Source: Leptolyngbya sp. Heron Island J (GTDB lineage Bacteria > Cyanobacteriota > Cyanobacteriia > Phormidesmidales > Phormidesmidaceae). Taken from it: a stretch of 64,000 nucleotides of DNA. Positions within the stretch are counted from its first letter, which is position 1, and every line of letters begins with the position of its first letter. Positions 1 through 64,000 of the stretch are shown here, in pieces. The notes under the pieces are model-generated. The model was given only the letters and a program-made list of their open reading frames with translations, searched no databases and had not been told where the DNA came from. Location: assembly GCF_000482245.1 (NCBI RefSeq), contig NZ_AWNH01000071.1, positions 62,001 through 126,000 on the forward strand. The letters run 5' to 3'. The translations under genes and the position numbers were made by a program.

Positions 1-36
1 GTGGCTATTCAAGCCCCCGCGTCTCCCGTAGAATAG
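1..36 (+). CDS. ccmK3: C-terminal end of a probable CcmK3 shell protein (partial)
   Basis: The first 36 bases read in frame as the last 11 residues of a protein (VAIQAPASPVE) followed by TAG. The gene directly downstream is ccmK4, and in cyanobacteria ccmK3 and ccmK4 usually form a two-gene operon away from the main ccm cluster. The tail is therefore inferred to be CcmK3. Too little sequence is present to prove it, because the BMC domain lies outside the window. Confidence 0.4.
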   Translation: MAIQAPASPVE

Positions 37-92
37 ACGTTGGAGTTATCAAGTAATAGCCAACTTAAGGCTCGTATTTAAGGAGAACGGCA

Positions 93-434
93 ATGCCCGA
101 GGCAGTAGGATCGCTAGAAACAAAAGGGTTTCCCCCTGTACTCGCCGCCGCAGACGCGATGGTTAAAGCAGGACGAGTCACATTGGTTAATTACATTCGG
201 GCAGGTAGTGCTCGTTTTTGCATCAACATTCGGGGGGATGTTTCTGAGGTGAAAGCGGCGATGGCGGCTGGAGTTGAGGCTGCAGAAAATGCCCCTGGTG
301 GCGTTCTGGAAACCTGGGTCATCATTCCTCGTCCCCATGAAAACGTCGTCGCTGTACTACCCATCGACTTTGGGGAAGATGTTGCACGATTCCGAAATGC
401 GGTAGAGCAGCCTATTCTGCCGGGACGTCGTTAA
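93..434 (+). CDS. ccmK4: Carboxysome shell protein CcmK4 (BMC domain)
   Basis: This 113-residue protein is one bacterial microcompartment (BMC) domain that forms hexameric tiles of the beta-carboxysome shell. The N-terminal half carries AVGSLETKGFPPVLAAADAM and the pore-side segment IRAGSARF. The C-terminal half has WVIIPRPHENVVAVLPIDF, typical of CcmK4 and longer at the C-terminus than CcmK2. Length is normal for the family. The ATG follows AGGAGAACGGCA, a good ribosome-binding site. It lies 56 bases after the probable ccmK3 tail, fitting a ccmK3-ccmK4 operon. Known CcmK3/K4 are minor shell components thought to tune permeability; that role is from the family, not visible here. Confidence 0.93.
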   Translation: MPEAVGSLETKGFPPVLAAADAMVKAGRVTLVNYIRAGSARFCINIRGDVSEVKAAMAAGVEAAENAPGGVLETWVIIPRPHENVVAVLPIDFGEDVARFRNAVEQPILPGRR

Positions 435-487
435 GGCTAATTTTGAGGCCTCTGGATTCAGGAGAAAGGGCTGATCCACATGGACGG

Positions 488-1057
488 TTATGTGGGTACT
501 TGGGGAGCCGCTTCAGGTTCCCACAGACATACGGCATAGCCTTTGGCAGTAGATGCGATCGCGCTGTCATGTCCACGCCATGTTAGCTGAGTGGACAGGT
601 CCAATGCCTCATCGGCCTCCAGGCTAGTTTGGTAAACGCTGTAAAATCGATCCTCATACTGTAGGGCTACCAGCGGTTCGATCAGGTCAGGGACCATGAC
701 ATAGCACTGGTGATATTGTTTAGCATCTCCCAGTATTAAGCAGGGGGCAGGGCTATGGGTGGGCCATTTACGCCCATCCTTCCTAGGCCCTTTGAAGACC
801 TGGGCCTCAAGTTCTAAGGCCCACATGACATAGCCTTGTCGGCCTTGTTTTGTTAAGGCCAGCTGTTCATCAACATTTTGAGCCAGTTTGATCAATGCCT
901 TAATCACCTCCTCTGCAGTCTCAAACCGACGAAACAGGCTGTAGAGTTGGTTACCTATCTTGACAGCGGTTAGTTTGGTCTCAACATCTGGCACTTTAAT
1001 TTGGCAATTGCTGTACTGACCCTTGTAGATCAGTAGTTTACAGACAGCGACAGGCAT
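488..1057 (-). CDS. Conserved hypothetical protein with two related halves
   Basis: I do not recognise a named family. The 189-residue product has no signal peptide or membrane segment. Residues 1-95 and 98-189 look like diverged copies of one roughly 90-residue unit: both have a Cys-x-Leu-Ile opening, QY-x2-C, VPD, a YS motif after a short hydrophobic stretch, an acidic Glu/Ala helix and a closing GY before W and E-A. Such internal duplication suggests a two-lobed fold or pseudo-dimer. It converges on ccmK4 and diverges from chlD, with no operon partner. A single-domain homologue would support the duplication reading. Function unknown. Confidence 0.7.
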   Translation of the reverse strand: MPVAVCKLLIYKGQYSNCQIKVPDVETKLTAVKIGNQLYSLFRRFETAEEVIKALIKLAQNVDEQLALTKQGRQGYVMWALELEAQVFKGPRKDGRKWPTHSPAPCLILGDAKQYHQCYVMVPDLIEPLVALQYEDRFYSVYQTSLEADEALDLSTQLTWRGHDSAIASTAKGYAVCLWEPEAAPQVPT

Positions 1058-1194
1058 CAGGAACTCACAGAGATAGACAGTTTAAATTCTAAAGGCTGAA
1101 CGTATGGCCCACACCATCGAAGTTGCTTACTTTCATGGGCACGATTGCTGAAGAGCAGTGATACATTAATTATTACGTTGAGTAGAGAGAAAAG

Positions 1195-3240
1195 ATGCAG
1201 GTCCTTGCGGATACGCCCATTACATTTCCACTCATGGCTGTGGTTGGCCAGGATGCAATTAAATTAGCGTTACTATTGGCTGCGATTGATCCTGGCTTAG
1301 GAGGGGTGGTAATTGCAGGGCGTCGTGGTACAGCTAAATCTGTATTAGCGAGAGGTTTGCACCAGCTATTGCCGCCGATTGAAGTGATCGACGGCTCTTG
1401 TGCCAATGCTGATCCAACTAATATGCGCGAGTGGGATGATGCTACCCTCGATCGTTTTGGTAATTGTGGGGAACCGCCCAATTTAGATGATTTGCCGACT
1501 AAGGTGATTCCAGCCCCTTTTATTCAGATCCCATTGGGGGTAACGGAGGACCGGTTGCTGGGCTCGGTGGATGTAGCTAAGTCGATTCAAACAGGAGAAT
1601 CGGTTTTTCAGCCGGGGTTATTGGCTGAAGCCAATCGCGGTGTCCTCTATGTCGATGAGGTCAACCTGCTGGATGATCAGATCTCTAACCTGCTGTTGGG
1701 CACGTTAACCGAAGGTCGGAACCAAATTGAACGGGAGGGGATTAGTTTTCAGCATCCCTGCAAACCGCTCTTGGTGGCCACCTATAACCCTGAAGAAGGG
1801 GTTTTACGGCAGCATCTGTTGGACCGGATTGCGATCGCTCTATCCGCCGATCGGGCTCTCACAATGGAAGAACGGGTAGATGCCACAGACCAGGCGACTA
1901 ACTACGCCAACGATCCAGAAGGGTTCCTAACCGGATACACCGAAGAAATTGACAACCTGAAAACTCAAATTATTCTGGCCCGTGAATGGCTTAAAGACGT
2001 CGTGATTACCTCTGATCAGGTGCAATATCTAGTTACCGAAGCAATTCGTGGCGGTGTGGAAGGCCACCGTGCAGAACTATTTGCAGTAAGAGTTGCCAAG
2101 GCCAGCGCTGCCCTCGAAGGACGCACTGAAATCAATGCCGACGACCTCCGGCGAGCTGTGGAGTTAGTGATTATTCCCCGCGCCATGAATATGGATCAGC
2201 CGCCGCCGGAAGATGAGCAGCCCCCGCCACCGCCGCCGCCAGAAAATCAGCAGGAAGACGATCAAGACGATTCTCAAGAGAACAACGACGACGACAACGA
2301 TGATGACGATACTGATGAGGAACAGGAAGAGTCTCCTCCCAGTATCCCTGAAGAGTTTTTGTTTGATCCTGAGGGAGTTGTCTTAGATCCGTCGCTCTTG
2401 TTATTTGCTGAGAGCATGAGCAAACAAGGCAACTCAGGTAGCCAAAGTCTGGTTATTTCTGAAGATCGGGGGCGCTATATCAAGCCAATTTTGCCCCAGG
2501 GACCAGTCCGTCGGATTGCCGTTGATGCTACATTGCGGGCGGCGGCTCCTTACCAAAAAGCTCGCCGAGCCCGTCAGCCCGAGCGAAAAGTGATTGTTGA
2601 ACAAGGGGATATCAGAGCAAAGCGTTTGGCCCGCAAAGCCGGTTCATTGATTATTTTTGTTGTCGATGCTTCAGGCTCGATGGCTCTAAACCGGATGCAG
2701 TCAGCCAAGGGCGCTGTTCTGAGTTTGTTAACTGATGCTTACCAGAATCGTGATCAGGTGGCCCTGATTCCGTTTCGTGGTGAACAGGCAGATGTGTTGT
2801 TGCCCCCCACACGTTCCATTACCTCTGCCCGTCGTCGATTGGAGACCATGCCCTGTGGTGGAGGTTCGCCCCTGGCTCACGGTCTTAGCCAGGCCGTCCG
2901 TGTGGGTGTCAATGCTCAACAGTCTGGTGATGTGGGCAACGTGGTGATTATTGCGATTACCGATGGTCGGGGGAACGTACCCTTGGCTCGTTCATTGGGA
3001 GAACCGATGGAAGAGGGTGAAAAGCCAGATATTAAAGCGGAACTGCTAGACATTGCTGGTCGTATTCGGATGACTGGTTTCCAGCTCTTGATTATCGACA
3101 CCGAGCGAAAGTTTGTGTCAACTGGTTTTGGCAAAGAGCTGGCTAAGACGGCGGGCGGCAAGTACTATCAGCTGCCCAAGGCGACGGATAAAGCGATTGC
3201 CAATATGGCTCGCGGCGCACTGGCAGATTTGCAAGGTTAA
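1195..3240 (+). CDS. chlD: Magnesium chelatase subunit ChlD
   Basis: ChlD, with ChlI and ChlH, inserts Mg2+ into protoporphyrin IX, the first committed step of chlorophyll synthesis. The 681-residue protein shows the expected three parts. An N-terminal AAA+ domain has GRRGTAKS near residues 42-49 and [13 protein letters not shown] proline-rich then very acidic linker spans about residues 335-382, with runs of Pro, Asp and Glu. A C-terminal von Willebrand A domain carries the MIDAS motif DASGSM at 491-496 and ITDGRGN. Length and order match cyanobacterial ChlD. The start follows AGAGAGAAAAG. It is transcribed alone, and chlI and chlH are not in the window. Confidence 0.97.
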
Positions 3241-3325
3241 GTGCATAGCTCACAAACAGTTTTACAGATTTTTGTGACCTGATTAGATTTTCTGAAAGTT
3301 ATTGAGGACTAGTGAATGTTTTTTA

Positions 3326-3661
3326 TTAATCGATAGCAAAACCACTAAATTGACGTTTAAAGGGCGACTGAAAAGCAAGGACAATATCATGCTTAGGAAT
3401 GCCATGCTCTACAAGCTCATTGGCAATACCACCTTCAGTGCCATCATGCTGAATCCAGATTTTTGCATCTTTAATATCTAGGTGAAGAACGCACCCGTAA
3501 ATACGGCGCTTATTAGACCAGCCGACATGCACAACCTGATATCGATCTTGGGCAAGGTCAAAGATGGTTTCAGCCTCTACATCTTCGTTGCTAGCTTTAA
3601 TTTCGCTGTAGTCCTTTAAGAGCTTTTGTACAATCTGTCGATAGTTCTCTACGGTTGCCAT
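3326..3661 (-). CDS. xisI: XisI family protein
   Basis: This is a 111-residue XisI protein, opening with MATVENYRQIVQKLL and carrying the family's central region (HVGWSN, then IYGCVLHLDIKDAKIWIQHDGTE broken here for length) and a C-terminal GIPKHDIVLAF. In Anabaena, XisI and XisH are required for excision of the fdxN element by the recombinase XisF, but both occur widely without that element. Its start overlaps the end of xisH by 13 bases, so the pair is translationally coupled. No XisF-type serine recombinase and no nif gene is present here, so an excision role in this genome is unsupported. Confidence 0.88.
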   Translation of the reverse strand: MATVENYRQIVQKLLKDYSEIKASNEDVEAETIFDLAQDRYQVVHVGWSNKRRIYGCVLHLDIKDAKIWIQHDGTEGGIANELVEHGIPKHDIVLAFQSPFKRQFSGFAID

Positions 3662-4077
3662 TGCACGATAACCTCCTCCTCTGGATCATAAACAATCAAG
3701 CTAACTTTGTATCGCTCGACTAGGCGGCGCGTCAGCTCTAATGAAAAGAAGGTTCTATAGGTATCTTGTGGTACCGCTAAATAAAGCTTGCGCTCGGGCT
3801 GCTCTTCTTCAAGAGCAAGTTGATATTTCAGAAACTGGCCCAAAGCCATACTAAATTCAGTAGTTTCGGAAGGGCCGATAAAACTTTTAATTTCAACCGC
3901 AATTTTTTGATTATTACGCTCAGCAGCAATAATACGTTCAGCCCCGAGATCGATGTACATATCAATCCCTCCAAAGCGGATGAATAGGGGATCATCGGTG
4001 ACATGCCAACCATCTTTTTCAAGAGCATATTTGACAGCATTATGAAAAACGTCTTTGGCAGCCATGAAGCGTTTCAT
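3649..4077 (-). CDS. xisH: XisH family protein (PD-(D/E)XK-like fold)
   Basis: XisH is the partner of XisI. The protein has AAKDVFHNAVKYALEKDGW near its start, then DMYIDLGAERIIAAE and AVEIKSFIG, where the spaced Asp...Glu-x-Lys is the signature of a restriction-endonuclease-like fold. It ends with a YDPEEE stretch. Length is 142 residues from the first ATG; family alignment favours the second Met (residue 5, base 4065) as the real start. It leads the two-gene unit xisH-xisI. In Anabaena it controls fdxN-element excision, but its biochemical activity is not established and no excision element is visible here. Confidence 0.88.
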   Translation of the reverse strand: MKRFMAAKDVFHNAVKYALEKDGWHVTDDPLFIRFGGIDMYIDLGAERIIAAERNNQKIAVEIKSFIGPSETTEFSMALGQFLKYQLALEEEQPERKLYLAVPQDTYRTFFSLELTRRLVERYKVSLIVYDPEEEVIVQWQP

Positions 4078-4342
4078 ATATTAACAAGCTTCAGCCTAAT
4101 AGTACACCATTACTAAGACTGACACCTCTGTTTTATTGATACTTTCCTATCGCTCTAGCCTCGTGAGACTACTATGCATTAATTTTGTGGGGCAATTTTG
4201 CCTGGCTCGATACACGTACGCTATCAAAGTTGACAGGGCACTACGGTGTCTTTGACGCTAAAACAGGGGTATGCATTCTGAAACTTTTTGGCTTCAGGTG
4301 TAGCCTCTGTTGTTGGTTAAGATGAGCCTTTCCTGAAGATTT

Positions 4343-7300
4343 ATGACCACTCGTGTTACGGGCGCTATGCCGCTAAGTTTAGACTCGGCGATTATTCGAG
4401 AGCCGTTGGTGGTTGCCCCAGATACGTTGGTGATTGATGCGATCGCTAAAATGGCCCAGCTGCAAAATCAGGAAAATCTATCCCAACCTGTAGGAGTCAG
4501 TAGCTTACATAGGCAGATTTTGGCAGAGCGGTCGGACTGCGTAGTGGTAGTAGCGGCTGAGCAAGTATGTGGGTTACTGACGGCGAGGGATGTGGTACGT
4601 CTGAGTGCTCAAAAGTCTTCCCTGAATGGGGTGACGATGCATGCAGTCATGACGTCGCCTGTGGTCACTTTATCTGAAGCTGACTTTACGGATGTAGGCG
4701 AGACTCTTGAATTGCTCCAACGACATCGTGTGCGCCATTTACCACTACTAGATGAGCAAGAGCGTTTGGTAGGGTTGGTGACTCAAACCACCTTGCAGTC
4801 ATTATGCATATTGCAACCCCTTGTTGACCATGAGCCATCTCAACAAGAGGCAGAAGTTCAACAGCATAGCCAGGAAGAGATGGCAAAAAAACAGAGTGCT
4901 GATCCTACGGCTGCAGTGAGGCATATTGAGTCTGTTTTGGATCGGGGAGAATTTATAAAACAGGCAATTTTGTCAGCGATTCCAGATTATTTATTTTGTG
5001 TGGATAGGCAAGGTATCTATCGGGAGGTGATAACGTATAAAAAAGAGATTACGTTATTTTCTGAAAATTTAGACCCTGTTGGCTTACCGATGGCAGAGGT
5101 GCTACCAGGAGAAGTTGCTAAACAACAACTATCCTATCTAAAAGAGGCGCTCTGTACAGGACACTTGCAAACCTACGAGCAGCAAGTACAGCTAGAAGAC
5201 CAAAGCCGCGATGAAGAAGTCAGGGTAATCAAAATTGCGGAAGATGAAGTTCTGTTTATTGTGCGTGATATTGGCGATCGCAAACAGGCTGAACGACAGC
5301 TACAAGAATTGATTGAGGCGACTGCTGCTACTACTGGGAAAGACTTTTTTCCCGCCCTGGTCCGTCACATTGCGGCTGCCCTGGACGTCAACTATGCAAT
5401 TGTGACTGAGCTGGTTGGTGATGAGCTACGAGCATTGGCATTTTGGGCAAATGGTACGCTGCATTCACCCATTTCTTATCATCCAGCTAAAACCCCTTGC
5501 GAACTTACCCTGCGTCAGGGCCGTTTTTATTGTGCGGCTTTGTTGCAGCAATATTTCCCTGAAGACTTAGATTTAGCTGAGATGTGCGCAGAGAGCTATT
5601 TAGGAATTGCGCTGTACGATGTCCAGGGGAATGTCATCGGTGATTTATGCATTCTTGATCATCAACCTATTCAATCACCTCAGCGAGCTGAGGCAATATT
5701 GCAAGTATTTGCAGCTCGGGCGACTGCCGAGCTGGAACGTCAGCGAGCCCGCATGTCTTTAGAGCAGCTAAACCAGGCACTAGAGGCCAAAGTGGCAGAA
5801 CGGACAGCAGCACTACAGGAGCGAGAACAATTTCTACAGACTGTGCTGGATACGTTTCCGCTATCGATTTTTTGGAAGGATCGTAATTCTGTTTATCTAG
5901 GCTGTAACCGTAATTGTGCGCAAGATGCTGGCTTAGCTTCTATTGCAGACATCATCGGAAAAACTGACTACGATATGCCTTGGGGAGAAGCTCAAGCAGA
6001 AGCATACCGGGCTGACGATCGCCAGGTGATGACTTCTAATATGGCCAAGTTAGGCATTATTGAACCCCTGATCAATGCAGAGGGTAAACGTGTCTGGTTG
6101 GAAACAAATAAATTACCTCTTTATAATCTGTCAGGCGAGGTGTTTGGTGTGTTAGGAACCTACCAAGATATTACGCCCCGCAAGCAATTGGAACTGGCTT
6201 TGCAAAACTCGCAACAACAGCTCAGTGAAGTTCTAGATACTGCGATCTCAGGTATTACTCGCCTGCGACTTTACCCAGATGGCGAGATCCAATATGACTA
6301 TATCTCGCCCCATTGTGAAAAAAACTTTGGTTACGCCGCTGATGAACTCTTTCTCGATGTAAAGCTATGGCAATCTCGGATTGATAGCGATGATTGGGCG
6401 CTGGAAGTCCTGCCTGTGTTTCAAGCGATTCTGGCTCATCGTGGTACCTCAACCCATCGGATGGAGTATCGGTTTAACCGCAAAGATGGGTCCGCCTGCT
6501 GGATTTTAACTAATTGTTTTGTGCAGTGGAATGAGGTTAGAGAATGCTGGGATCTGACCATTGTAGATACGGATATTAGCGATCGCAAACAGGCGGAATC
6601 CCAATTGCAAAACCTGATAGCTGGGACTGCCGCGACAACAGGTCAAGATTTTTTTTCTGCGTTAGCCAGGCATATTGCCGAAGCCTTAGAGGTCTCCTAT
6701 GTTTTTGTGACTGAGTGCTGTGATCACAAACTTCAATCCTTAGCTGTTTGGGCTAACGGTAAGTTGCAGCCAAATGAGTCTTATCCTTTGCCTGACACAC
6801 CCTGCGAACGGTCAATGCAAGAGGGGTTTTTCTATTGTGAGCGAGCTGTTCAGCAACAATTTCCTAACTATCAATCGCTTTTAGACATGGGTGCAGAGAG
6901 TTATTTGGGAATTGCTCTACGAGATATTAAAGGAAACATCACTGGCATCCTATGTATTTTCCATCATCAGCCATTGCAAGATGTGCAACGGGCAATGCAG
7001 ATTCTTCAAGTCTTTGCTGCCCGAGCAGCGGCTGAACTAGAGCGTCAAAGAGCCAATCATGCCTTAGAGCAGCTGAATCAGGCTTTAGAGGCTAAGGTGG
7101 CTGAGCGCACGGCTGAATTGCAAGAGCGGGAGCAGTTTCTACATACCGTTTTGGATACCTTTCCGCTAACGATCTTTTGGAAAGATCGGAATTCAGTTTA
7201 TTTAGGGGGTAACCGCAACTTTTTGGCAAATGCAGGGCTACAATCTTTGAGCGATATCCCAGGCAAGACAGATTATGATCTGCCCTGGACCCTAGAGGAA

Positions 7301-7927
7301 GCTGACGCCTATCGTGCTAACGATCGCCAGATTATGGAATCGAATACCGCTAAGGTTCGTGTTCTGGAAACCCAGCAAACAGCGGACGGCAATCAAATCT
7401 GGATAGAAACGACGAAACTGCCTCTCCATAATCTAGAAGGGGAGGTGATCGGAGTGTTGGGGACTTGTCAAGATATTACTGATCGCAAGGCTGCTGAAAT
7501 GGTGATTAAGCAGCAACTGGCTGCCATTGAAGCTGCGATTGACGGCATTGGTATTTTGCAAAATGACGCCTATATCTATGTGAACCAGGCACATCTGAAT
7601 TTATTTGGTTATACGCATCTTGATGAATTATTGGGTAATTCCTGGCGGATCTTATATGCTCCCGCAGAAATTGAACGATTTGAGCAAGAAGTTTTCCCAA
7701 TACTCGAACGCAATTATGCCTGGCAGGGAGAAGCGATCGCAACCCGCAAAGATGGCTCAACCTTTGCTCAGGGAGTTTCTCTGAGTTTGATGGAAGATGG
7801 ACGTATCATCTGTGTCTGTCGAGACATCAGTGAACTCAAACAGGCGCAAGAACAAAGCATTCACAACGCCTTGCACGACCCGCTGACCGGTTTACCCAAC
7901 AGGCGATTGTTGTTAGACCGACTGTGA
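4343..7927 (+). CDS. Multidomain CBS-PAS-GAF sensor, front part of a split GGDEF/EAL protein
   Basis: This 1194-residue product is the sensory part of a cyclic-di-GMP enzyme. It opens with a CBS pair (about residues 10-160), then a PAS, a GAF, a coiled-coil helix, two PAS domains, a second GAF and helix, and two more PAS domains. The linkers end in the usual DITxRK-type motif after each PAS. A GAF-helix-PAS module occurs twice with strong similarity. The frame stops just after the first GGDEF helix (HDPLTGLPNRRLLLDRL), and the missing remainder continues one frame over. No membrane segment is seen, so sensing is cytoplasmic. Ligands are unknown, and no bilin-binding Cys was recognised. Confidence 0.85.
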   Translation: MTTRVTGAMPLSLDSAIIREPLVVAPDTLVIDAIAKMAQLQNQENLSQPVGVSSLHRQILAERSDCVVVVAAEQVCGLLTARDVVRLSAQKSSLNGVTMHAVMTSPVVTLSEADFTDVGETLELLQRHRVRHLPLLDEQERLVGLVTQTTLQSLCILQPLVDHEPSQQEAEVQQHSQEEMAKKQSADPTAAVRHIESVLDRGEFIKQAILSAIPDYLFCVDRQGIYREVITYKKEITLFSENLDPVGLPMAEVLPGEVAKQQLSYLKEALCTGHLQTYEQQVQLEDQSRDEEVRVIKIAEDEVLFIVRDIGDRKQAERQLQELIEATAATTGKDFFPALVRHIAAALDVNYAIVTELVGDELRALAFWANGTLHSPISYHPAKTPCELTLRQGRFYCAALLQQYFPEDLDLAEMCAESYLGIALYDVQGNVIGDLCILDHQPIQSPQRAEAILQVFAARATAELERQRARMSLEQLNQALEAKVAERTAALQEREQFLQTVLDTFPLSIFWKDRNSVYLGCNRNCAQDAGLASIADIIGKTDYDMPWGEAQAEAYRADDRQVMTSNMAKLGIIEPLINAEGKRVWLETNKLPLYNLSGEVFGVLGTYQDITPRKQLELALQNSQQQLSEVLDTAISGITRLRLYPDGEIQYDYISPHCEKNFGYAADELFLDVKLWQSRIDSDDWALEVLPVFQAILAHRGTSTHRMEYRFNRKDGSACWILTNCFVQWNEVRECWDLTIVDTDISDRKQAESQLQNLIAGTAATTGQDFFSALARHIAEALEVSYVFVTECCDHKLQSLAVWANGKLQPNESYPLPDTPCERSMQEGFFYCERAVQQQFPNYQSLLDMGAESYLGIALRDIKGNITGILCIFHHQPLQDVQRAMQILQVFAARAAAELERQRANHALEQLNQALEAKVAERTAELQEREQFLHTVLDTFPLTIFWKDRNSVYLGGNRNFLANAGLQSLSDIPGKTDYDLPWTLEEADAYRANDRQIMESNTAKVRVLETQQTADGNQIWIETTKLPLHNLEGEVIGVLGTCQDITDRKAAEMVIKQQLAAIEAAIDGIGILQNDAYIYVNQAHLNLFGYTHLDELLGNSWRILYAPAEIERFEQEVFPILERNYAWQGEAIATRKDGSTFAQGVSLSLMEDGRIICVCRDISELKQAQEQSIHNALHDPLTGLPNRRLLLDRL

Positions 7928-7928
7928 A
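7922..7928 (+). other. Single-base frameshift joining the sensor to its GGDEF/EAL output
   Basis: The upstream frame reads D-R-L then TGA at 7925-7927. Skipping the T at 7925 gives D-R-L-E-L-A-L-Q-R-A-R-R, runs open into LFLDLDRFKII and restores a canonical GGDEF domain. So one extra base separates the two parts of a protein of about 1,620 residues. It may be a true mutation, a sequencing or assembly error, or, less likely, programmed +1 frameshifting. Confidence 0.85.
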
Positions 7929-7988
7929 CTAGCGCTACAACGGGCTAGACGGCTGCAAGTTTACCAATATGCCGTCCTATTTCTAGAT

Positions 7989-9200
7989 TTGGATAGATTC
8001 AAAATTATTAACGACAGTTTAGGGCATTTAGTCGGCGATAAACTCCTGATTGAAATTTCTAAACGTCTCAAACAACATCTCCGAAATACTGATATGGTTG
8101 CCCGACTGGGGGGCGATGAATTTGTTATTTTGTTAGAGGATGTCAGTACCGTTGAAGATGTTATTCAAGTCGCTGAGCGGATTCTGGCAGATTGTCACAC
8201 GCCAGTTCTGATTGATGATCACAAAATTTTCGTGAGTACCAGCATTGGTATCGCTATTGGTAGTGAAGCCTATCATGAGGCATCAAATCTGATTCGAGAT
8301 GCTGATATTGCCATGTATCGCGCCAAAGCCCAAGAGAATAATTCTTATAAGTTCTTTGATGGCGAAATGTACTTAGAGGCAATGAATCGGCTTACTTTAG
8401 AAACCGATCTGCGTAAGGCCCTCACCCAGCAAGAATTTATTATTTACTATCAACCCATCATCCGTTTAATTGATAACCGATTGATTGGATTTGAGGCATT
8501 AGCCCGATGGCAACACCCAACCCGTGGGCTCATTTGCCCGAGTGAATTTATTCCGATTGCTGAAGAGACTGGTTTGATTACGTCGCTAGATAGCTGGATG
8601 ATTCATCAAGTTTGCGAGCAAGTGGCCGACTGGCGAAACCGATTTCCCAATCATTTTCCTATCAAAATCAGTGTTAACCTCTCGGTTCAAGACTTACACA
8701 GGGCGAGCCTGCTTCAGGACATTGATCAGATTCTTAACTCGACTCGTCTAGGGGGAGACATCATTGCCCTGGAAATTACAGAAAGTACACTGATTGAAGA
8801 TATTGATAAGACCATTGATTTGTTAACTCAGCTAGCATCAAGACAGATTCAAATCAGCATTGATGATTTTGGTACTGGCTACTCATCGTTGAGTTATCTT
8901 CATCGTCTACCCATTCATACCCTCAAGATCGATCGGTCTTTTGTCGGTAATATGCATCTGAAAAACCCTAACTATCAGGTTGTTAATACTATTCTTGCTC
9001 TCAGTAAACAGCTAGGACTAACTGTTGTAGCGGAAGGCATTGAAACTCCCCAACATCTGCAACAGCTACAGACATTAGGCTGTGAGCTAGGTCAGGGGTA
9101 TTTATTTTCAAAGCCGCTCACTGTCTGTGATGTTGAAACCCTTTTGACGGGTTCAACCATCAAAGTCGAGACTCTGAAGGCGTTAACAGAAGAGGCTTGA
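7989..9200 (+). CDS. GGDEF-EAL output half of the split sensor (cyclic-di-GMP metabolism)
   Basis: This part carries a diguanylate cyclase domain with intact ARLGGDEFVIL and FLDLDRF before it, followed by a phosphodiesterase domain with FEALARW, ITES, DDFGTGYSS and GIET motifs. Both active-site signatures look complete, so synthesis and hydrolysis of cyclic-di-GMP are both conceivable. The ATG given here lies inside the GGDEF domain. The true reading frame extends back to about 7926 and continues the upstream sensor. If the frameshift is real, this fragment would have a truncated GGDEF and little chance of being translated on its own, since no ribosome-binding site is apparent. Confidence 0.85.
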   Translation: MDRFKIINDSLGHLVGDKLLIEISKRLKQHLRNTDMVARLGGDEFVILLEDVSTVEDVIQVAERILADCHTPVLIDDHKIFVSTSIGIAIGSEAYHEASNLIRDADIAMYRAKAQENNSYKFFDGEMYLEAMNRLTLETDLRKALTQQEFIIYYQPIIRLIDNRLIGFEALARWQHPTRGLICPSEFIPIAEETGLITSLDSWMIHQVCEQVADWRNRFPNHFPIKISVNLSVQDLHRASLLQDIDQILNSTRLGGDIIALEITESTLIEDIDKTIDLLTQLASRQIQISIDDFGTGYSSLSYLHRLPIHTLKIDRSFVGNMHLKNPNYQVVNTILALSKQLGLTVVAEGIETPQHLQQLQTLGCELGQGYLFSKPLTVCDVETLLTGSTIKVETLKALTEEA

Positions 9201-9211
9201 TGGAACGTTCA

Positions 9212-10507
<1,296 letters not shown>

Positions 10508-10619
10508 TTAGTTTTGCACCTATGGCTCAGGGAGAGTGGTCCGGTGCAAAGTTGTATGGTGGGTCTGAAATCTGTTTTCTATCTGTGAAGCTAAGACATA
10601 GCTACAATTTGCATCTACT

Positions 10620-12014
10620 ATGCCTCAACTCTATGCCTTACCGCGTTGGTCCAATGGTCTACGGGCCGAAGCGATCGCATCTCTGAAGCTGGCAGTGCCT
10701 TTGATGCTGATTCAGCTGTCAGAGGGGGCGGTCAATTTTGTGGATACCCTAATGATGGGTGGTTTAGGCACATCGCTGCTGGCGGCTGGCGGTTTGGGCG
10801 CGACGGCGTTTTGGATGCTGCTGTCCCTATGTACGGGGTTATTGGAAATGACGGGTGCGATCGCAGCTGAAGCCCACGGTGCCCAAGACCATGCTCGGGT
10901 CAGTCGCATCAATATACAGGGTCTGTGGCTGAGCTTTGGGATTTCCCTACCCACCATGGTTTTGATCTGGCATCTGGATTCCATTCTGAGGCTTCTAGGC
11001 CAGCAGGCCGCTATTGTGGATGGAGCGACGGCGTATTTGCATGCCATCGTTTGGGGGCTGCCTGCGGCCCTAGGGCTGTTTGTGTTTAAAGAAATTTTGA
11101 CAGCGCTATTACGACCGCGTTTGGTAATGCTGCTGCTGCTTGTGAGTATTCCACTTAATATTGCTCTCAACTATGGGTTAATGTATGGCCACTGGGGGTT
11201 ACCAGAGCTAGGTCTGGCTGGTATTGGCTGGGCTAGCACGATAGTTTTCTGGTGGAGTTTTGTGGTGGCGGTGCTGTGGTTAAAGCTGCATCCATCCCTC
11301 AGACGACTGCGGTTATTAAGACGATGGTGGCGGTGCGATCGCACCATCCTCTCCGAAATCATCCACCTGGGCTGGCCTTTGTGTGTGGACTATGGCACAG
11401 AGATGGGTGCCCTCACGGCAGCGGCTTTACTGATGGGGCTGTGGAGTACAGAACTGCTGGCGGCCCATCGGATTGTGATGACTACTACAGAGCTATTGTT
11501 GATGTTTTCCTGGGGTTTTGCTTATGCCGCTGCCATGCGAACAGGACACAAAATTGGCGCGGGTTCTCCTCGGGCAGCGCGACGGGTGGCCCATGCTAAC
11601 TTGTTGATGAATTTACTGCTGGTGGTGATATTGTCAATTCCCCTATGGGTTTTACCTCAGACTATTGCCGGATTTTATCTCGATGTGAATAGTCCGGAGA
11701 ATGCTGCAACGGTTGCGATCGCGGCAACGCTATTCAAAGTCGGTGTAGTGTTTCAGATTGCCCAAGGTATACGGTTAATCAGTGCAGGCACGCTACAGGG
11801 ACTCAAAGACACTCATCTACTGGCAACCGTTGATGTGCTGGCCCACTGGGGCATAGGTCTGGGGCTGGGCTACCTGGCAGGCCATTTGCTGGGTTGGCAA
11901 GGGATTGGCCTCTGGTGGGCATTAGCCCTGGGACAATTTGTTGCGGCTGTGGTGTTGACTAGACGATTTCAGCAGTTAATTAACGCTCTCATTATGAGAA
12001 CTGTCCAGTATTGA
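10620..12014 (+). CDS. MATE family efflux transporter
   Basis: A 464-residue integral membrane protein with about 12 hydrophobic segments in two MatE repeats. The N-terminal repeat has the family signature LAVPLMLIQLSEGAVNFVDT with MMGGLG just after, and the second repeat begins near residue 245 with GWPLCVDYGTEMG. MATE proteins exchange Na+ or H+ for organic cations and drugs, and this one resembles the DinF/NorM-like cyanobacterial branch. It has no operon partner. The HIP1 octamer occurs several times inside the gene. The substrate is unknown. Confidence 0.9.
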   Translation: MPQLYALPRWSNGLRAEAIASLKLAVPLMLIQLSEGAVNFVDTLMMGGLGTSLLAAGGLGATAFWMLLSLCTGLLEMTGAIAAEAHGAQDHARVSRINIQGLWLSFGISLPTMVLIWHLDSILRLLGQQAAIVDGATAYLHAIVWGLPAALGLFVFKEILTALLRPRLVMLLLLVSIPLNIALNYGLMYGHWGLPELGLAGIGWASTIVFWWSFVVAVLWLKLHPSLRRLRLLRRWWRCDRTILSEIIHLGWPLCVDYGTEMGALTAAALLMGLWSTELLAAHRIVMTTTELLLMFSWGFAYAAAMRTGHKIGAGSPRAARRVAHANLLMNLLLVVILSIPLWVLPQTIAGFYLDVNSPENAATVAIAATLFKVGVVFQIAQGIRLISAGTLQGLKDTHLLATVDVLAHWGIGLGLGYLAGHLLGWQGIGLWWALALGQFVAAVVLTRRFQQLINALIMRTVQY

Positions 12015-12067
12015 AGTTCACAATTAGCAAGACACATCGAGTACCGCAAATAGTGATTGAATCAGGA

Positions 12068-12763
12068 CTACTCCTCGCCAGATTCGCTTAAAACATTAAT
12101 GAGTTCTGCTTTTTTCATTTTGCTGTAGCCAGTGATTCCCCGTTTCTTGGCCATTTTCTTTAGCTCTGTTGCTGTTAGACCTTTGAGGAGTACTGGATCA
12201 GTAATGACTTCAGGCATGGGCTGAGGCGTTAAATAGAAGACCGACTTTAGCGTATTTAATTTTTTGCCTCGTGTGATGCCGCACTTTAGATTAGCAATGG
12301 GATCTAATGTTTTCCAATATTGGCGGGGGGCTTCTTCAATACGATTGACAGCAGTGGCTAGCTTCACTTTCTTTAAATCGCTACCAGGTAATTCAATCAA
12401 GTATTGCAGCGCTGCGGTGATCTCATCATGAGAAGCTTTGGAAAGATTGATCCTGGGGATTTCTTCACCTGATAATACTCGGGCTACTTCGGCTGTTTCG
12501 TCGCTATCGTCAGCAACAACACACCATACTCTTTCCAACCCTGCTTCTTCAGCGACTGCGTAGATAAATGAGTTGCCAATAACCTGGTACTGATCTTCGC
12601 CTGTTTCTTTAACAATGATAGGAACCCAGTTGCGATCGCACTTCTGATTCAAGACTTGTGCTGATGCCTGAATCAAGAACTCTGGGGCTGGGGTTGCCTC
12701 ACCTGGTTCAATTTCATCCAGGTAAAGATGCATAAGATTACCAATATCACTAAGACTAGCCAT
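12068..12763 (-). CDS. ParB-like protein with C-terminal Rho_N/SAP-like helix motif
   Basis: This 231-residue protein begins with a region resembling the ParB/sulfiredoxin fold: a position-defining FLIQASAQVLNQ stretch, VPIIVKETGEDQYQVIGN and a following helix. The last 40 residues (GLTATELKKMAKKRGITGY, then KKAELINVL) match the Rho N-terminal/SAP-like fold that binds nucleic acid. No ParB helix-turn-helix is obvious in the middle. The start overlaps the ParA-like gene by 8 bases, so it is translationally coupled to it. The likely role is the DNA-binding partner of the adjacent ParA, but a partition function is only inferred. Confidence 0.7.
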   Translation of the reverse strand: MASLSDIGNLMHLYLDEIEPGEATPAPEFLIQASAQVLNQKCDRNWVPIIVKETGEDQYQVIGNSFIYAVAEEAGLERVWCVVADDSDETAEVARVLSGEEIPRINLSKASHDEITAALQYLIELPGSDLKKVKLATAVNRIEEAPRQYWKTLDPIANLKCGITRGKKLNTLKSVFYLTPQPMPEVITDPVLLKGLTATELKKMAKKRGITGYSKMKKAELINVLSESGEE

Positions 12764-14126
12764 GTAGAAAATATTCCTTCGCTAAACTGATGTAGTACTC
12801 ACGGGCAGATTTGTCTCTGTAGACTGCCGGAATGCGTGCAAATGCAGCATTGGCTATGTTTGCATAGCTTGGTAATTGAAAAATATGCAGATCCTTTCTA
12901 GCATTTGTATATCTTGGAAAAAAGTAAGGCTGTAAATCAAACTTAGGTCTCTCACTTTGTATCTTCTTAGCTTGCTTAATCATCTCGATTAAGGCTTTTT
13001 GCGCTTCTTGCAATTGATAAGGAGTGATCTTTCCTCCATTAAAAAAGATCGGTAGTGCTATTGGAGTTGCATCCCCTTTCATAGATTGAACTTCAGGGAT
13101 AAAATCTCGAATAACTGAAACAGCATTTTCTAAGGAGAAAAGATTGTTATGCTTAGTTGGTGTTAGAACAACCTCTGCTGCGTATAGGGCCTGTTGGCTA
13201 AAGATCCGCCAGTTTGGTGGGGAGTCGATCAGGATGTAATCGTAAGCGTCTTTTAATTCAGCCAGCTTTCTATGTAGCGTATGTTTTTTCCATTTTTGGC
13301 GTAAGTCTGACTCATCAATGTCATGGACTAATACTTTATCAGCAGGAAGAATGTCAAAACCCAAATCATTCTCAGCAATTTTCTTCAGAGGTGGTACATA
13401 ACGTTGAATTGCATCCCGTATATCAGCATCACGATCATCTAATGCTGTATAAACTTGACCGTTACTTAAGGGGATACCTAAAGCACTCGTCAGATCTTGC
13501 TGATTGGGATCGAAGTCTACAACTAATACTCTTTTTTTAGCCAATGCTAGGATACTAGCTAAATTAACTGTTGTAGTAGTTTTTCCCACGCCTCCTTTAT
13601 TGTTATAAATGGCTACTGTTAGAGCTTTGATAGGATTTTCAATCTTTTGTCTGATGGTTTCAATGACAGTATCAATAGTCTCAGGAGATATTTCTAAGCA
13701 AGGAGTTGCGGGATGAATGACCTTATTGTGCTTTCTAAATAGTTGAATATGACAAGAGTTAGTAAGCAGTCCCCATTTGGCTGACCGACATTTAGGAGCT
13801 AAAAGGTATTTTTTGTGGAGTTGTTGAACAGCCCTTTTATATTGAGCTGAACCTTCTTCTAAATTAATATCCCGTCCTTTTAACTCGCATATCATATACG
13901 GGTTGTTACGAGTATGTAGAAAAATATCATCACCAATATTTTTCCGAACGGCATAGTCTGCTGCGCCTTTCCCAGTGTCAAACTCTGGAATGACCTCTCC
14001 ATTACTTTGAGAAAAACCAAGTTCCTCTAAAACGTGTGGAACAAAGAAGGTTGCGCTGACAACTGCTTCAGGCGCATCTTCGGGGAGTTTACTCAGTGCT
14101 GCTGGCAGGCTTATTTCTGACATCAT
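12756..14126 (-). CDS. ParA-type ATPase fused to an N-terminal HsdR-like nuclease domain
   Basis: The 456-residue protein has two parts. Residues 15-140 resemble the N-terminal nuclease domain of type I restriction HsdR subunits: GAADYAV with Asp57, then MICELKGRDI with Glu81-x-Lys83, followed by a Gln/Tyr helix, as in PD-(D/E)XK enzymes. Residues 168-456 are a ParA/MinD-type ATPase with the deviant Walker A KGGVGKTT (177-184), VVDFDPNQQDLTSALG and Walker B YDYILIDSPP. ParA ATPases position plasmids or protein complexes on DNA. Here the partner is the overlapping ParB-like gene. Whether the nuclease cuts DNA is untested. The setting (pseudogene and AT-rich neighbours) suggests an acquired cassette. 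Confidence 0.85.
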   Translation of the reverse strand: MMSEISLPAALSKLPEDAPEAVVSATFFVPHVLEELGFSQSNGEVIPEFDTGKGAADYAVRKNIGDDIFLHTRNNPYMICELKGRDINLEEGSAQYKRAVQQLHKKYLLAPKCRSAKWGLLTNSCHIQLFRKHNKVIHPATPCLEISPETIDTVIETIRQKIENPIKALTVAIYNNKGGVGKTTTTVNLASILALAKKRVLVVDFDPNQQDLTSALGIPLSNGQVYTALDDRDADIRDAIQRYVPPLKKIAENDLGFDILPADKVLVHDIDESDLRQKWKKHTLHRKLAELKDAYDYILIDSPPNWRIFSQQALYAAEVVLTPTKHNNLFSLENAVSVIRDFIPEVQSMKGDATPIALPIFFNGGKITPYQLQEAQKALIEMIKQAKKIQSERPKFDLQPYFFPRYTNARKDLHIFQLPSYANIANAAFARIPAVYRDKSAREYYISLAKEYFLHG

Positions 14127-14255
14127 AGGACTATAAAAAAGTCGATTTAGAGAAAAGCTAAAATCCTAAAATTTCTGCTTTCCATATATTGAAAGATAAA
14201 GTTTTCGCTTTAGAAGTAAGAGCACCGAAGCATTAAATGGTTCCTGGGATTTCCA

Positions 14256-14289
14256 CAATTACGACTCTTGTATGATTCATTCGTAATTG
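14256..14289. promoter_or_regulatory. 9-bp inverted repeat upstream of parA-like gene
   Basis: Arms CAATTACGA (14256-14264) and TCGTAATTG (14281-14289) are perfect complements separated by 16 bases. It lies 130 bases upstream of the ParA-fusion start codon. Position and symmetry suit an operator or a centromere-like (parS) site bound by the ParB-like protein, but this is inference. Only one copy was seen. Confidence 0.35.
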
Positions 14290-14394
14290 GAAAAAAGACG
14301 TTAGCTCTTAGTTCTGGATTCTTCTAGGCTTACGCGATCCAAAATCGTGCCTCAGGATACTCAGTAGAAATATCAAGCCAAATTGATTTTTTTA

Positions 14395-14406
14395 CGACTT
14401 AAGTCG
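14395..14406. promoter_or_regulatory. 12-bp perfect palindrome CGACTTAAGTCG
   Basis: A perfect 12-base palindrome in the same non-coding region, 106 bases further from the ParA-like gene than the first inverted repeat. It could bind a dimeric regulator. A palindrome of this length in a window this size can occur by chance, so support is weak. Confidence 0.25.
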
Positions 14407-14464
14407 AATAACCTCAGCAAAAAATGTGTTTATTTGTTAAGGCAAGTTTAGTCTCACTTACGGA

Positions 14465-14740
14465 TTACAACTCCAATCCGGCTTGTTCAAATGCTCGCAT
14501 TAAGGTATCCATGAGCTAAAAAATCAGCTCATTCTTGTCAATCGTCAAGTTCAAGAGCTGTACCCTGTACTTTCAAAACTTCCAATACAGCTCGCCACTG
14601 CTTCGCAGACTGATTATCCCGTCTCCACCGCAGTTTATTCAAAACCACATCCTCAGACAATGCCAGATAGATGCCATTCATCAAGCATCGTCTTTTGAAC
14701 TTGAGAGTATCCTAATTATCGATAAATCAATCACGCGCTT
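14465..14740 (-). pseudogene. Remnant of an AbiEii-type nucleotidyltransferase-like gene
   Basis: The minus strand encodes KFKRRCLMNGIYLALSEDVV, NKLRW, AKQWRAVLEVLKVQGTALEL, then stops early. A further short stretch reads MRAFEQAGLEL and stop. These blocks, in this order and spacing, are the C-terminal signature of a common cyanobacterial family annotated as AbiEii/nucleotidyltransferase-like (EDVIL-x-KL-x-W, QWRDILGVLKVQG). At least two frame disruptions are visible: near 14710, where VIDLSIIR precedes in another frame, and at about 14540, where the end of the domain is shortened. The N-terminal half is gone. It lies 8-16 bases past the preceding minus-strand gene and is not functional. Confidence 0.65.
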
Positions 14741-14756
14741 AAGCCTAGCCTGACTA

Positions 14757-15449
14757 TCACACATCAGGATCACATAGCCGAAAATTTACATATTCCCCTG
14801 CCCCTGACGATACTGATGCCCAACCCTCTAATTGTCTTTCTCCTGAACGTTGTTCCATCGAAAGCCATTGGCGTCCTGTTTCATCCGTCATGATTAATGC
14901 TGGTAAACTGAGCGAAAAGACTTCAGTGCCATTTGGCAAGAAATCAATCTGTCGTGAAGCAATACTTCTCTTGTCCCTCACCCTTAGCCCGCCACCCACG
15001 TCTGTATTCACCCGCAAACAGTACGGCTCATCTATACCCATCAGCACAGCTGTACTCCTGTAGGTAGCAACAACTTCATCTCCCATCTGGCATTTATTCT
15101 CCACCTCGCCCGTTCCTATTGCCAAAACAAGATCGCTGAGGCGGTACCAGTAGGTAAAGGGTTCCTGGGCAGCACTAGCTGCTTGGGCACAAATGTCTTG
15201 ATACTCTAAATAGCCTCCCAGTTCTAGATTTGAGAAACCAGAACTGTAGGGTAATGGCTGATCAGACCCCGTAATTTTGTGCCAGTCTTGCCAGCCTGGT
15301 TGTGATTGTGCCATGACGTTAGGCACCATAGTCAAAAGCAGACTACCAGTAAACCCAAGCGAGTATAAAAATTGACAACTTATGTTAAATCTACAGTTTT
15401 GCATATATGGCAGCTCCAGTAGTTGGGAAGGATAGCTGTCTAGTTTCAT
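14757..15449 (-). CDS. Secreted SH3-like domain protein
   Basis: The 230-residue product has a hydrophobic export segment (FLYSLGFTGSLLLTMVPNV followed by MAQ). The second Met (residue 16, base 15404) may be the true start, giving a classical signal peptide. The C-terminal part from about residue 145 resembles a bacterial SH3 domain: GGGLRVRD, then LPNGTEVFSLS, WLSMEQ and EGWASVSSGAGEYV. Such domains bind peptidoglycan or protein partners outside the membrane. The middle has four Cys (ICAQ, NKCQ, PYCL and a C-terminal RLC) that could form disulphides in the periplasm. It is unlinked to an obvious operon. Function unknown. Confidence 0.7.
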   Translation of the reverse strand: MKLDSYPSQLLELPYMQNCRFNISCQFLYSLGFTGSLLLTMVPNVMAQSQPGWQDWHKITGSDQPLPYSSGFSNLELGGYLEYQDICAQAASAAQEPFTYWYRLSDLVLAIGTGEVENKCQMGDEVVATYRSTAVLMGIDEPYCLRVNTDVGGGLRVRDKRSIASRQIDFLPNGTEVFSLSLPALIMTDETGRQWLSMEQRSGERQLEGWASVSSGAGEYVNFRLCDPDV

Positions 15450-15618
15450 CTAGATGGATTGCTAGGATGAACTTATGATTGATTGCAACGTGCTGATCCC
15501 CAAAGTTAAACGTTATTGGTGGGGCTGGTGAACTCGTCATTAGCAAGTGAGTTTAGCCTGTTTAAATTGCATTAAAAATATGAGCGGACAATATTAAGCC
15601 GAATCATTATTAGCCGAA

Positions 15619-17505
15619 ATGGCCCTCTATATCATGCCTATTAATCAGCTATTGCCGAGACATTTTCCAAAGAATATATATCAGAGTTCTAGGGCTTCAC
15701 TATCTCATTATTTAGTTGAGGCTATCGATTTAAATATCGTTCCTATTTTAGGAATGAGTTTTTTCCTAAACATACTGGGGATCTGGTGGGGATTACCGAG
15801 CTGGGAAGGCTGGGCTCCAGATGAAATCATCCCAAAAGATGTTTTACTAGGGATTTCTGATCTCTTTTCTGGTAATTGGTATGATACCTATCCTCCTTTC
15901 CATTTCTATCTTCTAGCTGTACTTTACTTGCCGTTAAACCTGCCTGCAATTATATGGCGTGAGCTTGGGTTTATAGATTTTTCAGGAGTGCTTGTAGATA
16001 ACTCAACAACTAATATATTTCACCTCACCTATCAAATTTCTTATTTTGTGGGCAGGATTGTGTCTGTGCTAATGGGCACTGGGACCGTCCTAGTTGTCTA
16101 TCTATGTGGAAGAGAAATATCTCCTAAGCAAGAATCATTACTAACAGCTTTAATCGTTTCTTTGCTGACACCTTTTGTCTACTATTCAAAAATAATCAAT
16201 GTTGAAGTTCCATATGTTTTTTGGTTTTGCCTTTCTTTGCTGTTTTATATCCGTATATTAAAAGCGCATAGGTTAACTGATTACTTGCTTTTTTCTGCGG
16301 CTGCTGTACTTTCTATTTGTACTAAAGATCAAGCCTATGGACTTTATGTTTTAACGGCACCCTATATTTTGATTTCTAAATGCATCCACGATAGAAGAAC
16401 TTTGCGAGTAGGTTGGCTGCAATCCCTTACTGATAGAAAAGTCCTATACTCTACAGCGCTGTCTGTTATCTTATTTTGCGCAATCCATAACATTCTATTT
16501 AATTACTCTGGCTTTCTATCTCATGTTCAATTATTAATTGGTCCAGCCAGCTATGATAGTGCTGACTTTTTTACTAGAGATGATAATAACTGGTCCCAAC
16601 ATTGGCAGCTACTATTGCAGTCGTTGAGAAACGTACAGTTTTCTTTTACATTACCTGTGTTTGGGATCTGTTTGGCTGGCTTGGTAATGAGCCTATTTAA
16701 AGTCTATAGAAACGGTTTTGGTAGGGATATAAATAATTACTGTAAGCTTTCTCTGCTAGTTCCGGTTATTTCTTACTACTTGTTTTTTGTGAGTGTTATT
16801 CTATATAGCCGGACTCGGTTTCTTATTCCGGTCTGTATCATACTTGCTTTTTTTGGGGCGCAGTTTATTTCTGATGTTTTGCTTAGCCGCAAAAGATATT
16901 TAACCTATAAAGTGCTTGGCCGTAGCTTTGTTTTTATTCTGTTTTTCTACATGTTTGTCCAAGCTTTTTCGGTGGACATAGTCATGATCAATGATGCAAG
17001 ATATGTGACTGAAAAAGAGATGGATCTCACTATTCCTAAAACCTCTTATGTCTTGGGGATAGGAGACGTAGAATATCTTCCCAGGTTTGAATATAGAGGT
17101 TTTGATGCCTATGAAACAACTCATAGACTATCAGAAGAGGAGATTGATGCCGGCATCTATGATTACATCATCACTACAAGCGCCTATGACATCTTGGAGA
17201 GGCATAAACAATATAAGTCCAAGTCAACGACTTATAAGATGGTGGACAAAATAGTCAATGGTGATACTCAATATCAGGTGTTTTATCAGAACAGCTATCA
17301 GCCTAAGTGGAATCTTCTGAATTTTGAAGGGGTCAGTAGCAATCTAGATAAAATAAATCCTGAAATCATAATTTATGTACATAGCAGAAATATCACCAAC
17401 GCCTACAATGAGCCTGAGTTGTCTGGTTTAATCAGCAGCATGCCTATGAATGACATCGGCTCAATGATGGGTGTTCTCTCGGGGCAGGACAATAAGCAGA
17501 CGTAA
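15619..17505 (+). CDS. GT-C fold membrane glycosyltransferase (ArnT/PMT-like), AT-rich
   Basis: A 628-residue integral membrane protein with about ten hydrophobic segments and a hydrophilic C-terminal tail of roughly 140 residues. After the first membrane segment the loop has GWAPDEI (Asp68-Glu69), the acidic pair typical of GT39/GT83 polyprenyl-phosphate-sugar transferases, followed by WYDTYPPFHFYLLAV, also characteristic. These enzymes move a sugar from a lipid carrier to a lipid or protein on the outer face of the membrane. The alternative start is Met6. Base composition is clearly more AT-rich than the flanking housekeeping genes, consistent with horizontal transfer. Substrate unknown. 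Confidence 0.75.
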   Translation: MALYIMPINQLLPRHFPKNIYQSSRASLSHYLVEAIDLNIVPILGMSFFLNILGIWWGLPSWEGWAPDEIIPKDVLLGISDLFSGNWYDTYPPFHFYLLAVLYLPLNLPAIIWRELGFIDFSGVLVDNSTTNIFHLTYQISYFVGRIVSVLMGTGTVLVVYLCGREISPKQESLLTALIVSLLTPFVYYSKIINVEVPYVFWFCLSLLFYIRILKAHRLTDYLLFSAAAVLSICTKDQAYGLYVLTAPYILISKCIHDRRTLRVGWLQSLTDRKVLYSTALSVILFCAIHNILFNYSGFLSHVQLLIGPASYDSADFFTRDDNNWSQHWQLLLQSLRNVQFSFTLPVFGICLAGLVMSLFKVYRNGFGRDINNYCKLSLLVPVISYYLFFVSVILYSRTRFLIPVCIILAFFGAQFISDVLLSRKRYLTYKVLGRSFVFILFFYMFVQAFSVDIVMINDARYVTEKEMDLTIPKTSYVLGIGDVEYLPRFEYRGFDAYETTHRLSEEEIDAGIYDYIITTSAYDILERHKQYKSKSTTYKMVDKIVNGDTQYQVFYQNSYQPKWNLLNFEGVSSNLDKINPEIIIYVHSRNITNAYNEPELSGLISSMPMNDIGSMMGVLSGQDNKQT

Positions 17506-17508
17506 AAA

Positions 17509-18849
17509 TCAAGTCTGATCACGCTCAAGCCAGCCCCGCATCTTGCCAGGATTCAATAACCCATAGGGATCGACTTGGGCCTTAAATGCCACCTGAGTTT
17601 CATTAATTTCCTTACGACCACCATCTTCCAGAATGTAGGTATGAGGATTGGCGATAAATGCTCCCTGGGTTTCGTGGTAGCGAATAATTTCGTTCAGACG
17701 CTCTTCGGTGGTATAGCGCACTAACTGCAGTGCCGCCGGACAGACCTGTCCATGCACTCGAAAGAATTCCAGATGCATCATTACCTCATCGCCAAAGTGC
17801 TGGTACATGTGCTCCAGCAGCTTCATCTCGGTGTCGTAGGGAAACAGTGTTTGTAGATAGGTGAGGCTGGTATCGACATTCCGGGCATGGAGCGTCGTGT
17901 GATTCCAGGTGAATTCTGCTAAAGCTGCACCTTTTTTGGCTTCTTGGGCGGTTTTTTCATAGGTGATGGTGCCGCCAAATTCTTTTGCCAGTTCCCGCAA
18001 GGGCGCTAACGATGACTCTGCAATCATCAGCAAGGCAGCGGTTTTACCTTCTGGTAAGGCATCCTGGAGGGCCGCAAAATAGCTGGGAATCGGCCAGGCG
18101 TGAATGCTAATTAGTTTTTTGATGATGCCGTCAGCCTCACCCAGGGTGTAGCCAAACCGGGCCGCCGTCATAAAGTCATCAAAGGTGACAATCACTTCTG
18201 CCCAAGGGTAGGCCGGACCCAATGGAATTTCTAACTCGGTAATGATGCCATTGGTGCCATAGGCATGATTAACCTTTTGTACCTCATCGCCCCGTAGCTC
18301 CAGAATCCTCGGCTCGTCTTCCATGGTGACTACCCGGACAGCGTGGAGATTACCGCGATCGGCCAGCTGTCCATAGGTGATTGAGCCAATACCGCCACTG
18401 CCACCACCAATAAACCCACCAATCGTGGCAGTCCGGTAGGTGGAAGGAACCATGCGGATCTCCCAACCCTGTTCACGGGTGATTTTATCAATGGCCGCCA
18501 GTTTAGCCCCTGCTTCCACACAGGCCAGCCCCGGCTTAACCCACTTCACCCGGTTGAGCTGGCTCAGGTCCAGAACCACACCACCTTCTAGGGGAATGCA
18601 TTGGCCATAGTTGCCCGTGCCTGCGCCCCTGACCGTGAGCGGCGTTTTTGTGGCAACACAGGCTTTCACCACCTGCATAACCTCGGCCTCACTGGACGGT
18701 CGAACCACTAAATCTGCTACCTTATCGTCCAGCAGAGATGTCAGCACTGGGCTGAAGTGATAGTAATCCTTAGAAAGCTTGGCTACCTGAGTAGGGTCTT
18801 GGATCAGGTTGAGCTCATTAAGCAGAGGCAGAATGGCAGAGGTGGGCAT
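17509..18849 (-). CDS. FAD-binding oxidoreductase (GlcD/FAD_binding_4 type)
   Basis: The 446-residue protein belongs to the vanillyl-alcohol-oxidase/PCMH FAD family. The FAD-binding domain has VVRPSSEAEVMQVVKAC, PLTVRGAGTGNYGQ and GGVVLDLSQLNRV, then IGGFIGGGSGGIGS for cofactor contact. The C-terminal end has DPYGLLNPGKM, the usual closing motif of glycolate-oxidase GlcD-like and lactate dehydrogenase-like members. It probably oxidises a hydroxy acid or similar alcohol; the substrate cannot be read from sequence. The gene converges on the glycosyltransferase gene with only three bases between the stops. Confidence 0.85.
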   Translation of the reverse strand: MPTSAILPLLNELNLIQDPTQVAKLSKDYYHFSPVLTSLLDDKVADLVVRPSSEAEVMQVVKACVATKTPLTVRGAGTGNYGQCIPLEGGVVLDLSQLNRVKWVKPGLACVEAGAKLAAIDKITREQGWEIRMVPSTYRTATIGGFIGGGSGGIGSITYGQLADRGNLHAVRVVTMEDEPRILELRGDEVQKVNHAYGTNGIITELEIPLGPAYPWAEVIVTFDDFMTAARFGYTLGEADGIIKKLISIHAWPIPSYFAALQDALPEGKTAALLMIAESSLAPLRELAKEFGGTITYEKTAQEAKKGAALAEFTWNHTTLHARNVDTSLTYLQTLFPYDTEMKLLEHMYQHFGDEVMMHLEFFRVHGQVCPAALQLVRYTTEERLNEIIRYHETQGAFIANPHTYILEDGGRKEINETQVAFKAQVDPYGLLNPGKMRGWLERDQT

Positions 18850-18898
18850 AGAAATTCAGCAAACAAGGAAAGCAGCGAAGGTCGTGGGAGATGCCGTA

Positions 18899-18925
18899 GG
18901 TTGGGTTGAAGTATGAAACCCAACC
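18899..18925. repeat. Palindromic repeat GGTTGGGTT...AACCCAACC
   Basis: Arms GGTTGGGTT (18899-18907) and AACCCAACC (18917-18925) flank a 9-base loop. Short palindromes of this GGTTGGGTT type are scattered through many cyanobacterial genomes, and this copy is probably one of them. Only one was noticed in the window. Confidence 0.5.
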
Positions 18926-18969
18926 CCCTCAGAAAATCCAAGGCTAACCCCCTCAAAAAATCCGAGGCT
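18922..18969. repeat. Two tandem 24-base units
   Basis: Copy one (18922-18945) and copy two (18946-18969) differ at only two bases, and each starts AACCCCCTCA. A shortened third piece (GACGCCCCC) follows. It lies between the start of the FAD oxidase gene and the mraY stop and overlaps the right arm of the palindromic repeat. Confidence 0.7.
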
Positions 18970-19055
18970 GACGCCCCCACCGTAGCAGTAGTGTGACAAG
19001 AATTCCCAACCGAATCAAGGCAAATTCTGGCCCAGTCCGCTAAACACAAACAATA

Positions 19056-19081
19056 AAACAGCGGCAGGAATACCGCTGTTT
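19056..19081 (-). terminator. Rho-independent terminator of mraY
   Basis: A 9-bp perfect stem (AAACAGCGG / CCGCTGTTT) with an 8-base loop lies 61 bases beyond the mraY stop. On the minus strand it is followed by a T-rich stretch. This is a convincing intrinsic terminator for the leftward transcript. Confidence 0.75.
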
Positions 19082-19141
19082 CAAACGCTGTATGGACTTT
19101 GCAAATGGCTGTGTCTAACCGATAAGACGCTCAGTCAGGCT

Positions 19142-20239
19142 CTAATGCAAGGTGGTCAAAGCGACACAGGATAGTAGCCCGGCTAGTAAATAAAACACGC
19201 TGACCACTTGAATCTCAGACCAGCCGGATAACTCAAAGTGATGGTGTAGAGGGGCCATCTTAAATAGCCGCTTGCCTTTACCATCTGAGCCTTTGGTTGC
19301 TTTGTAGTAGCTAACCTGCATGATCACTGACAGAGTCTCGGCTACAAAGAGCAGGGTAATGATAAAGAGTGCAAACAGGTGACCGCTCAAAATACCGACA
19401 GCTGCTAAGGCTCCACCTAAGGCTAAAGAGCCGGTGTCGCCCATGAAAACTCTAGCGGGGTTACGATTGTGGGTAAGAAAACCGACGCAAGCGCCACTCA
19501 TGGCTGCGCAAAAGACCATGAGCTCGGGATAGTCGGGGGCAATTAATGCGCCTAACCCTAAAAGCGCGATCGCACCTGTACCGCCCATCAGCCCATCCAC
19601 ACCATCGGTTAGATTAGTGGCATTGCTTTCGGCCACCATCGTAAACCCGGCTAAGGGCCAAAACAACAGCCCCAGAGGCAGCAGAATGCCGAAGGGTAGA
19701 GCAAGACTAGTAATTTCAGTAGGCTGGGTGGTCATAGCCCAGGCACAGAAGACAATGGCAAAACCAATTTGCAATGCCAGCTTCATCTTGGGGGAAATTC
19801 CCTTATTGGAACGACGCTTTAGTACCTGCCAGTCGTCCAACCAACCAATAAAACCGTAGGCCAGGGTCAAGACACAAACTGCCAGCGTATTCACGGCTCC
19901 ACCGGAGGCTAGAATCGCTACCAACAATGCCACAGGGACAAAAAAGATGCCCCCCATGGTAGGGGTACCTGCCTTTTTTAAATGTGCTTTAGGGCCTTCC
20001 TCTCGAATAAACTGACCTGCTCTGAGTCGCTTGAGTAGCGGCACTACACCGTAACCAAGTAAAGCGGCACCCACAGCTGAAAATAGAAATGGCATCAGTA
20101 GGCTCGACTGGGTGAACCAATCGCGACCTACCCACAAATCTAAACCAGCTGCTAAACATGACAGGGTGCCCATTAGCAGCACTGAAAGGCCTGTACCTGT
20201 TAGGGCCGTTGCCCTAGAGGTAAAGAATTTAGCATCCAC
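19142..20239 (-). CDS. mraY: Phospho-N-acetylmuramoyl-pentapeptide transferase MraY
   Basis: MraY transfers phospho-MurNAc-pentapeptide from UDP to undecaprenyl phosphate, making lipid I at the cytoplasmic face of the inner membrane. The 365-residue protein has ten or so membrane segments. Motifs include TPTMGGIFFV, LDDWQVLKRRSNKG with the catalytic Asp pair, NATNLTDGVDGL with further catalytic Asp, VFMGDTGSLALGG and the APLHHHFELSG signature. Length is normal for cyanobacteria. No other mur or dcw gene is adjacent, as is usual in this phylum. A strong terminator follows the gene. Confidence 0.97.
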   Translation of the reverse strand: MDAKFFTSRATALTGTGLSVLLMGTLSCLAAGLDLWVGRDWFTQSSLLMPFLFSAVGAALLGYGVVPLLKRLRAGQFIREEGPKAHLKKAGTPTMGGIFFVPVALLVAILASGGAVNTLAVCVLTLAYGFIGWLDDWQVLKRRSNKGISPKMKLALQIGFAIVFCAWAMTTQPTEITSLALPFGILLPLGLLFWPLAGFTMVAESNATNLTDGVDGLMGGTGAIALLGLGALIAPDYPELMVFCAAMSGACVGFLTHNRNPARVFMGDTGSLALGGALAAVGILSGHLFALFIITLLFVAETLSVIMQVSYYKATKGSDGKGKRLFKMAPLHHHFELSGWSEIQVVSVFYLLAGLLSCVALTTLH

Positions 20240-20448
20240 AACTCACGTCCTTCACACACCACACACTTCAAGCGTTTAGCCCCACTTTCCGTACAGAATC
20301 GTCTGTCGATAAGGAGTGCTAAAAGTAAAAAAAGGCCTCACTTTTATAGATTCTCTAGCGAATATCACTAAAAGTCCAGGGACTTAGGCTACAAATCTAT
20401 TGGTTTATGTGAGCCTAAGGAAGTACTTGGCTTTATTCGCAGAGCACG

Positions 20449-20706
20449 TTATTCGTCAGGCTCGTCGCTATCATCGCTATCGTCAGAGGTATCATCCGAG
20501 TCATCAAAGCTAGCGTCATCACTACCCATCAGATCGGAAATTTCCTCACTATCCGCTTCGTCACGGACAACTTCTGCGGGTTCACGGGGGATCAAACGTC
20601 CTGTACTTTCTAGCCAACGTAAAATAGATGAGTCGCCCCGTTCGGGGATAACCATCGCATGCTGTTGACGAGGAATTTGCCGTACGGAGGGATTGTATTT
20701 AGTCAT
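20449..20706 (-). CDS. DUF3134 family protein
   Basis: An 85-residue protein found essentially in cyanobacteria. The conserved N-terminal block is YNPSVRQIPRQQHAMVIP, followed by SILRWLESTGRLIPRE. The last 35 residues are almost entirely Asp, Ser and Glu, giving a strongly acidic tail that may bind metals or a basic partner. There is no signal peptide or membrane segment. It stands alone between mraY and the fibrillin gene. Function unknown. Confidence 0.85.
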   Translation of the reverse strand: MTKYNPSVRQIPRQQHAMVIPERGDSSILRWLESTGRLIPREPAEVVRDEADSEEISDLMGSDDASFDDSDDTSDDSDDSDEPDE

Positions 20707-21043
20707 ACGCGTTTGTGGTTGAGATTGGACTTGGGTAAATAACTATACCCAACTCACATGGCAAAAAAGTAGATAGAAAGTTACTAAATGCAATGTCAAA
20801 ACTACTTTTTTCTACATGGAGATTAGAAATCTCTGCATCAAAATATACAGTACTTCAGTAGCCACCACGAATATGGATGGGCTCAAGCTGGATATTAAGA
20901 ATTGCCTGCCATGCCATGCCAATAAAGTATGAAAGGATGCTGATGTCAAGTCTTTGATGCCAAGAATTCGTTAGCCCTTGAAATAGGGGACCGTATGGTT
21001 AGGTATCTGTTTGTTTCCCGCCGCCGCACCACCAAATGTGCCC
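20707..21043. other. Intergenic region between DUF3134 and the fibrillin gene
   Basis: These 337 bases separate two divergent genes and should hold both promoters. A long inverted repeat, AAAAAAGTAG (20763-20772) against CTACTTTTTT (20802-20811), is perfect over 10 bp with a 29-base loop. A small palindrome GAGATTAGAAATCTC follows near 20819. No coding sequence is apparent. The T-rich arm could act as a weak terminator or simply reflect AT richness. Confidence 0.4.
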
Positions 21044-21631
21044 ATGTTTGAGAAAACTGACCTTTTAGATGCGATCGCACCCACCAACCGTGGATTACTA
21101 GCGGCTCCTGAGCAAAAAGCTGACATCTTATCTAAGGTTGTCTGTTTAGAGGCGCGTAATCCCACCGCTAATCCCCTGGCAGCAACGGAATTACTCAATG
21201 GCAACTGGCAGTTGCTCTACACCACTAGTACTGAATTACTGGGCATTGACCGATTCCCGCTGCTGGGGCTGGGCAATATCTATCAGTGTGTTCGCATAGA
21301 CCAGCAGCGCATTTACAATCTGGCGGAAATCAAAGCTGCCCTAGGGGGGCTGGTATCTGTGACAGCAACGTTTGAAGCCGTCTCTGACCAGCGGGTGAAT
21401 GTCCGCTTTGACCGCGCAATTTTTGGCTTGCAATCTACCCTGGGCTATCAAAATCCTGACCAGTTTATTCAGGCGATGCAGCAGACGAGTAAGTTCAACC
21501 TGATGCGCGGCATTGACTTTACCGTCAGCTCAAACCGAGAACCTGGTTGGTTAGAGGTGACGTATTTGGATAGCACTATGCGGATTGGTCGCGGTAATCA
21601 AGGCAGTGTATTTGTGCTGAGGAAGGTTTAG
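21044..21631 (+). CDS. PAP/fibrillin (plastid-lipid-associated) family protein
   Basis: Plastid-lipid-associated proteins (fibrillins) bind lipids and carotenoids at thylakoids and are linked to photoprotection in cyanobacteria and plants. This protein shows the family core: FEKTDLLDAIAPTNRGL, the NGNWQLLYTTSTELLG motif, a central beta-barrel region, and the C-terminal WLEVTYLDSTMRIGRG and GSVFVLRKV. The ATG at 21044 is preferred to the upstream TTG at 21011, since homology begins there; the product is then 195 residues. It is followed 79 bases later by a nuclease gene in the same direction. Confidence 0.9.
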   Translation: MFEKTDLLDAIAPTNRGLLAAPEQKADILSKVVCLEARNPTANPLAATELLNGNWQLLYTTSTELLGIDRFPLLGLGNIYQCVRIDQQRIYNLAEIKAALGGLVSVTATFEAVSDQRVNVRFDRAIFGLQSTLGYQNPDQFIQAMQQTSKFNLMRGIDFTVSSNREPGWLEVTYLDSTMRIGRGNQGSVFVLRKV

Positions 21632-21710
21632 AGTCGGCAACAAGCCCTGCGAGAGCAGGTCCCCCTACGGCAATTACTCATTGAGATGTGCTCATCTATT
21701 GGTTTGTGTT

Positions 21711-22490
21711 ATGGCATTGCCTGTTCTTTCCCTATCCCAGACCCATCTCACCTTGTTAGAGACCTGCCCACGTCGGTTTCAGTACATCTTTGACCAGGCT
21801 CTAGCCGTCCCACCCTCACCGCAAGGTCAGGAAGCGGCTCTATGGGGGAATCAGTTTCACTTACTGATGCAGCAGCAGGCTCTAGGGTTACCCATTGCTG
21901 TTATGGCCCCTGCCCATGGAGAGATGGTGGCTAAAGTTGAAGCTTTGCGACAGCAGGCACCCCAGCTATTTCAAGCGGAGCCTGGAGAATGCCTCCGTCA
22001 AAGTGAGCATCAGCGTACTCTAGCGTTTAATGGCTACGTGTTTACGGTGATTTATGACCTGATTGTGTTGACAGAGAATTCGGGGCTAATTGTGGATTGG
22101 AAGACCTATCTCAAGCCACCTGCAAAAGCTCGCCTGGCTGATGATTGGCAAACCCGTCTTTACCTATATGTGTTAGCCGAGACCAGTCAGTTGCCCCCTG
22201 AGAAATTAACTATGGTCTACTGGTTTGTGAGACACCGGGATGCGCAGGGCAAGGATCTGCCCCCCAGCGACTATCGCTTTATCTACAGCCTGTCACAGCA
22301 TGATCGCACGAGAGCCGATCTGTTGCGGTTGACCGATCGCTTGTCGGAGTTGCGTGAGTGTCAGGTGTTTCCTCAAACGGATATCCTAGAACGCTGTACC
22401 CGCTGCCCATTTCAAATTCGCTGTCAGCGAGCGGATGAGCCTAATTTATTGATCAACCTTGATGCAATCGAAGAGGTGGCGCTGCATTGA
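21711..22490 (+). CDS. RecB/Cas4-type PD-(D/E)XK nuclease with Fe-S cysteines
   Basis: The protein has the AddB/RecB-like nuclease layout. A first Cys sits in LLETCPRRFQYIF, then come the active-site IYDLIVL and LIVDWKTY (Asp...Asp-x-Lys) and a final cluster CTRCPFQIRC. The four Cys are placed as in nucleases that hold a 4Fe-4S cluster, such as Cas4 and AddB. No helicase part is present, so it is a stand-alone nuclease domain of 259 residues. The start at 21711 is chosen since the upstream 10 residues are not conserved-looking. No Cas gene or CRISPR array is near, so it is a general repair or processing nuclease by inference. Confidence 0.85.
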   Translation: MALPVLSLSQTHLTLLETCPRRFQYIFDQALAVPPSPQGQEAALWGNQFHLLMQQQALGLPIAVMAPAHGEMVAKVEALRQQAPQLFQAEPGECLRQSEHQRTLAFNGYVFTVIYDLIVLTENSGLIVDWKTYLKPPAKARLADDWQTRLYLYVLAETSQLPPEKLTMVYWFVRHRDAQGKDLPPSDYRFIYSLSQHDRTRADLLRLTDRLSELRECQVFPQTDILERCTRCPFQIRCQRADEPNLLINLDAIEEVALH

Positions 22491-22764
22491 GGTAGATAAA
22501 TCTATCTGAACAATTACATTAAAAATGCTCTATTGAAATTCTGGCTTTTTGACACCTAATTAACTAAACTTAAATTATAAATAGACTTAAGTAAATCGTT
22601 TCCGAATTCAGATAGACTCAGCTAAATGATCTTTTGAATTCACTTTGTCAGGGTTCAAAATCTTCTGTTGGGGCTGGGGATACTCCAATGGCGGTTTTTG
22701 CATCCACGATTAATGCCTCGGATTCAGATGTTAAGTCCCTAGATGTTGCTTTTGAAGTTGCTCC
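22491..22764 (+). promoter_or_regulatory. Leader region of the ndhF3 operon
   Basis: This 274-base gap lies directly before the CO2-uptake operon and must hold its promoter. It includes an AT-rich direct repeat (listed separately) and a short upstream reading frame. In Synechocystis the homologous operon is controlled by the LysR regulator NdhR/CcmR and induced at low inorganic carbon. A matching operator was not identified with confidence. Confidence 0.5.
22581..22627 (+). promoter_or_regulatory. Imperfect direct repeat ATAGACT...TAAAT, 31-base period
   Basis: ATAGACTTAAGTAAAT (22581-22596) and ATAGACTCAGCTAAAT (22612-22627) match at 13 of 16 positions. The 31-base period equals about three DNA turns, so both would present on the same face of the helix, as expected for a tandem regulator site. 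Candidate regulators are the NdhR/CmpR LysR types, which control this operon elsewhere. The regulator is inferred. Confidence 0.4.
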
Positions 22765-22798
22765 ATGGCTGAGGTTTGCTTACAAACGGGATGGTTAA
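22688..22798 (+). CDS. Possible 36-residue upstream ORF overlapping ndhF3
   Basis: An ATG-started frame begins MAVFASTINASDSDVKSLDV and ends AYKRDG with TAA at 22796-22798. It overlaps the first 34 bases of ndhF3 in another frame. A GGGG-rich stretch lies about 10 bases upstream and may serve as ribosome-binding site, whereas ndhF3 itself has a weak one. It could couple or gate translation of ndhF3, or be fortuitous. No homologue is known to me. Confidence 0.3.
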   Translation: MAVFASTINASDSDVKSLDVAFEVAPWLRFAYKRDG

Positions 22799-24609
22799 TT
22801 CCGCTTTATCCATTGTTAGGAATCCTGTTTACGATTCCTTGGATGACTGTTCGGCGTACAGGTCCACGTCCTGCGGGGTATATTAATCTTTTGACGACGA
22901 CCATAGCCTTGGTGCATGCAATATTAGCTTTGCAGGCGGTCTGGGGGCAAGTACCGCTGCGTTGGTCCTTAGATTGGATGCAGGTTGCCGATCTCTCAAT
23001 TGAGCTGCCGTTTGAGCTGTCTACCTTGAATTTAGCTGCGGTTGTAGTGGTAACAACACTCAACTTGCTGGCGCAGATTTATGCCATCGGCTATTTGGAG
23101 ATGGACTGGGGCTGGGCTCGCTTGTATAGCTTGCTGGCCTGGTTTGAGGTGGGGATGACAGCGTTGTTGCTATGTGACTCGTTGTTCTTTAGCTACATGA
23201 TGCTAGAGATTTTGACCCTGGGCACCTATTTGATTGTTGGCTTCTGGTTTAACCAGCCTCGGGTGGTGACTGGAGCGCGGGATGCATTTTTGACTAAGCG
23301 CATCGGGGATTTAATCCTGCTGATGGGGGTGATTGCTCTCTATCCGCTGGCGGGTACCTGGAGCTACTCTGAGCTGGCCCAGTGGGCGTCTGGTCATCCG
23401 ATTGAGGGAACGACGGCAACTTTGTTGGGACTAGCGCTGTTGGCGGGGCCAATTAGTAAGTGTGCTCAGTTTCCTCTACATCTATGGCTTGATTCGGCCA
23501 TGGAGGGGCCTCTGCCGACGACGATTTTACGGAATTCTGTGGTGATTCCGGTGGGGGCCTGGGTGTTGATTAAGCTGACGCCTGTGCTGGCGCTGTCTCC
23601 GGTAGTTGATTCTGTTGCTGTGGCAATTGGTACGGTGACGGCCATTGGTGGAGCCCTGATTTCGATTGCTCAAATTGATGTCAAGCGGGTGCTGTCTTAT
23701 TTAACCAGTGCGTTTATGGGGTTGGTGCTGATTGCGGTCGGCACCTCTCAGGTAGGGGTAGCATACTTTTTGTTGATGGCGTTTTCGGTTGCGATCGCAA
23801 CCCTAATTGCTAGCACGGGTTCTGTGGTTCTCACCTGTGTTACCCAGGACCTCACCCTGCTGGGTGGCTTATGGTCTCGTCGCCCAGTGACAGCCCTCTC
23901 TTTCATCTTCGGAGCCCTAGGGATACTGGGTCTACCTCCGTTTGGGGGGTTTTGGGCCATGCGTTTTCTAGAAACAGGATTGTGGTACGACGGTCAGATT
24001 CTTCCATTTGTGATTGTTTTAGCCATCAATACTCTTTGGGCCTTTAGCTTGGTTCGCATGTTCTGTCTGATGTTTGCGGGACAACCTAAGGCAATGAGTA
24101 GCCGTGCGCCAGAGCCCATCTGGTCAGTCGTGTTACCCATGGCTGCGATGGCGGCATTAACCTTGCACATCCCCATTATTCTGCAGACCCTCAAACTATT
24201 GCCGATTATGCAAACTGCCATTGGCGAGACAGGTTTGCTCTTAATTTGGTCCACAGGGCTGGGTTTGGGTTTGGGCTTTGCATTTTATGGTATTCAGCGA
24301 GAGAAGTTGCCTGTTGACTACATGCCTCGGTGGTTTTCAAGTCTGCTGGCCTACGACTTTTACACTCCTAGCCTTTACCAAAATGTTGTGATTTGGCCCG
24401 TGGCTAGCGTGGCGGGGGGGTTTAACTGGATAGAACGCTATGTCATTGATGGCTTTGTCAATTTGATTGGAGTATTCTCCTTGCTGAGTGGAGAGACTTT
24501 GAAATATAGCAACCCTGGACGGTCTCAGGTATATGTTTTAACGATTACTATTTGTGTTGTGCTTTTGGGTCTCTTTATGACCTGGAGGTACGTACCAAAT
24601 CTAGGCTAA
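22765..24609 (+). CDS. ndhF3: NADH dehydrogenase-like subunit 5, NdhF3 (CO2 uptake)
   Basis: NdhF3 is the large antiporter-like membrane subunit of the NDH-1MS complex, which drives high-affinity CO2 hydration at the thylakoid membrane. The 614-residue protein opens with WLIPLYPLLGILF and shows about 15 membrane helices in a Proton_antipo core with NPRV-type and HLWLDSAMEGP motifs. The last is the substrate-channel signature (with GPLPTT). The RTGPRPAGYINLL stretch near the start matches NdhF3 rather than respiratory NdhF1. It leads the operon ndhF3-ndhD3-cupA-cupS, with 65 bases to ndhD3. Expression is expected to rise at low inorganic carbon. Confidence 0.93.
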   Translation: MAEVCLQTGWLIPLYPLLGILFTIPWMTVRRTGPRPAGYINLLTTTIALVHAILALQAVWGQVPLRWSLDWMQVADLSIELPFELSTLNLAAVVVVTTLNLLAQIYAIGYLEMDWGWARLYSLLAWFEVGMTALLLCDSLFFSYMMLEILTLGTYLIVGFWFNQPRVVTGARDAFLTKRIGDLILLMGVIALYPLAGTWSYSELAQWASGHPIEGTTATLLGLALLAGPISKCAQFPLHLWLDSAMEGPLPTTILRNSVVIPVGAWVLIKLTPVLALSPVVDSVAVAIGTVTAIGGALISIAQIDVKRVLSYLTSAFMGLVLIAVGTSQVGVAYFLLMAFSVAIATLIASTGSVVLTCVTQDLTLLGGLWSRRPVTALSFIFGALGILGLPPFGGFWAMRFLETGLWYDGQILPFVIVLAINTLWAFSLVRMFCLMFAGQPKAMSSRAPEPIWSVVLPMAAMAALTLHIPIILQTLKLLPIMQTAIGETGLLLIWSTGLGLGLGFAFYGIQREKLPVDYMPRWFSSLLAYDFYTPSLYQNVVIWPVASVAGGFNWIERYVIDGFVNLIGVFSLLSGETLKYSNPGRSQVYVLTITICVVLLGLFMTWRYVPNLG

Positions 24610-24674
24610 ATTTCTGCAGCGTTTTAGTCTCACATTCTGATTGTGTTCTGCAAATTGTTTAACCCATTCAAGCC

Positions 24675-26189
24675 ATGATGTTAACTCTGTTGATGGGGCT
24701 GCCAATTCTAGGAGCCCTGGTGTTAAGTCTTTTTCCACCGGCTAAGGCGAAGTTGGTGGCTTTAGTGGGCTCAGGGGTTACTTTGCTGTTGACCCTATTG
24801 CTGTTTAGTCGGTTTGATTTAAGCAACAGCGGGTTCCAAATGGTGGAGTCTTTGCCCTGGCTACCGACACTGGGGTTGAACTATGAGCTGGGCTTGGATG
24901 GATTGGGGCTGCTGATGGTGGCCCTAAATACCTTGCTGACCTGGATCGCGATTTATAGCGCTCGACCTGAGCTAGAGCGTCCGCGACTGTTCTACAGTTT
25001 GATGCTAATTACCAGCGCTGTGATTTCAGGCGCGTTTCTGGCTCAGAACTTTCTTTTATTCTTTCTTTTCTACGAAGCCTGTTTAATTCCCCTGTATTTG
25101 TTGATTAACATTTGGGGGGGTGAAAAGCGGAGTTATGCGGCCACCAAGTTTCTCATTTATACAGCTATTTCAGGAGCGTTGATCCTGTTCAGTGGCTTCG
25201 GTTTGTTATGGCTGGGTGGTGCTGACAACTTTAGCTATGCTGCCTTGTCTCAAACTGACTTGTCTGCACGCTTGCAGGTATTGCTGCTGATTCCCTTGGC
25301 GATTGGGTTTGGCATCAAAGTACCAATGGTACCCTTGCATACCTGGCTACCAGATACTTATGTGGCTGCATCCACACCAGTGGCGATTTTGTTAGGTGGT
25401 GTGCTGGCAAAACTAGGGACCTATGGTTTGTTGCGGTTTGGTCTGAGTTTGTTGCCTAAAGGTTGGACAGTGATTGCCCCCTGGATTGCGGCCTGGGCAG
25501 CGGTTACCATCATCTACTGCGCTTTTTTGGCCATTGTGCAACAGGATATCAAGCGTATGGTGGCCTACAGTTCTGTTAGTCACATGGGCTATATCCTACT
25601 GGGTAGCGCAGCGGCTAGTAGTCTCAGCATCTCGGGGTGTATTGCTCATATGATTGCCCATGGTTTAGTCCTGGCAATTTTATTTCACCTAATTGGCGTC
25701 ATCGAGGCGAAGGTGGGCAGTCGAGACTTGGACAAGCTCAATGGCTTGATGAATCCGGTTCGGGGGTTGCCTTTTGTCAGCGCTACGCTGTTGCTAGGTG
25801 CCATGGCCAGTGCTGGTATCCCAGGCTTGGTTAACTTTGCGGCTGAGTTTGCTGTTTTCCAGGGGAGCTTTCGTGTATTTCCGTTGCAAACCCTGATTGG
25901 GATTGTGGGCACGGGGCTCACGGCGGTTTATTTTGTCATCTTGCTTAATCGCACCTGTTTTGGTCGCTTAGATAATGAGCGAGCTTATTTTCCAAAAGTC
26001 TCTTTCAATGAGAAAGCACCGGCTCTGGTGTTAGCTGTGCTGATAGTTGTGCTGGGCCTCCAACCCAATCTACTCATGCGTTGGAGTGAGCCCACTGATG
26101 TGAAGTCGGTTGCGATCGCGCCGATGCAGCAGGTGCAACTACAACCGCTTAAGATGGGCAGCCGTGTACTGAATAAAACCTCATCCTAA
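24675..26189 (+). CDS. ndhD3: NADH dehydrogenase-like subunit 4, NdhD3 (CO2 uptake)
   Basis: NdhD3 is the second antiporter-type proton-pumping subunit of NDH-1MS. The 504-residue protein has about 14 transmembrane helices and NuoM/NdhD motifs: FLFYEACLIPLYLLI with the conserved Glu, IGFGIKVPMVPLHTWLPDTY with the key Lys, and KRMVAYSSVSHMG. A second ATG one codon in is an equally good start. Its place between ndhF3 and cupA identifies it as NdhD3 rather than NdhD4, because cupS follows cupA here, as in the inducible operon of Synechocystis. Confidence 0.94.
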   Translation: MMLTLLMGLPILGALVLSLFPPAKAKLVALVGSGVTLLLTLLLFSRFDLSNSGFQMVESLPWLPTLGLNYELGLDGLGLLMVALNTLLTWIAIYSARPELERPRLFYSLMLITSAVISGAFLAQNFLLFFLFYEACLIPLYLLINIWGGEKRSYAATKFLIYTAISGALILFSGFGLLWLGGADNFSYAALSQTDLSARLQVLLLIPLAIGFGIKVPMVPLHTWLPDTYVAASTPVAILLGGVLAKLGTYGLLRFGLSLLPKGWTVIAPWIAAWAAVTIIYCAFLAIVQQDIKRMVAYSSVSHMGYILLGSAAASSLSISGCIAHMIAHGLVLAILFHLIGVIEAKVGSRDLDKLNGLMNPVRGLPFVSATLLLGAMASAGIPGLVNFAAEFAVFQGSFRVFPLQTLIGIVGTGLTAVYFVILLNRTCFGRLDNERAYFPKVSFNEKAPALVLAVLIVVLGLQPNLLMRWSEPTDVKSVAIAPMQQVQLQPLKMGSRVLNKTSS

Positions 26190-26261
26190 CCGGCTAGTTG
26201 GGGTGACTAATTCTCATCCAAGATTCTACTTGTTTCCGTATTTTTGCTTTCTTAAATACCC

Positions 26262-27548
26262 ATGGCAACCACTACTACTATAAAGCTCCCCCCTTCTACC
26301 CATATCCATGCTGATGTCATTCATCGGCTGGAGGCTGGCGGCTCGATGCTACCAGATACCCCAGAAAATCTGATGCAGATTATTGGTATCTACAAAGCCT
26401 ATGCCGTCCCCATGGACTTTTACTGGCGAGATTTGTTGTATATCGGTGAACGAGTATTTTTACAGCCGCTGCCATTCTTTAAGTACTTTATCTCGCAAGA
26501 ATATCTAGATCGCCAAAATACCTACTCTGGCGACCAATCGCCTCTGAGGATTTGGCGGGGACGAGGTGAGGCTCATCCAGAACTATTAGAGTTCATGGAG
26601 AAAGGGGAGACTAGTCGTTTGCCTCGATTGCTGCACCATCTGAATCATGATCGCGTCAACATGGAGTTCGCGGAAGCCTGCATGCGGGCAATGTTTTGGC
26701 ATACGGATATTAATCCTAGATTTAACGAATATCTATATAGTGAGCCTTACAAGGAGGCGGCAGATCGGGCGATTAAGGCCTATTTCAAAGGCAATCCAGC
26801 TATGTTGGCTCTCTACAAAGTCTTTCCTGACCTATTCCTAGAACAGGTTCGACAAATGTCTTACTACGCCAACCTGGGATTGTTTTGGGAAGTCATGGCT
26901 CCGGTATTCTTTGAGATGTCGGATATCTATGATGAGGGTGGATTTAAGGGCGTGCCCGATGCCATGAATTTCTTGGTTAATGGTATTTTTGCTGTAGCTG
27001 GTCGCCCTATTTATCACCATGTCTATGTTGGTGATGAGTGCATTGAGGTGATTCCTAAATCAGTTGGTTTCACCTGGCTCTATGAAGCTGCTCTACCCTA
27101 TGTGGAAGCGGTATTTTATCGCACGGCCCCCTTTCGCGGCACCAAGTCCTATGATGCTCAGTTGCATCAGGTGCCCAGTGAACAGCCAGACTTCCACTAT
27201 GGCATTCTCTATGCGGATGTCTTTCCGGTGGGCAGCGCGGGTATTCCACCCACCTTGCTGATGCAGGATATGTTGCACTTCTTGCCCCCTTACCTCCAAG
27301 ACTATTACAAAGAGCACTGTCGCGGAGAAGACGACCAGTTAATTCAGTTAGGCATTACGTTTCAACGGTCGATGTATAACGTGACATCGGCGGTAATTCA
27401 GGCGTTACGAACGGCATTGCTCTATCCCCTTGATGATCCCAATCCGGAGCATCTGATGGCTAACCGTCAATTTTTTGAAGCTCAGATGGATCGGCTGACG
27501 CGGCCAGAAGCGCGGCTACGTCAGATTCAAACCCCAAGCTATCGATGA
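26262..27548 (+). CDS. cupA: CO2 hydration protein CupA (ChpY)
   Basis: CupA/ChpY binds the distal end of the NDH-1MS membrane arm and acts like a carbonic anhydrase coupled to NDH-1 electron transport, trapping CO2 as bicarbonate. The 428-residue protein matches the ChpXY family throughout, with AYAVPMDFYWRDLLYIGERV near residues 46-65 and HHLNHDRVNMEFAEACMRAM near 127-146. Its Cys and His residues (DECIEV, FHYGILYADVFP) may hold a metal, as reported for the family. It lies 72 bases after ndhD3. CupA rather than CupB is assigned by context with cupS. Confidence 0.95.
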   Translation: MATTTTIKLPPSTHIHADVIHRLEAGGSMLPDTPENLMQIIGIYKAYAVPMDFYWRDLLYIGERVFLQPLPFFKYFISQEYLDRQNTYSGDQSPLRIWRGRGEAHPELLEFMEKGETSRLPRLLHHLNHDRVNMEFAEACMRAMFWHTDINPRFNEYLYSEPYKEAADRAIKAYFKGNPAMLALYKVFPDLFLEQVRQMSYYANLGLFWEVMAPVFFEMSDIYDEGGFKGVPDAMNFLVNGIFAVAGRPIYHHVYVGDECIEVIPKSVGFTWLYEAALPYVEAVFYRTAPFRGTKSYDAQLHQVPSEQPDFHYGILYADVFPVGSAGIPPTLLMQDMLHFLPPYLQDYYKEHCRGEDDQLIQLGITFQRSMYNVTSAVIQALRTALLYPLDDPNPEHLMANRQFFEAQMDRLTRPEARLRQIQTPSYR

Positions 27549-27553
27549 AAATT

Positions 27554-27587
27554 GTTGTAGGGGTGTTCCATGGAACACCCCTACAAC
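27554..27587. repeat. 34-bp perfect palindrome between cupA and cupS
   Basis: The 34 bases are an exact palindrome centred on CCATGG, with arms starting GTTGTAGGGGTGTTCC. It is complete and without loop, and lies 5 bases after the cupA stop and 43 bases before the cupS start. Near-identical palindromes with the GGGGxGTTCCATGGAACxCCCC core are dispersed in several cyanobacterial genomes. In the operon mRNA it would fold into a strong hairpin. There is no U-run, so termination is unlikely, but 3' end protection or differential stability is possible. Confidence 0.75.
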
Positions 27588-27630
27588 GACCACGATAAAT
27601 TATTACACGTCCCTAAATTGTGCTTGAATC

Positions 27631-28032
27631 ATGCCAACGATTGTCGACATAGCCGTTAATACACCGGGATTTGAAACGCTAGTGGCGGCTGTACAGGCGG
27701 CTGATTTGGTGGAGACTTTGCAGGGGGAAGGCCCCTTCACCGTTTTTGCACCCAACGATGATGCTTTTGCTAAGCTGCCTCCCAACACGGTGAACAACTT
27801 GGTGCAAAATCCTCCGCAGCTTGGTCGTATTCTCTGCTATCACGTGGTTGCTGGCACCTGGGATTCTGCCCAGCTGCGTCAGGTTGATCAGGTGGTCTCG
27901 GTAGAGGGGTCGCCAATACCGATACGTAGCCACAGTCCTCTGGAAGTAAAAAATGCGACTGTTCTCGCTGAAGATATTGAAGCGAGCAATGGCATCATTC
28001 ATGTGATTGATACTGTTATTTTGATGGGCTAA
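27631..28032 (+). CDS. cupS: CupS, fasciclin-domain protein of NDH-1MS
   Basis: CupS is the small soluble partner of CupA in the inducible CO2-uptake complex. The 133-residue protein is one fasciclin (FAS1) domain: [20 protein letters not shown], the [15 protein letters not shown] motif (H1), [13 protein letters not shown] and the closing [12 protein letters not shown] (H2). It has no signal peptide, in line with a cytoplasmic or complex-bound role. Position as fourth gene of the operon and length match CupS. A conserved hairpin-forming palindrome sits just upstream. Confidence 0.93.
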
Positions 28033-28393
28033 CCAGCATTATTTGTCGATTCGGCCATAAGAGGGGCATAAAAAATATCAAATGTGCTGCTGAAACTTTT
28101 TAATCCCTCTAACTTTTTGGGATTTTGCGTTCGATTCTCCTTAAATATGCAATCAGGGTGGTATGGCTAAGTCATGCTTTGCAGACATCCTCCTAGAGGC
28201 TTCCTAGAGGCCTATTTGTGCTTGAACTACAAATGAAGAAATATCTCGGTTAAAAGCTTTAAATAATCCTTCAGGGTGAAGATAAAAGAGAGCTGTATGG
28301 GTTTTCTAGAATAGTTAGAAATACAGCAGTTTCAGATACGCATAGTTTTCACACACCGCGTAATACACACTTTTCTTCAGGAGATAGTTAATC
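28033..28393. other. 361-base gap between cupS and a microprotein gene
   Basis: AT-rich with no long frame. Near 28190-28210 the segment CCTAGAGGCTTCCTAGAGG contains an 8-base direct repeat. A promoter for the downstream 52-residue frame would lie here, but no confident -10 element was assigned. A plausible ribosome-binding site (AGGAG) ends the region. Confidence 0.4.
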
Positions 28394-28552
28394 ATGGGTA
28401 ATAAGATTTTGCAGGACCTTGATCCATTTTTTTGGATGGTTGCTGTACTAGTGGGTGGTATCACGATCGTCGATGTCGCCAATGTACAGATGGTGAGCCC
28501 CTACAATGACTTTGTTCAGGCGATGACTGAACCGGTGGAGCAGGCTCAATAA
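28394..28552 (+). CDS. 52-residue single-pass membrane microprotein, unrecognised
   Basis: The frame begins MGNKILQDLDPFFWMVAVLV and ends TEPVEQAQ. A clean AGGAG ribosome-binding site lies nine bases before the ATG. Residues 12-32 are hydrophobic (FFWMVAVLVGGITIVDVANV), consistent with one transmembrane helix, flanked by a charged N-terminus and an acidic C-terminus. It is too short for usual gene calls. It lies downstream of the NDH-1MS operon with its own gap, so it may be independently expressed. Small single-helix subunits are common in cyanobacterial photosystems and NDH-1, but I cannot match it to a named one. Confidence 0.6.
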   Translation: MGNKILQDLDPFFWMVAVLVGGITIVDVANVQMVSPYNDFVQAMTEPVEQAQ

Positions 28553-28620
28553 AATCCTTTAATCAGGCTTGCTGCGATCATCCCGCGCTATGCTCTAATT
28601 TTCATGTAAAAATGTAAAGC

Positions 28621-29682
28621 GTGTGGATTACTTCATCTCCTACGTCAGCGAAAAAGCTGACTAAAATTGCTCTTGGTAACTTTGACGGTGTGCATCTTGG
28701 CCACCAGCAGGTTATTGAGCCTGTTTTAACCCATAAGGGTGGCCTGCCATCTTTGGTTTTGGCTGAAGATATGTGTCTGCAGGCTGCTGAGGCGTCCGGC
28801 TATAGTCATTTGCCAGGAATCCTTTCCATAGACCGAGCAGAGATACTGTCGTCTGAATTTTCTGAATGGACGTCGGTAGTAACCTTTTTCCCCCACCCTC
28901 GGGAATTTTTCTCAGGGCAATCGCGTCAGTTGCTAACGCCCTTGGCAGAAAAGAGTCGGCAGCTGGCCTGTTTGGGGGTGGATCAACTGGTGCTGTTGCC
29001 GTTTAATGCAGAATTGGCCAATCTGGATGCGGCTGTGTTTGTGGAGCAGATATTACTTCAAGAGCTGCAGGCTACCCATATTAGTGTGGGTAGCGATTTT
29101 CATTTTGGGAAAAACCGTGGGGGTAATGCAGAGTTGCTGTATGCGATCGCAACCCGCCATCACATCCCCGTCACCATTGTGCCCCTCAAAAATGATGTCG
29201 AGGGTCGTATTAGCAGTTCCCGCATTCGTCAGGCCCTGACTGATGGTGAGCTAGATAAAGCCAATCGACTTTTGGGGCGGTCCTACACCCTCACCGGTGT
29301 GGTCACCCCAGGTAAACAGTTAGGGCGTACTATTGGTTTTCCAACGGCTAATCTGAAGCTGCCCGGTGATAAATTTATTCCTCGACAAGGCGTTTACAGC
29401 GTCAAGGCCCGTGGTGTCCTATCGGAGCATAAACCCATTTTAGGGGTAATGAATATTGGCAACCGCCCTACCGTTGCAGGCCAAGACTTGAGTGTGGAGG
29501 TGCATTTGTTTGACTGGAGTGGTGATTTATATGGAGAGACTTTGACAGTTAGTTTAGAGAGCTTTATTCGTCCAGAACAAAAGTTTGATTCTTTAGATGC
29601 CTTAAAAGAGCAAATTTCTCGGGATTGTCACATTGCTCAGGAGACTCTCAAATCAGTAACCAAATTAGCTGCTGAGCCATAA
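28621..29682 (+). CDS. ribF: Bifunctional riboflavin kinase / FAD synthetase RibF
   Basis: RibF phosphorylates riboflavin to FMN and adenylates FMN to FAD in the cytoplasm. The N-terminal FAD synthetase domain (residues 15-175) has LGNFDGVHLGHQ, the FHFGKNRGG stretch after GSD, and ISSSRIRQAL. The C-terminal flavokinase domain (about 195-340) has GKQLGRTIGFPTANL and GVMNIGNRPTV. The 353-residue length is typical, though an insertion with a Cys (MCLQ) follows the first motif. It starts with GTG. Its end overlaps the convergent transporter gene by 18 bases. Confidence 0.95.
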   Translation: MWITSSPTSAKKLTKIALGNFDGVHLGHQQVIEPVLTHKGGLPSLVLAEDMCLQAAEASGYSHLPGILSIDRAEILSSEFSEWTSVVTFFPHPREFFSGQSRQLLTPLAEKSRQLACLGVDQLVLLPFNAELANLDAAVFVEQILLQELQATHISVGSDFHFGKNRGGNAELLYAIATRHHIPVTIVPLKNDVEGRISSSRIRQALTDGELDKANRLLGRSYTLTGVVTPGKQLGRTIGFPTANLKLPGDKFIPRQGVYSVKARGVLSEHKPILGVMNIGNRPTVAGQDLSVEVHLFDWSGDLYGETLTVSLESFIRPEQKFDSLDALKEQISRDCHIAQETLKSVTKLAAEP

Positions 29683-30552
29683 TACGATGGGTAGCGTGCC
29701 CAGGCTAAGCAGTGTTGATACCACAATTGTTCTGGCGACTCGCACCGTGTCGCCCCCCAGTTCAGTGACCCAGATCAGGGAATTAACGGCTACGGGCATG
29801 GCGGCTTGTAAGATAACAACTTGGCGATCAATGTCACTGAGGCCGACTAAATTGGCAACATTAAAAGCTAGTAGCGGTGATACGATCAGCCGTAAACCTG
29901 CACCCATGAGCTCATAGCGACCGAAGACAAAGGGGGTTTCTGAGAGTTGAATGCCTAGCATCAGCAGGGCAACTGGAATTGCCCCCTCGCTGAGGAGAGT
30001 AACCCCGCGTTCAATGGGAAGAGGGAGCGTAGTATGGGTGCTTTGTAAGGTTATGCCTGCGATCGCAGCCCACAATACTGGTAGACAGGCCGTATAGCGC
30101 AAGCCTTTGAGAATGCCTTCCCCTTTGAGCACAATGGGAAAGACACTGGCGGTCATCAGGCTAGAGCCCACAAGATATACGATAGCTCGTTCTAGGCCTG
30201 CTTCCCCCAGGGAAAACAGGACAAAGGGAAGACCCATATTACCGACGTTGGCAAAGATTGTTGTGGCAATTAAACTCTTTTTTTGATCGGATGAGAATTT
30301 AAAGAATCCGCCCAGAATAATGGCCAGTAAATAGAGGAGGGATGTATGGAGAATAAAAGCGGTGAGGATGGCGATCGCATTTCCTAATGCCAGGGTGGTT
30401 TGAGCCAGGCTGTGGAGGACTAGAGCTGGCACTAATGCATAAATGCTGAGTCGGGCTAGGGTTTGGCGCTCCAGTGCAAAGCGATAACCCACCCAAACCC
30501 CCACCAATGCCACCAGCGCAATGGGCAGCACGGCTGAAATTAAAATTTCCAT
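29665..30552 (-). CDS. AEC (auxin efflux carrier) family transporter
   Basis: The product has ten membrane segments in two inverted halves, the pattern of AEC/Mem_trans proteins that export organic acids or act as anion carriers. Family cues include the opening ILISAVLPIALVALVGVWVG and FANVGNMGLPFVLFSLGE near the middle, whose NxGN-x-G-L-P is the hallmark of the crossover helix. The second half has LMLGIQLSETP. The start is placed at the ATG at 30552 rather than the TTG two codons earlier. No neighbour indicates the substrate. It converges with ribF with an 18-base overlap. Confidence 0.88.
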   Translation of the reverse strand: MEILISAVLPIALVALVGVWVGYRFALERQTLARLSIYALVPALVLHSLAQTTLALGNAIAILTAFILHTSLLYLLAIILGGFFKFSSDQKKSLIATTIFANVGNMGLPFVLFSLGEAGLERAIVYLVGSSLMTASVFPIVLKGEGILKGLRYTACLPVLWAAIAGITLQSTHTTLPLPIERGVTLLSEGAIPVALLMLGIQLSETPFVFGRYELMGAGLRLIVSPLLAFNVANLVGLSDIDRQVVILQAAMPVAVNSLIWVTELGGDTVRVARTIVVSTLLSLGTLPIVLWLSS

Positions 30553-30706
30553 AGCCAAAAATCAAAACCCTGAGTATCCTAACGCAGCTTCTCAGGCTGC
30601 TGGCCACTGGGAAATTGGCGAGATAGTCAGGCGCTAGCTGCCCATCAAATCCCCTGGTATCCTTAACTGATGGATTTTATCTAAATCACTGATCCCAATA
30701 ACGAAA

Positions 30707-31411
30707 ATGGCTAACCCAATCCCCAGGCGTGGCTTTCGACACCTAGATACTATTACGGCACTATTTGTGACTGTGTTGTTGATTTCCAATGTAGCGTCGA
30801 CCAAGATTGTCGATTTTGGCTTTTTCACCTTTGATGGGGGTACCTTACTGTTTCCCCTGAGCTACATTTTTGGGGATATTCTGACTGAGGTGTATGGGTA
30901 TGCCCGTTCCCGTAAGGTAATTTGGACCGGGTTTATGGCGGCCCTGATTATGTCGGTCACCTTTATTGTGGTCGGAGCACTGCCTGCTGCGACTGATTGG
31001 CCATACCAGGAAGCGTATGATCAAATTCTGGGGCTGACGCCACGAATTGTCATGGCTAGCCTGATTGCCTACATGGTTGGGGAGTTTTCTAATTCGTTTA
31101 TCTTAGCCAAGCTGAAGGTTGCTACCCGTGGGCGACAGCTTTGGATGCGAACGATTTCATCTACCCTGGTGGGTCAGGTGCTGGATACGGGGCTGTTTAT
31201 TGCGATCGCATTCTGGGGACTTTTCCCGCCTGGTTTAATGGTGACCCTGATCCTATCTAACTATGTTTTCAAGTGTGGAGTAGAAATTTTCTTTACCCCC
31301 ATCACCTACGTTTTGACCCATTGGCTAAAGCGCCAAGAAAACGAAGACTTTTACGACCGCCATACCAACTTTAATCCGTTTCATCTATTGGCTGGCCCCA
31401 CGTCCCGATAA
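30707..31411 (+). CDS. Queuosine precursor transporter (YhhQ/VUT family)
   Basis: This 234-residue membrane protein with six or seven helices matches the vitamin-uptake-transporter/YhhQ family, whose Escherichia coli member imports 7-cyano-7-deazaguanine, the precursor of queuosine in tRNA. Signature stretches are LLISNVASTKIVDFG, GTLLFPLSYIFGDILTEVYG with conserved Asp and Glu, and GEFSNSFILAKLK. The C-terminal part has SSTLVGQVLDTGLFI and the cluster GVEIFFTPITY. It is followed 31 bases later by an AraC regulator in the same direction, but a functional link is unproven. Confidence 0.92.
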   Translation: MANPIPRRGFRHLDTITALFVTVLLISNVASTKIVDFGFFTFDGGTLLFPLSYIFGDILTEVYGYARSRKVIWTGFMAALIMSVTFIVVGALPAATDWPYQEAYDQILGLTPRIVMASLIAYMVGEFSNSFILAKLKVATRGRQLWMRTISSTLVGQVLDTGLFIAIAFWGLFPPGLMVTLILSNYVFKCGVEIFFTPITYVLTHWLKRQENEDFYDRHTNFNPFHLLAGPTSR

Positions 31412-31442
31412 CCTGATGGTTCCGCTTTAGATCCTGTGAGCT

Positions 31443-32288
31443 ATGTTGTCTATGAATCGCCGAACCGTCCCTCAAGAACGCGTTAAATTTTGGCGTGATT
31501 CAGCGCTGCGTGGCTTAGAAATGCTTCACGCCACCTACATTACCTACGCCTTTGCTCGACATGCCCATGAAGGATTTGGCATTGCCATTGTCGAGTCAGG
31601 AGCCATGGAGTTTGACTATCGCGGTGCGAGTCATATTGCCCCAGCCGGGAGTGTAGTGATTACTCAACCAGGTGAAATGCATACAGGGCAAGCCGTCTTA
31701 GAAACCGGCTGGACCTATCGTACACTTTTGCCAGCAACCGACTGGCTACAGCAGGCAGCAGCAGAGTTGAGCGAACGCTCAGGCACAATTCCGTATTTTT
31801 CATCTCCGGTTATTCACGATCGATGTTTAAATCAACAGCTGATCAGCCTACATCGCGTCCTCGAAACGTCCCCTTCATCCCTGGAGAGAGAATCTCGTTT
31901 TCTGTGGGAAATGGCCCAACTCATTCACGGCTATGCTAGCAATCGCCCCATTACCAAAGCAGTTGGCCAAGAAAACAACGCTGTACAGCAAGTACGAGAC
32001 TATCTGACTAGCCACTATACCTGCAATATTTCCCTGGATGAGTTAGCAACACTTGTAAATCTGAGCCCATTTCGCTTGCTGCGAGTATTTAGAAAACAAG
32101 TTGGCTTACCCCCCCATGCTTACCTCAACCATGTCCGGGTCCAACGCGCTAAACGACTGTTAGCTACAGGGCATCCCATAGCTGAAACAGCATTAGCCAC
32201 AGGTTTTGCCGATCAAAGCCACCTACATCGCCACTTTAAAAAAATGCTGGGTGTTACACCAGGGCAATATGTCCGAGGTTGTCACTAG
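31443..32288 (+). CDS. AraC family transcriptional regulator
   Basis: The 281-residue protein has an N-terminal cupin-like AraC ligand-binding domain, with HAHEGFGIAIVESGAMEFDY and GEMHTGQA, followed by a C-terminal double helix-turn-helix from about residue 180. The DNA-binding half includes DYLTSHYTCNISLDELATLV, LSPFRLLRVFRKQVGLPPHA and ATGFADQSHLHRHFKKMLGV, all characteristic. Members with a conserved cupin often respond to small effectors and control an adjacent exporter. Here the upstream neighbour is the queuosine-precursor transporter, but no operator is visible and the target is unknown. Confidence 0.92.
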   Translation: MLSMNRRTVPQERVKFWRDSALRGLEMLHATYITYAFARHAHEGFGIAIVESGAMEFDYRGASHIAPAGSVVITQPGEMHTGQAVLETGWTYRTLLPATDWLQQAAAELSERSGTIPYFSSPVIHDRCLNQQLISLHRVLETSPSSLERESRFLWEMAQLIHGYASNRPITKAVGQENNAVQQVRDYLTSHYTCNISLDELATLVNLSPFRLLRVFRKQVGLPPHAYLNHVRVQRAKRLLATGHPIAETALATGFADQSHLHRHFKKMLGVTPGQYVRGCH

Positions 32289-32344
32289 AGCAATAGGAAT
32301 TAGGTTGTAGCCTATGTCTTAAATCAACGTATCTCCATGCAGGC

Positions 32345-33391
32345 TCACTTACGCATAAAAGCGTTAATCATGCCTTGAGCGTATGGACGAACTCTGTTCT
32401 TTTCATCGGTTTCTAACCTACTTAGGATTTCATTTATCAACAAAACAGTACCGTCAGCAGTCATGTCCCATGGAATTTTCAAAGTGCTGTTGACTATTGC
32501 ACAAAGTGTCAGTAACTCTTGCTCGATCAAGATAAAATTTCCTTCGAGTAGGCTGATCCACAGGTAAACCTGGAACATATCAAAGTCTCGTATGGAAGAA
32601 TGCCGGGTGGCTGGATGCTCTATTGCACCTCTGTTGCCGTAGTAAATTGGGAAAACATGCTTCCATTTGTTGTATGTTGCGACTGAAATCTCTCTTGTGC
32701 TTGGCAATAGGCGTTCGACAAGCTTAAATAGTGGAGAATTAGAGGAATGATCTGCTGCAGCTGAACACATACGCTGCCAGGGTAATGCTACTTGTTCCTC
32801 AAGAAAATTAAAATAGCAGTTGAGAAAAACTTGCTCTACAGGGTCGAGCCGTTCAAGCAATATAGCGTTACTCAGAGTAATCTGAGTGGTGATAAATCCT
32901 GCGGATTGCCAGTTCTTGGCATGACTGTGCCAATCTTGAAGTTCTTTCAAAAATGGACTTAAGGCAGTAACGACTTCGCCAATTGTTGGTATCCCCCAAA
33001 TTGCTAAAGAGGAATCTAGTAGTAAATTTTCTTGGTTTTTCTGAGAGGATGATACAACTGATGTTGTTTCTTGATAAATTTCGAGCAAGCGCTCATAAAT
33101 GCGACTGGTTATTTTGGCTAGATTAGCAGTCTCTTTAAAGTATGAAGCACCGTGATGAGAGTAAAGGTCTCTTGTTCTAACAGCGGCAAGACTACATGCT
33201 TGATCAATCACTGGTTGTTTCAATTTGTGTGCTGTATAGGTACGTCCTTGCTTCGACACCGTATTCAGCAATTGCCTATGATGGTAAAAGTCTTCTGGCA
33301 GCGTAGTGAGATTAGGAAAATATCGTCCAACCCACATGTTTACAAGGCATTTGACGGTGTCAGCTTCAGAGGGATCCAAAATTTTTAGCAT
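32345..33391 (-). CDS. Hypothetical helical protein, 348 residues
   Basis: I do not recognise a domain. The protein is predicted largely alpha-helical, with no signal peptide and no convincing membrane segment. Local features are a basic N-terminal region (DFYHHRQLLNTVSKQGRTYT), an aromatic-rich centre (NCYFNFLEEQVALPWQRMC) and a closing RVRPYAQGMINAFMRK. Its start faces an unusually long AT-rich non-coding region of about 1 kb shared with a divergent LysR regulator, the classical position for a LysR-controlled target. That relationship is inferred from layout only. Confidence 0.65.
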   Translation of the reverse strand: MLKILDPSEADTVKCLVNMWVGRYFPNLTTLPEDFYHHRQLLNTVSKQGRTYTAHKLKQPVIDQACSLAAVRTRDLYSHHGASYFKETANLAKITSRIYERLLEIYQETTSVVSSSQKNQENLLLDSSLAIWGIPTIGEVVTALSPFLKELQDWHSHAKNWQSAGFITTQITLSNAILLERLDPVEQVFLNCYFNFLEEQVALPWQRMCSAAADHSSNSPLFKLVERLLPSTREISVATYNKWKHVFPIYYGNRGAIEHPATRHSSIRDFDMFQVYLWISLLEGNFILIEQELLTLCAIVNSTLKIPWDMTADGTVLLINEILSRLETDEKNRVRPYAQGMINAFMRK

Positions 33392-34422
33392 AAAAGTATA
33401 TTTAAGTTCGAGATATCAAAAGCATTTACTAACTCGATGTCAGTTAGCTTTATTTGCTATAGATAATGTCAAATCAGCTACTTCAATGATATAGAAGATG
33501 ATCTCTGCTATGTCTCTTTGTCTAAATTCATGACTGATTCAGTTTAGTTGAAGACTGAAAAATATTGCAGAATTCAAAAGCTAAATTAGCTAATAAGAAA
33601 AAACATTCATGCTTTTTATCTCTTCAGTCTTCAAGACTATTGTCAGAGACTAATGGTTTAAACTGAACTATTATCCTAATTTATTAAAAAAACCGCCTAT
33701 TAGTACAGACCTTAGTCGTATTAGATCAAAAGCATTCCAATATTTCTAAGTAGTAATAGCTTTTATATCATGTATAAATATACAGCCTCATTTGCTTGAT
33801 TCTACATACTGAAAACTACGTCCTTAACCTTTTAATACTTATTATTTTTTAGTTCTTGCACTCTTCAGATCAGACAAGGTATCCATAATTTAATCTATTA
33901 TTAACTGGAGAAAAATCTCATTAGACATCAAATTGTTTAAATAAGCGTCAAATCTTTGAGACTTACCTAAGTACATAAACCTATTATTGATTATTGTTTT
34001 TATAGGGTAATAGACATAGTTATGGAAAATAAATTTGTCAACCAAGACTTAGATCTAGGATTTATTGCAATTTATACATCTGTCTTATGATGTAAGAAAA
34101 TATTAGTCAAATAAAAATATAAATGCTTTCAATTTTAGAAGTTGAACTGTGATAGGTTAATGTAACGAAATATTGCCTGATTCTATTTGTAGGTGCCTAT
34201 TCATGAATTTATTGTGAATTCGTAGCATAATCAGTCTGTACAATAACGTCCAAATATATCGTCGTACATGCATAAATAAGATCGTAATGACTTGCCAAAC
34301 AAACGCTATCGATATCTCATATTTATATGATTGATTTCTGGGTTTATATCCACATGTTCAATCTGTTGAATAAATAGAGTTGATGGCTGGTATTTGCTTC
34401 GTCGATTTGGACTCCTCCTTCT
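33392..34422. other. 1-kb AT-rich intergenic region between divergent genes
   Basis: This 1,031-base region has no long open frame on either strand, and its composition is markedly more AT-rich than the flanks. It must contain promoters for the leftward hypothetical gene and the rightward LysR gene. A small inverted repeat GAATTTATTGTGAATTC lies near 34206. No tRNA, transposase remnant or known small RNA was recognised. It could conceal an sRNA, a long 5' leader or the remains of lost genes. Confidence 0.5.
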
Positions 34423-35337
34423 ATGGTGATTGATTACTCAAGTCTTCGAAAATTAGATCTTAATCTGCTACTTGCTCTTAATGTTCTGATTGAGGAAGTG
34501 AGTGTTACCAGGGCAGCAGAAAAGCTCAATATGAGTCAATCTGCCATGAGCTATGCGCTAAAACGACTACGCTTACTTCTGGATGATCCTATTTTGATCC
34601 GCTCGTCTCGGGATATGGCAACGACTCCCTACGCTCGTGAAATCAGCGTTTCAGTGCGTAGAATCTTGACGGATATTCAAAGCAATTTGCTCGAAAAGAA
34701 AACTGTTGGCTCTAGTGAGAATTTCCAGGATTTTCGAATTGCATCTAGTGATTATGTTGAATCTATCCTGGGTAAGACTTTTTTGGAAAATCTTGCTAGT
34801 CAAAACGGTACTATGCGAGTCAAAATTAGTGATGTCAATCGTGCTGCAGTTTTAGGCTCTCTAGATGATGGCAGTATTGACTTACTCATTGATGTTAATC
34901 TGCAGCATAAAAATTGGCATCTGAAGCAAGAGCTATATCGTGAAGAACTAGTGTGTGTAGTTCATCACGATACTGATGTTGCTGAGACTATGCTTGAGCA
35001 GTATCTTCAAAGATGTCACATTCTAGTACCTGTGCAAGACGGGTTTGATACATTAATAGATGATTTCTTGGTGAGACAACAGTTGACTCAGAACATAATT
35101 TGGTCAACACCTCATTTTATGGCACTTTCTTTTTTGACAACTAATTCCGACTATGTTGCCTTGTTGCCTAAACGTATGGCTCAAAAATGCGCACGTTTGT
35201 TAGGACTGAAGATTTTATCGTCACCTTTTGAGGGGCCAGAGTTTCCAATTTTCATGTTTTGGCATCAGCGTAATGATAATCAAACCCATCACCGATGGCT
35301 GCGTAACCAGCTAATGGAAATAGCTCAGTCTCTTTAG
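34423..35337 (+). CDS. LysR family transcriptional regulator (NodD/LinR-like)
   Basis: A 304-residue LysR regulator. The N-terminal winged helix-turn-helix has RKLDLNLLLALNVLIEE, VTRAAEKLNMSQSAMSYALK and RLRLLLDDPILIRS, with the LDLNLLxxLxxL opening typical of the NodD/LeuO/LinR branch rather than the CbbR/NdhR branch. The C-terminal two-lobed effector domain spans about residues 95-300. It acts as a tetrameric DNA-binding regulator. Its divergent neighbour across a 1-kb gap is a hypothetical gene, a likely but unproven target. The effector is unknown. Confidence 0.92.
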   Translation: MVIDYSSLRKLDLNLLLALNVLIEEVSVTRAAEKLNMSQSAMSYALKRLRLLLDDPILIRSSRDMATTPYAREISVSVRRILTDIQSNLLEKKTVGSSENFQDFRIASSDYVESILGKTFLENLASQNGTMRVKISDVNRAAVLGSLDDGSIDLLIDVNLQHKNWHLKQELYREELVCVVHHDTDVAETMLEQYLQRCHILVPVQDGFDTLIDDFLVRQQLTQNIIWSTPHFMALSFLTTNSDYVALLPKRMAQKCARLLGLKILSSPFEGPEFPIFMFWHQRNDNQTHHRWLRNQLMEIAQSL

Positions 35338-35440
35338 TGGTAGTTGAGCGGTGGGTAACTGCATCTTTCTGCTTTGATAAGATGCGTACAGGAACTACCT
35401 GAGAATGGCCTGAGTACTCCATACATAATTGGCGACCATA

Positions 35441-35593
35441 GTGACCGATGTGGTCAAAAAGCTTTCTGTGTATTTTCTAGGCGGAGTAAAACCAGCGCAA
35501 ATCCGATTGCTGGACCCATTTGCGCTGGCTGCCTCGGCAGTGACCACTATCCCAAAGCGAACTGCCGGTTCTAAATATGTATTAAAGCAATGA
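35441..35593 (+). CDS. Possible 50-residue small ORF, unrecognised
   Basis: A GTG-started frame (or TTG four codons earlier at 35429) reads MTDVVKKLSVYFLGGVKPAQ, then IRLLDPFALAASAVTTIPKR and a lysine-rich end. Composition looks protein-like, but there is no clear ribosome-binding site and no family that I know. It may be the tail of a decayed gene or a true small protein. An 11-bp inverted repeat lies wholly inside it. Confidence 0.25.
   Translation: MTDVVKKLSVYFLGGVKPAQIRLLDPFALAASAVTTIPKRTAGSKYVLKQ
35492..35528. repeat. 11-bp inverted repeat, 15-base loop
   Basis: CCAGCGCAAAT (35492-35502) and ATTTGCGCTGG (35518-35528) are perfectly complementary. In RNA the stem would be strong. There is no trailing U-run, so it is not a typical terminator. 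It could be an operator, an RNA structure, or part of a mobile-element end. Confidence 0.55.
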
Positions 35594-35711
35594 TATGTAA
35601 GCAGGTCTTAAGATAAATGTGAGTTTGTTCTTATCAACCTAAGAAAACATTTAATTTCCTTAATAAGGGCCAGTTAGGTGGAGTATAACAACATATATAC
35701 CCCAGAAATGG

Positions 35712-37220
35712 GTGAATGACGTTAAAAGGTGTCGAACTCGACCATTGGACTTATCTTTTCTAAGAAAACGTCTATTTGCACCATTGTATGCCAGCTTTAT
35801 GGTGTTGATTCTCCTGCTCTTAGCCCAGGATCTGTTGGGGCTTGTAGTGGGTATTTCTAAACAGCAGACGACCGATGACATTAACCAGGCGTTTCAGATT
35901 AAACGTGAAAGCGAGCGGTTATTGAGATCGGCACTCGAAGAAAAAGTTGCGTTGCGTGGATACTTACTAACCGAAAATAAAAGGTTTATAGATCAATATC
36001 AAGCAGGACGTGAGACATTTGAATTAAGCTTGGAGCAACTATCGCAATTGTTAGCGAAAAATAGCTCACAGCAAGAGACGTTAGCTAATATTGAAACCTT
36101 TCATGCCGAATGGCTTCGTAAATTTGCTCAACCTATTCTAAATGGTACCTTTGATGAGACAATTTTAGATGCTGAGGAAAGTTCCCTAGATACTCTGCGA
36201 GAAGCAGTTGATCGTATTTTAACTTACGAGCAATCTATTATTCTCAAACAAAATGAGCGAATAAAGCGGTTAGATCGGCTGATTGTTTTAGGAGTAGGTC
36301 TCAATATTATTGGTATTGCCCTCATTGTTGTGGGTGGCAGTCTCAACTTTATTTTGCTACAACAACGTGTACTTATCCCATTGCAACAGTTAATTGAGGT
36401 CGGTCATAAGTGGCATGGCGGTCAATTAGAGAGAAGGATACACCACACATCAGAAGATGTGATGGGTCAGCTAGCGACTACACTTAATCGCATGGCAGCG
36501 GATATCGCTGTTCGGCAAGCGCGTATCCAAAAGCGAAATCAGCAGCTAGAAGATCTGATTAGTACCCTTTCCCATGATTTACGCACGCCCCTGCTGGCTA
36601 ATCGGATGACGTTCAATGCGATGCTTAATGGTGCTTTTGGCTCGCTTAATGAGAATCTTCTCGATGTCTTAAGAGACTATTGTGAAGGTAATGAGAATTT
36701 AATCAAATTGGTGGAAACGCTGTTGGATATCAGTCGCTATGAAGCGGGGGGTAGTCAGTTGCTCAATCGTGAACCCTTGCATTGGACTAAATTGTGTGAG
36801 CGTGTGCTCACATGGATTCAAACTAGCACTGAGGGTAAATGTGATTTCAAGACACATATTGCTTCTGACTTACCGACGGTGTACGGGGATGCTATTGAAA
36901 TTCAGAGAGTGCTGCAAAATTTAGTAGATAATGCCGTACGTGTTAGTGATTTTGGAAAAACGGTTTTAATTAAGGTCTTATCACCCGATCGCAAAAACGT
37001 ACAGGTGGCTGTTTGTGATCAAGGCCCAGGTCTCAATGCCCAGGAGAGTAGTCAAGTGTTTTATCGGTTTTCTCAAGCGACGGGACGTCAGGGCCGAGCC
37101 GGGTTAGGGTTATACTTATGCCGTCAAATTATTGAAGCTCACGGAGGTAAAATCTGGGTGGATAACCATCAGGCTCCTGGGGCTACATTTTGGTTTAGTT
37201 TGCCGACGCATGATGGTTAA
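35712..37220 (+). CDS. Membrane sensor histidine kinase with CHASE3 domain
   Basis: A 502-residue sensor kinase. After a basic N-terminus and a membrane segment (FMVLILLLLAQDLLGLVVGI), residues about 55-180 form a CHASE3 extracytoplasmic domain, with the RESERLLRSALEEKVALRGY and LLTENKRFIDQY signatures. A second membrane segment, a HAMP linker and a HisKA domain with SHDLRTPL (phosphoacceptor His) follow. The HATPase_c domain has QNLVDNAVRVS, VCDQGPGL and GRAGLGLYLCRQII. It starts with GTG. The next gene, 32 bases later, is a NarL-type response regulator, its probable partner. The signal is unknown. Confidence 0.93.
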   Translation: MNDVKRCRTRPLDLSFLRKRLFAPLYASFMVLILLLLAQDLLGLVVGISKQQTTDDINQAFQIKRESERLLRSALEEKVALRGYLLTENKRFIDQYQAGRETFELSLEQLSQLLAKNSSQQETLANIETFHAEWLRKFAQPILNGTFDETILDAEESSLDTLREAVDRILTYEQSIILKQNERIKRLDRLIVLGVGLNIIGIALIVVGGSLNFILLQQRVLIPLQQLIEVGHKWHGGQLERRIHHTSEDVMGQLATTLNRMAADIAVRQARIQKRNQQLEDLISTLSHDLRTPLLANRMTFNAMLNGAFGSLNENLLDVLRDYCEGNENLIKLVETLLDISRYEAGGSQLLNREPLHWTKLCERVLTWIQTSTEGKCDFKTHIASDLPTVYGDAIEIQRVLQNLVDNAVRVSDFGKTVLIKVLSPDRKNVQVAVCDQGPGLNAQESSQVFYRFSQATGRQGRAGLGLYLCRQIIEAHGGKIWVDNHQAPGATFWFSLPTHDG

Positions 37221-37252
37221 ATTTGCGTTTGCGCTAGCATAAAGGTTGGTGT

Positions 37253-37924
37253 GTGAACTGTATGTCAGAGTCCGTCACTCCCATTCGTATTCTTTTGGCA
37301 GAAGACCATGCTCTTATGCGACGTGGATTAGTTGGCCAATTTAGTCTGGAACCTGATTTTGAAGTAGTGGGTGAAGCTGAAAATGGGCAACAGGCTATTG
37401 ACCTTGCTACTCAGCTACAGCCAAATATTGTTTTAATGGATATTGAGATGCCTGTTTTAGATGGTATTTCTGCTACGCAATCTATTAAAGCGTTGGAAAC
37501 TGAGATTCGAGTGCTGGCCTTGAGCGCCTTTGGCAAAGATAACCAGGTTGTCGGTATGTTAGCGGCTGGTGCTGATGGGTACTGTCTCAAGAGTATTGAC
37601 TGGCAACAGCTGGTGGCTGCCTTACGCTTGATTCAGGGGGGAGGAACGTATTTAGATCCCCAAATTGCTCACAAGCTAGCATCAATGTTGAAAGCAAACG
37701 CAACCATAGCGTCATCTCAACTTCAATCATCATCTACTCTGACAGAACGTGAACGCGAGGTTTTACAGTTAATTAGCGAGGGGGCTTCTAACCAGGACAT
37801 TGCTAACCAACTCTACCTATCGTTAGGCACAATTAAATCTTATGTCCGTAACATTCTGAGTAAACTGAGCGTTCATGATCGTGTGCAGGCTGCTGCTAAG
37901 GCTGTTCGTGAAGGTTTGATTTGA
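37253..37924 (+). CDS. NarL/FixJ-type response regulator
   Basis: A 223-residue regulator: receiver domain (residues 10-125) with LLAEDHALMRRG, phosphoacceptor Asp in NIVLMDIEMPVLDG and the conserved Lys of the YCLKSID motif, then a LuxR-type helix-turn-helix with LTEREREVLQLISEGASNQD and LYLSLGTIKSYVRNILSKL. It lies 32 bases after the CHASE3 kinase and is co-transcribed by position. The GTG start overlaps an in-frame ATG three codons on (37262), which may be the true start. It probably acts as the transcriptional output of the upstream kinase; targets unknown. Confidence 0.93.
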   Translation: MNCMSESVTPIRILLAEDHALMRRGLVGQFSLEPDFEVVGEAENGQQAIDLATQLQPNIVLMDIEMPVLDGISATQSIKALETEIRVLALSAFGKDNQVVGMLAAGADGYCLKSIDWQQLVAALRLIQGGGTYLDPQIAHKLASMLKANATIASSQLQSSSTLTEREREVLQLISEGASNQDIANQLYLSLGTIKSYVRNILSKLSVHDRVQAAAKAVREGLI

Positions 37925-38303
37925 ATTAGTCAATGATGCTTGATGATATTCCTAACTAGTCAACTGGATACTGTCAGTTGGTGGTCGAAAAATAGCCGAT
38001 AGGTAGTATTGGTAATGGTTCTATTTTAGCCATACTAGCTAAAGACTAAAATAATACTTCTAATTATGTGGCTGCATTGTGTCGAATATTGGCTTCATAT
38101 CACTAGCTCAGTTTCTTGTTGGTACTAATTGGAATTGTTGGGCAGAATGTCAGCTCAATATGGCCACGAAATCACTACTTTATTCTAAAAAACTGTTTAG
38201 TAATGTCTTACTATTTATGGGTTTAATAAATGCTTTAGTTTGCTAATGATGAAGGGTGGCAGTCTGTACGCCTTTTATTTCCCCTCGTTGTGTATTTCTT
38301 CCT
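37925..38303. other. Intergenic region between two response regulators
   Basis: A 379-base non-coding stretch without a credible frame. It contains an inverted repeat TATTTTAG (38022-38029) against CTAAAATA (38046-38053), with an inner TTTAGC/GCTAAA pair. It may terminate the kinase-regulator operon or hold an operator. The next gene's promoter should also lie here. Confidence 0.4.
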
Positions 38304-38981
38304 ATGAGCCGTATTGTAATTGTTGAAGACGCGCTGCGTGTAGCAGAGTTTATTGAGAAGGGACTGCGTGCTAATGGCTTCTCTACAACGATCATTGATA
38401 ATGGTGACGATGCGATCGCAGTTTCCCTAAATCAAGACTTTGACCTGATGATTCTCGATTTAGGACTACCCCAAATGAGTGGTTTGACCGTGCTTGAACG
38501 GCTGCGGGGGCAGGGAATTGTCATGCCAATCATTATTCTCTCGGCGCGTCATGAAGTTGATGATAAAGTTACCAGTTTTGAGCTAGGTGCTGACGATTAT
38601 CTGACCAAACCATTTCGCTTTGAGGAGCTGCTGATGCGAATCCGCGCTCGTTTACGAGAGACCGTTAGCTATCAGCCTGCCCCAGCTATTCCTTATACGA
38701 TGAGTTTTCGCGAGATCGAACTCAATCTGCGTTCCCGTGAAGTTCGAGTAGGCGATCGGATGATTAAAATTTCAACCAAAGAATTTATTTTGCTTGAAAC
38801 TTTTATTCGGCATGCAGGGCAAATATTAAGTCGTGAACAATTGCTCGATCATGTTTGGGGGTATGACTATGATCCGGGTTCAAATATTGTTGATGTCTAT
38901 GTTGGCTACTTGCGCAAAAAACTGGGCCGTACTTTTATTGAAACCGTGAGAGGTATGGGCTACCGTCTGAAAAATGAGTGA
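38304..38981 (+). CDS. OmpR-type response regulator
   Basis: A regulator with receiver and winged-helix DNA-binding domains. The receiver has RIVIVEDALRVAEFIEKGLR, phosphoacceptor Asp in LMILDLGLPQMSGL and conserved Lys in DYLTKPFRFEEL. The C-terminal Trans_reg_C domain has IKISTKEFILLETFIRHAG, LSREQLLDHVWGYDYDPGSN and VDVYVGYLRKKLG. The ATG at 38304 is preferred; a GTG 48 bases upstream gives an unconserved 16-residue extension. It has no kinase of its own adjacent and may be driven by another one. It is followed 85 bases later by a receiver-only paralogue. Confidence 0.93.
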   Translation: MSRIVIVEDALRVAEFIEKGLRANGFSTTIIDNGDDAIAVSLNQDFDLMILDLGLPQMSGLTVLERLRGQGIVMPIIILSARHEVDDKVTSFELGADDYLTKPFRFEELLMRIRARLRETVSYQPAPAIPYTMSFREIELNLRSREVRVGDRMIKISTKEFILLETFIRHAGQILSREQLLDHVWGYDYDPGSNIVDVYVGYLRKKLGRTFIETVRGMGYRLKNE

Positions 38982-39066
38982 TCTCTCATTTCGCTATCAT
39001 TCAGGCTTTAACATTCGTTCCCATACTTACAAACAGCACTTTGTGAACGAACGGTAGCTTTGAGAC

Positions 39067-39456
39067 ATGGCTAAAATACTGCTTGTGGATGATGAACCTC
39101 GGATTGTTGCATTTTTAGAAAAGGGGCTAAAACGGCAGCATCATGATGCTGAGTCAGCTTTTGATGGTCGTCAGGCACTGGATAAGGTGCTTGCTGATAA
39201 CTTTGACCTTGTTCTTTTGGACTTGGGGCTACCTAAAATTGATGGCTTTGATGTACTCACAGGGCTACGTAGAACTAACCAGTCAATCCCAGTCATGATT
39301 ATTACTGCGCGGGGTGAGGCAGATTGTGCTCGAGCCATTGCACTCGGCGCGGATGACTGCCTCCATAAGCCTTTTCGATTTGGTGAATTGTTGCCTAGGA
39401 TCAAACGCCTCTTAGGTGAAAACCCTCATAATTCCCCAGAATCAAAGGCGTCTTGA
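39067..39456 (+). CDS. Receiver-only response regulator
   Basis: This 129-residue protein is a single receiver domain with all active-site cues: KILLVDDEPRIVAFLEKGL (acidic pair), LVLLDLGLPKIDGFD (phosphoacceptor Asp) and CLHKPFRFGELLPRI (conserved Lys). It closely resembles the receiver of the OmpR-type neighbour, including the FLEKGL and KPFRF stretches, but lacks any DNA-binding domain and ends in a short polar tail. It may have arisen by duplication of that neighbour with loss of the output domain. It could be a phosphate sink or modulator. Confidence 0.9.
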   Translation: MAKILLVDDEPRIVAFLEKGLKRQHHDAESAFDGRQALDKVLADNFDLVLLDLGLPKIDGFDVLTGLRRTNQSIPVMIITARGEADCARAIALGADDCLHKPFRFGELLPRIKRLLGENPHNSPESKAS

Positions 39457-39689
39457 TATTTAAACAGTTCTCTGAGGCCAGCTTTGTTCCGTTATCTCAG
39501 GAGGATTAAAAACGATATTGCTAATGTGCTCTGGTTACACCATGCCCACTGGCTGCTTCAGGATTTGTCCCAACGGGTGAATGTCTAACCTATTCAGGAT
39601 AGAGCTGCTAGCTGTGAATCATGGGACTCGGGTAAAGGGCTGAAGGCCTTGCAGTGTGTTGCCGTGCTAGCTGTCCTTGGTAGCTAACC

Positions 39690-40061
39690 CTAAGTCAGTA
39701 GCCAGGCTTTTGCTTGTTGAGTATTAGAGAAGATTTGTACATTCCAGCCCCTGTTTTGACTGACTAGCTGATAAAAACCAATCATTTCGTCATTCTCTTG
39801 ATTCAGATTGATTAACGCCAGTCGAACGGGACGATTACCCCCCATGCGTTCACAAAGCTCAGGCATGTCGTAGATAAATACAATAGATACTCTAAGAGTT
39901 GCGGCTGTAAAATTACTAATGGCATAGGATGCTGCATATTTTGCTGCGATCGCACAACTTTCCAGCATTTGTGCCTGCATGTCTGCTTCGTTAATAATTC
40001 CCTTAAAGATTGTTTCAACAGCGTTGAATTCGGAATTATACCTAACTGAGAAGGGCATCAT
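39690..40061 (-). CDS. STAS-like (SpoIIAA-related) domain protein
   Basis: From the Met at base 40061 the product is 123 residues and resembles small STAS-like proteins: an N-terminal beta strand (FSVRYNSEFNAVETIFKGII), a helix, a strand with VSIVFIYDMPELCERMGG, a strand RLALINL, and a final GWNVQIFSNTQQAKAWLL helix, the typical closing motif. An alternative start at 40241 adds 60 residues that look unconserved. It lies next to the two-component cluster and may take part in partner switching or signalling. The opposite strand of the cluster and the absence of a kinase partner leave the role open. Confidence 0.6.
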   Translation of the reverse strand: MMPFSVRYNSEFNAVETIFKGIINEADMQAQMLESCAIAAKYAASYAISNFTAATLRVSIVFIYDMPELCERMGGNRPVRLALINLNQENDEMIGFYQLVSQNRGWNVQIFSNTQQAKAWLLT

Positions 40062-40459
40062 CTTTTTCTCACTAAGCCTTGTAGAATCATCGTTCGCAGA
40101 TAGCTGTATGCCAGTGAATGCGTCTCCTTGTCGGTATCTATGGTTATCATTGATGTAATATGCAGGAATGACCAACGGGGTCATACTACTGGTTGCAGTA
40201 TCTCTTGTTTCTTCACAATGGTCTCCAGCCCTTGGAATCATCCAAAAGGGCAGTAAAAATTCTCCTTATGGGGTCAAATAGGGTGAGCATTTTTTGATCT
40301 GCTGTCTAGGACATATTGATGGATGTGACACTCGTGTACATCGCCATTATCCGTTGGCTATATTGGGGTATATGTCTGGAAACGGTTGCCAGTGAGCCAG
40401 GTCATTCCGCAATCTTGAACTCTATGGGTAAGCTGTAGTCAGTTCACCTAAGGGCAGCT
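40062..40459. other. Gap before the MoxR ATPase gene
   Basis: If the STAS-like gene begins at 40061, this 398-base region is non-coding; otherwise coding begins at 40241. A short ATG frame of 39 residues (40319-40438) is present but has no ribosome-binding site and no family. Nothing else was recognised. Confidence 0.3.
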
Positions 40460-41368
40460 ATGCGCGATCGCATCGATCAAATCGTCCAGAACCTCAATAA
40501 AACCATTGTTGGTAAAGAAGACCCCATTCGACTAGTGCTGGTGGCACTTCTCTCCGGTGGTCATGTTCTGCTCGAAGATGTGCCCGGTGTAGGCAAAACT
40601 CTGCTAGCCAAATCCTTAGCCCGTTGCATTGATGGTAAATTTCAGCGCGTTCAATGTACTCCAGACCTTCTTCCCAGTGATGTAACAGGAACCAATATTT
40701 GGAATCCCAGCAGCGGTGCGTTTCAATTCATGCCAGGGCCAGTCTTCGCCAACATACTACTCACCGATGAAATCAACCGGGCGACACCGCGCACCCAATC
40801 AGCACTCTTAGAGGTGATGGCAGAACATCAGGTCACTCTTGACGGTGTCTCGCGTCCGGTGCCCGACCCATTTTTTGTCATTGCTACCCAGAATCCGGTG
40901 GAGTATCAAGGCACGTTTCCGCTACCTGAAGCCCAAATGGATCGCTTTGCCCTGTCTCTGAGCCTGGGTTACCCAACCGCTGCGGAAGAACTCAAAATGT
41001 TGCACAATCTGGGGCAGCCCGTAAAACCCGCCGACCTACAACCCTGCATCACGCTAGACGAAATGCATAGTCTGCAGCAGCAGTGCCAGCAGGTTAAAGT
41101 GGAAGAATCGGTCCAGCAATACATGATTAACCTGGTCCGCGCTACCCGTGTTCATGAAGATGTTGCTCTGGGTGTCAGTCCACGGGGCACAGTGGCCCTT
41201 TATCGTGCGGTACAGGCTCTAGCCTTTCTAGAAGATCGAAACTATACTTTGCCGGACGATGTTAAGGCCCTAGCCATACCCGTCTTAGCTCATCGAGTTA
41301 TTGCCAGCGGTGGTCACAAGAGTGAACCCATTATTGCTCAGCTATTGGACACCGTTGCCGTCCCATAA
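40460..41368 (+). CDS. moxR: MoxR-type AAA+ ATPase
   Basis: A 302-residue AAA+ ATPase of the MoxR (AAA_3) group, thought to act as a chaperone that assembles metal-containing or multi-subunit enzymes. Walker A is LEDVPGVGKTLLAKSLA, Walker B lies in NILLTDEINRATPRTQSALL, and VIATQNPVEYQGTFPLPEAQ is the family sensor region, with LDRFALSLSL-type lid contacts (MDRFALSL). The C-terminal lid spans about residues 215-300. MoxR genes usually lie beside a DUF58/vWA partner, but here no such gene follows, so the client is unknown. Confidence 0.93.
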   Translation: MRDRIDQIVQNLNKTIVGKEDPIRLVLVALLSGGHVLLEDVPGVGKTLLAKSLARCIDGKFQRVQCTPDLLPSDVTGTNIWNPSSGAFQFMPGPVFANILLTDEINRATPRTQSALLEVMAEHQVTLDGVSRPVPDPFFVIATQNPVEYQGTFPLPEAQMDRFALSLSLGYPTAAEELKMLHNLGQPVKPADLQPCITLDEMHSLQQQCQQVKVEESVQQYMINLVRATRVHEDVALGVSPRGTVALYRAVQALAFLEDRNYTLPDDVKALAIPVLAHRVIASGGHKSEPIIAQLLDTVAVP

Positions 41369-41436
41369 AAAGTTTTCTCAGGTTGTTTTTACAAAAATTG
41401 AGTACCTTTAAACCGTTGCTATAGTACCTGCAAGCA

Positions 41437-42318
41437 ATGCGCAAACTGTTAGGTCTTGCCTTAGTTACAGCTTTACTAGCCGTTGGCTGTGCCTTGGTCA
41501 ATCTTCCCTCATCGAGTCCAACTCCTGCCGATAACCAGAGTAACGCTATGGCAGAACTCCACACAGACGATGCGCCTGTGGCGTCTCCTATGGCAAAGGA
41601 TGTTGACCCCGATTTGGTGGTCGCAGAAGATGTTACCTACGGCACCTTTAACGACGTTCCTTTTGAGGGGTATCTGGTTAAGCCGGTTAATGCCGCCTCT
41701 CCTCTACCAGGTCTGATCGTGATTCAAGAATGGTGGGGGCTCAATGACAATATCCGTACTATGACCCGTCGGCTGGCGGCAGAAGGCTACGCTGCTCTAG
41801 CTGTTGATCTCTACGATGGTCAAGTGGCAGAAACCCCTGATGAAGCTAGAACCCTCGTCCAGGCTGCCATTCAAAATTCAGAGCGACTTACTCAAAACGT
41901 AGTCGCCGCTCACAACTATCTGGTTGACGCCCAGCAGGCTACGAAGGTCGGCAGTATTGGCTGGTGTTTTGGGGGCTCTTGGTCACTGAATACCGCCCTT
42001 GCCTTACCTACTGATCTCGATGCAGTTGTGATTTATTATGGCGGTCAAATTTCCACCGATCCAGCTATCCTTGAGGCACTGCAAATGCCTATTCAAGGGC
42101 ACTTTGGAGCCTTGGATACCAACCCTTCTCCTGATACGGTTCAGGCATTTGAGACAGCGTTAAATGGTCTAGGTAAAGATACTGAGATTTATATGTATGA
42201 AGGGGCTAACCATGCCTTTGCTAATCCATCCGGCACCCGATATAACGCTGAGGCTGCAGACCTTTCCTGGCAAAGAACTGTGGCGTTTCTAAAACAGCAT
42301 TTACAGGATAATAGTTAG
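41437..42318 (+). CDS. Dienelactone-hydrolase family protein, probable lipoprotein
   Basis: A 293-residue alpha/beta hydrolase. It opens with an export signal ending in a lipobox-like LLAVGC (Cys18), so it is probably anchored to a membrane on the periplasmic side. The catalytic domain runs from about residue 60. The nucleophile is Cys177 in GSIGWCFGGSW, as in dienelactone hydrolase, with candidate partners Asp227 and His259 (GANHAF). IQEWWGLND is a family cue for the oxyanion region. Known members cleave dienelactone or related lactones and esters. The substrate in this organism is unknown, and its export is unusual for an intracellular degradative enzyme. Confidence 0.88.
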   Translation: MRKLLGLALVTALLAVGCALVNLPSSSPTPADNQSNAMAELHTDDAPVASPMAKDVDPDLVVAEDVTYGTFNDVPFEGYLVKPVNAASPLPGLIVIQEWWGLNDNIRTMTRRLAAEGYAALAVDLYDGQVAETPDEARTLVQAAIQNSERLTQNVVAAHNYLVDAQQATKVGSIGWCFGGSWSLNTALALPTDLDAVVIYYGGQISTDPAILEALQMPIQGHFGALDTNPSPDTVQAFETALNGLGKDTEIYMYEGANHAFANPSGTRYNAEAADLSWQRTVAFLKQHLQDNS

Positions 42319-42485
42319 CTGGGCTTTCAGGGTGATGGTTTAGTGGTTTGATGTATCTATTGCCACAACACCGGATAATATCACTTAGGGAGTCAACCTT
42401 GAATAAGGTCTGAATTTTGAGCATGACTCATCCGTTCAGAACCTCTTCACTCCTAAGTAAGCCCCTTAACCTGTTCCCATTGGTT

Positions 42486-42884
42486 ATGCCTACAACCCAA
42501 GATCTGATACCTGAGCTGGAAGCTGCTTGCGAAGGCTTGTTATGGCGCAGTGAAACAGACTATCCCTTTGAGGTTGCGATCTTATCAGCTGGTGCTCAGT
42601 GCCCCAAGGTTGATAGTCTGCTTAAGAACTACCCAGACGATACTCCGATAGTCACCGTTAGCCTTGATGATTTTTTTGGACAAGCGACCGTAGAGCGAGC
42701 CTGGTTTGATTCTCGTGAATTAACTCTGGTCGAACGCTATCGAAATTTGCGAGATTTACTTGAAACTACCTTAGAAAACCTCCAAGTCTACCGTATCGGT
42801 AATGGGGAAATGGATGTTTATCTCATCGGAGAAACTGAGGATGAGCAGGTGGTTGGAGTAAAAACTAAAATTGTGGAGACTTAA
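42486..42884 (+). CDS. nuiA: Nuclease A inhibitor NuiA
   Basis: The protein matches NuiA, the inhibitor of the non-specific nuclease NucA of Anabaena. Shared features are ACEGLLWRSETDYPFEV near the start, the aromatic-acidic DDFFGQATVERAW, a helical YRNLRDLLETTLENLQVYRI, and the closing VYLIGETEDEQVVGVKTKI. The start at 42486 matches the family N-terminus, giving 132 residues; an upstream in-frame ATG at 42417 adds an unconserved tail. It converges with the gene for a NucA-type nuclease and overlaps it by 4 bases. It is predicted to block that nuclease in the cytoplasm. Confidence 0.9.
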   Translation: MPTTQDLIPELEAACEGLLWRSETDYPFEVAILSAGAQCPKVDSLLKNYPDDTPIVTVSLDDFFGQATVERAWFDSRELTLVERYRNLRDLLETTLENLQVYRIGNGEMDVYLIGETEDEQVVGVKTKIVET

Positions 42885-43903
42885 CGACTACTACGCTGAG
42901 CTTCAATTACTGCCTGTACTGTATCAGGAACGTCCGACAACAAGTCATAACCTGTAGCTAGCTCAATCCGATCAATTGAGGTTTGATACGTCTGCCATTG
43001 TTCGTCGAGTTGAGCACTGTTAGGCATATCCACAGCAATCGTTTCAGTGTTATAGGTAACGTTGTCCACAGTCGGTTCATCGTCAAAAAGAACAATGACT
43101 TTCCAGGTCCGACTGGGGGGAATAATCCGCCTCTTCGCAATGGGTTGCTTTTGACCATAGACACCACCAATGATGTAAAGCGTTTTCCTTTGCTCATAGA
43201 CCAAGTCACGACCATAATTTTCCAGCTCTTTCCATGGTCCGCGATTGTTCTCAGCGATCTGGGGGAAAATATTGGTCATTAGAAATGTTGCTGAGTTGTC
43301 TGGCTGGCTGGCCGTACGGTCGGCAGAAGGCACCATATGTCCTCGGTCGTAGCCACTGTTGGTGTAGTCTCCAGGGGTAACTTGGTATGCTCCCTTGGGT
43401 AGTACTCCATCAGGACGAAAGTCATTTTGTCGATCGATACTGCCCATCCAGTCACGATTCAATACCCAGCTGGCCCAGTGCAAAATTCCACGACTTTGAC
43501 TATATGCCAGCACATACTGCTCTCGATCAATTAAGTAATTATCAATATTCTCTTGTCCTGCATGACTAGGATTTCCTAGGGCAATATGGGGATTATTGGA
43601 GAAATAGGTCTCCCAGTCTAATTCAGGTGTGATTTTGGGTAGCTGTTCGCAAGCAAGCCCGTTGCCATCACCATCTAGGTTATGGGGGTCGCCTGTGAAA
43701 CCATCAAGAACTCGCTGGGCTAATTCTTGACTAATAAAGTCACCACAGTCGCAGTTTTGTTCAGCACATGGGGGCAAATGGGCATTGGGGTCGGCTGTCT
43801 GCGTGACTAAATTATCGCAGCCTGTGATGGCCAGCAATAAGAGTGCTGTTTTGGCGGTATCCGATAACCAATCTGGCCAATGGCCTAAACCTTTATATCT
43901 CAA
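42881..43903 (-). CDS. nucA: NucA-type non-specific DNA/RNA endonuclease, lipoprotein with Excalibur motif
   Basis: A 340-residue secreted nuclease. Its signal region LLLLAITGC ends in a lipobox, with Cys29 the probable lipid anchor. Residues 45-88 resemble an Excalibur calcium-binding motif (LDGDGNGLACEQL) with Cys. The endonuclease domain from about 100 has SGYDRGHMVPSADR (catalytic His189), LMTNIFPQIAENNRGPW with the metal-binding Asn, and YIIGGVYG. Such enzymes degrade DNA and RNA without sequence preference. Anabaena NucA lacks the Excalibur part as far as I recall. The adjacent inhibitor gene nuiA would protect the cytoplasm before export. Confidence 0.93.
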   Translation of the reverse strand: MRYKGLGHWPDWLSDTAKTALLLLAITGCDNLVTQTADPNAHLPPCAEQNCDCGDFISQELAQRVLDGFTGDPHNLDGDGNGLACEQLPKITPELDWETYFSNNPHIALGNPSHAGQENIDNYLIDREQYVLAYSQSRGILHWASWVLNRDWMGSIDRQNDFRPDGVLPKGAYQVTPGDYTNSGYDRGHMVPSADRTASQPDNSATFLMTNIFPQIAENNRGPWKELENYGRDLVYEQRKTLYIIGGVYGQKQPIAKRRIIPPSRTWKVIVLFDDEPTVDNVTYNTETIAVDMPNSAQLDEQWQTYQTSIDRIELATGYDLLSDVPDTVQAVIEAQRSSR

Positions 43904-44128
43904 CGATCTGACTAGGGTAGTTGCTTTGCTCCCATGAGTTTACCCCGGTAATAGTACAAAAATATTATAAATATTGCAAAATAAATCCTTATACGTCCTT
44001 TGGTATCCCCCAGAGAGGGATGGGAAAACGGCAGTATACTGTTAACTGCGCTGGACGATTTCGCTGAAGGATTTTTCCGACGAAGCTTCTGGCAGACGAC
44101 CCATCAAATAATTAACCGATTGGTGACT
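43904..44128 (+). promoter_or_regulatory. sodN upstream region
   Basis: A 225-base region with AT-rich stretches between the divergent nuclease and sodN genes. A longer in-frame extension of sodN from 44000 is possible but does not match known NiSOD leaders. In bacteria sodN is often nickel-responsive, but no recognisable Nur/Fur box was assigned. Confidence 0.4.
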
Positions 44129-44596
44129 ATGCTCAACAACGCAATTGCATTACTAAACGCCTGGTTCCCGGCTACTGAGGTCCATGCCCACTGTGATGGT
44201 CCCTGTGGTGTTTACGATCCGTCTGCTGCTCGCATCACCGCTGAAGCTGTGCTCTCAATGACTAAGAAAATTTTGGCCCTTGAGGAGCCAGCTGATGCAG
44301 CTGGTAAAGCAGCCTACGCGAACACTCTTTCTCGTTACATTGCGATCAAGGAAGAGCAGGCTCAAAAAACTAAGGAGGATTTGCTGATTCTGTGGACTGA
44401 CTACTTCAAGCCGGTACACCTAGAGTCCTATCCCGACCTGCACGATACCTTCTGGAAAGCTGCTAAGCTTTGCTCCGCTTGCAAAGTAGAAGTTAGCCAG
44501 CAGCATGCTGAAGAACTGATGGCGGCTGTTGAGAAGATTCACAACATCTTCTGGGCAACCAAAGGCCGTGATGTGGCTTGGTATACGGCTAGCTAG
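44129..44596 (+). CDS. sodN: Nickel superoxide dismutase SodN
   Basis: SodN destroys superoxide using Ni2+ and is the single small-subunit enzyme, hexameric in known cases. The leader (about 20 residues) is followed by the nickel hook HCDGPCGVYDP, where His1, Cys2 and Cys6 of the mature enzyme bind nickel. Cleavage is expected before the His (VHA/HCDG). The mature part, rich in helices, ends with KGRDVAWYTAS. The start at 44129 is chosen, since cyanobacterial precursors begin shortly before the hook. The next gene is sodX, the dedicated processing protease, with a terminator-like hairpin between them. Confidence 0.97.
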   Translation: MLNNAIALLNAWFPATEVHAHCDGPCGVYDPSAARITAEAVLSMTKKILALEEPADAAGKAAYANTLSRYIAIKEEQAQKTKEDLLILWTDYFKPVHLESYPDLHDTFWKAAKLCSACKVEVSQQHAEELMAAVEKIHNIFWATKGRDVAWYTAS

Positions 44597-44623
44597 TGGC
44601 TGTATAGTCAGTATTTAAGATGT

Positions 44624-44653
44624 CCCGCAAAGTGTTTGCTTTGCGGGATTTTT
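44624..44653 (+). terminator. Hairpin with T-run between sodN and sodX
   Basis: Stem CCCGCAAAG (44624-44632) and CTTTGCGGG (44639-44647) is perfect over 9 bp with a 6-base loop, followed by ATTTTTAT. This is a strong intrinsic terminator 27 bases beyond the sodN stop and 22 bases before the sodX start. If partial, it would make sodX a less abundant read-through product. Confidence 0.85.
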
Positions 44654-44669
44654 ATATCTGTATGGGGCA

Positions 44670-45101
44670 ATGACAATGGGCGGACGACGTCCTCTAGTAG
44701 AAAACCCAATTCCTGATTCTGGATGGAGAGAGTACATTCAGTGGTTGTTGAGGCGACGACAGCGGTTTATAGTGCGGGAAAATTCTATGGTGCCGACTTT
44801 AATGCCAGGGGATACGGTTTTGGCAGAGATAGGCGGCGCTATCAAAGTAGGAGATATTGCAGTTGTACGCTGGAGCAGTTATGTCAAGCTATCAGGAGTG
44901 TCTGAGCAGTGTGTCAACCAGGGCTCTGCTCTGCCTTTGTTGCTGGTTAAACGAGTCAGCGAAATCTTCTATGACGGTAGTGTATACCTGATCAGCGATA
45001 ATGCTCATGAGCCTAGTGCCCGTGACAGTCGACACTTTGGTGTCATCGAAGCAACCTGCATTCTTGGTCGTGTTACCAGTCGTTTGGCTTCATCGCTTTA
45101 G
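44670..45101 (+). CDS. sodX: Nickel-type superoxide dismutase maturation protease SodX
   Basis: SodX is an S24/S26-type peptidase that removes the SodN leader so that His1 can bind nickel. The 143-residue protein has the serine-protease cues VRENSMVPTLMPGDTVL (catalytic Ser39) and LLVKRVSEI (candidate base Lys94), then a C-terminal segment with LISDNAHEPSARDSRHFG, matching signal-peptidase-like folds. It lacks a membrane anchor, so it would act in the cytoplasm, unlike signal peptidase I. It lies 74 bases after sodN, and the pair is diagnostic of NiSOD loci. Confidence 0.95.
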   Translation: MTMGGRRPLVENPIPDSGWREYIQWLLRRRQRFIVRENSMVPTLMPGDTVLAEIGGAIKVGDIAVVRWSSYVKLSGVSEQCVNQGSALPLLLVKRVSEIFYDGSVYLISDNAHEPSARDSRHFGVIEATCILGRVTSRLASSL

Positions 45102-45133
45102 TCATTTTTTATCTATTTTTCACTAATCACTCA

Positions 45134-45622
45134 ATGGCAGCCCCCATTAATATTAGCCCCGCAATCCGTGATGATGTCCCCTTACTGTTTGAACTTGTCA
45201 TGGCTTTGGCCGAATATGAGAACCTGGCCCATGCCGTGAGTGGCGCACCAGAAGATTTGGAGAAATATCTTTTTGGTGATCACCCAAAAGCCCACGCTAT
45301 TGTTGCTCGTATTGATGGGGCTCCTGCTGGTTTTGCGCTTTATTTTTTTAATTTCTCCACGTTTTTAATGAAACCAGGCATTTATTTAGAAGATCTATTT
45401 GTTTTGCCTGGGTATCGGCGACGAGGTATTGGAACTGCCATTTTTCAATATCTCGCCCAGACTGCTTTAGCTAAAGGTTGCGGACGTTTTGAGTGGAGTG
45501 TTTTGGATTGGAATCAACCTGCCATTGATTTTTATATGTCCAAAGGTGCTGTCATGCTTAATGACTGGCGTACCTGTCGGGTGGCTGGTGAAGCACTAGA
45601 AGATTTAGCTGTTAATGACTAA
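45134..45622 (+). CDS. GNAT family N-acetyltransferase
   Basis: A 162-residue GNAT enzyme that transfers an acetyl group from acetyl-CoA to an amine. The fold's motif A is visible in EDLFVLPGYRRRGIGTAIFQYL (broken here for length as RRRGIGTAIFQYL), with the pyrophosphate-binding RxxGxG. N-terminal AIRDDVPLLFELVMALAEYE and the C-terminal FEWSVLDWNQPAIDFY stretch fit the spermidine/diamine acetyltransferase-like branch. It follows sodX by 33 bases in the same direction, and its last four bases overlap the convergent thioesterase gene. The acceptor substrate is unknown. Confidence 0.9.
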   Translation: MAAPINISPAIRDDVPLLFELVMALAEYENLAHAVSGAPEDLEKYLFGDHPKAHAIVARIDGAPAGFALYFFNFSTFLMKPGIYLEDLFVLPGYRRRGIGTAIFQYLAQTALAKGCGRFEWSVLDWNQPAIDFYMSKGAVMLNDWRTCRVAGEALEDLAVND

Positions 45623-46074
45623 GCTGCAAAATACTCCACCAGTGAGTCAAACATGGGTTGTAATTTGGTGGGTAGCCGTCGGGCAATTTTCCGTTTAGTC
45701 ATGTCGATAGGCACTAGTAAGGCATGTCCTGTAATACAAAGCTGAGGTGTTTCAGGCGTTGTATTGTAAATCTCATACAGCCAAGTCAGCTTGACCCGTT
45801 GTTTCACGTCTAGTCGAGTTCTGACCAAGCCTTCAGTTCCTAATGTGAGGGGTTGGTGATACCGTAATTGGAGATCGACAACGGGTAAGTCGTAGCCTGC
45901 TTCGACGAATTCCTCAAATGCAAATTCCAGGGAACGGAGGCACTCTACTCGTGCTGTTTCCATCCATTGAATATAAGTGCCATGCCAAACAACACCGCTA
46001 TAGTCTGTGTGATGAGGCTGTACTCGAAACCTATAGTCAAACCAGCGGTGAGTCATAGAGAAAATATTTACCAA
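45619..46074 (-). CDS. Acyl-CoA thioesterase (4HBT hotdog family)
   Basis: A hotdog-fold thioesterase of 151 residues, or 145 from the second Met. The active-site signature lies in HTDYSGVVWHGTYIQWMETA, where the Asp and the helical ARVECLRSL match YbgC/4-hydroxybenzoyl-CoA thioesterases. A second region has LRYHQPLTLGTEGLVRTRLD. These enzymes hydrolyse short to medium acyl-CoAs in the cytoplasm. In cyanobacteria one relative (DHNA-CoA thioesterase) works in phylloquinone synthesis, but this sequence does not clearly match that branch. It converges with the GNAT gene and diverges from a Usp gene. Confidence 0.88.
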   Translation of the reverse strand: MVNIFSMTHRWFDYRFRVQPHHTDYSGVVWHGTYIQWMETARVECLRSLEFAFEEFVEAGYDLPVVDLQLRYHQPLTLGTEGLVRTRLDVKQRVKLTWLYEIYNTTPETPQLCITGHALLVPIDMTKRKIARRLPTKLQPMFDSLVEYFAA

Positions 46075-46169
46075 ACTACGAATTGTGAACCCTACTGTAG
46101 TTTACAAAAACGGGATGCGTATCATAGGTATTTAACATCTTTGAGAGTTTATCCCATAGGGTTTATTCA

Positions 46170-47027
46170 ATGATCGAAAAGATTTTGCTAGCTAGCTCTG
46201 GTCCAGGCAACACCGAGACCATGTTTAAAGCCCTGCTGGAAATTCCAATGATTCAGCGGGCTCAGGTGACCGTGTTGAAGGTCATTCCACCTCAAAACAG
46301 TGCGGGCAAAATGGACAGTCAGCTGGCTGATAGTGAGCAGCAGCTTGCAGAGACAGTGGCTCGTTTAGGAATTGAAGACTCAAAGGTTAACCCGATGTTA
46401 CTTGAAGGTGAACCTAAGGATATGGTCTGTAAGGTGGCTGATGAAACTGACGCTAACCTAATTATTATGGGGTCTCGTGGCCTGGGTGGACTGAAGGCAA
46501 TTTTTAAGAATTCGGTCAGTCAGTATGTGTTTCAGCTGTCCTCAAAGCCGATGCTACTGGTGAAAGATGATCTTTACAGTATTCGCCCGATTAAGCGCGT
46601 CCTAGTGGCCCTTGATAAATCAGATATGGCCAGGGAGTCGCTGAGGGTTGCTATCGATTTAACCCGTGATATTAAAGACAGTGAGCTGGTCTTTGTGCAT
46701 ACATTGTCTAATTTACGCAGCTCCATTGATGAGGCCATTAATGCCAATCCGGAAACTGATCCAGTGCTGGCTCCTGCGATCGCAGAAGCGAAACGGTATC
46801 GTATCAACTATCGTTGCCTGGCACCAGAAGGCAAGCCCGGTCAACGTATTTGTGCGCTGGCAGATGAACTCAATGTGAATCTGCTGATTTTAGGGTCTCC
46901 CGATCGTCGACCTTCTATTGCCAAGGGGCTTCCGGATATTGATCGTTTACTCGGTGGCTCTTTATCTGACTACGTGCGCATCAATGCCCCCTGCCCAGTT
47001 TTGCTGACTCGTATTGCTGCCAACTAA
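46170..47027 (+). CDS. Tandem universal stress protein (two Usp domains)
   Basis: A 285-residue cytoplasmic protein with two UspA domains. The first (residues 1-135) has the ATP-binding pattern IIMGSRGLGGLKAIFKNSVS, and the second (about 140-285) begins RPIKRVLVALDKSDMARESL and ends with ILGSPDRRPSIAKGL and CPVLLTRI. The first copy keeps the G-x2-G-x9-G-S pattern; the second is altered. Tandem Usp proteins respond to starvation and other stresses and may bind ATP. No operon partner is seen. Confidence 0.93.
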   Translation: MIEKILLASSGPGNTETMFKALLEIPMIQRAQVTVLKVIPPQNSAGKMDSQLADSEQQLAETVARLGIEDSKVNPMLLEGEPKDMVCKVADETDANLIIMGSRGLGGLKAIFKNSVSQYVFQLSSKPMLLVKDDLYSIRPIKRVLVALDKSDMARESLRVAIDLTRDIKDSELVFVHTLSNLRSSIDEAINANPETDPVLAPAIAEAKRYRINYRCLAPEGKPGQRICALADELNVNLLILGSPDRRPSIAKGLPDIDRLLGGSLSDYVRINAPCPVLLTRIAAN

Positions 47028-47132
47028 TGGTGGCATGAAGCCTAAGGTGGGGCGTTCTAACTTGGAATCTTGGGCATCCATAAGTGATGCCCCTGCGCTA
47101 TTCTTGACCCACATTTGCAAGTAGTTGTAACT

Positions 47133-47768
47133 ATGGCGTCTTTATCCCACACCATTGAAGCAATCTTATACCTCAAGGCAAAACCTCTTAACATTGCCCA
47201 GATTGCCGAGTATGCCAAGTGCGATAAAGATACTGCTGAGGAAAGTCTGATTCAACTGATGGGCGACTATGCTCACCGGGATGGAGCTTTGGAGATTGCT
47301 GAGACTGAAAATGGATATAGCCTGCAACTACGACAACCATTTAAGCCCCTCCTAGATGAGCTGATTCCTCTAGATATCGGATTAGGTGCCCTGAGAACTC
47401 TGGCAGCAATAGCGATGCGAGGACCCATTAGCCAGACGGACTTAGTCGATTTACGCGGGTCAGGGGCCTATGGCCATGTGCATGAGCTAGTCGATCAGGG
47501 GTTTGTGCGTCGCCGTCGTCAATCCGATGGCCGTTCTTTCTGGTTGCAAGTCACCGAAAAGTTTTATCAACGGTTTGAAATTGATAAACTTCCACAAATT
47601 AATTTACCTGAAGCCACGCAGGAGCCCTCAGAATCCATCGAAACAACCCTGGAGAAAACTACGGAACATGCTGATGATTTATCTGCCAGTTCAGAGGTTC
47701 CGATAGTCTCAAGCGCTTTACCTGATAATGATTCAACGATTGATTCAGTAGTGCTCTCAGAGCCTTGA
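47133..47768 (+). CDS. scpB: Segregation and condensation protein ScpB
   Basis: ScpB joins SMC and ScpA in the condensin that compacts and separates chromosomes. The N-terminal winged helix starts SLSHTIEAILYLKAKPLNIAQ, and the second has LRTLAAIAMRGPISQTDLVD followed by GFVRRRRQSDGRSFWLQVTE. The C-terminal 50 residues are acidic and low in structure, as often seen. The ATG at 47133 gives 211 residues and matches the family start; a TTG 18 bases upstream is a less likely alternative. It stands alone, whereas scpA is not in the window. Confidence 0.93.
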   Translation: MASLSHTIEAILYLKAKPLNIAQIAEYAKCDKDTAEESLIQLMGDYAHRDGALEIAETENGYSLQLRQPFKPLLDELIPLDIGLGALRTLAAIAMRGPISQTDLVDLRGSGAYGHVHELVDQGFVRRRRQSDGRSFWLQVTEKFYQRFEIDKLPQINLPEATQEPSESIETTLEKTTEHADDLSASSEVPIVSSALPDNDSTIDSVVLSEP

Positions 47769-47928
47769 CAGGTTTATCAAGGAGTTAATAGCCTATTAAG
47801 CTATCGTTAATCTAACGAGTATGTTAGGGCATGTTGAAGATATGTCGTTCACACTGATGATTCGTGGAAGTGCTAGCTGAAATCGGCTTTATCACGCTAA
47901 GGTAATTAGAAGCAATACATAACCATTT

Positions 47929-48297
47929 ATGTTTAACCCTGATAGCGCCCAATTCATCGGCATGGGTTCTGAAGATACGCAAGTCAACCAGTTACTGAAG
48001 TATCTGCAACATCAGCCGCCTGAGGTCCTGACCCGTGTTGCTCAATCAGTGAGTGGTGAGATCAAGCAAATCATTTCTCAAAATGTTCAGGGGCTAATTG
48101 GAGTGCTTCCCTCTGAAGGGTTCAATGTCCAGGTGACAACTGACCGTGAGAATCTAGCTGGGTTGCTCGCGTCGGCGATGATGACAGGCTATTTCTTGCG
48201 TCAAATGGAGCAGCGCATGGAGCTTGAATCCAGTCTTGCTGGAGTATCGGCTTTAGATAATGACTTGGATAGCGACCTTTCGGATGTAGACAGCTAG
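47929..48297 (+). CDS. DUF760 family protein
   Basis: A 122-residue protein of a family confined to cyanobacteria and plastid-bearing organisms. The core from about residue 15 to 105 has NQLLKYLQHQPPEVLTRVAQ, IISQNVQGLIGVLPSEGFNV and the terminal LASAMMTGYFLRQMEQRMEL. The tail is acidic (LDNDLDSDLSDVDS). There is no membrane segment. Plant members affect stress or chloroplast functions, but the molecular role is unknown. It is followed by a hairpin that serves as shared terminator with the convergent protease gene. Confidence 0.9.
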   Translation: MFNPDSAQFIGMGSEDTQVNQLLKYLQHQPPEVLTRVAQSVSGEIKQIISQNVQGLIGVLPSEGFNVQVTTDRENLAGLLASAMMTGYFLRQMEQRMELESSLAGVSALDNDLDSDLSDVDS

Positions 48298-48325
48298 CCT
48301 GGCCTTTAATTCTCCAAATGCATGG

Positions 48326-48354
48326 GTTGTGCAAAACAGTGTGTTATGCACAAC
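48326..48354. terminator. Hairpin between DUF760 and Deg protease genes
   Basis: Arms GTTGTGCA (48326-48333) and TGCACAAC (48347-48354) are perfect over 8 bp with a 13-base loop. The two flanking genes converge, so it may act as a bidirectional terminator. There is no long T-run on either side. Confidence 0.5.
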
Positions 48355-48395
48355 AATAGTCTGAGGTGAAGTTGAGCTAGCTGACCAGGCCTTGT

Positions 48396-49628
48396 CTAAT
48401 GGAGTCCATTAGGCATCTTAGTTGGTTTCACTTCTAGTGTTTTTAATTCACCATTGCGATCCACCTCAACCTTAAGAGATTTACCGATGCTGCTTGATTC
48501 TACTTGGGCTTGCACATCGGTAGCAGTGGCGACCTCTACTTCGTTCACCTTGCTGATCACATCACCCCGTTTGATACCGGCAGCTTCGGCAGGTGTGTCT
48601 TCCATAACGCGAATAACCATAACCCCTGAGTCGGCCTCAATGGCAAAGTCCATGTCTTCGCTTGCATTAATGCGCTGACGCATATCCGGATCAAGATTGA
48701 CCATCTGGATACCCAGGTAAGGATGCTGTACTTCCCCATCTTCAAAAAGCTGATCACCAATTCGTTTAGCAGTTTCAATTGGGATCGCAAAACCCAAACC
48801 TTGAGCACCAGCACGAATAGCGGTATTCATGCCAATAACTTGGCCTTGGGCATTCAGTAGTGGCCCGCCAGAGTTACCTGGGTTGATAGCTGCATCGGTC
48901 TGAATAAACTGGACGCGCTTATCAGAGATGCCTACTTGAGAACTGGTCCGACCTAAGGCACTAATAATGCCAGCGGTGACAGTATTGTCTAATCCCAAGG
49001 GGTTGCCGATGGCAATAGCCCATTGCCCTGCTGCCAGATTATCGGTTGAGCCCAGGGGAGCCGTGGGTAGCTTTTCTCCATCAATTTTGACAATAGCCAC
49101 ATCGGTCACCGGATCGGTACCCACAACATCACCTTCAAAGGTGCGGCCATCGTTAAGAGTAACGTTAACCGTCTGTGCGCCTTCGACTACATGGGCATTG
49201 GTCATGACCTGACCATCGCTACTGAGGATGAATCCAGAACCGGTGCCTTGTTCTAGGCGCTCAGGCAGTTCTGGTTCTACTGGAAACTCGTCTGTAAAGA
49301 ATCGTTTAAAGAGAGGATGCTCAAAGGGTTCGGATACGCCTCTCACCGATCGAGAAGCATCAATACGAACCACAGCAGGCCCTACCTGCTCAGCTGCAGC
49401 TGCAATAAAATTAGGATTATCAATCGGAGGATAGCTACGCGGCTGAGGTTGAGCTACAGCTTCTGTAGGCTCAGCGGTCGTTTGCAAAATCGAAGTAGCG
49501 ATAGGTAGCTCGCTATCCGGTTCCTCAACGACGGGCTTGAAAAAATAGCTATGACTGGCCCAGCCAGCACCGCTGCCAACCAGAAGTAAGCCTGCATATA
49601 AACCGATTTGCTTGGGAGAAATTTTCAT
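48396..49628 (-). CDS. Deg/HtrA serine protease with PDZ domain
   Basis: A periplasmic or thylakoid-lumenal HtrA-type protease of the HhoA/HhoB/HtrA group. The Met at base 49628 gives a membrane anchor or signal (IGLYAGLLLVGSGAGWASHS). The trypsin-like domain has MTNAHVVEGA (His), VTDVAIVKIDG (Asp) and INPGNSGGPLLN (Ser), so the triad is complete. One PDZ domain covers about the last 100 residues, with ADSGVMVIRVMEDTPAEAAG. Such proteases degrade misfolded or photo-damaged proteins. An in-frame extension from 49715 is possible but unconserved. A short Pro/Thr linker follows the anchor. Confidence 0.93.
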   Translation of the reverse strand: MKISPKQIGLYAGLLLVGSGAGWASHSYFFKPVVEEPDSELPIATSILQTTAEPTEAVAQPQPRSYPPIDNPNFIAAAAEQVGPAVVRIDASRSVRGVSEPFEHPLFKRFFTDEFPVEPELPERLEQGTGSGFILSSDGQVMTNAHVVEGAQTVNVTLNDGRTFEGDVVGTDPVTDVAIVKIDGEKLPTAPLGSTDNLAAGQWAIAIGNPLGLDNTVTAGIISALGRTSSQVGISDKRVQFIQTDAAINPGNSGGPLLNAQGQVIGMNTAIRAGAQGLGFAIPIETAKRIGDQLFEDGEVQHPYLGIQMVNLDPDMRQRINASEDMDFAIEADSGVMVIRVMEDTPAEAAGIKRGDVISKVNEVEVATATDVQAQVESSSIGKSLKVEVDRNGELKTLEVKPTKMPNGLH

Positions 49629-49831
49629 TATTGCTGCCTCATCAACTGGAGATGAGGGTTTTAATGACCTTACCTTAGCGAAGATTAGTTCGAAAATGTA
49701 TGAGCTGAAGCACACACTGTTAAATGCCTCTGTCCATGGTACTGAATCTCGGTGCTGTGCTCAGGTAAATTTCCTTACCAAAGTGACGAAATGCAGGTTT
49801 GCTGTTGTTTACAATCCTGGGTGCTCCAAGA

Positions 49832-50674
49832 ATGCATGTATTCCAAAGATTTCATAAATATCTGCCAATATTGTCTGGATTTGCCTTGGTTGCTACTGGC
49901 TTCACCCTGCCTGCGCAAGCTTTACCCTGTCCGCAAGCAGCCCTTTCCCAGGTGGTCCGCCATCGCACTGAGGCTGGAGAAACCCTAAGCACTGTTGCCG
50001 CCGAGTATGGTTTGCTCCCGACAACGCTGATTGCTATGAATCCTAATCTGCCTGCTCAGGGAGCTTTACCGGTGGGTCAGGTCATTGAAGTCCCTCCATT
50101 TAATGGTGTAGTTGCCCAGGTGGAGGCTGGTCAGACCTGGCAGTCGTTGGCCGAACGCCATGGCACAAGAGCTGATCTATTGTTTGAGATTAATGGATGC
50201 CCGGATACCTTGCCTCGGCGTGTGTTTATTCCAGGGAGTAATCAGATCGTTGCTGACCCGGTATCGATCTCTTTGCGCTATCCGTTGCCAGCACCGGCAA
50301 AGCTAATCCTCAGCTATGGTTGGCAGCCTCATCCTCAACGGGATGAGCTTGTTTTTAACAGTGGTATTGCGCTGGAGGCTATGCCAGAGACTGAGGTGAT
50401 GGCAGCGGCAGATGGCATTGTGGCATCTGTTGGAGAGAATAATGGCACCTTGATGGTGGTCGTTAATCATCGCAATGGCCTTCAGACGCGTTATGGCAAC
50501 CTCGAGAATGTTGCTTTGCGGGTCGGGGATGCGGTTAGTGAAGGTAGTCGGTTGGGTACTGTAGCAGGGCGCGCTTCAGAGTCCTTTATGTATTTTGAAG
50601 TGCGCATCAACTCTAATGAAGGTTGGGTTGCCCGTAATCCGGGGCTATACCTGGCTGAATTAAGTCTGCAATAG
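49832..50674 (+). CDS. LysM protein with degenerate M23 (LytM) domain
   Basis: A secreted cell-wall protein of 280 residues. A signal peptide (YLPILSGFALVATGFTLPAQ) leads into two LysM-like repeats, RHRTEAGETLSTVAAEYGLL and VEAGQTWQSLAERHGTRADL. The C-terminal M23-type domain has ALEAMPETEVMAAADGIV and a GNLENVALRVGDAVSEGSRL stretch. The metal ligands are lost: the first His of the family motif is Asn (NSGIALEA), the HxH pair is absent, and RYGNLE replaces the usual YxHL. It is therefore probably a non-catalytic binder or activator of peptidoglycan hydrolases, like EnvC or NlpD. A TTG at 49799 is an alternative start. Confidence 0.8.
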   Translation: MHVFQRFHKYLPILSGFALVATGFTLPAQALPCPQAALSQVVRHRTEAGETLSTVAAEYGLLPTTLIAMNPNLPAQGALPVGQVIEVPPFNGVVAQVEAGQTWQSLAERHGTRADLLFEINGCPDTLPRRVFIPGSNQIVADPVSISLRYPLPAPAKLILSYGWQPHPQRDELVFNSGIALEAMPETEVMAAADGIVASVGENNGTLMVVVNHRNGLQTRYGNLENVALRVGDAVSEGSRLGTVAGRASESFMYFEVRINSNEGWVARNPGLYLAELSLQ

Positions 50675-50907
50675 TGGCTTGTTTTATCATGTGGGGACGG
50701 CACAACACTAGTCCCAGTTTTAAAGATGGGTAATAGGCAGAAAAGGTACTTTTTGGGGTGGCAAACGCTTATATATTGGGCAAACTTGTCAGATATCTGA
50801 AGAATTGCAGCGTAAAGCTAGTCATCTCGATAAAGAAGCCGTACAATGCCGATATTCTATGTTCGATACCGTAAGTGAGGGTGCTGTTGTAAGGAACGTA
50901 TTGTGCT

Positions 50908-51849
50908 ATGGCTAGGCATCCAATCTTGTTTAAGCGACTATCTAAGAGATTAGAAGGACTTTTTAATGGGTCTTCAGGGCGGGTTACGCGTTCTCAAAGC
51001 AGACGGAAGACTCGATCTGCTGCGGCCAAGTTGGAGGTCGCCAGTACTAAGCTATCTGAGCCTAAAGCCACTAAGTCTTCAGTCGATAAGGTGAGTATCT
51101 CTCAGAAAAAGGTGCTTAAGCGCGGGAAGTTTTGGTCAAATTTATTGTGGGTCAGACCCTGGTTGCTGGTAGTGGTCCTATGGCTAACGTTCGTTTTGAT
51201 GATTGCGATCGCACTGGCCGGTCTTTCTAACCCCGGTCGGGAAATGGCACTGGAGCCCGTAAAAAGTAGCATTGTTGGCCAGCCATTAAGTGCGCCGGAT
51301 GCGGCAGCAGTTTCCCGTCTCATCCCCCGTGACCAAGTCGTTTTGGCTCAGCGAGACCCAGCTGCCACCTTGCCTGGTGCCGTAGAACAGTCGATGCCTG
51401 CCTGGCCATTGTTAGTCATGGTGGCGGCCTGTGCAGGAGGCTGTATGCTGATGTCCAGCCAGGGGACATTAACCCCTGAGTCACGTCGTGGTCGCAGACG
51501 GGGAGTAACGACGGCTCAAACTGGGCCGCGTCCTGTCGGGCCTCGTTCTGTCAAGCTGCGACCTGTGCGTAATGGCAGTGGCAAGCGCCGGGCTAAGTAT
51601 CGTCGTAATGCTCAGCGGAGTACGACTACTCCAGTCGTGGCGATTCGTCCCCCAGGTCAAAAGCAGCGACCAGCGCCGCAGCAATCAGTGCCGAGTAGAT
51701 CGCAGCCTGTTGCCTCTGCCAATGGTGGAATGGCCTCTGCTGTCACAGTGGTACCCGATAATGAAACCTCTCCGCTAGATTGGAAAGAGGGGAGTTTGGC
51801 CCATAAGCTAGATGTGCGTCAGACCCGCTCAATTAATTCGTTTTTATAG
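50908..51849 (+). CDS. Basic hypothetical membrane protein, 313 residues
   Basis: No family is recognised. The first 75 residues are strongly basic, and a membrane segment follows (PWLLVVVLWLTFVLMIAIAL). A second, weaker one lies near residues 165-185 (PAWPLLVMVAACAGGCMLM). The part between is about 70 residues. The C-terminal region is rich in Arg, Gln and Pro (RRNAQRSTTTP, PGQKQRPAPQQSV), suggesting a disordered, RNA- or DNA-binding-like tail in the cytoplasm. A recognisable short stretch WKEGSLAHKLDVRQT lies near the end. It stands alone. Function unknown. Confidence 0.65.
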   Translation: MARHPILFKRLSKRLEGLFNGSSGRVTRSQSRRKTRSAAAKLEVASTKLSEPKATKSSVDKVSISQKKVLKRGKFWSNLLWVRPWLLVVVLWLTFVLMIAIALAGLSNPGREMALEPVKSSIVGQPLSAPDAAAVSRLIPRDQVVLAQRDPAATLPGAVEQSMPAWPLLVMVAACAGGCMLMSSQGTLTPESRRGRRRGVTTAQTGPRPVGPRSVKLRPVRNGSGKRRAKYRRNAQRSTTTPVVAIRPPGQKQRPAPQQSVPSRSQPVASANGGMASAVTVVPDNETSPLDWKEGSLAHKLDVRQTRSINSFL

Positions 51850-51961
51850 GTTTGTGTTGATCCGTATTGGGCGAATGGTCGGAGCTGCAATGTTCTGGGT
51901 CATGTCATACCCGCATCATTTTGTACTATCTATATTGAGCTGCTTTCCTTAGAGAATAATT

Positions 51962-52879
51962 TTGACGGGTCTGCCGGTGATTTATCACCCTGATTACATC
52001 ACACCTTTACCTGCAGGGCATCGGTTCCCGATGCCAAAGTTTAAGATGCTGCGGGATTTATTGGTACGCGACGGTGTCATTCGTGAAGATCAGATTTATC
52101 AGCCAGGACGTCCGCCCCAAGCCTGGCTAGAGTTGGTGCACAAGTCGTCCTATGTTGAGGCTTATTGTGAGGGCAAGCTAGATGCAAAGGCCCAACGACG
52201 GATAGGCTTACCCTGGAGTGAGGGGTTGGTGCGACGGACCTGTACGGCAGTAGGGGGAACCATCCTGACAGCAAAGCTAGCGCTAAACCAGGGCTTGGCC
52301 TGCAATACTGCTGGGGGAACTCACCACGCCTTTCCAGGCTACGGATCAGGGTTTTGTATTTTTAACGATATTGCGATCGCCATCCGTTTGCTCAAAGCCC
52401 AAAACTTACTGAGCACTGTTTTGATTGTTGATTTAGATGTCCATCAAGGTGACGGTACCGCCTGGATTTTCTGCCACGATCCCAGCGTATTTACCTTTTC
52501 TATGCACTGCGCTGTCAATTTTCCAGGGCGCAAGCAAACCAGTGATTTAGATGTGTCTTTAGATGAGGGCACTGAAGATGATGAGTACTTAGCAAAGCTA
52601 GAGGCACACTTGCCAGATTTACTGGCCCAGGTCAAGCCAGACTTGGTTTTGTACGATGCTGGCGCTGATCCCCACCGCGATGATCGTTTAGGTAAGCTAG
52701 CCTTAACTGACGAAGGGCTGTATCGTCGCGATCGCTATGTGTTAGAAACCTGTGCTCAGGCCAGATGTCCTGTTGCCTGTGTGATTGGCGGCGGCTATGG
52801 CAAAGACATGAACGCTCTGATTTATCGACATTCATATCTGCATCGTGCTGCCAGCGAAATCTATCAAAAATATTGCTAG
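51962..52879 (+). CDS. Histone deacetylase-like amidohydrolase
   Basis: A 305-residue member of the histone deacetylase / acetylpolyamine amidohydrolase superfamily, a zinc enzyme that removes acetyl groups. Active-site cues are AGGTHHAFPGYGSGFCIFND (His pair), TVLIVDLDVHQGDGTAW (Asp and His zinc ligands) and LVLYDAGADPHRDDRLG (Asp ligand). All expected metal ligands are present. In bacteria the substrate is often an acetylated small amine or protein. The start is TTG at 51962, preceded by an AGAGAATAAT stretch. It is followed closely by trhO. Confidence 0.93.
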   Translation: MTGLPVIYHPDYITPLPAGHRFPMPKFKMLRDLLVRDGVIREDQIYQPGRPPQAWLELVHKSSYVEAYCEGKLDAKAQRRIGLPWSEGLVRRTCTAVGGTILTAKLALNQGLACNTAGGTHHAFPGYGSGFCIFNDIAIAIRLLKAQNLLSTVLIVDLDVHQGDGTAWIFCHDPSVFTFSMHCAVNFPGRKQTSDLDVSLDEGTEDDEYLAKLEAHLPDLLAQVKPDLVLYDAGADPHRDDRLGKLALTDEGLYRRDRYVLETCAQARCPVACVIGGGYGKDMNALIYRHSYLHRAASEIYQKYC

Positions 52880-52927
52880 AAATCTAGGATAGAGTTGTAT
52901 AGCTTTAAGCCTCACGACCTCTTTCCC

Positions 52928-53833
52928 ATGTCCTGGACCGTAATTACCTTCTACAAATTTGTTCAGCTCGATGATTTTGCTGATTTGCAGCAACCTTTGC
53001 GAGAGCTGTGTCAGGTCCACAATATTAAGGGCACAATCTTACTGGCGCTGGAGGGGATTAACGCCACAGTGACGGGCACCGATGAAGGTTTAGATGCGTT
53101 ACTGTTTCACCTTAAGCAAGATCCACGGCTGTCTGATCTCACCCACAAAACATCATGGGCCGAAGAACAGCCGTTTGCTCGTATGAAGGTAAAGCTCAAA
53201 AAAGAGATTGTTACTTTAGGACAACCAGAGGTGAGCCCTACTAAAAAAGTAGGGACATATATTGAGCCAAAAGACTGGAATCAGGTGATTGCCGCTCCAG
53301 ATGTGGTGGTAATTGACACGCGAAATAACTATGAGGTGGATATCGGCAGTTTCCACGGGGCCACGAATCCTGAGACCAATTCCTTTCGAGAGTTTCCGGA
53401 TTATGCGGCTCAGCAGTTAGATCCGACCCAACATAAAAAGGTAGCGATGTTTTGTACAGGGGGAATTCGTTGTGAAAAGGCGTCTTCTTATTTGCTAGAG
53501 CAGGGCTTTGAGCAGGTTTATCACCTCAAGGGCGGCATCCTTAAGTATTTAGAAGAAGTTCCAGCTGAAGACAGTCTCTGGGAAGGAGAATGTTTTGTTT
53601 TTGACGAACGGGTAACCGTGCAACATGGCCTAGAGCCCGGTAACTATGCCATGTGTCACGGCTGTGGGTATCCGGTTTCAGACGAGGATATGCAGTCGTT
53701 CCACTATGAGCCGGGGATTGCCTGTCCACATTGTTATGACAAACTCAGTGAGACTCAACGTGCCCGCTTTGCCGAAAGAGTAAAGCAGCGACAGTTAGAG
53801 AGTCAGCGGCAGTCCCTCGAAAATAAAGCCTGA
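52928..53833 (+). CDS. trhO: tRNA uridine(34) hydroxylase TrhO (rhodanese-like)
   Basis: TrhO hydroxylates uridine 34 in certain tRNAs by an oxygen-dependent reaction (from characterised Escherichia coli and Bacillus homologues). The N-terminal ferredoxin-like domain has [15 protein letters not shown] and [12 protein letters not shown]. The rhodanese domain follows, with YEPKDWN-type spacing (IEPKDWN), [14 protein letters not shown] and the active Cys in [15 protein letters not shown]. The C-terminal part has four paired Cys (CHGCGYPVS and CPHCYDKLS), as in the long cyanobacterial/plant type. The ATG at 52928 is chosen over an upstream frame start at 52895. Confidence 0.93.
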
Positions 53834-53845
53834 ATCATTAATGTG

Positions 53846-54673
53846 TTATGGCATCAACGATGGGGGTAAGTGAGTTTTCTCACCTACTTGGTATCCTTGC
53901 TGCTTGATGAGACGTTCAAGGTTACGCACGCGCTTTTGCGATGGTGGGTGGGTGGCTAGAATGGCTAGTCCAGGGCGTTCTTCCTGACTCAGTCGATCAA
54001 AAAAGTCAGTGGCCCCGGCAGCATGGCCATAGGTCTGGTTAAGCAGGGTGAGGCCGATTCGATCGGCCTGTTGTTCTTGCTGTTGGGAAAACTGAGCGTT
54101 GGCCAGGGCAGAAATGCTGGTGGTTGCGATCGCTCCGATGGAACCAAAGTCACCTACAATCCCTGAGAGGGAGAGTTGTAATAAGACCTGTCGGCTAAGA
54201 GCCCGTAAGTGATCCCGATTGGCAAAGTGGCCGAGTTCATGGCCCAGGACCATCATTAACTCGTTTTCGGATACAACCTCAGCCAGTAATCCCTGGTGGA
54301 TGATGATGCGATCTCCCGGTATCGCTAACGCATTGACCGTCGCGTCAGGCACATACAGCACCTGATAATCTCGTCCAGTACGCTGCTCAGTAGGTAAGTG
54401 GGCTTCTAATCGATCTAACAGCTGGTTAAGTGTATTCTGTGTGGCCGATGGTTGAGCCTGCGCCTCATAAATGGGAACCATTGCTCTGCCTAGCTGTTGT
54501 TCGACGCTGGTAGGAATAAACCAAACCAAAGCCCCGGCTAACCAAAAGGTAAGTGCGATCGCAATACCGATACCCATAACAAACAGAGCCAACAGCGTCA
54601 GCAACTGACGATTACTCGGCGGCGGTGTGTTTTCGCTATAGGCGGCTGTACCAGGTGGAAGCTCAATGGGCAT
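53846..54673 (-). CDS. M48 family metalloprotease, membrane-anchored
   Basis: A 275-residue zinc protease. A membrane anchor near residues 23-52 (LLTLLALFVMGIGIAIALTF) is followed by a lumenal or periplasmic domain. The zinc motif is LGHELGHFANRDH (His145, Glu146, His149), and the third ligand is likely the Glu in QEQQADRIGL. This resembles HtpX/BepA-type M48 enzymes that handle misfolded envelope proteins. It is the last gene of a leftward group after three AIM24 paralogues, only 16 bases beyond the nearest, so co-transcription is likely. Confidence 0.93.
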   Translation of the reverse strand: MPIELPPGTAAYSENTPPPSNRQLLTLLALFVMGIGIAIALTFWLAGALVWFIPTSVEQQLGRAMVPIYEAQAQPSATQNTLNQLLDRLEAHLPTEQRTGRDYQVLYVPDATVNALAIPGDRIIIHQGLLAEVVSENELMMVLGHELGHFANRDHLRALSRQVLLQLSLSGIVGDFGSIGAIATTSISALANAQFSQQQEQQADRIGLTLLNQTYGHAAGATDFFDRLSQEERPGLAILATHPPSQKRVRNLERLIKQQGYQVGEKTHLPPSLMP

Positions 54674-54689
54674 TTTGCGATTGCTTGCT

Positions 54690-55391
54690 CTAATTGTTGC
54701 TTTTAGTTGGGCGGAAAGGATTTAGAAAGTTAACCAACGAATAGACATTACGGGATTGAACCCACAATCTGCCTGTGCCACTAAAGCGAGCCACCAAGCC
54801 CTCTCCACCAAAAATACCGGTCCTTAAGCCTCTAAACGATAGGCCACTAATCATTTCAATGTTATAGCTGAGAGTATCTTCAAAGGCGACGATATAGCCG
54901 GTATCTACTACATAGTCGCCTTCTACAGGAATCTCTAAAATTGCACCAAACGAACTAAACCAAAAGTCGCCCTGGCCAGTCACCTTTAAAAGAAAAAGTG
55001 ACTCTCCACTAAAAAAGCCTTTAAATCCTTGAAATTTACTATCAATAGCAACCTCTGGTCCAGCGGCGACAAAACCTGATGATTGCACCATCAGGTTTTG
55101 TCTGCCATCCAAAACATAGTGTTGAATATCACCAGGTACACCTGGTGATATGTACAAGTCTCCAGATTGCCCCTGAGCTGTAAACTCGCTGATAAATAGG
55201 GATTCACCGCCCAGCATGCGACCCAGGCCTTTTTTCCATCCGCCTTTAACTTTAGACTTCATCTCAATACAGCTGTCCATCGCTGCCATAGCACCTGCTT
55301 CTGCAGACACTGTTTGGTTAGGTTTTAGACTGAGCTTGAGCGACGCATAAGCTGGGTTATGGTCGATGGTGTATGCAATTTCAGTACTCAT
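54690..55391 (-). CDS. AIM24 family protein (TIGR00266), third of three paralogues
   Basis: A 233-residue beta-rich protein of the AIM24/TIGR00266 family, whose mitochondrial member affects cristae and membrane organisation; bacterial roles are undefined. Typical cues are SAEAGAMAAMDSCIEMKSKV, LGGESLFISEFTAQGQSGD, and YVVDTGYIVAFEDTLSYNIE. GESLF occurs twice, as in the paralogues. The C-terminus ends LVNFLNPFRPTKS. The gene sits 16 bases before the M48 protease gene, suggesting shared function. No signal peptide or membrane segment is seen. Confidence 0.92.
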   Translation of the reverse strand: MSTEIAYTIDHNPAYASLKLSLKPNQTVSAEAGAMAAMDSCIEMKSKVKGGWKKGLGRMLGGESLFISEFTAQGQSGDLYISPGVPGDIQHYVLDGRQNLMVQSSGFVAAGPEVAIDSKFQGFKGFFSGESLFLLKVTGQGDFWFSSFGAILEIPVEGDYVVDTGYIVAFEDTLSYNIEMISGLSFRGLRTGIFGGEGLVARFSGTGRLWVQSRNVYSLVNFLNPFRPTKSNN

Positions 55392-55492
55392 ATAGCTTAG
55401 TTCCTGTTTGCTGGCTGATTTATAGCGGTTGGGTATCGGCTTCGCTCACCCCTCAGTTGTTTTTAACCTTAGCTAGGTGAGCGGAATCGAAC

Positions 55493-56170
55493 CTAACGAG
55501 GGGGAAGCTTACTGCCGACTAAGCGCCCGAATGAGCCAGGATTGTGGGTTTGGCAAAAGACTTTACCGTGGCCTCTAAACTGACAGACAAAACCTTCTCC
55601 ACCAAAAACCGCGCCGAGCCAGCTTTTATTGGCTTTAGCAATGCTGTAGTCGAGGGTACGTTCAAAGGCAACAATATGACCTGTATCTACCACGTAATCT
55701 CCGTCTACCTCCACTTCATAAATGCCTCCAAAAGCACTGAGTAGGACCAAGCCGGAGCCACTGGCTGTAAGCCAAAAAAGAGACTCTCCCGAAAAAAGAC
55801 TTTTGAAACCGGTGAACCCTAAGTCAATATCGACACCTGGGGTACTGGCCATATAGCCTGTGGATTGGACGACGAGTTCTGTTTCGTCGAGGGTATAGGG
55901 GAGAATGTCACCAATGAGTTTGGGGGCCAGGTATAATTCTGCAGAACTATTGCCTGAGCGAAAAACGCTCATGAACAGGGATTCCCCGGCCAACATTCGC
56001 TTTAAACCGCCAAAGACACCGCCACCTTTGCCTTTACGGAGCGTGGTGCTGACGTTGACAAAGCCGCTCATGGCAACCATGGCTCCGGCTTCGACAATCA
56101 GCTCCTCTTGGGGATCCATTAAGATTTTTGCGATCGCGCTATCCGGCTGATGTAAAAGCTCAAGTTTCAT
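55493..56170 (-). CDS. AIM24 family protein (TIGR00266), second of three paralogues
   Basis: A 225-residue paralogue of the neighbouring genes. Shared features are VEAGAMVAMSGFVNVSTTLR, RMLAGESLFMSVFRSGNSSA, the SLFWLTASGSGLVLLSAFGG stretch and DTGHIVAFERTLDYSIAK. The C-terminus is short and ends in a Pro-Pro-Arg. The gene lies 101 bases before the third copy and 45 bases after the first, all in the same direction, so the three are probably one transcript. It is diverged from both neighbours and so is not a recent duplication. Confidence 0.92.
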   Translation of the reverse strand: MKLELLHQPDSAIAKILMDPQEELIVEAGAMVAMSGFVNVSTTLRKGKGGGVFGGLKRMLAGESLFMSVFRSGNSSAELYLAPKLIGDILPYTLDETELVVQSTGYMASTPGVDIDLGFTGFKSLFSGESLFWLTASGSGLVLLSAFGGIYEVEVDGDYVVDTGHIVAFERTLDYSIAKANKSWLGAVFGGEGFVCQFRGHGKVFCQTHNPGSFGRLVGSKLPPR

Positions 56171-56215
56171 ATGCTTGTAGATTTATATAAGTGTTGTTAG
56201 GGCGTCTCAGCTTCT

Positions 56216-56887
56216 CTAACGCAGCTTTGTTCTGAGAAATCGCACCAACCCATCCATACTGCGAGACTGCAGATATATTTTGCCGCGCCCTTGCAGACGA
56301 TTGATAAACCCTTCTCCAGAGGTAACGGAACTCACCATTCCCCCTGAGAGCCCAACATTCATTTTTATACCGGGTTCATAGGCCACCAAATGACCGTTAT
56401 CCACAATGAATTCATCTTTGACATAGACTTCCGAAAGACCGCCATAGGCCCCAAAGAAGACCAAACCTCGTCCGCTCAGCTTGAGCTTAAACAGACCTTC
56501 ACCCGCAAACCAACTAGCAAACCCAGCCCACTGCATACTTACTTTGATGCCAGCACTATGGGCAATATAGGCCCCAGGCTGTAAGCACAGCTCATTGCCA
56601 TTGAGTTCCATTCGGGTGATGTCACCTACCGTAGATTGGGTGAGCACCAACTCTTGAGGACTATCGGTGCGATTGGCAAATTGATTCAAAAACAGAGATT
56701 CGCCACCGAAAAACGACTTGAGCAGCCCTGGAATTAACCCGCCAAAAAAGCCTGTGTTCATGGACAATTGCCCGTCCATGCTAGCCATTGCCCCTGCTTC
56801 TGCAAAAATACGCTCCCCTGGCTGCAGGGTAATGAATAAGGTGGCAAACGCTGGCTTATAGCGAATTTTATACTTCATCGCTAACAC
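56216..56887 (-). CDS. AIM24 family protein (TIGR00266), first of three paralogues
   Basis: A 223-residue AIM24-type protein that opens the tandem group. Family cues are FAEAGAMASMDGQLSMNTGF, LKSFFGGESLFLNQFANRTD and YGGLSEVYVKDEFIVDNGHL, then VAYEPGIKMNVGLSGG. The opening MKYKIRYKPAFATLFITLQP fits the family better than the first possible Met. It has no signal peptide. Whether these proteins form mixed complexes is unknown, but three linked, diverged copies suggest distinct subunits. Confidence 0.92.
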   Translation of the reverse strand: MLAMKYKIRYKPAFATLFITLQPGERIFAEAGAMASMDGQLSMNTGFFGGLIPGLLKSFFGGESLFLNQFANRTDSPQELVLTQSTVGDITRMELNGNELCLQPGAYIAHSAGIKVSMQWAGFASWFAGEGLFKLKLSGRGLVFFGAYGGLSEVYVKDEFIVDNGHLVAYEPGIKMNVGLSGGMVSSVTSGEGFINRLQGRGKIYLQSRSMDGLVRFLRTKLR

Positions 56888-57026
56888 TCCCGTAGATAGG
56901 TCGGATGGGTGTCATCCTTCTCAGACTACCTAGATCGGGCAGGAAAGTAACAGCGGGAGTTGATAAAGCTCAACATAAACATCTGCCTAGATATACAACC
57001 TGGGCTAATGCAAAATTGGATAAAGT

Positions 57027-57692
57027 TTATATGGGCTGAGGGGTTTGGTTATTTCGTTGATCACATTTCATACGTACCCACTGCCGAAAATCAATTTCTG
57101 CGGCTACTTCGTCAAGTAGGGCCGCTTCGAGAAATTGATATAAATCTCTCTTCTCAACGATGGTAAATATTGGTGAACGTTCCTGCTCAATATAGTTGCC
57201 ACTATCGAGACACAAAATCTGCCAGATTTGGCCGTTGAATCGCCAAAACTCGGGTACACCCATGCTGGCATAGAGGGCATTCTTATTAATATCTGTGTGG
57301 GTAATATCAACTTCAACGACCAAGTCCGGTGGCGGGTCAGCGCTCAAATCAATTTCATGATCCGCGACTAAATTGTAGTTCTGAATATAATATCCGTTGT
57401 CCGGTTCTGCACTTTTAAGTAAGTCTTCTCTATCCAGGGTGGTAGATCCCATTGTTTTGATTTTCAGACCCAGCTCTACTACCAAAATGCGTATAAATAG
57501 CTCAATCAGTCGAGCCAGACGCTCATGGCTCTCTAAGGGCATTGTGATTTCAAGAACTCCGGCATCGTAGGTAAACCTAGTGCGAGTACGCTCGGTCAAT
57601 AGCTGCTGAATTTGCTTAAAGCCACCCCAGTCTAAATCGCGAAACGCCATCCGCTTTTCACCAACGGGTTTTGCCGGGGATTTCAAATACAT
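57027..57692 (-). CDS. Uma2 family endonuclease-like protein (DUF820)
   Basis: A 221-residue Uma2 protein. This family, very abundant in cyanobacteria, has a restriction-endonuclease-like fold but few biochemical data. Characteristic stretches are LDWGGFKQIQQLLTERTRTR near the start, YDAGVLEITMPLESHE, SAEPDNGYYIQNYNLV, and DPPPDLVVEVDITHTDINKN, whose VVEVD carries the candidate catalytic acidic residues. The C-terminus has PEFWRFNGQIWQILCL. It stands alone, and mobile gene families of this kind are often strain-specific. Confidence 0.9.
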   Translation of the reverse strand: MYLKSPAKPVGEKRMAFRDLDWGGFKQIQQLLTERTRTRFTYDAGVLEITMPLESHERLARLIELFIRILVVELGLKIKTMGSTTLDREDLLKSAEPDNGYYIQNYNLVADHEIDLSADPPPDLVVEVDITHTDINKNALYASMGVPEFWRFNGQIWQILCLDSGNYIEQERSPIFTIVEKRDLYQFLEAALLDEVAAEIDFRQWVRMKCDQRNNQTPQPI

Positions 57693-57737
57693 AGTAGTGT
57701 GTGCGCCACCTCTCAGGCAGTTCCCCTTGATCGTACC

Positions 57738-58121
57738 TCAATCGTGCAGATGAGAGGGGGCTGGGGCATCACTGGTTAACCCTTGTGCAGCTGCATCCGT
57801 TTTTGCGGCCATAATAAAATCATTGCGATGCAGTCCATTGAGCGCATGGGTCCACCAGGTAACAGTGACCTTGCCCCACTCAGTTAGTAAGGCTGGATGA
57901 TGTTGTTCTGCTTCGGCAATTTCACCTACCTTGTTGGTAAACTCTAGGGCGGTCTTAAAATTACTAAAGTTATAAACCCGTTGCAGCTGTTGAACGCCAT
58001 CCACAGGGATAATATCCCAGTCTGGAATCTGAGGTTTTAACTCTGCAACTTCAGCATCACTAGCTGGCGGAACTTTACCACTGCAGGGAATACAGATTTG
58101 ACTGGTTAACAAATTACTCAT
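57738..58121 (-). CDS. 4a-hydroxytetrahydrobiopterin dehydratase (PCD/DCoH)
   Basis: Pterin-4a-carbinolamine dehydratase recycles the pterin cofactor of aromatic amino-acid hydroxylases and may have other roles in cyanobacteria. This 127-residue protein has the core [20 protein letters not shown] with the conserved His pair, and a preceding [20 protein letters not shown] helix. The N-terminus contains a [10 protein letters not shown] stretch whose Cys pair is typical of the cyanobacterial form. No hydroxylase gene is close by. It is separated from acnB by 68 bases but oriented the same way. Confidence 0.92.
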
Positions 58122-58189
58122 TTATGTCTTTTCTCCTAAGTGCAATTGGCAAGGACTTTTAGTTCGTAAGCCCTTGCCTAAAACTCTCT

Positions 58190-60799
58190 TTAACTAGCTG
58201 AGATTGCTTCTTTTTCGATTTTCTCTTCTTCATCTTTAGAGACTACACGTCCCTCATCTTCAAACCCTTTAATTTGGTCAAAGTTAAGATAGCGATAGAG
58301 ATCATCGGCAAAGGGATCAATCTTCTTGGCAACAATCTCCAAATACTCATCCATATTGGGAATTCGACCCAGCAACGCACAGGCAGCTGCTAGTTCTGCA
58401 GAACCCAGATAGACCTGAGCACCTTTACCCATACGGTTGTTAAAGTTACGGGTGGATGTGGAGAAGACGGTGGCTCCATCTTCTACACGGGCCTGGTTAC
58501 CCATGCAAAGAGAACAGCCAGGCATCTCTGTCCGCGCTCCAGCGGCGGCAAAGGTGCCGTAGTAACCTTCCTCGCGCAGCTGGTGTTCATCCATCCGGGT
58601 AGGTGGACAAATCCAAAGCCGTCCTTTGACGGTGCCTGCCCCTTCAAGCACTTTGGCTGATGCTCGATAGTGACCAATATTGGTCATACAGGAACCAATA
58701 AATACCTCATCAACTCTGTCGTCAACAACTTCTGAGAGAGCTTTGATATTGTCGGGATCGTTGGGAGCAGCGACTAAAGGCTCTTTGATTTCGTTGAGGT
58801 CAATCTCAATCACTTCGGCATACTCAGCATCTGCATCTGCTGACATTAAGCTGGGTTTTGCCAACCAGTCTTCCATGGCTGCAATCCGTCGAGCCAGAGT
58901 GCGAGCATCTGAATAGCCACGGGCAATCATGTTTTTCATCAATGCCACGTTGGACCGCAGATATTCGGCAACAGTCTCTTCGTTTAGTTTAATGGTGCAG
59001 CCTGCGGCAGAACGCTCGGCTGTTGCGTCGGTTAGTTCAAACGCCTGCTCTAACTTCAGATCGGGTAGACCTTCCATTTCGATGATGCGGCCAGAGAAGA
59101 CATTCTTCTTGTTTTTCTTTTCGACGGTTAACAAACCTTTTTGAATCGCCACATAGGGAATGGCGTTGACGATATCGCGCAGGGTGATGCCTGGCTGGAG
59201 TTCGCCTTTGAATTTGACTAACACCGACTCGGGCATATCTAACGGCATGGCACCGATAGCGGCGGCAAATGCGACCAGACCAGATCCAGCTGGGAAGGAA
59301 ATTCCTAAGGGGAAACGGGTGTGGGAGTCACCGCCTGTACCGACTGTATCTGGCATTAACATACGGTTTAACCAGGAGTGAATGATGCCATCCCCTGGCT
59401 CTAGGGCAACTCCACCGCGCGAGGCAAAGAAGTCGGGGAGAGTGGCGTGGGTTTCTACATCTACTGGTTTGGGATAGGCGGCTGTGTGACAGAAGGTTTG
59501 CAGCACCAGTCCTGCACTAAAGCCAAGACAGGCCAGCTCCTTCATTTCATCACGGGTCATAGGGCCAGTGGTGTCCTGGGAACCTACCGTGGTCATTAAA
59601 GGTTCGCAGGACATGCAGGGACGGACACCGGGTAAACCGCAGGCTTTACCTACCATTTTCTGGGCCAGAGTATAGCCTTTACCGGTCTCAGCTGGAGGAG
59701 CAGGTCTTACAAAGACGTTGCTGGGTTGGAGTCCTAACGCGGCCCGAGTTTTATCGGTGAGCGCCCGACCAATCATTAGGGGAATACGACCGCCCGCTCT
59801 CACCTCATCTAAAATTGTCTCGGGGGTGAGGCTAAAGGTGGAAATAACTTTGCCGTCTTTAGTGATTTCGCCTTTGCTCACATGGATGGTGATGACATCA
59901 CCGGTTTCCATTTGGGAGACGTCACATTCAATGGGCAGCGCCCCAGAGTCCTCGGCTGTGTTGAAGAAAATTGGGGCGATTTTGCTACCCAAAATGTAAC
60001 CGCCTGTGCGCTTGTTGGGGACGTGGGGAATATCTTCGCCCAAATGCCAGATCACTGAGTTCATGGCCGACTTGCGGGAGGAACCGGTGCCGACGACGTC
60101 ACCGACGTAGGCCACAGGATTGCCCTTGGTTTTTAGTTCGGCAATGGTTTCTAAGGCATCGGGCATCCTTGATTCCAGCATAACCAGGCCGTGAAGAGGG
60201 ATGTCTGGGCGACTGGTGGCGTGGGGAGCCGGAGAGAGATCGTCTGTATTGGTTTCGCCAGGGACTTTAAAAACTGTGATGTCGATGGTGTCGGGTACCT
60301 TGGGCTTGTTCGTAAACCACTCGGCTGTTGCCCAAGCCTCAACTACTTGCTGAGCATAATCGCTGCCTTTGTCACTGCTTTTGGCCATGGCTAAGACGTC
60401 ATTAAAGGTGTCGTATACCAGCAGCGTCTTTTTGAGGGAATCAGTGGCGGCTTGGGCCAGTTCTGCCTGGTTAGATTTGAGTAGATCCACGAGGGCCTGA
60501 ACGTTATAGCCACCTAACATGGTGCCAAGTAGCTGAACGGCCTCAAGGGGAGGAATTAATGGACTAGTCGCTTCGCCTTTGGCAATGGCAGTCAGGAAGG
60601 ATGCTTTGACATAGGATGCTTGGTCAACGCCGGGGGGGATGCGATCGCAAAGCAAATGCATCAAAAACTCAGTTTCACCCTCAGGCGGATTTTTCAAAAG
60701 CTCACACAGATCAGCAGTTTGCTCAGCATTCAGTGGCAGTGGTGGGATTCCTAACGCTGCCCGTTCGTCGACATGTGCTCTATACTGCTTTAACATCAC
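58190..60799 (-). CDS. acnB: Aconitate hydratase B (AcnB)
   Basis: AcnB interconverts citrate and isocitrate through cis-aconitate, and often 2-methylisocitrate. The 869-residue protein has the AcnB order: an N-terminal helical HEAT-like domain with [19 protein letters not shown], a swivel domain with [20 protein letters not shown], and a 4Fe-4S catalytic part. Cluster Cys lie in [14 protein letters not shown] and [13 protein letters not shown] (a C-x2-C pair), and active-site residues appear in [14 protein letters not shown]. Length matches the 850-900 residue norm. It is the usual aconitase of cyanobacteria. Nothing upstream on the same strand appears co-transcribed. Confidence 0.97.
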
Positions 60800-60982
60800 T
60801 TATCCCTGAGAGTGTAATAAAAACTTAAGCTTTTTTGAACGACAATATTAAACCAAAATCGCCATCTATCCCAATTCTAGCGCACAAAAGTCAATGCTTG
60901 AATTGCCTGTGTGACAAGGCTTTGACTATTTATATTCCCTATGCATTTCATAAATGTAGCCATACTAGATCAGCATAGCTAA

Positions 60983-61014
60983 ACAGGCCTAGCGAAGTTC
61001 TCGGCTAGACCTGT
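60983..61014 (-). terminator. Hairpin downstream of mscS
   Basis: ACAGGCCTAGC (60983-60993) pairs with GCTAGACCTGT (61004-61014) over 11 positions with one C-A mismatch and a 10-base loop. On the minus strand the stem ends in TGTTTAGC, a weak T-run, 62 bases beyond the mscS stop. It probably terminates mscS transcription, but efficiency may be low. Confidence 0.45.
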
Positions 61015-61075
61015 TGCTTGCTATGACATCAATAGAAGGACGCGATGTATTGTTGCTCAAGTAAGTTCAGTGCAT

Positions 61076-61924
61076 TTAAGCGGCCCGCTGATGGACGGTA
61101 AAGTGCTGTGCAGGTGCTGGGAATCCAGCCTGACCAAAGCCCTGGCGAATCACTTTGTTGGTATCAAAATATACCTGCCAGTAGTCATTGTTATTGCAGT
61201 AAGGTCGCACTGCCAAAACCGGTCCCATAGGATTAAATTCCAAAATCTCTACATCAGGAGCAGGCTCTGTCATCACATTGGGGATCTCTGCTAGCTTCTC
61301 TTTGAGTAGAGCAATAGCCTGGCTGGGCTCCACAGTGTTGTCCAGCTGAGCGACTAAATCAACCCGACGATAAGGATTGGTAGTGAAATTCTGAATTGTA
61401 TCGGAGAAAATTGTATTGTTACCGACAATCGTCATCACATTGTCCATGGTGTTGATTTTAGTGACAAACAAACCAACTTCTTCAACTGTTCCCGTGACGC
61501 CGCCTGCTGTGACAAAATCACCAACCTTGAAAGGGCGCAAAATCACTAAGAAAGCTCCGGCTGCAAAGTGAGCTAACAAACCGCTCCAGGCTGCACCAAT
61601 GGCAATGCCAGCGGCGGCTAGAAGCGCTGCGAAAGAAGTGGTCTCAATACCAAAGAAGCCAAGGATGGCAACAACTAAAACAACGTTTAGTAAAACACCA
61701 ACAGTGGACTTGAGATAGATAACTAATGTTGGATCAACTGTGGTTTTCTTCAGGCTACGGGTCAAAAGACCAATAGCAAATTTAATTAACCAGCGACCAA
61801 CAATCCAAAAAATGAGAGCCCCAACAAGTTTGAGCCCCACTCCAATCAAAATGCTGGTGGCATTGCTAGCTATATTTGTAAAAAATGCTTCATTCATTGG
61901 GATCCTTTCAGCCAAAAATTGCAT
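61076..61924 (-). CDS. mscS: Small-conductance mechanosensitive channel (MscS family)
   Basis: An osmotic-shock release channel of the inner membrane. The 282-residue protein has three or four N-terminal membrane segments (VGLKLVGALIFWIVGRWLIK and a Gly/Ala-rich pore helix with AALLAAAGIAIGAAWSGLLA), then the MscS cytoplasmic domain with RPFKVGDFVTAGGVTGTVEE and FVTKINTMDNVMTIVGNN. The C-terminal part carries LAVRPYCNNNDYWQVYFDTN. Length and order match E. coli MscS. A second Met (MNEAFFTN) nine residues in is an alternative start. Confidence 0.95.
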   Translation of the reverse strand: MQFLAERIPMNEAFFTNIASNATSILIGVGLKLVGALIFWIVGRWLIKFAIGLLTRSLKKTTVDPTLVIYLKSTVGVLLNVVLVVAILGFFGIETTSFAALLAAAGIAIGAAWSGLLAHFAAGAFLVILRPFKVGDFVTAGGVTGTVEEVGLFVTKINTMDNVMTIVGNNTIFSDTIQNFTTNPYRRVDLVAQLDNTVEPSQAIALLKEKLAEIPNVMTEPAPDVEILEFNPMGPVLAVRPYCNNNDYWQVYFDTNKVIRQGFGQAGFPAPAQHFTVHQRAA

Positions 61925-62484
61925 CTAAGAGCGAGCGTATAATATTAGAAGCAAAGATCAAATTCTTCCGCTAAAATACTTAAACTTTTTTGGGGCTCTA
62001 TGGGCTATTTTGTCCGTTATTGAGCCATTTCTCCATGAACGGGCTGTTTTCTTAGGTAAGGGATGGCTGTTGGCAACTGTCTGGTTCAGTGCTGGAGTCC
62101 GCAGCGAATTTTCATAACTGGCCACACTCTAATTTTGGATTGTGAATAGCTTCGTCGGTAGCGGTTATTTTCCGACGAATGGATGGCTAATGCTGCGAGT
62201 ATCCCAAGGAAAATATGCCAGGTTACCAGGTATCAGTCAGCTAAGTCGCCGATTGCCTGATTAGTGTTGCATTTCGAAAAGATACGTCTTTTGAGAAAAA
62301 TGCTGCTACCATGCTGCTAAAAATCAGGCTGTTTATCCCTGAGGGGCAGCAGTGTAACGATTGCTTTTTATTGCTACGGCGGCTGGATTAGTTAGCCAAT
62401 TGTGGCAAATAGTCGTTACACTAACGGCTACATTTCTGTTTGTATAACCCTATTCTTAATACCATCCAGGCTTGAGGTCATTCT
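61925..62484. other. 560-base gap between mscS and LCP genes
   Basis: No convincing coding frame is present on either strand. It must hold both divergent promoters. An 8-bp inverted repeat TTCGTCGG (62151-62158) / CCGACGAA (62172-62179) has a 13-base loop and no T-run. Short repeats of GCTGCTA occur near 62310-62326. No known small RNA was recognised. Confidence 0.45.
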
Positions 62485-63900
62485 GTGTCCATTCCACATC
62501 GCAAAAAACAACCAGCTAAGCAGCCAATAAAGAAGAAGGTGCCAGCACCTCAACAACGTCAGCGCCGTGGTTGGCTGGGAATTCCCAAGTGGGCATGGAT
62601 AACCCTATCACTGGCCAGTGTAGCCACTATTTCAGCCGGTACAGGGGCGCTGCTAGCTGTTTCTATGCATAGTCAGCCGCTTTTGCAGAGTCAACTTTCC
62701 CCAGAGGAGTCGGCTGTATTTAGTGAAGATGAACCGATTTTAGCCTCCAGCAGCTTACGCTTACCTAGGCTGACTCGTCCTGTTAATATCCTGGTGCTTG
62801 GGGTTAAGGTTTTAACCTCTGATCTGGATACGCCTGCTGAAGGTGCGGAAGATCTGGGCTATCACGCCCTTGTGAACTCTTTTGAAGGGCTATCGGACAC
62901 TATGCTCCTGCTGCGGTTTAATCCACGCACGGGGCAGCTAGTAGTGATGTCTATTCCGCGAGATACGCGAGCGCTAGTGAGTGGTGTGTTGACTAAAATC
63001 AACGAGGCCAATTTGAATGGGGGACCAGCCCTAACAGCAGAATCTATCAGTGATTTACTGGGTGGGGTGGCGATTGATCGCTATGTTCGCATCAATGTGC
63101 AAGGGGTAGAAAAGCTGATTGATGCCTTGGGTGGCGTCACGGTTAATGTGCCGCAGGACATGAAATATCAGGACGATAGTCAGCATTTGTACATTAACCT
63201 CAAGGCTGGACGCCAGCAATTAGACGGCAATCAGTCGCTGCAGTTTCTACGATTCCGCTATGACGAGAATGGTGACATTGGCCGGGTTCAGCGGCAGCAG
63301 ATGATGATGCGGGCGGTGATTGAGCAAACGTTAAACCCTGCAACTATTGCGCGATTGCCTAAGATTTTGTCGGTCATTCAATCTCATGTAGATACAAATT
63401 TGTCGGTTGAGGAATTGGTTGCCTTGGTGGGTTACGGCTCTCAGACAAGCCGATCTGATGTGCAAATGCTCATGCTGCCCGGCAACTTTAGCAGCCCCTC
63501 AGATTACAGGCTGAGCTACTGGCTGCCCAACTATGCCAGCATCGACGAAATGGTAGAGCAGTACTTTGGGCTAGAAGCTGCCCAGGTGACGGAAGCTACC
63601 AGCCCTTCATACTTGCGGGTAGTGATCCAAGACAGCACCGGAGATGACTTGGCTATCCAGACGTTGATCGATAATTTGTACGACAGCGGCTACCGTAATG
63701 TGATTGTTGGCAATGGTTTAAACGAGCTGCTGCCGGAAACGCGCATTGTGGCTCAACGGGGCGATCGCGCTAGCGCATTAACGCTAAAACAATTTTTACG
63801 GATCGGAGAGGTCCGAGTTGAAAGTACAGGCAACCTCGACTCAGATATTACAATTCAGTTGGGTGAGGATTGGCTAGGCGAACATGGAGCCGCTCTTTGA
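62485..63900 (+). CDS. LytR-CpsA-Psr (LCP) family ligase with LytR_C domain
   Basis: LCP enzymes attach polymers such as polysaccharide to peptidoglycan outside the inner membrane. The 471-residue protein has a basic cytoplasmic N-terminus, one membrane anchor (WAWITLSLASVATISAGTGA), an LCP domain with ILVLGVKVLTSD, LVVMSIPRDTRALVSG and the arginine-rich QFLRFRYDENGDIGRVQRQQ, and a C-terminal LytR_C domain from about residue 375 (YLRVVIQDSTGDD). The start is GTG, preceded by TTGAGGTCATTCT. The stop overlaps the next start by one base, TGATG, so the two genes are coupled. Confidence 0.93.
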   Translation: MSIPHRKKQPAKQPIKKKVPAPQQRQRRGWLGIPKWAWITLSLASVATISAGTGALLAVSMHSQPLLQSQLSPEESAVFSEDEPILASSSLRLPRLTRPVNILVLGVKVLTSDLDTPAEGAEDLGYHALVNSFEGLSDTMLLLRFNPRTGQLVVMSIPRDTRALVSGVLTKINEANLNGGPALTAESISDLLGGVAIDRYVRINVQGVEKLIDALGGVTVNVPQDMKYQDDSQHLYINLKAGRQQLDGNQSLQFLRFRYDENGDIGRVQRQQMMMRAVIEQTLNPATIARLPKILSVIQSHVDTNLSVEELVALVGYGSQTSRSDVQMLMLPGNFSSPSDYRLSYWLPNYASIDEMVEQYFGLEAAQVTEATSPSYLRVVIQDSTGDDLAIQTLIDNLYDSGYRNVIVGNGLNELLPETRIVAQRGDRASALTLKQFLRIGEVRVESTGNLDSDITIQLGEDWLGEHGAAL

Positions 63901-64000
63901 TGGCCAATGATCGAATCTACCAAGTAAAGTTGACTCTGACTGATAGTGAACCGTCCATATGGCGACGATTGTTGGTGAGTGCTAATACGAGTTTGGAAGA
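63900..64000 (+). CDS. pRiA4b ORF-3-like protein (partial, runs off window)
   Basis: A frame starts at the ATG overlapping the previous stop (TGATG) and reads MANDRIYQVKLTLTDSEPSI with WRRLLVSANTSL following. The sequence closely resembles the opening of plasmid pRiA4b ORF-3-like proteins, whose hallmark is Y-x-LK-x-TL... PPIWRRLLV. That family is found beside mobile elements and metabolic genes; function unknown. Only 33 residues are visible, and the 3' end is outside the window. Confidence 0.75.
   Translation, partial: MANDRIYQVKLTLTDSEPSIWRRLLVSANTSLE

Follow-up and report, generated by a model that had tools for sequence, protein, structure and literature searches.

In mitochondria, AIM24 stabilises membrane architecture, and OMA1 is linked to MICOS. 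Yeast Aim24, as set out in excerpts from PMC3975624, lies on the matrix side, is alkali-resistant without a membrane helix and belongs to a complex of about 400 kDa; its fold is stated, by prediction, to be TRAP-like, and the protein is linked to MICOS. Excerpts from PMC2636767 describe SPFH-NfeD operons, which pair a presumed scaffold of the membrane, frequently present in more than one copy, with a membrane protease, a partner that is sometimes lost. AIM24 genes have also been placed next to TerD (PMC5822837, in an excerpt citing Anantharaman et al. 2012). A search of the open-licence literature returned no described bacterial function for AIM24; most matches to DUF124 looked unrelated, and two of them concern DUF1240 and DUF1244.

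The window, a stretch of 64,000 nucleotides from Leptolyngbya sp. Heron Island J, carries three AIM24/TIGR00266 genes and a gene for a membrane-anchored M48 protease on one strand (Table 1), just as the earlier note had read it, with gaps of 45 bases between A1 and A2, 101 between A2 and A3 and 16 between A3 and M48. The first open reading frame was listed from GTG 56887, but A1 probably starts at ATG 56878, where we placed it because its relatives begin there in the alignment. The 8.06-Mb genome (119 contigs) yielded no further AIM24 gene. A promoter and terminator scan was uninformative, with 0 sigma-70-like sites where shuffled sequences averaged 3.8. A Uma2 gene adjoins the unit, and the flanking genes are housekeeping genes. 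In a genome of the same genus, G632, the TrhO and pterin genes stand 46 bases apart without the block between them.

Table 1. Features of the unit in the window, with the open reading frames as first listed (every one on the minus strand).
Feature	Coordinates	Strand	Listed frame	Basis or remark
A1, AIM24/TIGR00266 type 1, 220 aa, opens the unit	56216..56878	-	56216-56887	PF01987, TIGR00266, start from alignment of relatives, tree clade
A2, AIM24/TIGR00266 type 2, 225 aa	55493..56170	-	55493-56170	PF01987, TIGR00266, tree clade
A3, AIM24/TIGR00266 type 3, 233 aa	54690..55391	-	54690-55391	PF01987, TIGR00266, tree clade, model
M48 metallopeptidase, 275 aa, single N-terminal membrane helix, closes the unit	53846..54673	-	53846-54673	PF01435, model
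Conserved Pro-rich N-terminal tail, M48 residues 13-25; candidate cytoplasmic docking segment	54599..54637	-		alignment pattern
Predicted membrane helix, M48 residues 21-52	54518..54613	-		model helix; hydrophobic in alignment
HELGH zinc-site motif, M48 residues 145-149	54227..54241	-		alignment
Block from TrhO to the pterin gene (unit plus Uma2)	53834..57737			missing whole from same-genus genome G632

All three AIM24 proteins score above the family cut-offs, with 201.7 (A1), 219.4 (A2) and 220.9 (A3) bits for PF01987 (Pfam cut-off 25.7) and 225.4, 194 and 237.4 bits, respectively, for TIGR00266 (cut-off 96.6). In the AIM24 tree they fall into three separate clades of 18 rows each, with support values of 100/100 for A1, 98/99 for A2 and 100/99 for A3. 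A3, modelled as a single chain, has the fold of solved AIM24 proteins (1yox: Z 22.5, rmsd 3.7, 190 aligned; 1pg6: Z 20.9, rmsd 4.8, 204 aligned). Three low-confidence repeat loops in this model raised the idea of membrane-inserting hydrophobic loops, which we dropped, as the hydrophobic fraction of the A1-A3 repeat loops (0.32 to 0.45) is not consistently above that of the whole protein (0.37 to 0.38); the loops are instead glycine-rich (0.16 to 0.33 versus 0.12 to 0.14 overall). A long open frame over AIM24 at another locus, L019, was considered as a possible fusion; AIM24 proved to start independently within that frame and to have no recognisable partner. Scanning viral contigs with the type-1 protein of Flammeovirga as the query found no relative.

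The earlier note had staked the unit on its neighbourhood being conserved among cyanobacteria, and a gene-neighbour survey upheld this. Among 80 named cyanobacterial loci, 75 keep the order and strand of A1-A2-A3, which argues that the array is not due to chance, and M48 comes next after the triad in 57 of the 76 loci with enough downstream sequence to be counted. The next neighbour family beyond the unit reaches only 9 of the 80, and no recurrent third partner emerged across them; the A1-A2-A3-M48 order is conserved, and the flanks are not. The four gene kinds also lie side by side, with M48 first, on two Bacteroidota plasmids, whose AIM24 genes group in the tree with the same three clades. 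The Bacteroidota M48 could not be taken as a proven orthologue of the cyanobacterial protein, the tree giving no resolution. Because the three clades are common to cyanobacteria and Bacteroidota and are retained jointly, the paralogues are distinct types of old origin that are inherited together; in cyanobacteria they share this inheritance with one M48 orthologue, mostly as an operon-like array.

The M48 orthologue occurs in 23 of 386 genomes, and all 23 carry the canonical triad. Among 388 class genomes, 46 hold both A3 and the M48 orthologue, 3 hold A3 by itself and 1 holds M48 by itself; after correction for kinship on an RpoC1 tree covering 80 genomes, 8.6 pairs spoke for joint change and 0 against it (sign test, p 0.004). 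M48 is also retained with the triad where the two are unlinked, in six genomes of one survey and four of another. G514 and G561 keep all four genes spread over three contigs, while Picosynechococcus sp. PCC 7117 has the triad and M48 at separate places, so that each could be deleted there without disturbing the other. Retention when unlinked, together with the tree-corrected test, led us to reject chance linkage or hitchhiking. Dependence between the parts is unequal. Of the named triad genomes, 19 have no M48 beside the triad, and 13 of these, including three Laspinema isolates, have no orthologue anywhere, which indicates that the triad can do without M48; the orthologue is also missing from the diverged f6 triads and from G326, G415 and G419. 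On our preferred reading, M48 would be an accessory of the triad, and not the other way round.

The M48 protein reaches 95 bits for PF01435 (Pfam cut-off 20.3), and its zinc site is intact at the level of sequence, with H145, E146, H149, E200 and D204 invariant across 17 sequences. Its model matches BepA (6ait: Z 23.3, rmsd 2.2, 200 aligned) and 3c37 (Z 21.6, rmsd 2.7, 204 aligned). The suggested analogy with M48 proteases of envelope quality control has nonetheless proved loose, the protein's scores lying well short of the NCBIfam cut-offs: 74.5 versus 570 bits for BepA, 64.1 versus 365 for LoiP and at most 22.7 versus 275-412 for HtpX. The M48 tree places it in a clade of its own. Positive charge before the membrane helix is higher in 29 cases, lower in 4 and tied in 22 (n=55), a modest positive-inside argument for the predicted topology. 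We propose the Pro-rich tail as a cytoplasmic docking segment. Its strict pattern is present in 56 of 79 sequences; absence from the other 23 counts against such a role, though most of these have a variant.

Our tentative reading, to which we give a little less than even weight, is that the four genes form one functional module, in which a mixed AIM24 oligomer places or gates M48. A1, A2 and A3 would come together as a mixed TRAP-like oligomer at the plasma or thylakoid membrane, on its cytoplasmic face; M48 would be anchored with its N-terminus inside, its Pro-rich tail touching the oligomer and its zinc-protease domain facing the periplasm or lumen. The assembly would then place or gate M48 by membrane state, in the manner of SPFH scaffolds with protease partners, the analogy from which we infer a scaffold role for AIM24; the mixed ring, too, we infer. 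As the predicted topology puts AIM24 and the protease domain on opposite sides of the membrane, contact would be made solely through the tail and helix. Such a layout counts against the module, as do the triad genomes devoid of the M48 orthologue and the lack of tree resolution for the Bacteroidota M48.

A rather unlikely alternative would make M48 a clean-up or maturation protease for a membrane complex of the triad, removing unassembled or damaged parts, with no control exerted by AIM24. That M48 needs the triad more than the triad needs M48, that it has been lost, split or has decayed beside intact triads, and that it has the fold of BepA-type quality-control proteases would all suit this role, but a protease of general clean-up would not have to be restricted to triad genomes, those same genomes hold many other M48 genes, and the conserved tail suggests a specific contact. 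We think it improbable that the unit is a stress cassette with Ter-like logic, its AIM24 proteins binding metal or membrane ligands when the envelope is under stress, with M48 serving as one of several effectors: the reported vicinity of AIM24 genes to TerD (PMC5822837, in excerpt) and the patchy presence of the unit within one genus speak for it, whereas a Pfam scan found no TerD among the eight window proteins between 51962 and 58121, and the lack of a recurrent third partner also counts against it. It is very improbable that A1-A3 act as TRAP-like regulators that bind a ligand or RNA, with M48 merely co-regulated; the fold predicted for yeast Aim24 (PMC3975624, in excerpt) lends itself to this, but there is no sign of a role for RNA, M48 tracks the triad through independent changes, and TRAP is absent among the structure matches listed for the A3 model, an absence that excludes nothing. 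Least likely of all is linkage without joint function, an old block drifting or travelling as a mobile or defence island, which could draw on the patchy presence, the gap in G632, the plasmid location in both Bacteroidota and the Uma2 gene, but is opposed by the housekeeping flanks, by parts that stay together after separation, by the tree-corrected association and by PADLOC, where four window proteins and one Bacteroidota M48 gave no match at E up to 0.01, so that a defence cassette was rejected.

The module of mixed AIM24 oligomer and M48 has a bolder form, which we consider unlikely: a widespread prokaryotic counterpart of the mitochondrial axis of Aim24/MICOS and OMA1, the last of which we presume to be comparable to the unit's M48. 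An obligate heteromeric AIM24 ring of A1, A2 and A3, lying against energy-converting membranes on their cytoplasmic side, would sense lipid or curvature state and gate a transmembrane M48 acting on the opposite side. If true, teamwork between AIM24 and M48 would either predate its use in mitochondria or run parallel to it, and would be common to cyanobacteria and Bacteroidota. As for the earlier suggestion of an undescribed membrane-maintenance system, part of it holds up: the unit is conserved, its parts are gained and lost together, the four gene kinds recur in two Bacteroidota, and no description of an AIM24 triplet with M48 was found in the open-licence literature. Membrane maintenance is a plausible role, drawn wholly from the analogy with yeast Aim24 and the M48 anchor. 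The unit supplies a defined set of AIM24 partners, three types and one protease, in a tractable host group.

Within the AIM24/TIGR00266 family, A1-A3 are full-length members alongside yeast Aim24, PA3696 (1yox) and SpyM3_0169 (1pg6), and the A3 model shares their fold; unlike these, the unit combines three distinct types, inherited together and in a set order, with a protease. Its M48 has the M48 domain, HExxH site and BepA-like fold in common with BepA, LoiP and HtpX, but stands apart by its scores and its clade and, at 275 aa, is without a BepA-like C-terminal part. Ter (TerD) clusters likewise hold an AIM24 gene in a conserved cluster; there, in the excerpt of PMC5822837, a single TIGR00266 gene accompanies ter genes, whereas the unit has three AIM24 types and M48, with no TerD among the window genes scanned. 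Pfam found AIM24 and M48 domains only, and no SPFH or NfeD domain, in the unit's four proteins. SPFH-NfeD and HflKC-FtsH nevertheless follow the same pattern, a presumed scaffold in an operon with a membrane protease, and so resemble the unit in working rather than by homology. If its parts do work together, the unit would be a new scaffold-protease system of bioenergetic membranes.

Three AIM24/TIGR00266 genes (A1, A2 and A3, together the triad) and the gene for a membrane-anchored M48 metallopeptidase (hereafter M48) lie side by side in the window, and the gene coordinates bear out the earlier note's claim that they share one direction with gaps of 45, 101 and 16 bases. No further AIM24 genes were found in the rest of this genome. 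One flank carries a histone-deacetylase-family gene and a rhodanese/UPF0176 gene, which we take to be TrhO. The other carries a Uma2-family gene, then a pterin dehydratase gene and, beyond it, an ORF that is presumably aconitase-like, judged by reading the sequence.

Positions of the four-gene unit, its Uma2-family neighbour and two M48 genes of Bacteroidota plasmids
Feature	Sequence	Coordinates	Strand	Length (aa)	Family or placement
Unit (A1, A2, A3, then M48)	window	56878 down to 53846	minus		
A1	window		minus	220	AIM24/TIGR00266
A2	window		minus	225	AIM24/TIGR00266
A3	window		minus	233	AIM24/TIGR00266
M48 peptidase	window		minus	275	
Uma2-family gene	window	57027-57692			PF05685; next to the unit, on the pterin dehydratase side
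Bacteroidota M48	locus L174	2463-3605			
Bacteroidota M48	locus L175	2475-3593			

The earlier note had also raised the possibility of a conserved four-gene unit, and a gene-neighbour survey in cyanobacteria upheld it. Among the best 80 of 197 named A3 relatives, a set biased to close relatives of A3, A1-A2-A3 stood in this order on one strand at 75 loci, with M48 downstream on the same strand at 57 of the 76 whose downstream sequence reaches 1.2 kb or more; the other four were too short to score. The median gaps were 25, 59 and 47 bases, and the next commonest neighbour family (ORFs of at least 90 aa) occurred at 9 of the 80. What is conserved is the four genes, not the surrounding region. 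Split arrays were seen in Unicellular cyanobacterium SU2 (L102), where an A2 piece lies more than 5 kb from A3-M48, and in Hormoscilla sp. GM7CHS1pb (L117), where 2.4 kb separates two pieces of A2.

A phylum-wide sample of 386 genomes, some of them shared with the named loci, yielded 83 with an AIM24 match, and one stretch was taken from each of 40 of the 82 other than the window's own. Of these stretches, 23 carried a canonical triad, in which a gene's identity to the matching window gene was 58-77% and to either of the others did not exceed 44%; M48 followed A3 in the same direction at 16 of them. Five stretches, from genomes of family f6 (L035, L039, L046, L061 and L062), held a diverged triad in unchanged order (32-45% identity to the window's). 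The remainder comprised one with two such diverged genes (G105), one unrelated pair and ten single genes, and no M48 was seen in the 17 non-canonical stretches.

Across whole genomes, M48 tracked the canonical triad closely. When 17 neighbouring M48 proteins were made into a profile, it scored at least 332 bits in 23 of the 386 genomes, namely the window's and 22 of the 23 with a canonical triad; by this search, G326 has a canonical triad and no M48 orthologue. Two genomes from another class reached 218-219 bits. Their M48s (L180 in G004, L181 in G018) form the nearest group to the unit's M48 clade, and no AIM24 match was found on either stretch. In a class sample of 388 genomes, some shared with the phylum sample, A3 served as the marker of the triad. 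M48 (at least 296 bits) was found in 46 genomes, and A3 (at least 353 bits) in 46 plus three with broken or cut copies (G475, G523, G639). The tally was 46 genomes with both, 3 with A3 only (G415, G419, G639), 1 with M48 only (G645, 73% complete) and 338 with neither. Here the cut M48 beside the triad of G635 was scored as present, G410 and G619 as both though each has only two AIM24 matches, and the incomplete G605 and G649, which show two AIM24 matches but lack a full A3, as neither. Fisher's test gave p = 6e-55, genomes being treated as unrelated, with kinship uncorrected.

Kinship was taken into account on a quick RpoC1 tree of 80 genomes that we chose (39 with both, 4 with the triad only, 37 with neither), on which the triad requires 20 changes and M48 21. 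Well-supported branches gave 10 non-overlapping pairs; in an average of 8.6 of these M48 sided with the triad, and in none against it (sign test, median p 0.004, range 0.004-0.016). This test coded G014 and G133, f6 genomes with diverged triads, as triad-absent; recoded as triad-present, they gave 7.6 with and none against (p 0.008, range 0.008-0.03).

Co-retention of triad and M48 does not require linkage. M48 lies far from the triad in 6 of the 23 genomes that reached 332 bits in the phylum sample (G058, G083, G109, G119, G145, G211). Nineteen named triad genomes have no M48 nearby, and 4 of them carry an intact orthologue elsewhere; one of the 4, Picosynechococcus sp. PCC 7117, is already counted among the six as G058. 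In G514 and G561, A1-A2, A3 and M48 occupy three separate contigs; no contig end in G514 comes closer than about 19 kb to these genes. The same pattern in G608 is apparent only, as that assembly is highly fragmented. Within the window's genus, 3 of 8 class-sample genomes had M48 and A3 and 5 had neither. In G632, one of those five (75% complete), TrhO and the pterin gene converge across a gap of 46 bases; in the window that interval is occupied by the unit and Uma2.

Other results tell against a tight dependence. M48 keeps to the triad more closely than the triad keeps to M48, since triads lacking it exist: no orthologue was found in 13 of the 19 named genomes (highest score 97 bits, or nothing at E 1e-20) or, by profile searches of both samples, in f6 genomes with diverged triads. 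The 13 include three Laspinema isolates and several metagenome assemblies that are possibly incomplete. Two more of the 19 carry damaged copies: M48 is in two pieces over two frames in G394 (L158, L172), and in Trichodesmium MAG_R02 (G397, L159) an M48 remnant interrupted by three stops lies some 240 bases past A3. A3 is likewise broken over several frames in G475 (L197) and G523 (L198). Decay or sequencing error may account for these broken copies of either gene.

Genes of these four kinds also stand together in a second phylum. Searching plasmid records with the A3 protein returned 47, and two of these, from the Bacteroidota Flammeovirga kamogawensis (p1) and Aureibacter tunicatorum (pAT2), match at three places. 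On either plasmid M48 leads and three TIGR00266 genes follow on its strand, with gaps of 2-19 bases, in the order A1, A2, A3 (46-47%, 42-44% and 48% identity, and at most 39% to the two non-matching types). Their M48s, candidate orthologues of the cyanobacterial one, score 114.5 and 128.8 bits against its profile. Both have about 110 extra N-terminal residues preceding the membrane segment, in which no Pfam match was found. In a 77-row AIM24 tree, canonical, f6 (without L062) and Bacteroidota copies are present in each of three 18-row clades (support 100/100, 98/99 and 100/99). Because all three sets share these clades, the triplication is, as judged from the tree, older than their split, whether by descent or block transfer. 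Annotation places no M48 beside the three haloarchaeal plasmid AIM24 genes that were inspected. Stretches from other classes of the cyanobacterial phylum (L183, L184, L185) carry AIM24 genes in tandem pairs that do not resemble the triad types, and M48 gave no match on these stretches.

The A3 model (mean pLDDT 73.9) matched the solved AIM24 structures 1yox (Z 22.5) and 1pg6 (Z 20.9), the next entry scoring 6.3, and the M48 model (pLDDT 81.3) matched BepA (Z 23.3) and 3c37 (Z 21.6), the next scoring 8.3. Zinc-site residues of M48 are invariant in 17 of 17 sequences, and the model has a single long N-terminal helix (residues 21-52). A conserved Pro-rich tail precedes it, in a strict pattern in 56 of 79 sequences (some sharing a genome) and as a variant in most of the other 23, one of which is a fragment without the N-terminus. 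Positive charge was higher before the helix in 29 of 55 measured sequences, lower in 4 and tied in 22; this bias is a modest argument for a predicted topology with the N-terminus inside and the protease domain outside.

That the three AIM24 types have been kept apart over two phyla suggests that they are non-interchangeable subunits of one assembly. We propose that the AIM24 proteins would sit at the membrane, with A1, A2 and A3 in a mixed assembly that would dock on the M48 tail and gate the protease. In the main rival reading, M48 would instead be a clean-up protease for a membrane complex formed by the triad. Both families are already known; no account of an AIM24-M48 module was found in the open-licence literature searched. 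Yeast Aim24 is described as facing the matrix and bound firmly to the membrane although it has no membrane helix; it belongs to a complex of about 400 kDa and is TRAP-like by prediction (PMC3975624). The closest working analogue of the unit is the SPFH scaffold paired with NfeD or FtsH, whose operons are described as conserved, with scaffolds duplicated and partners lost (PMC2636767).
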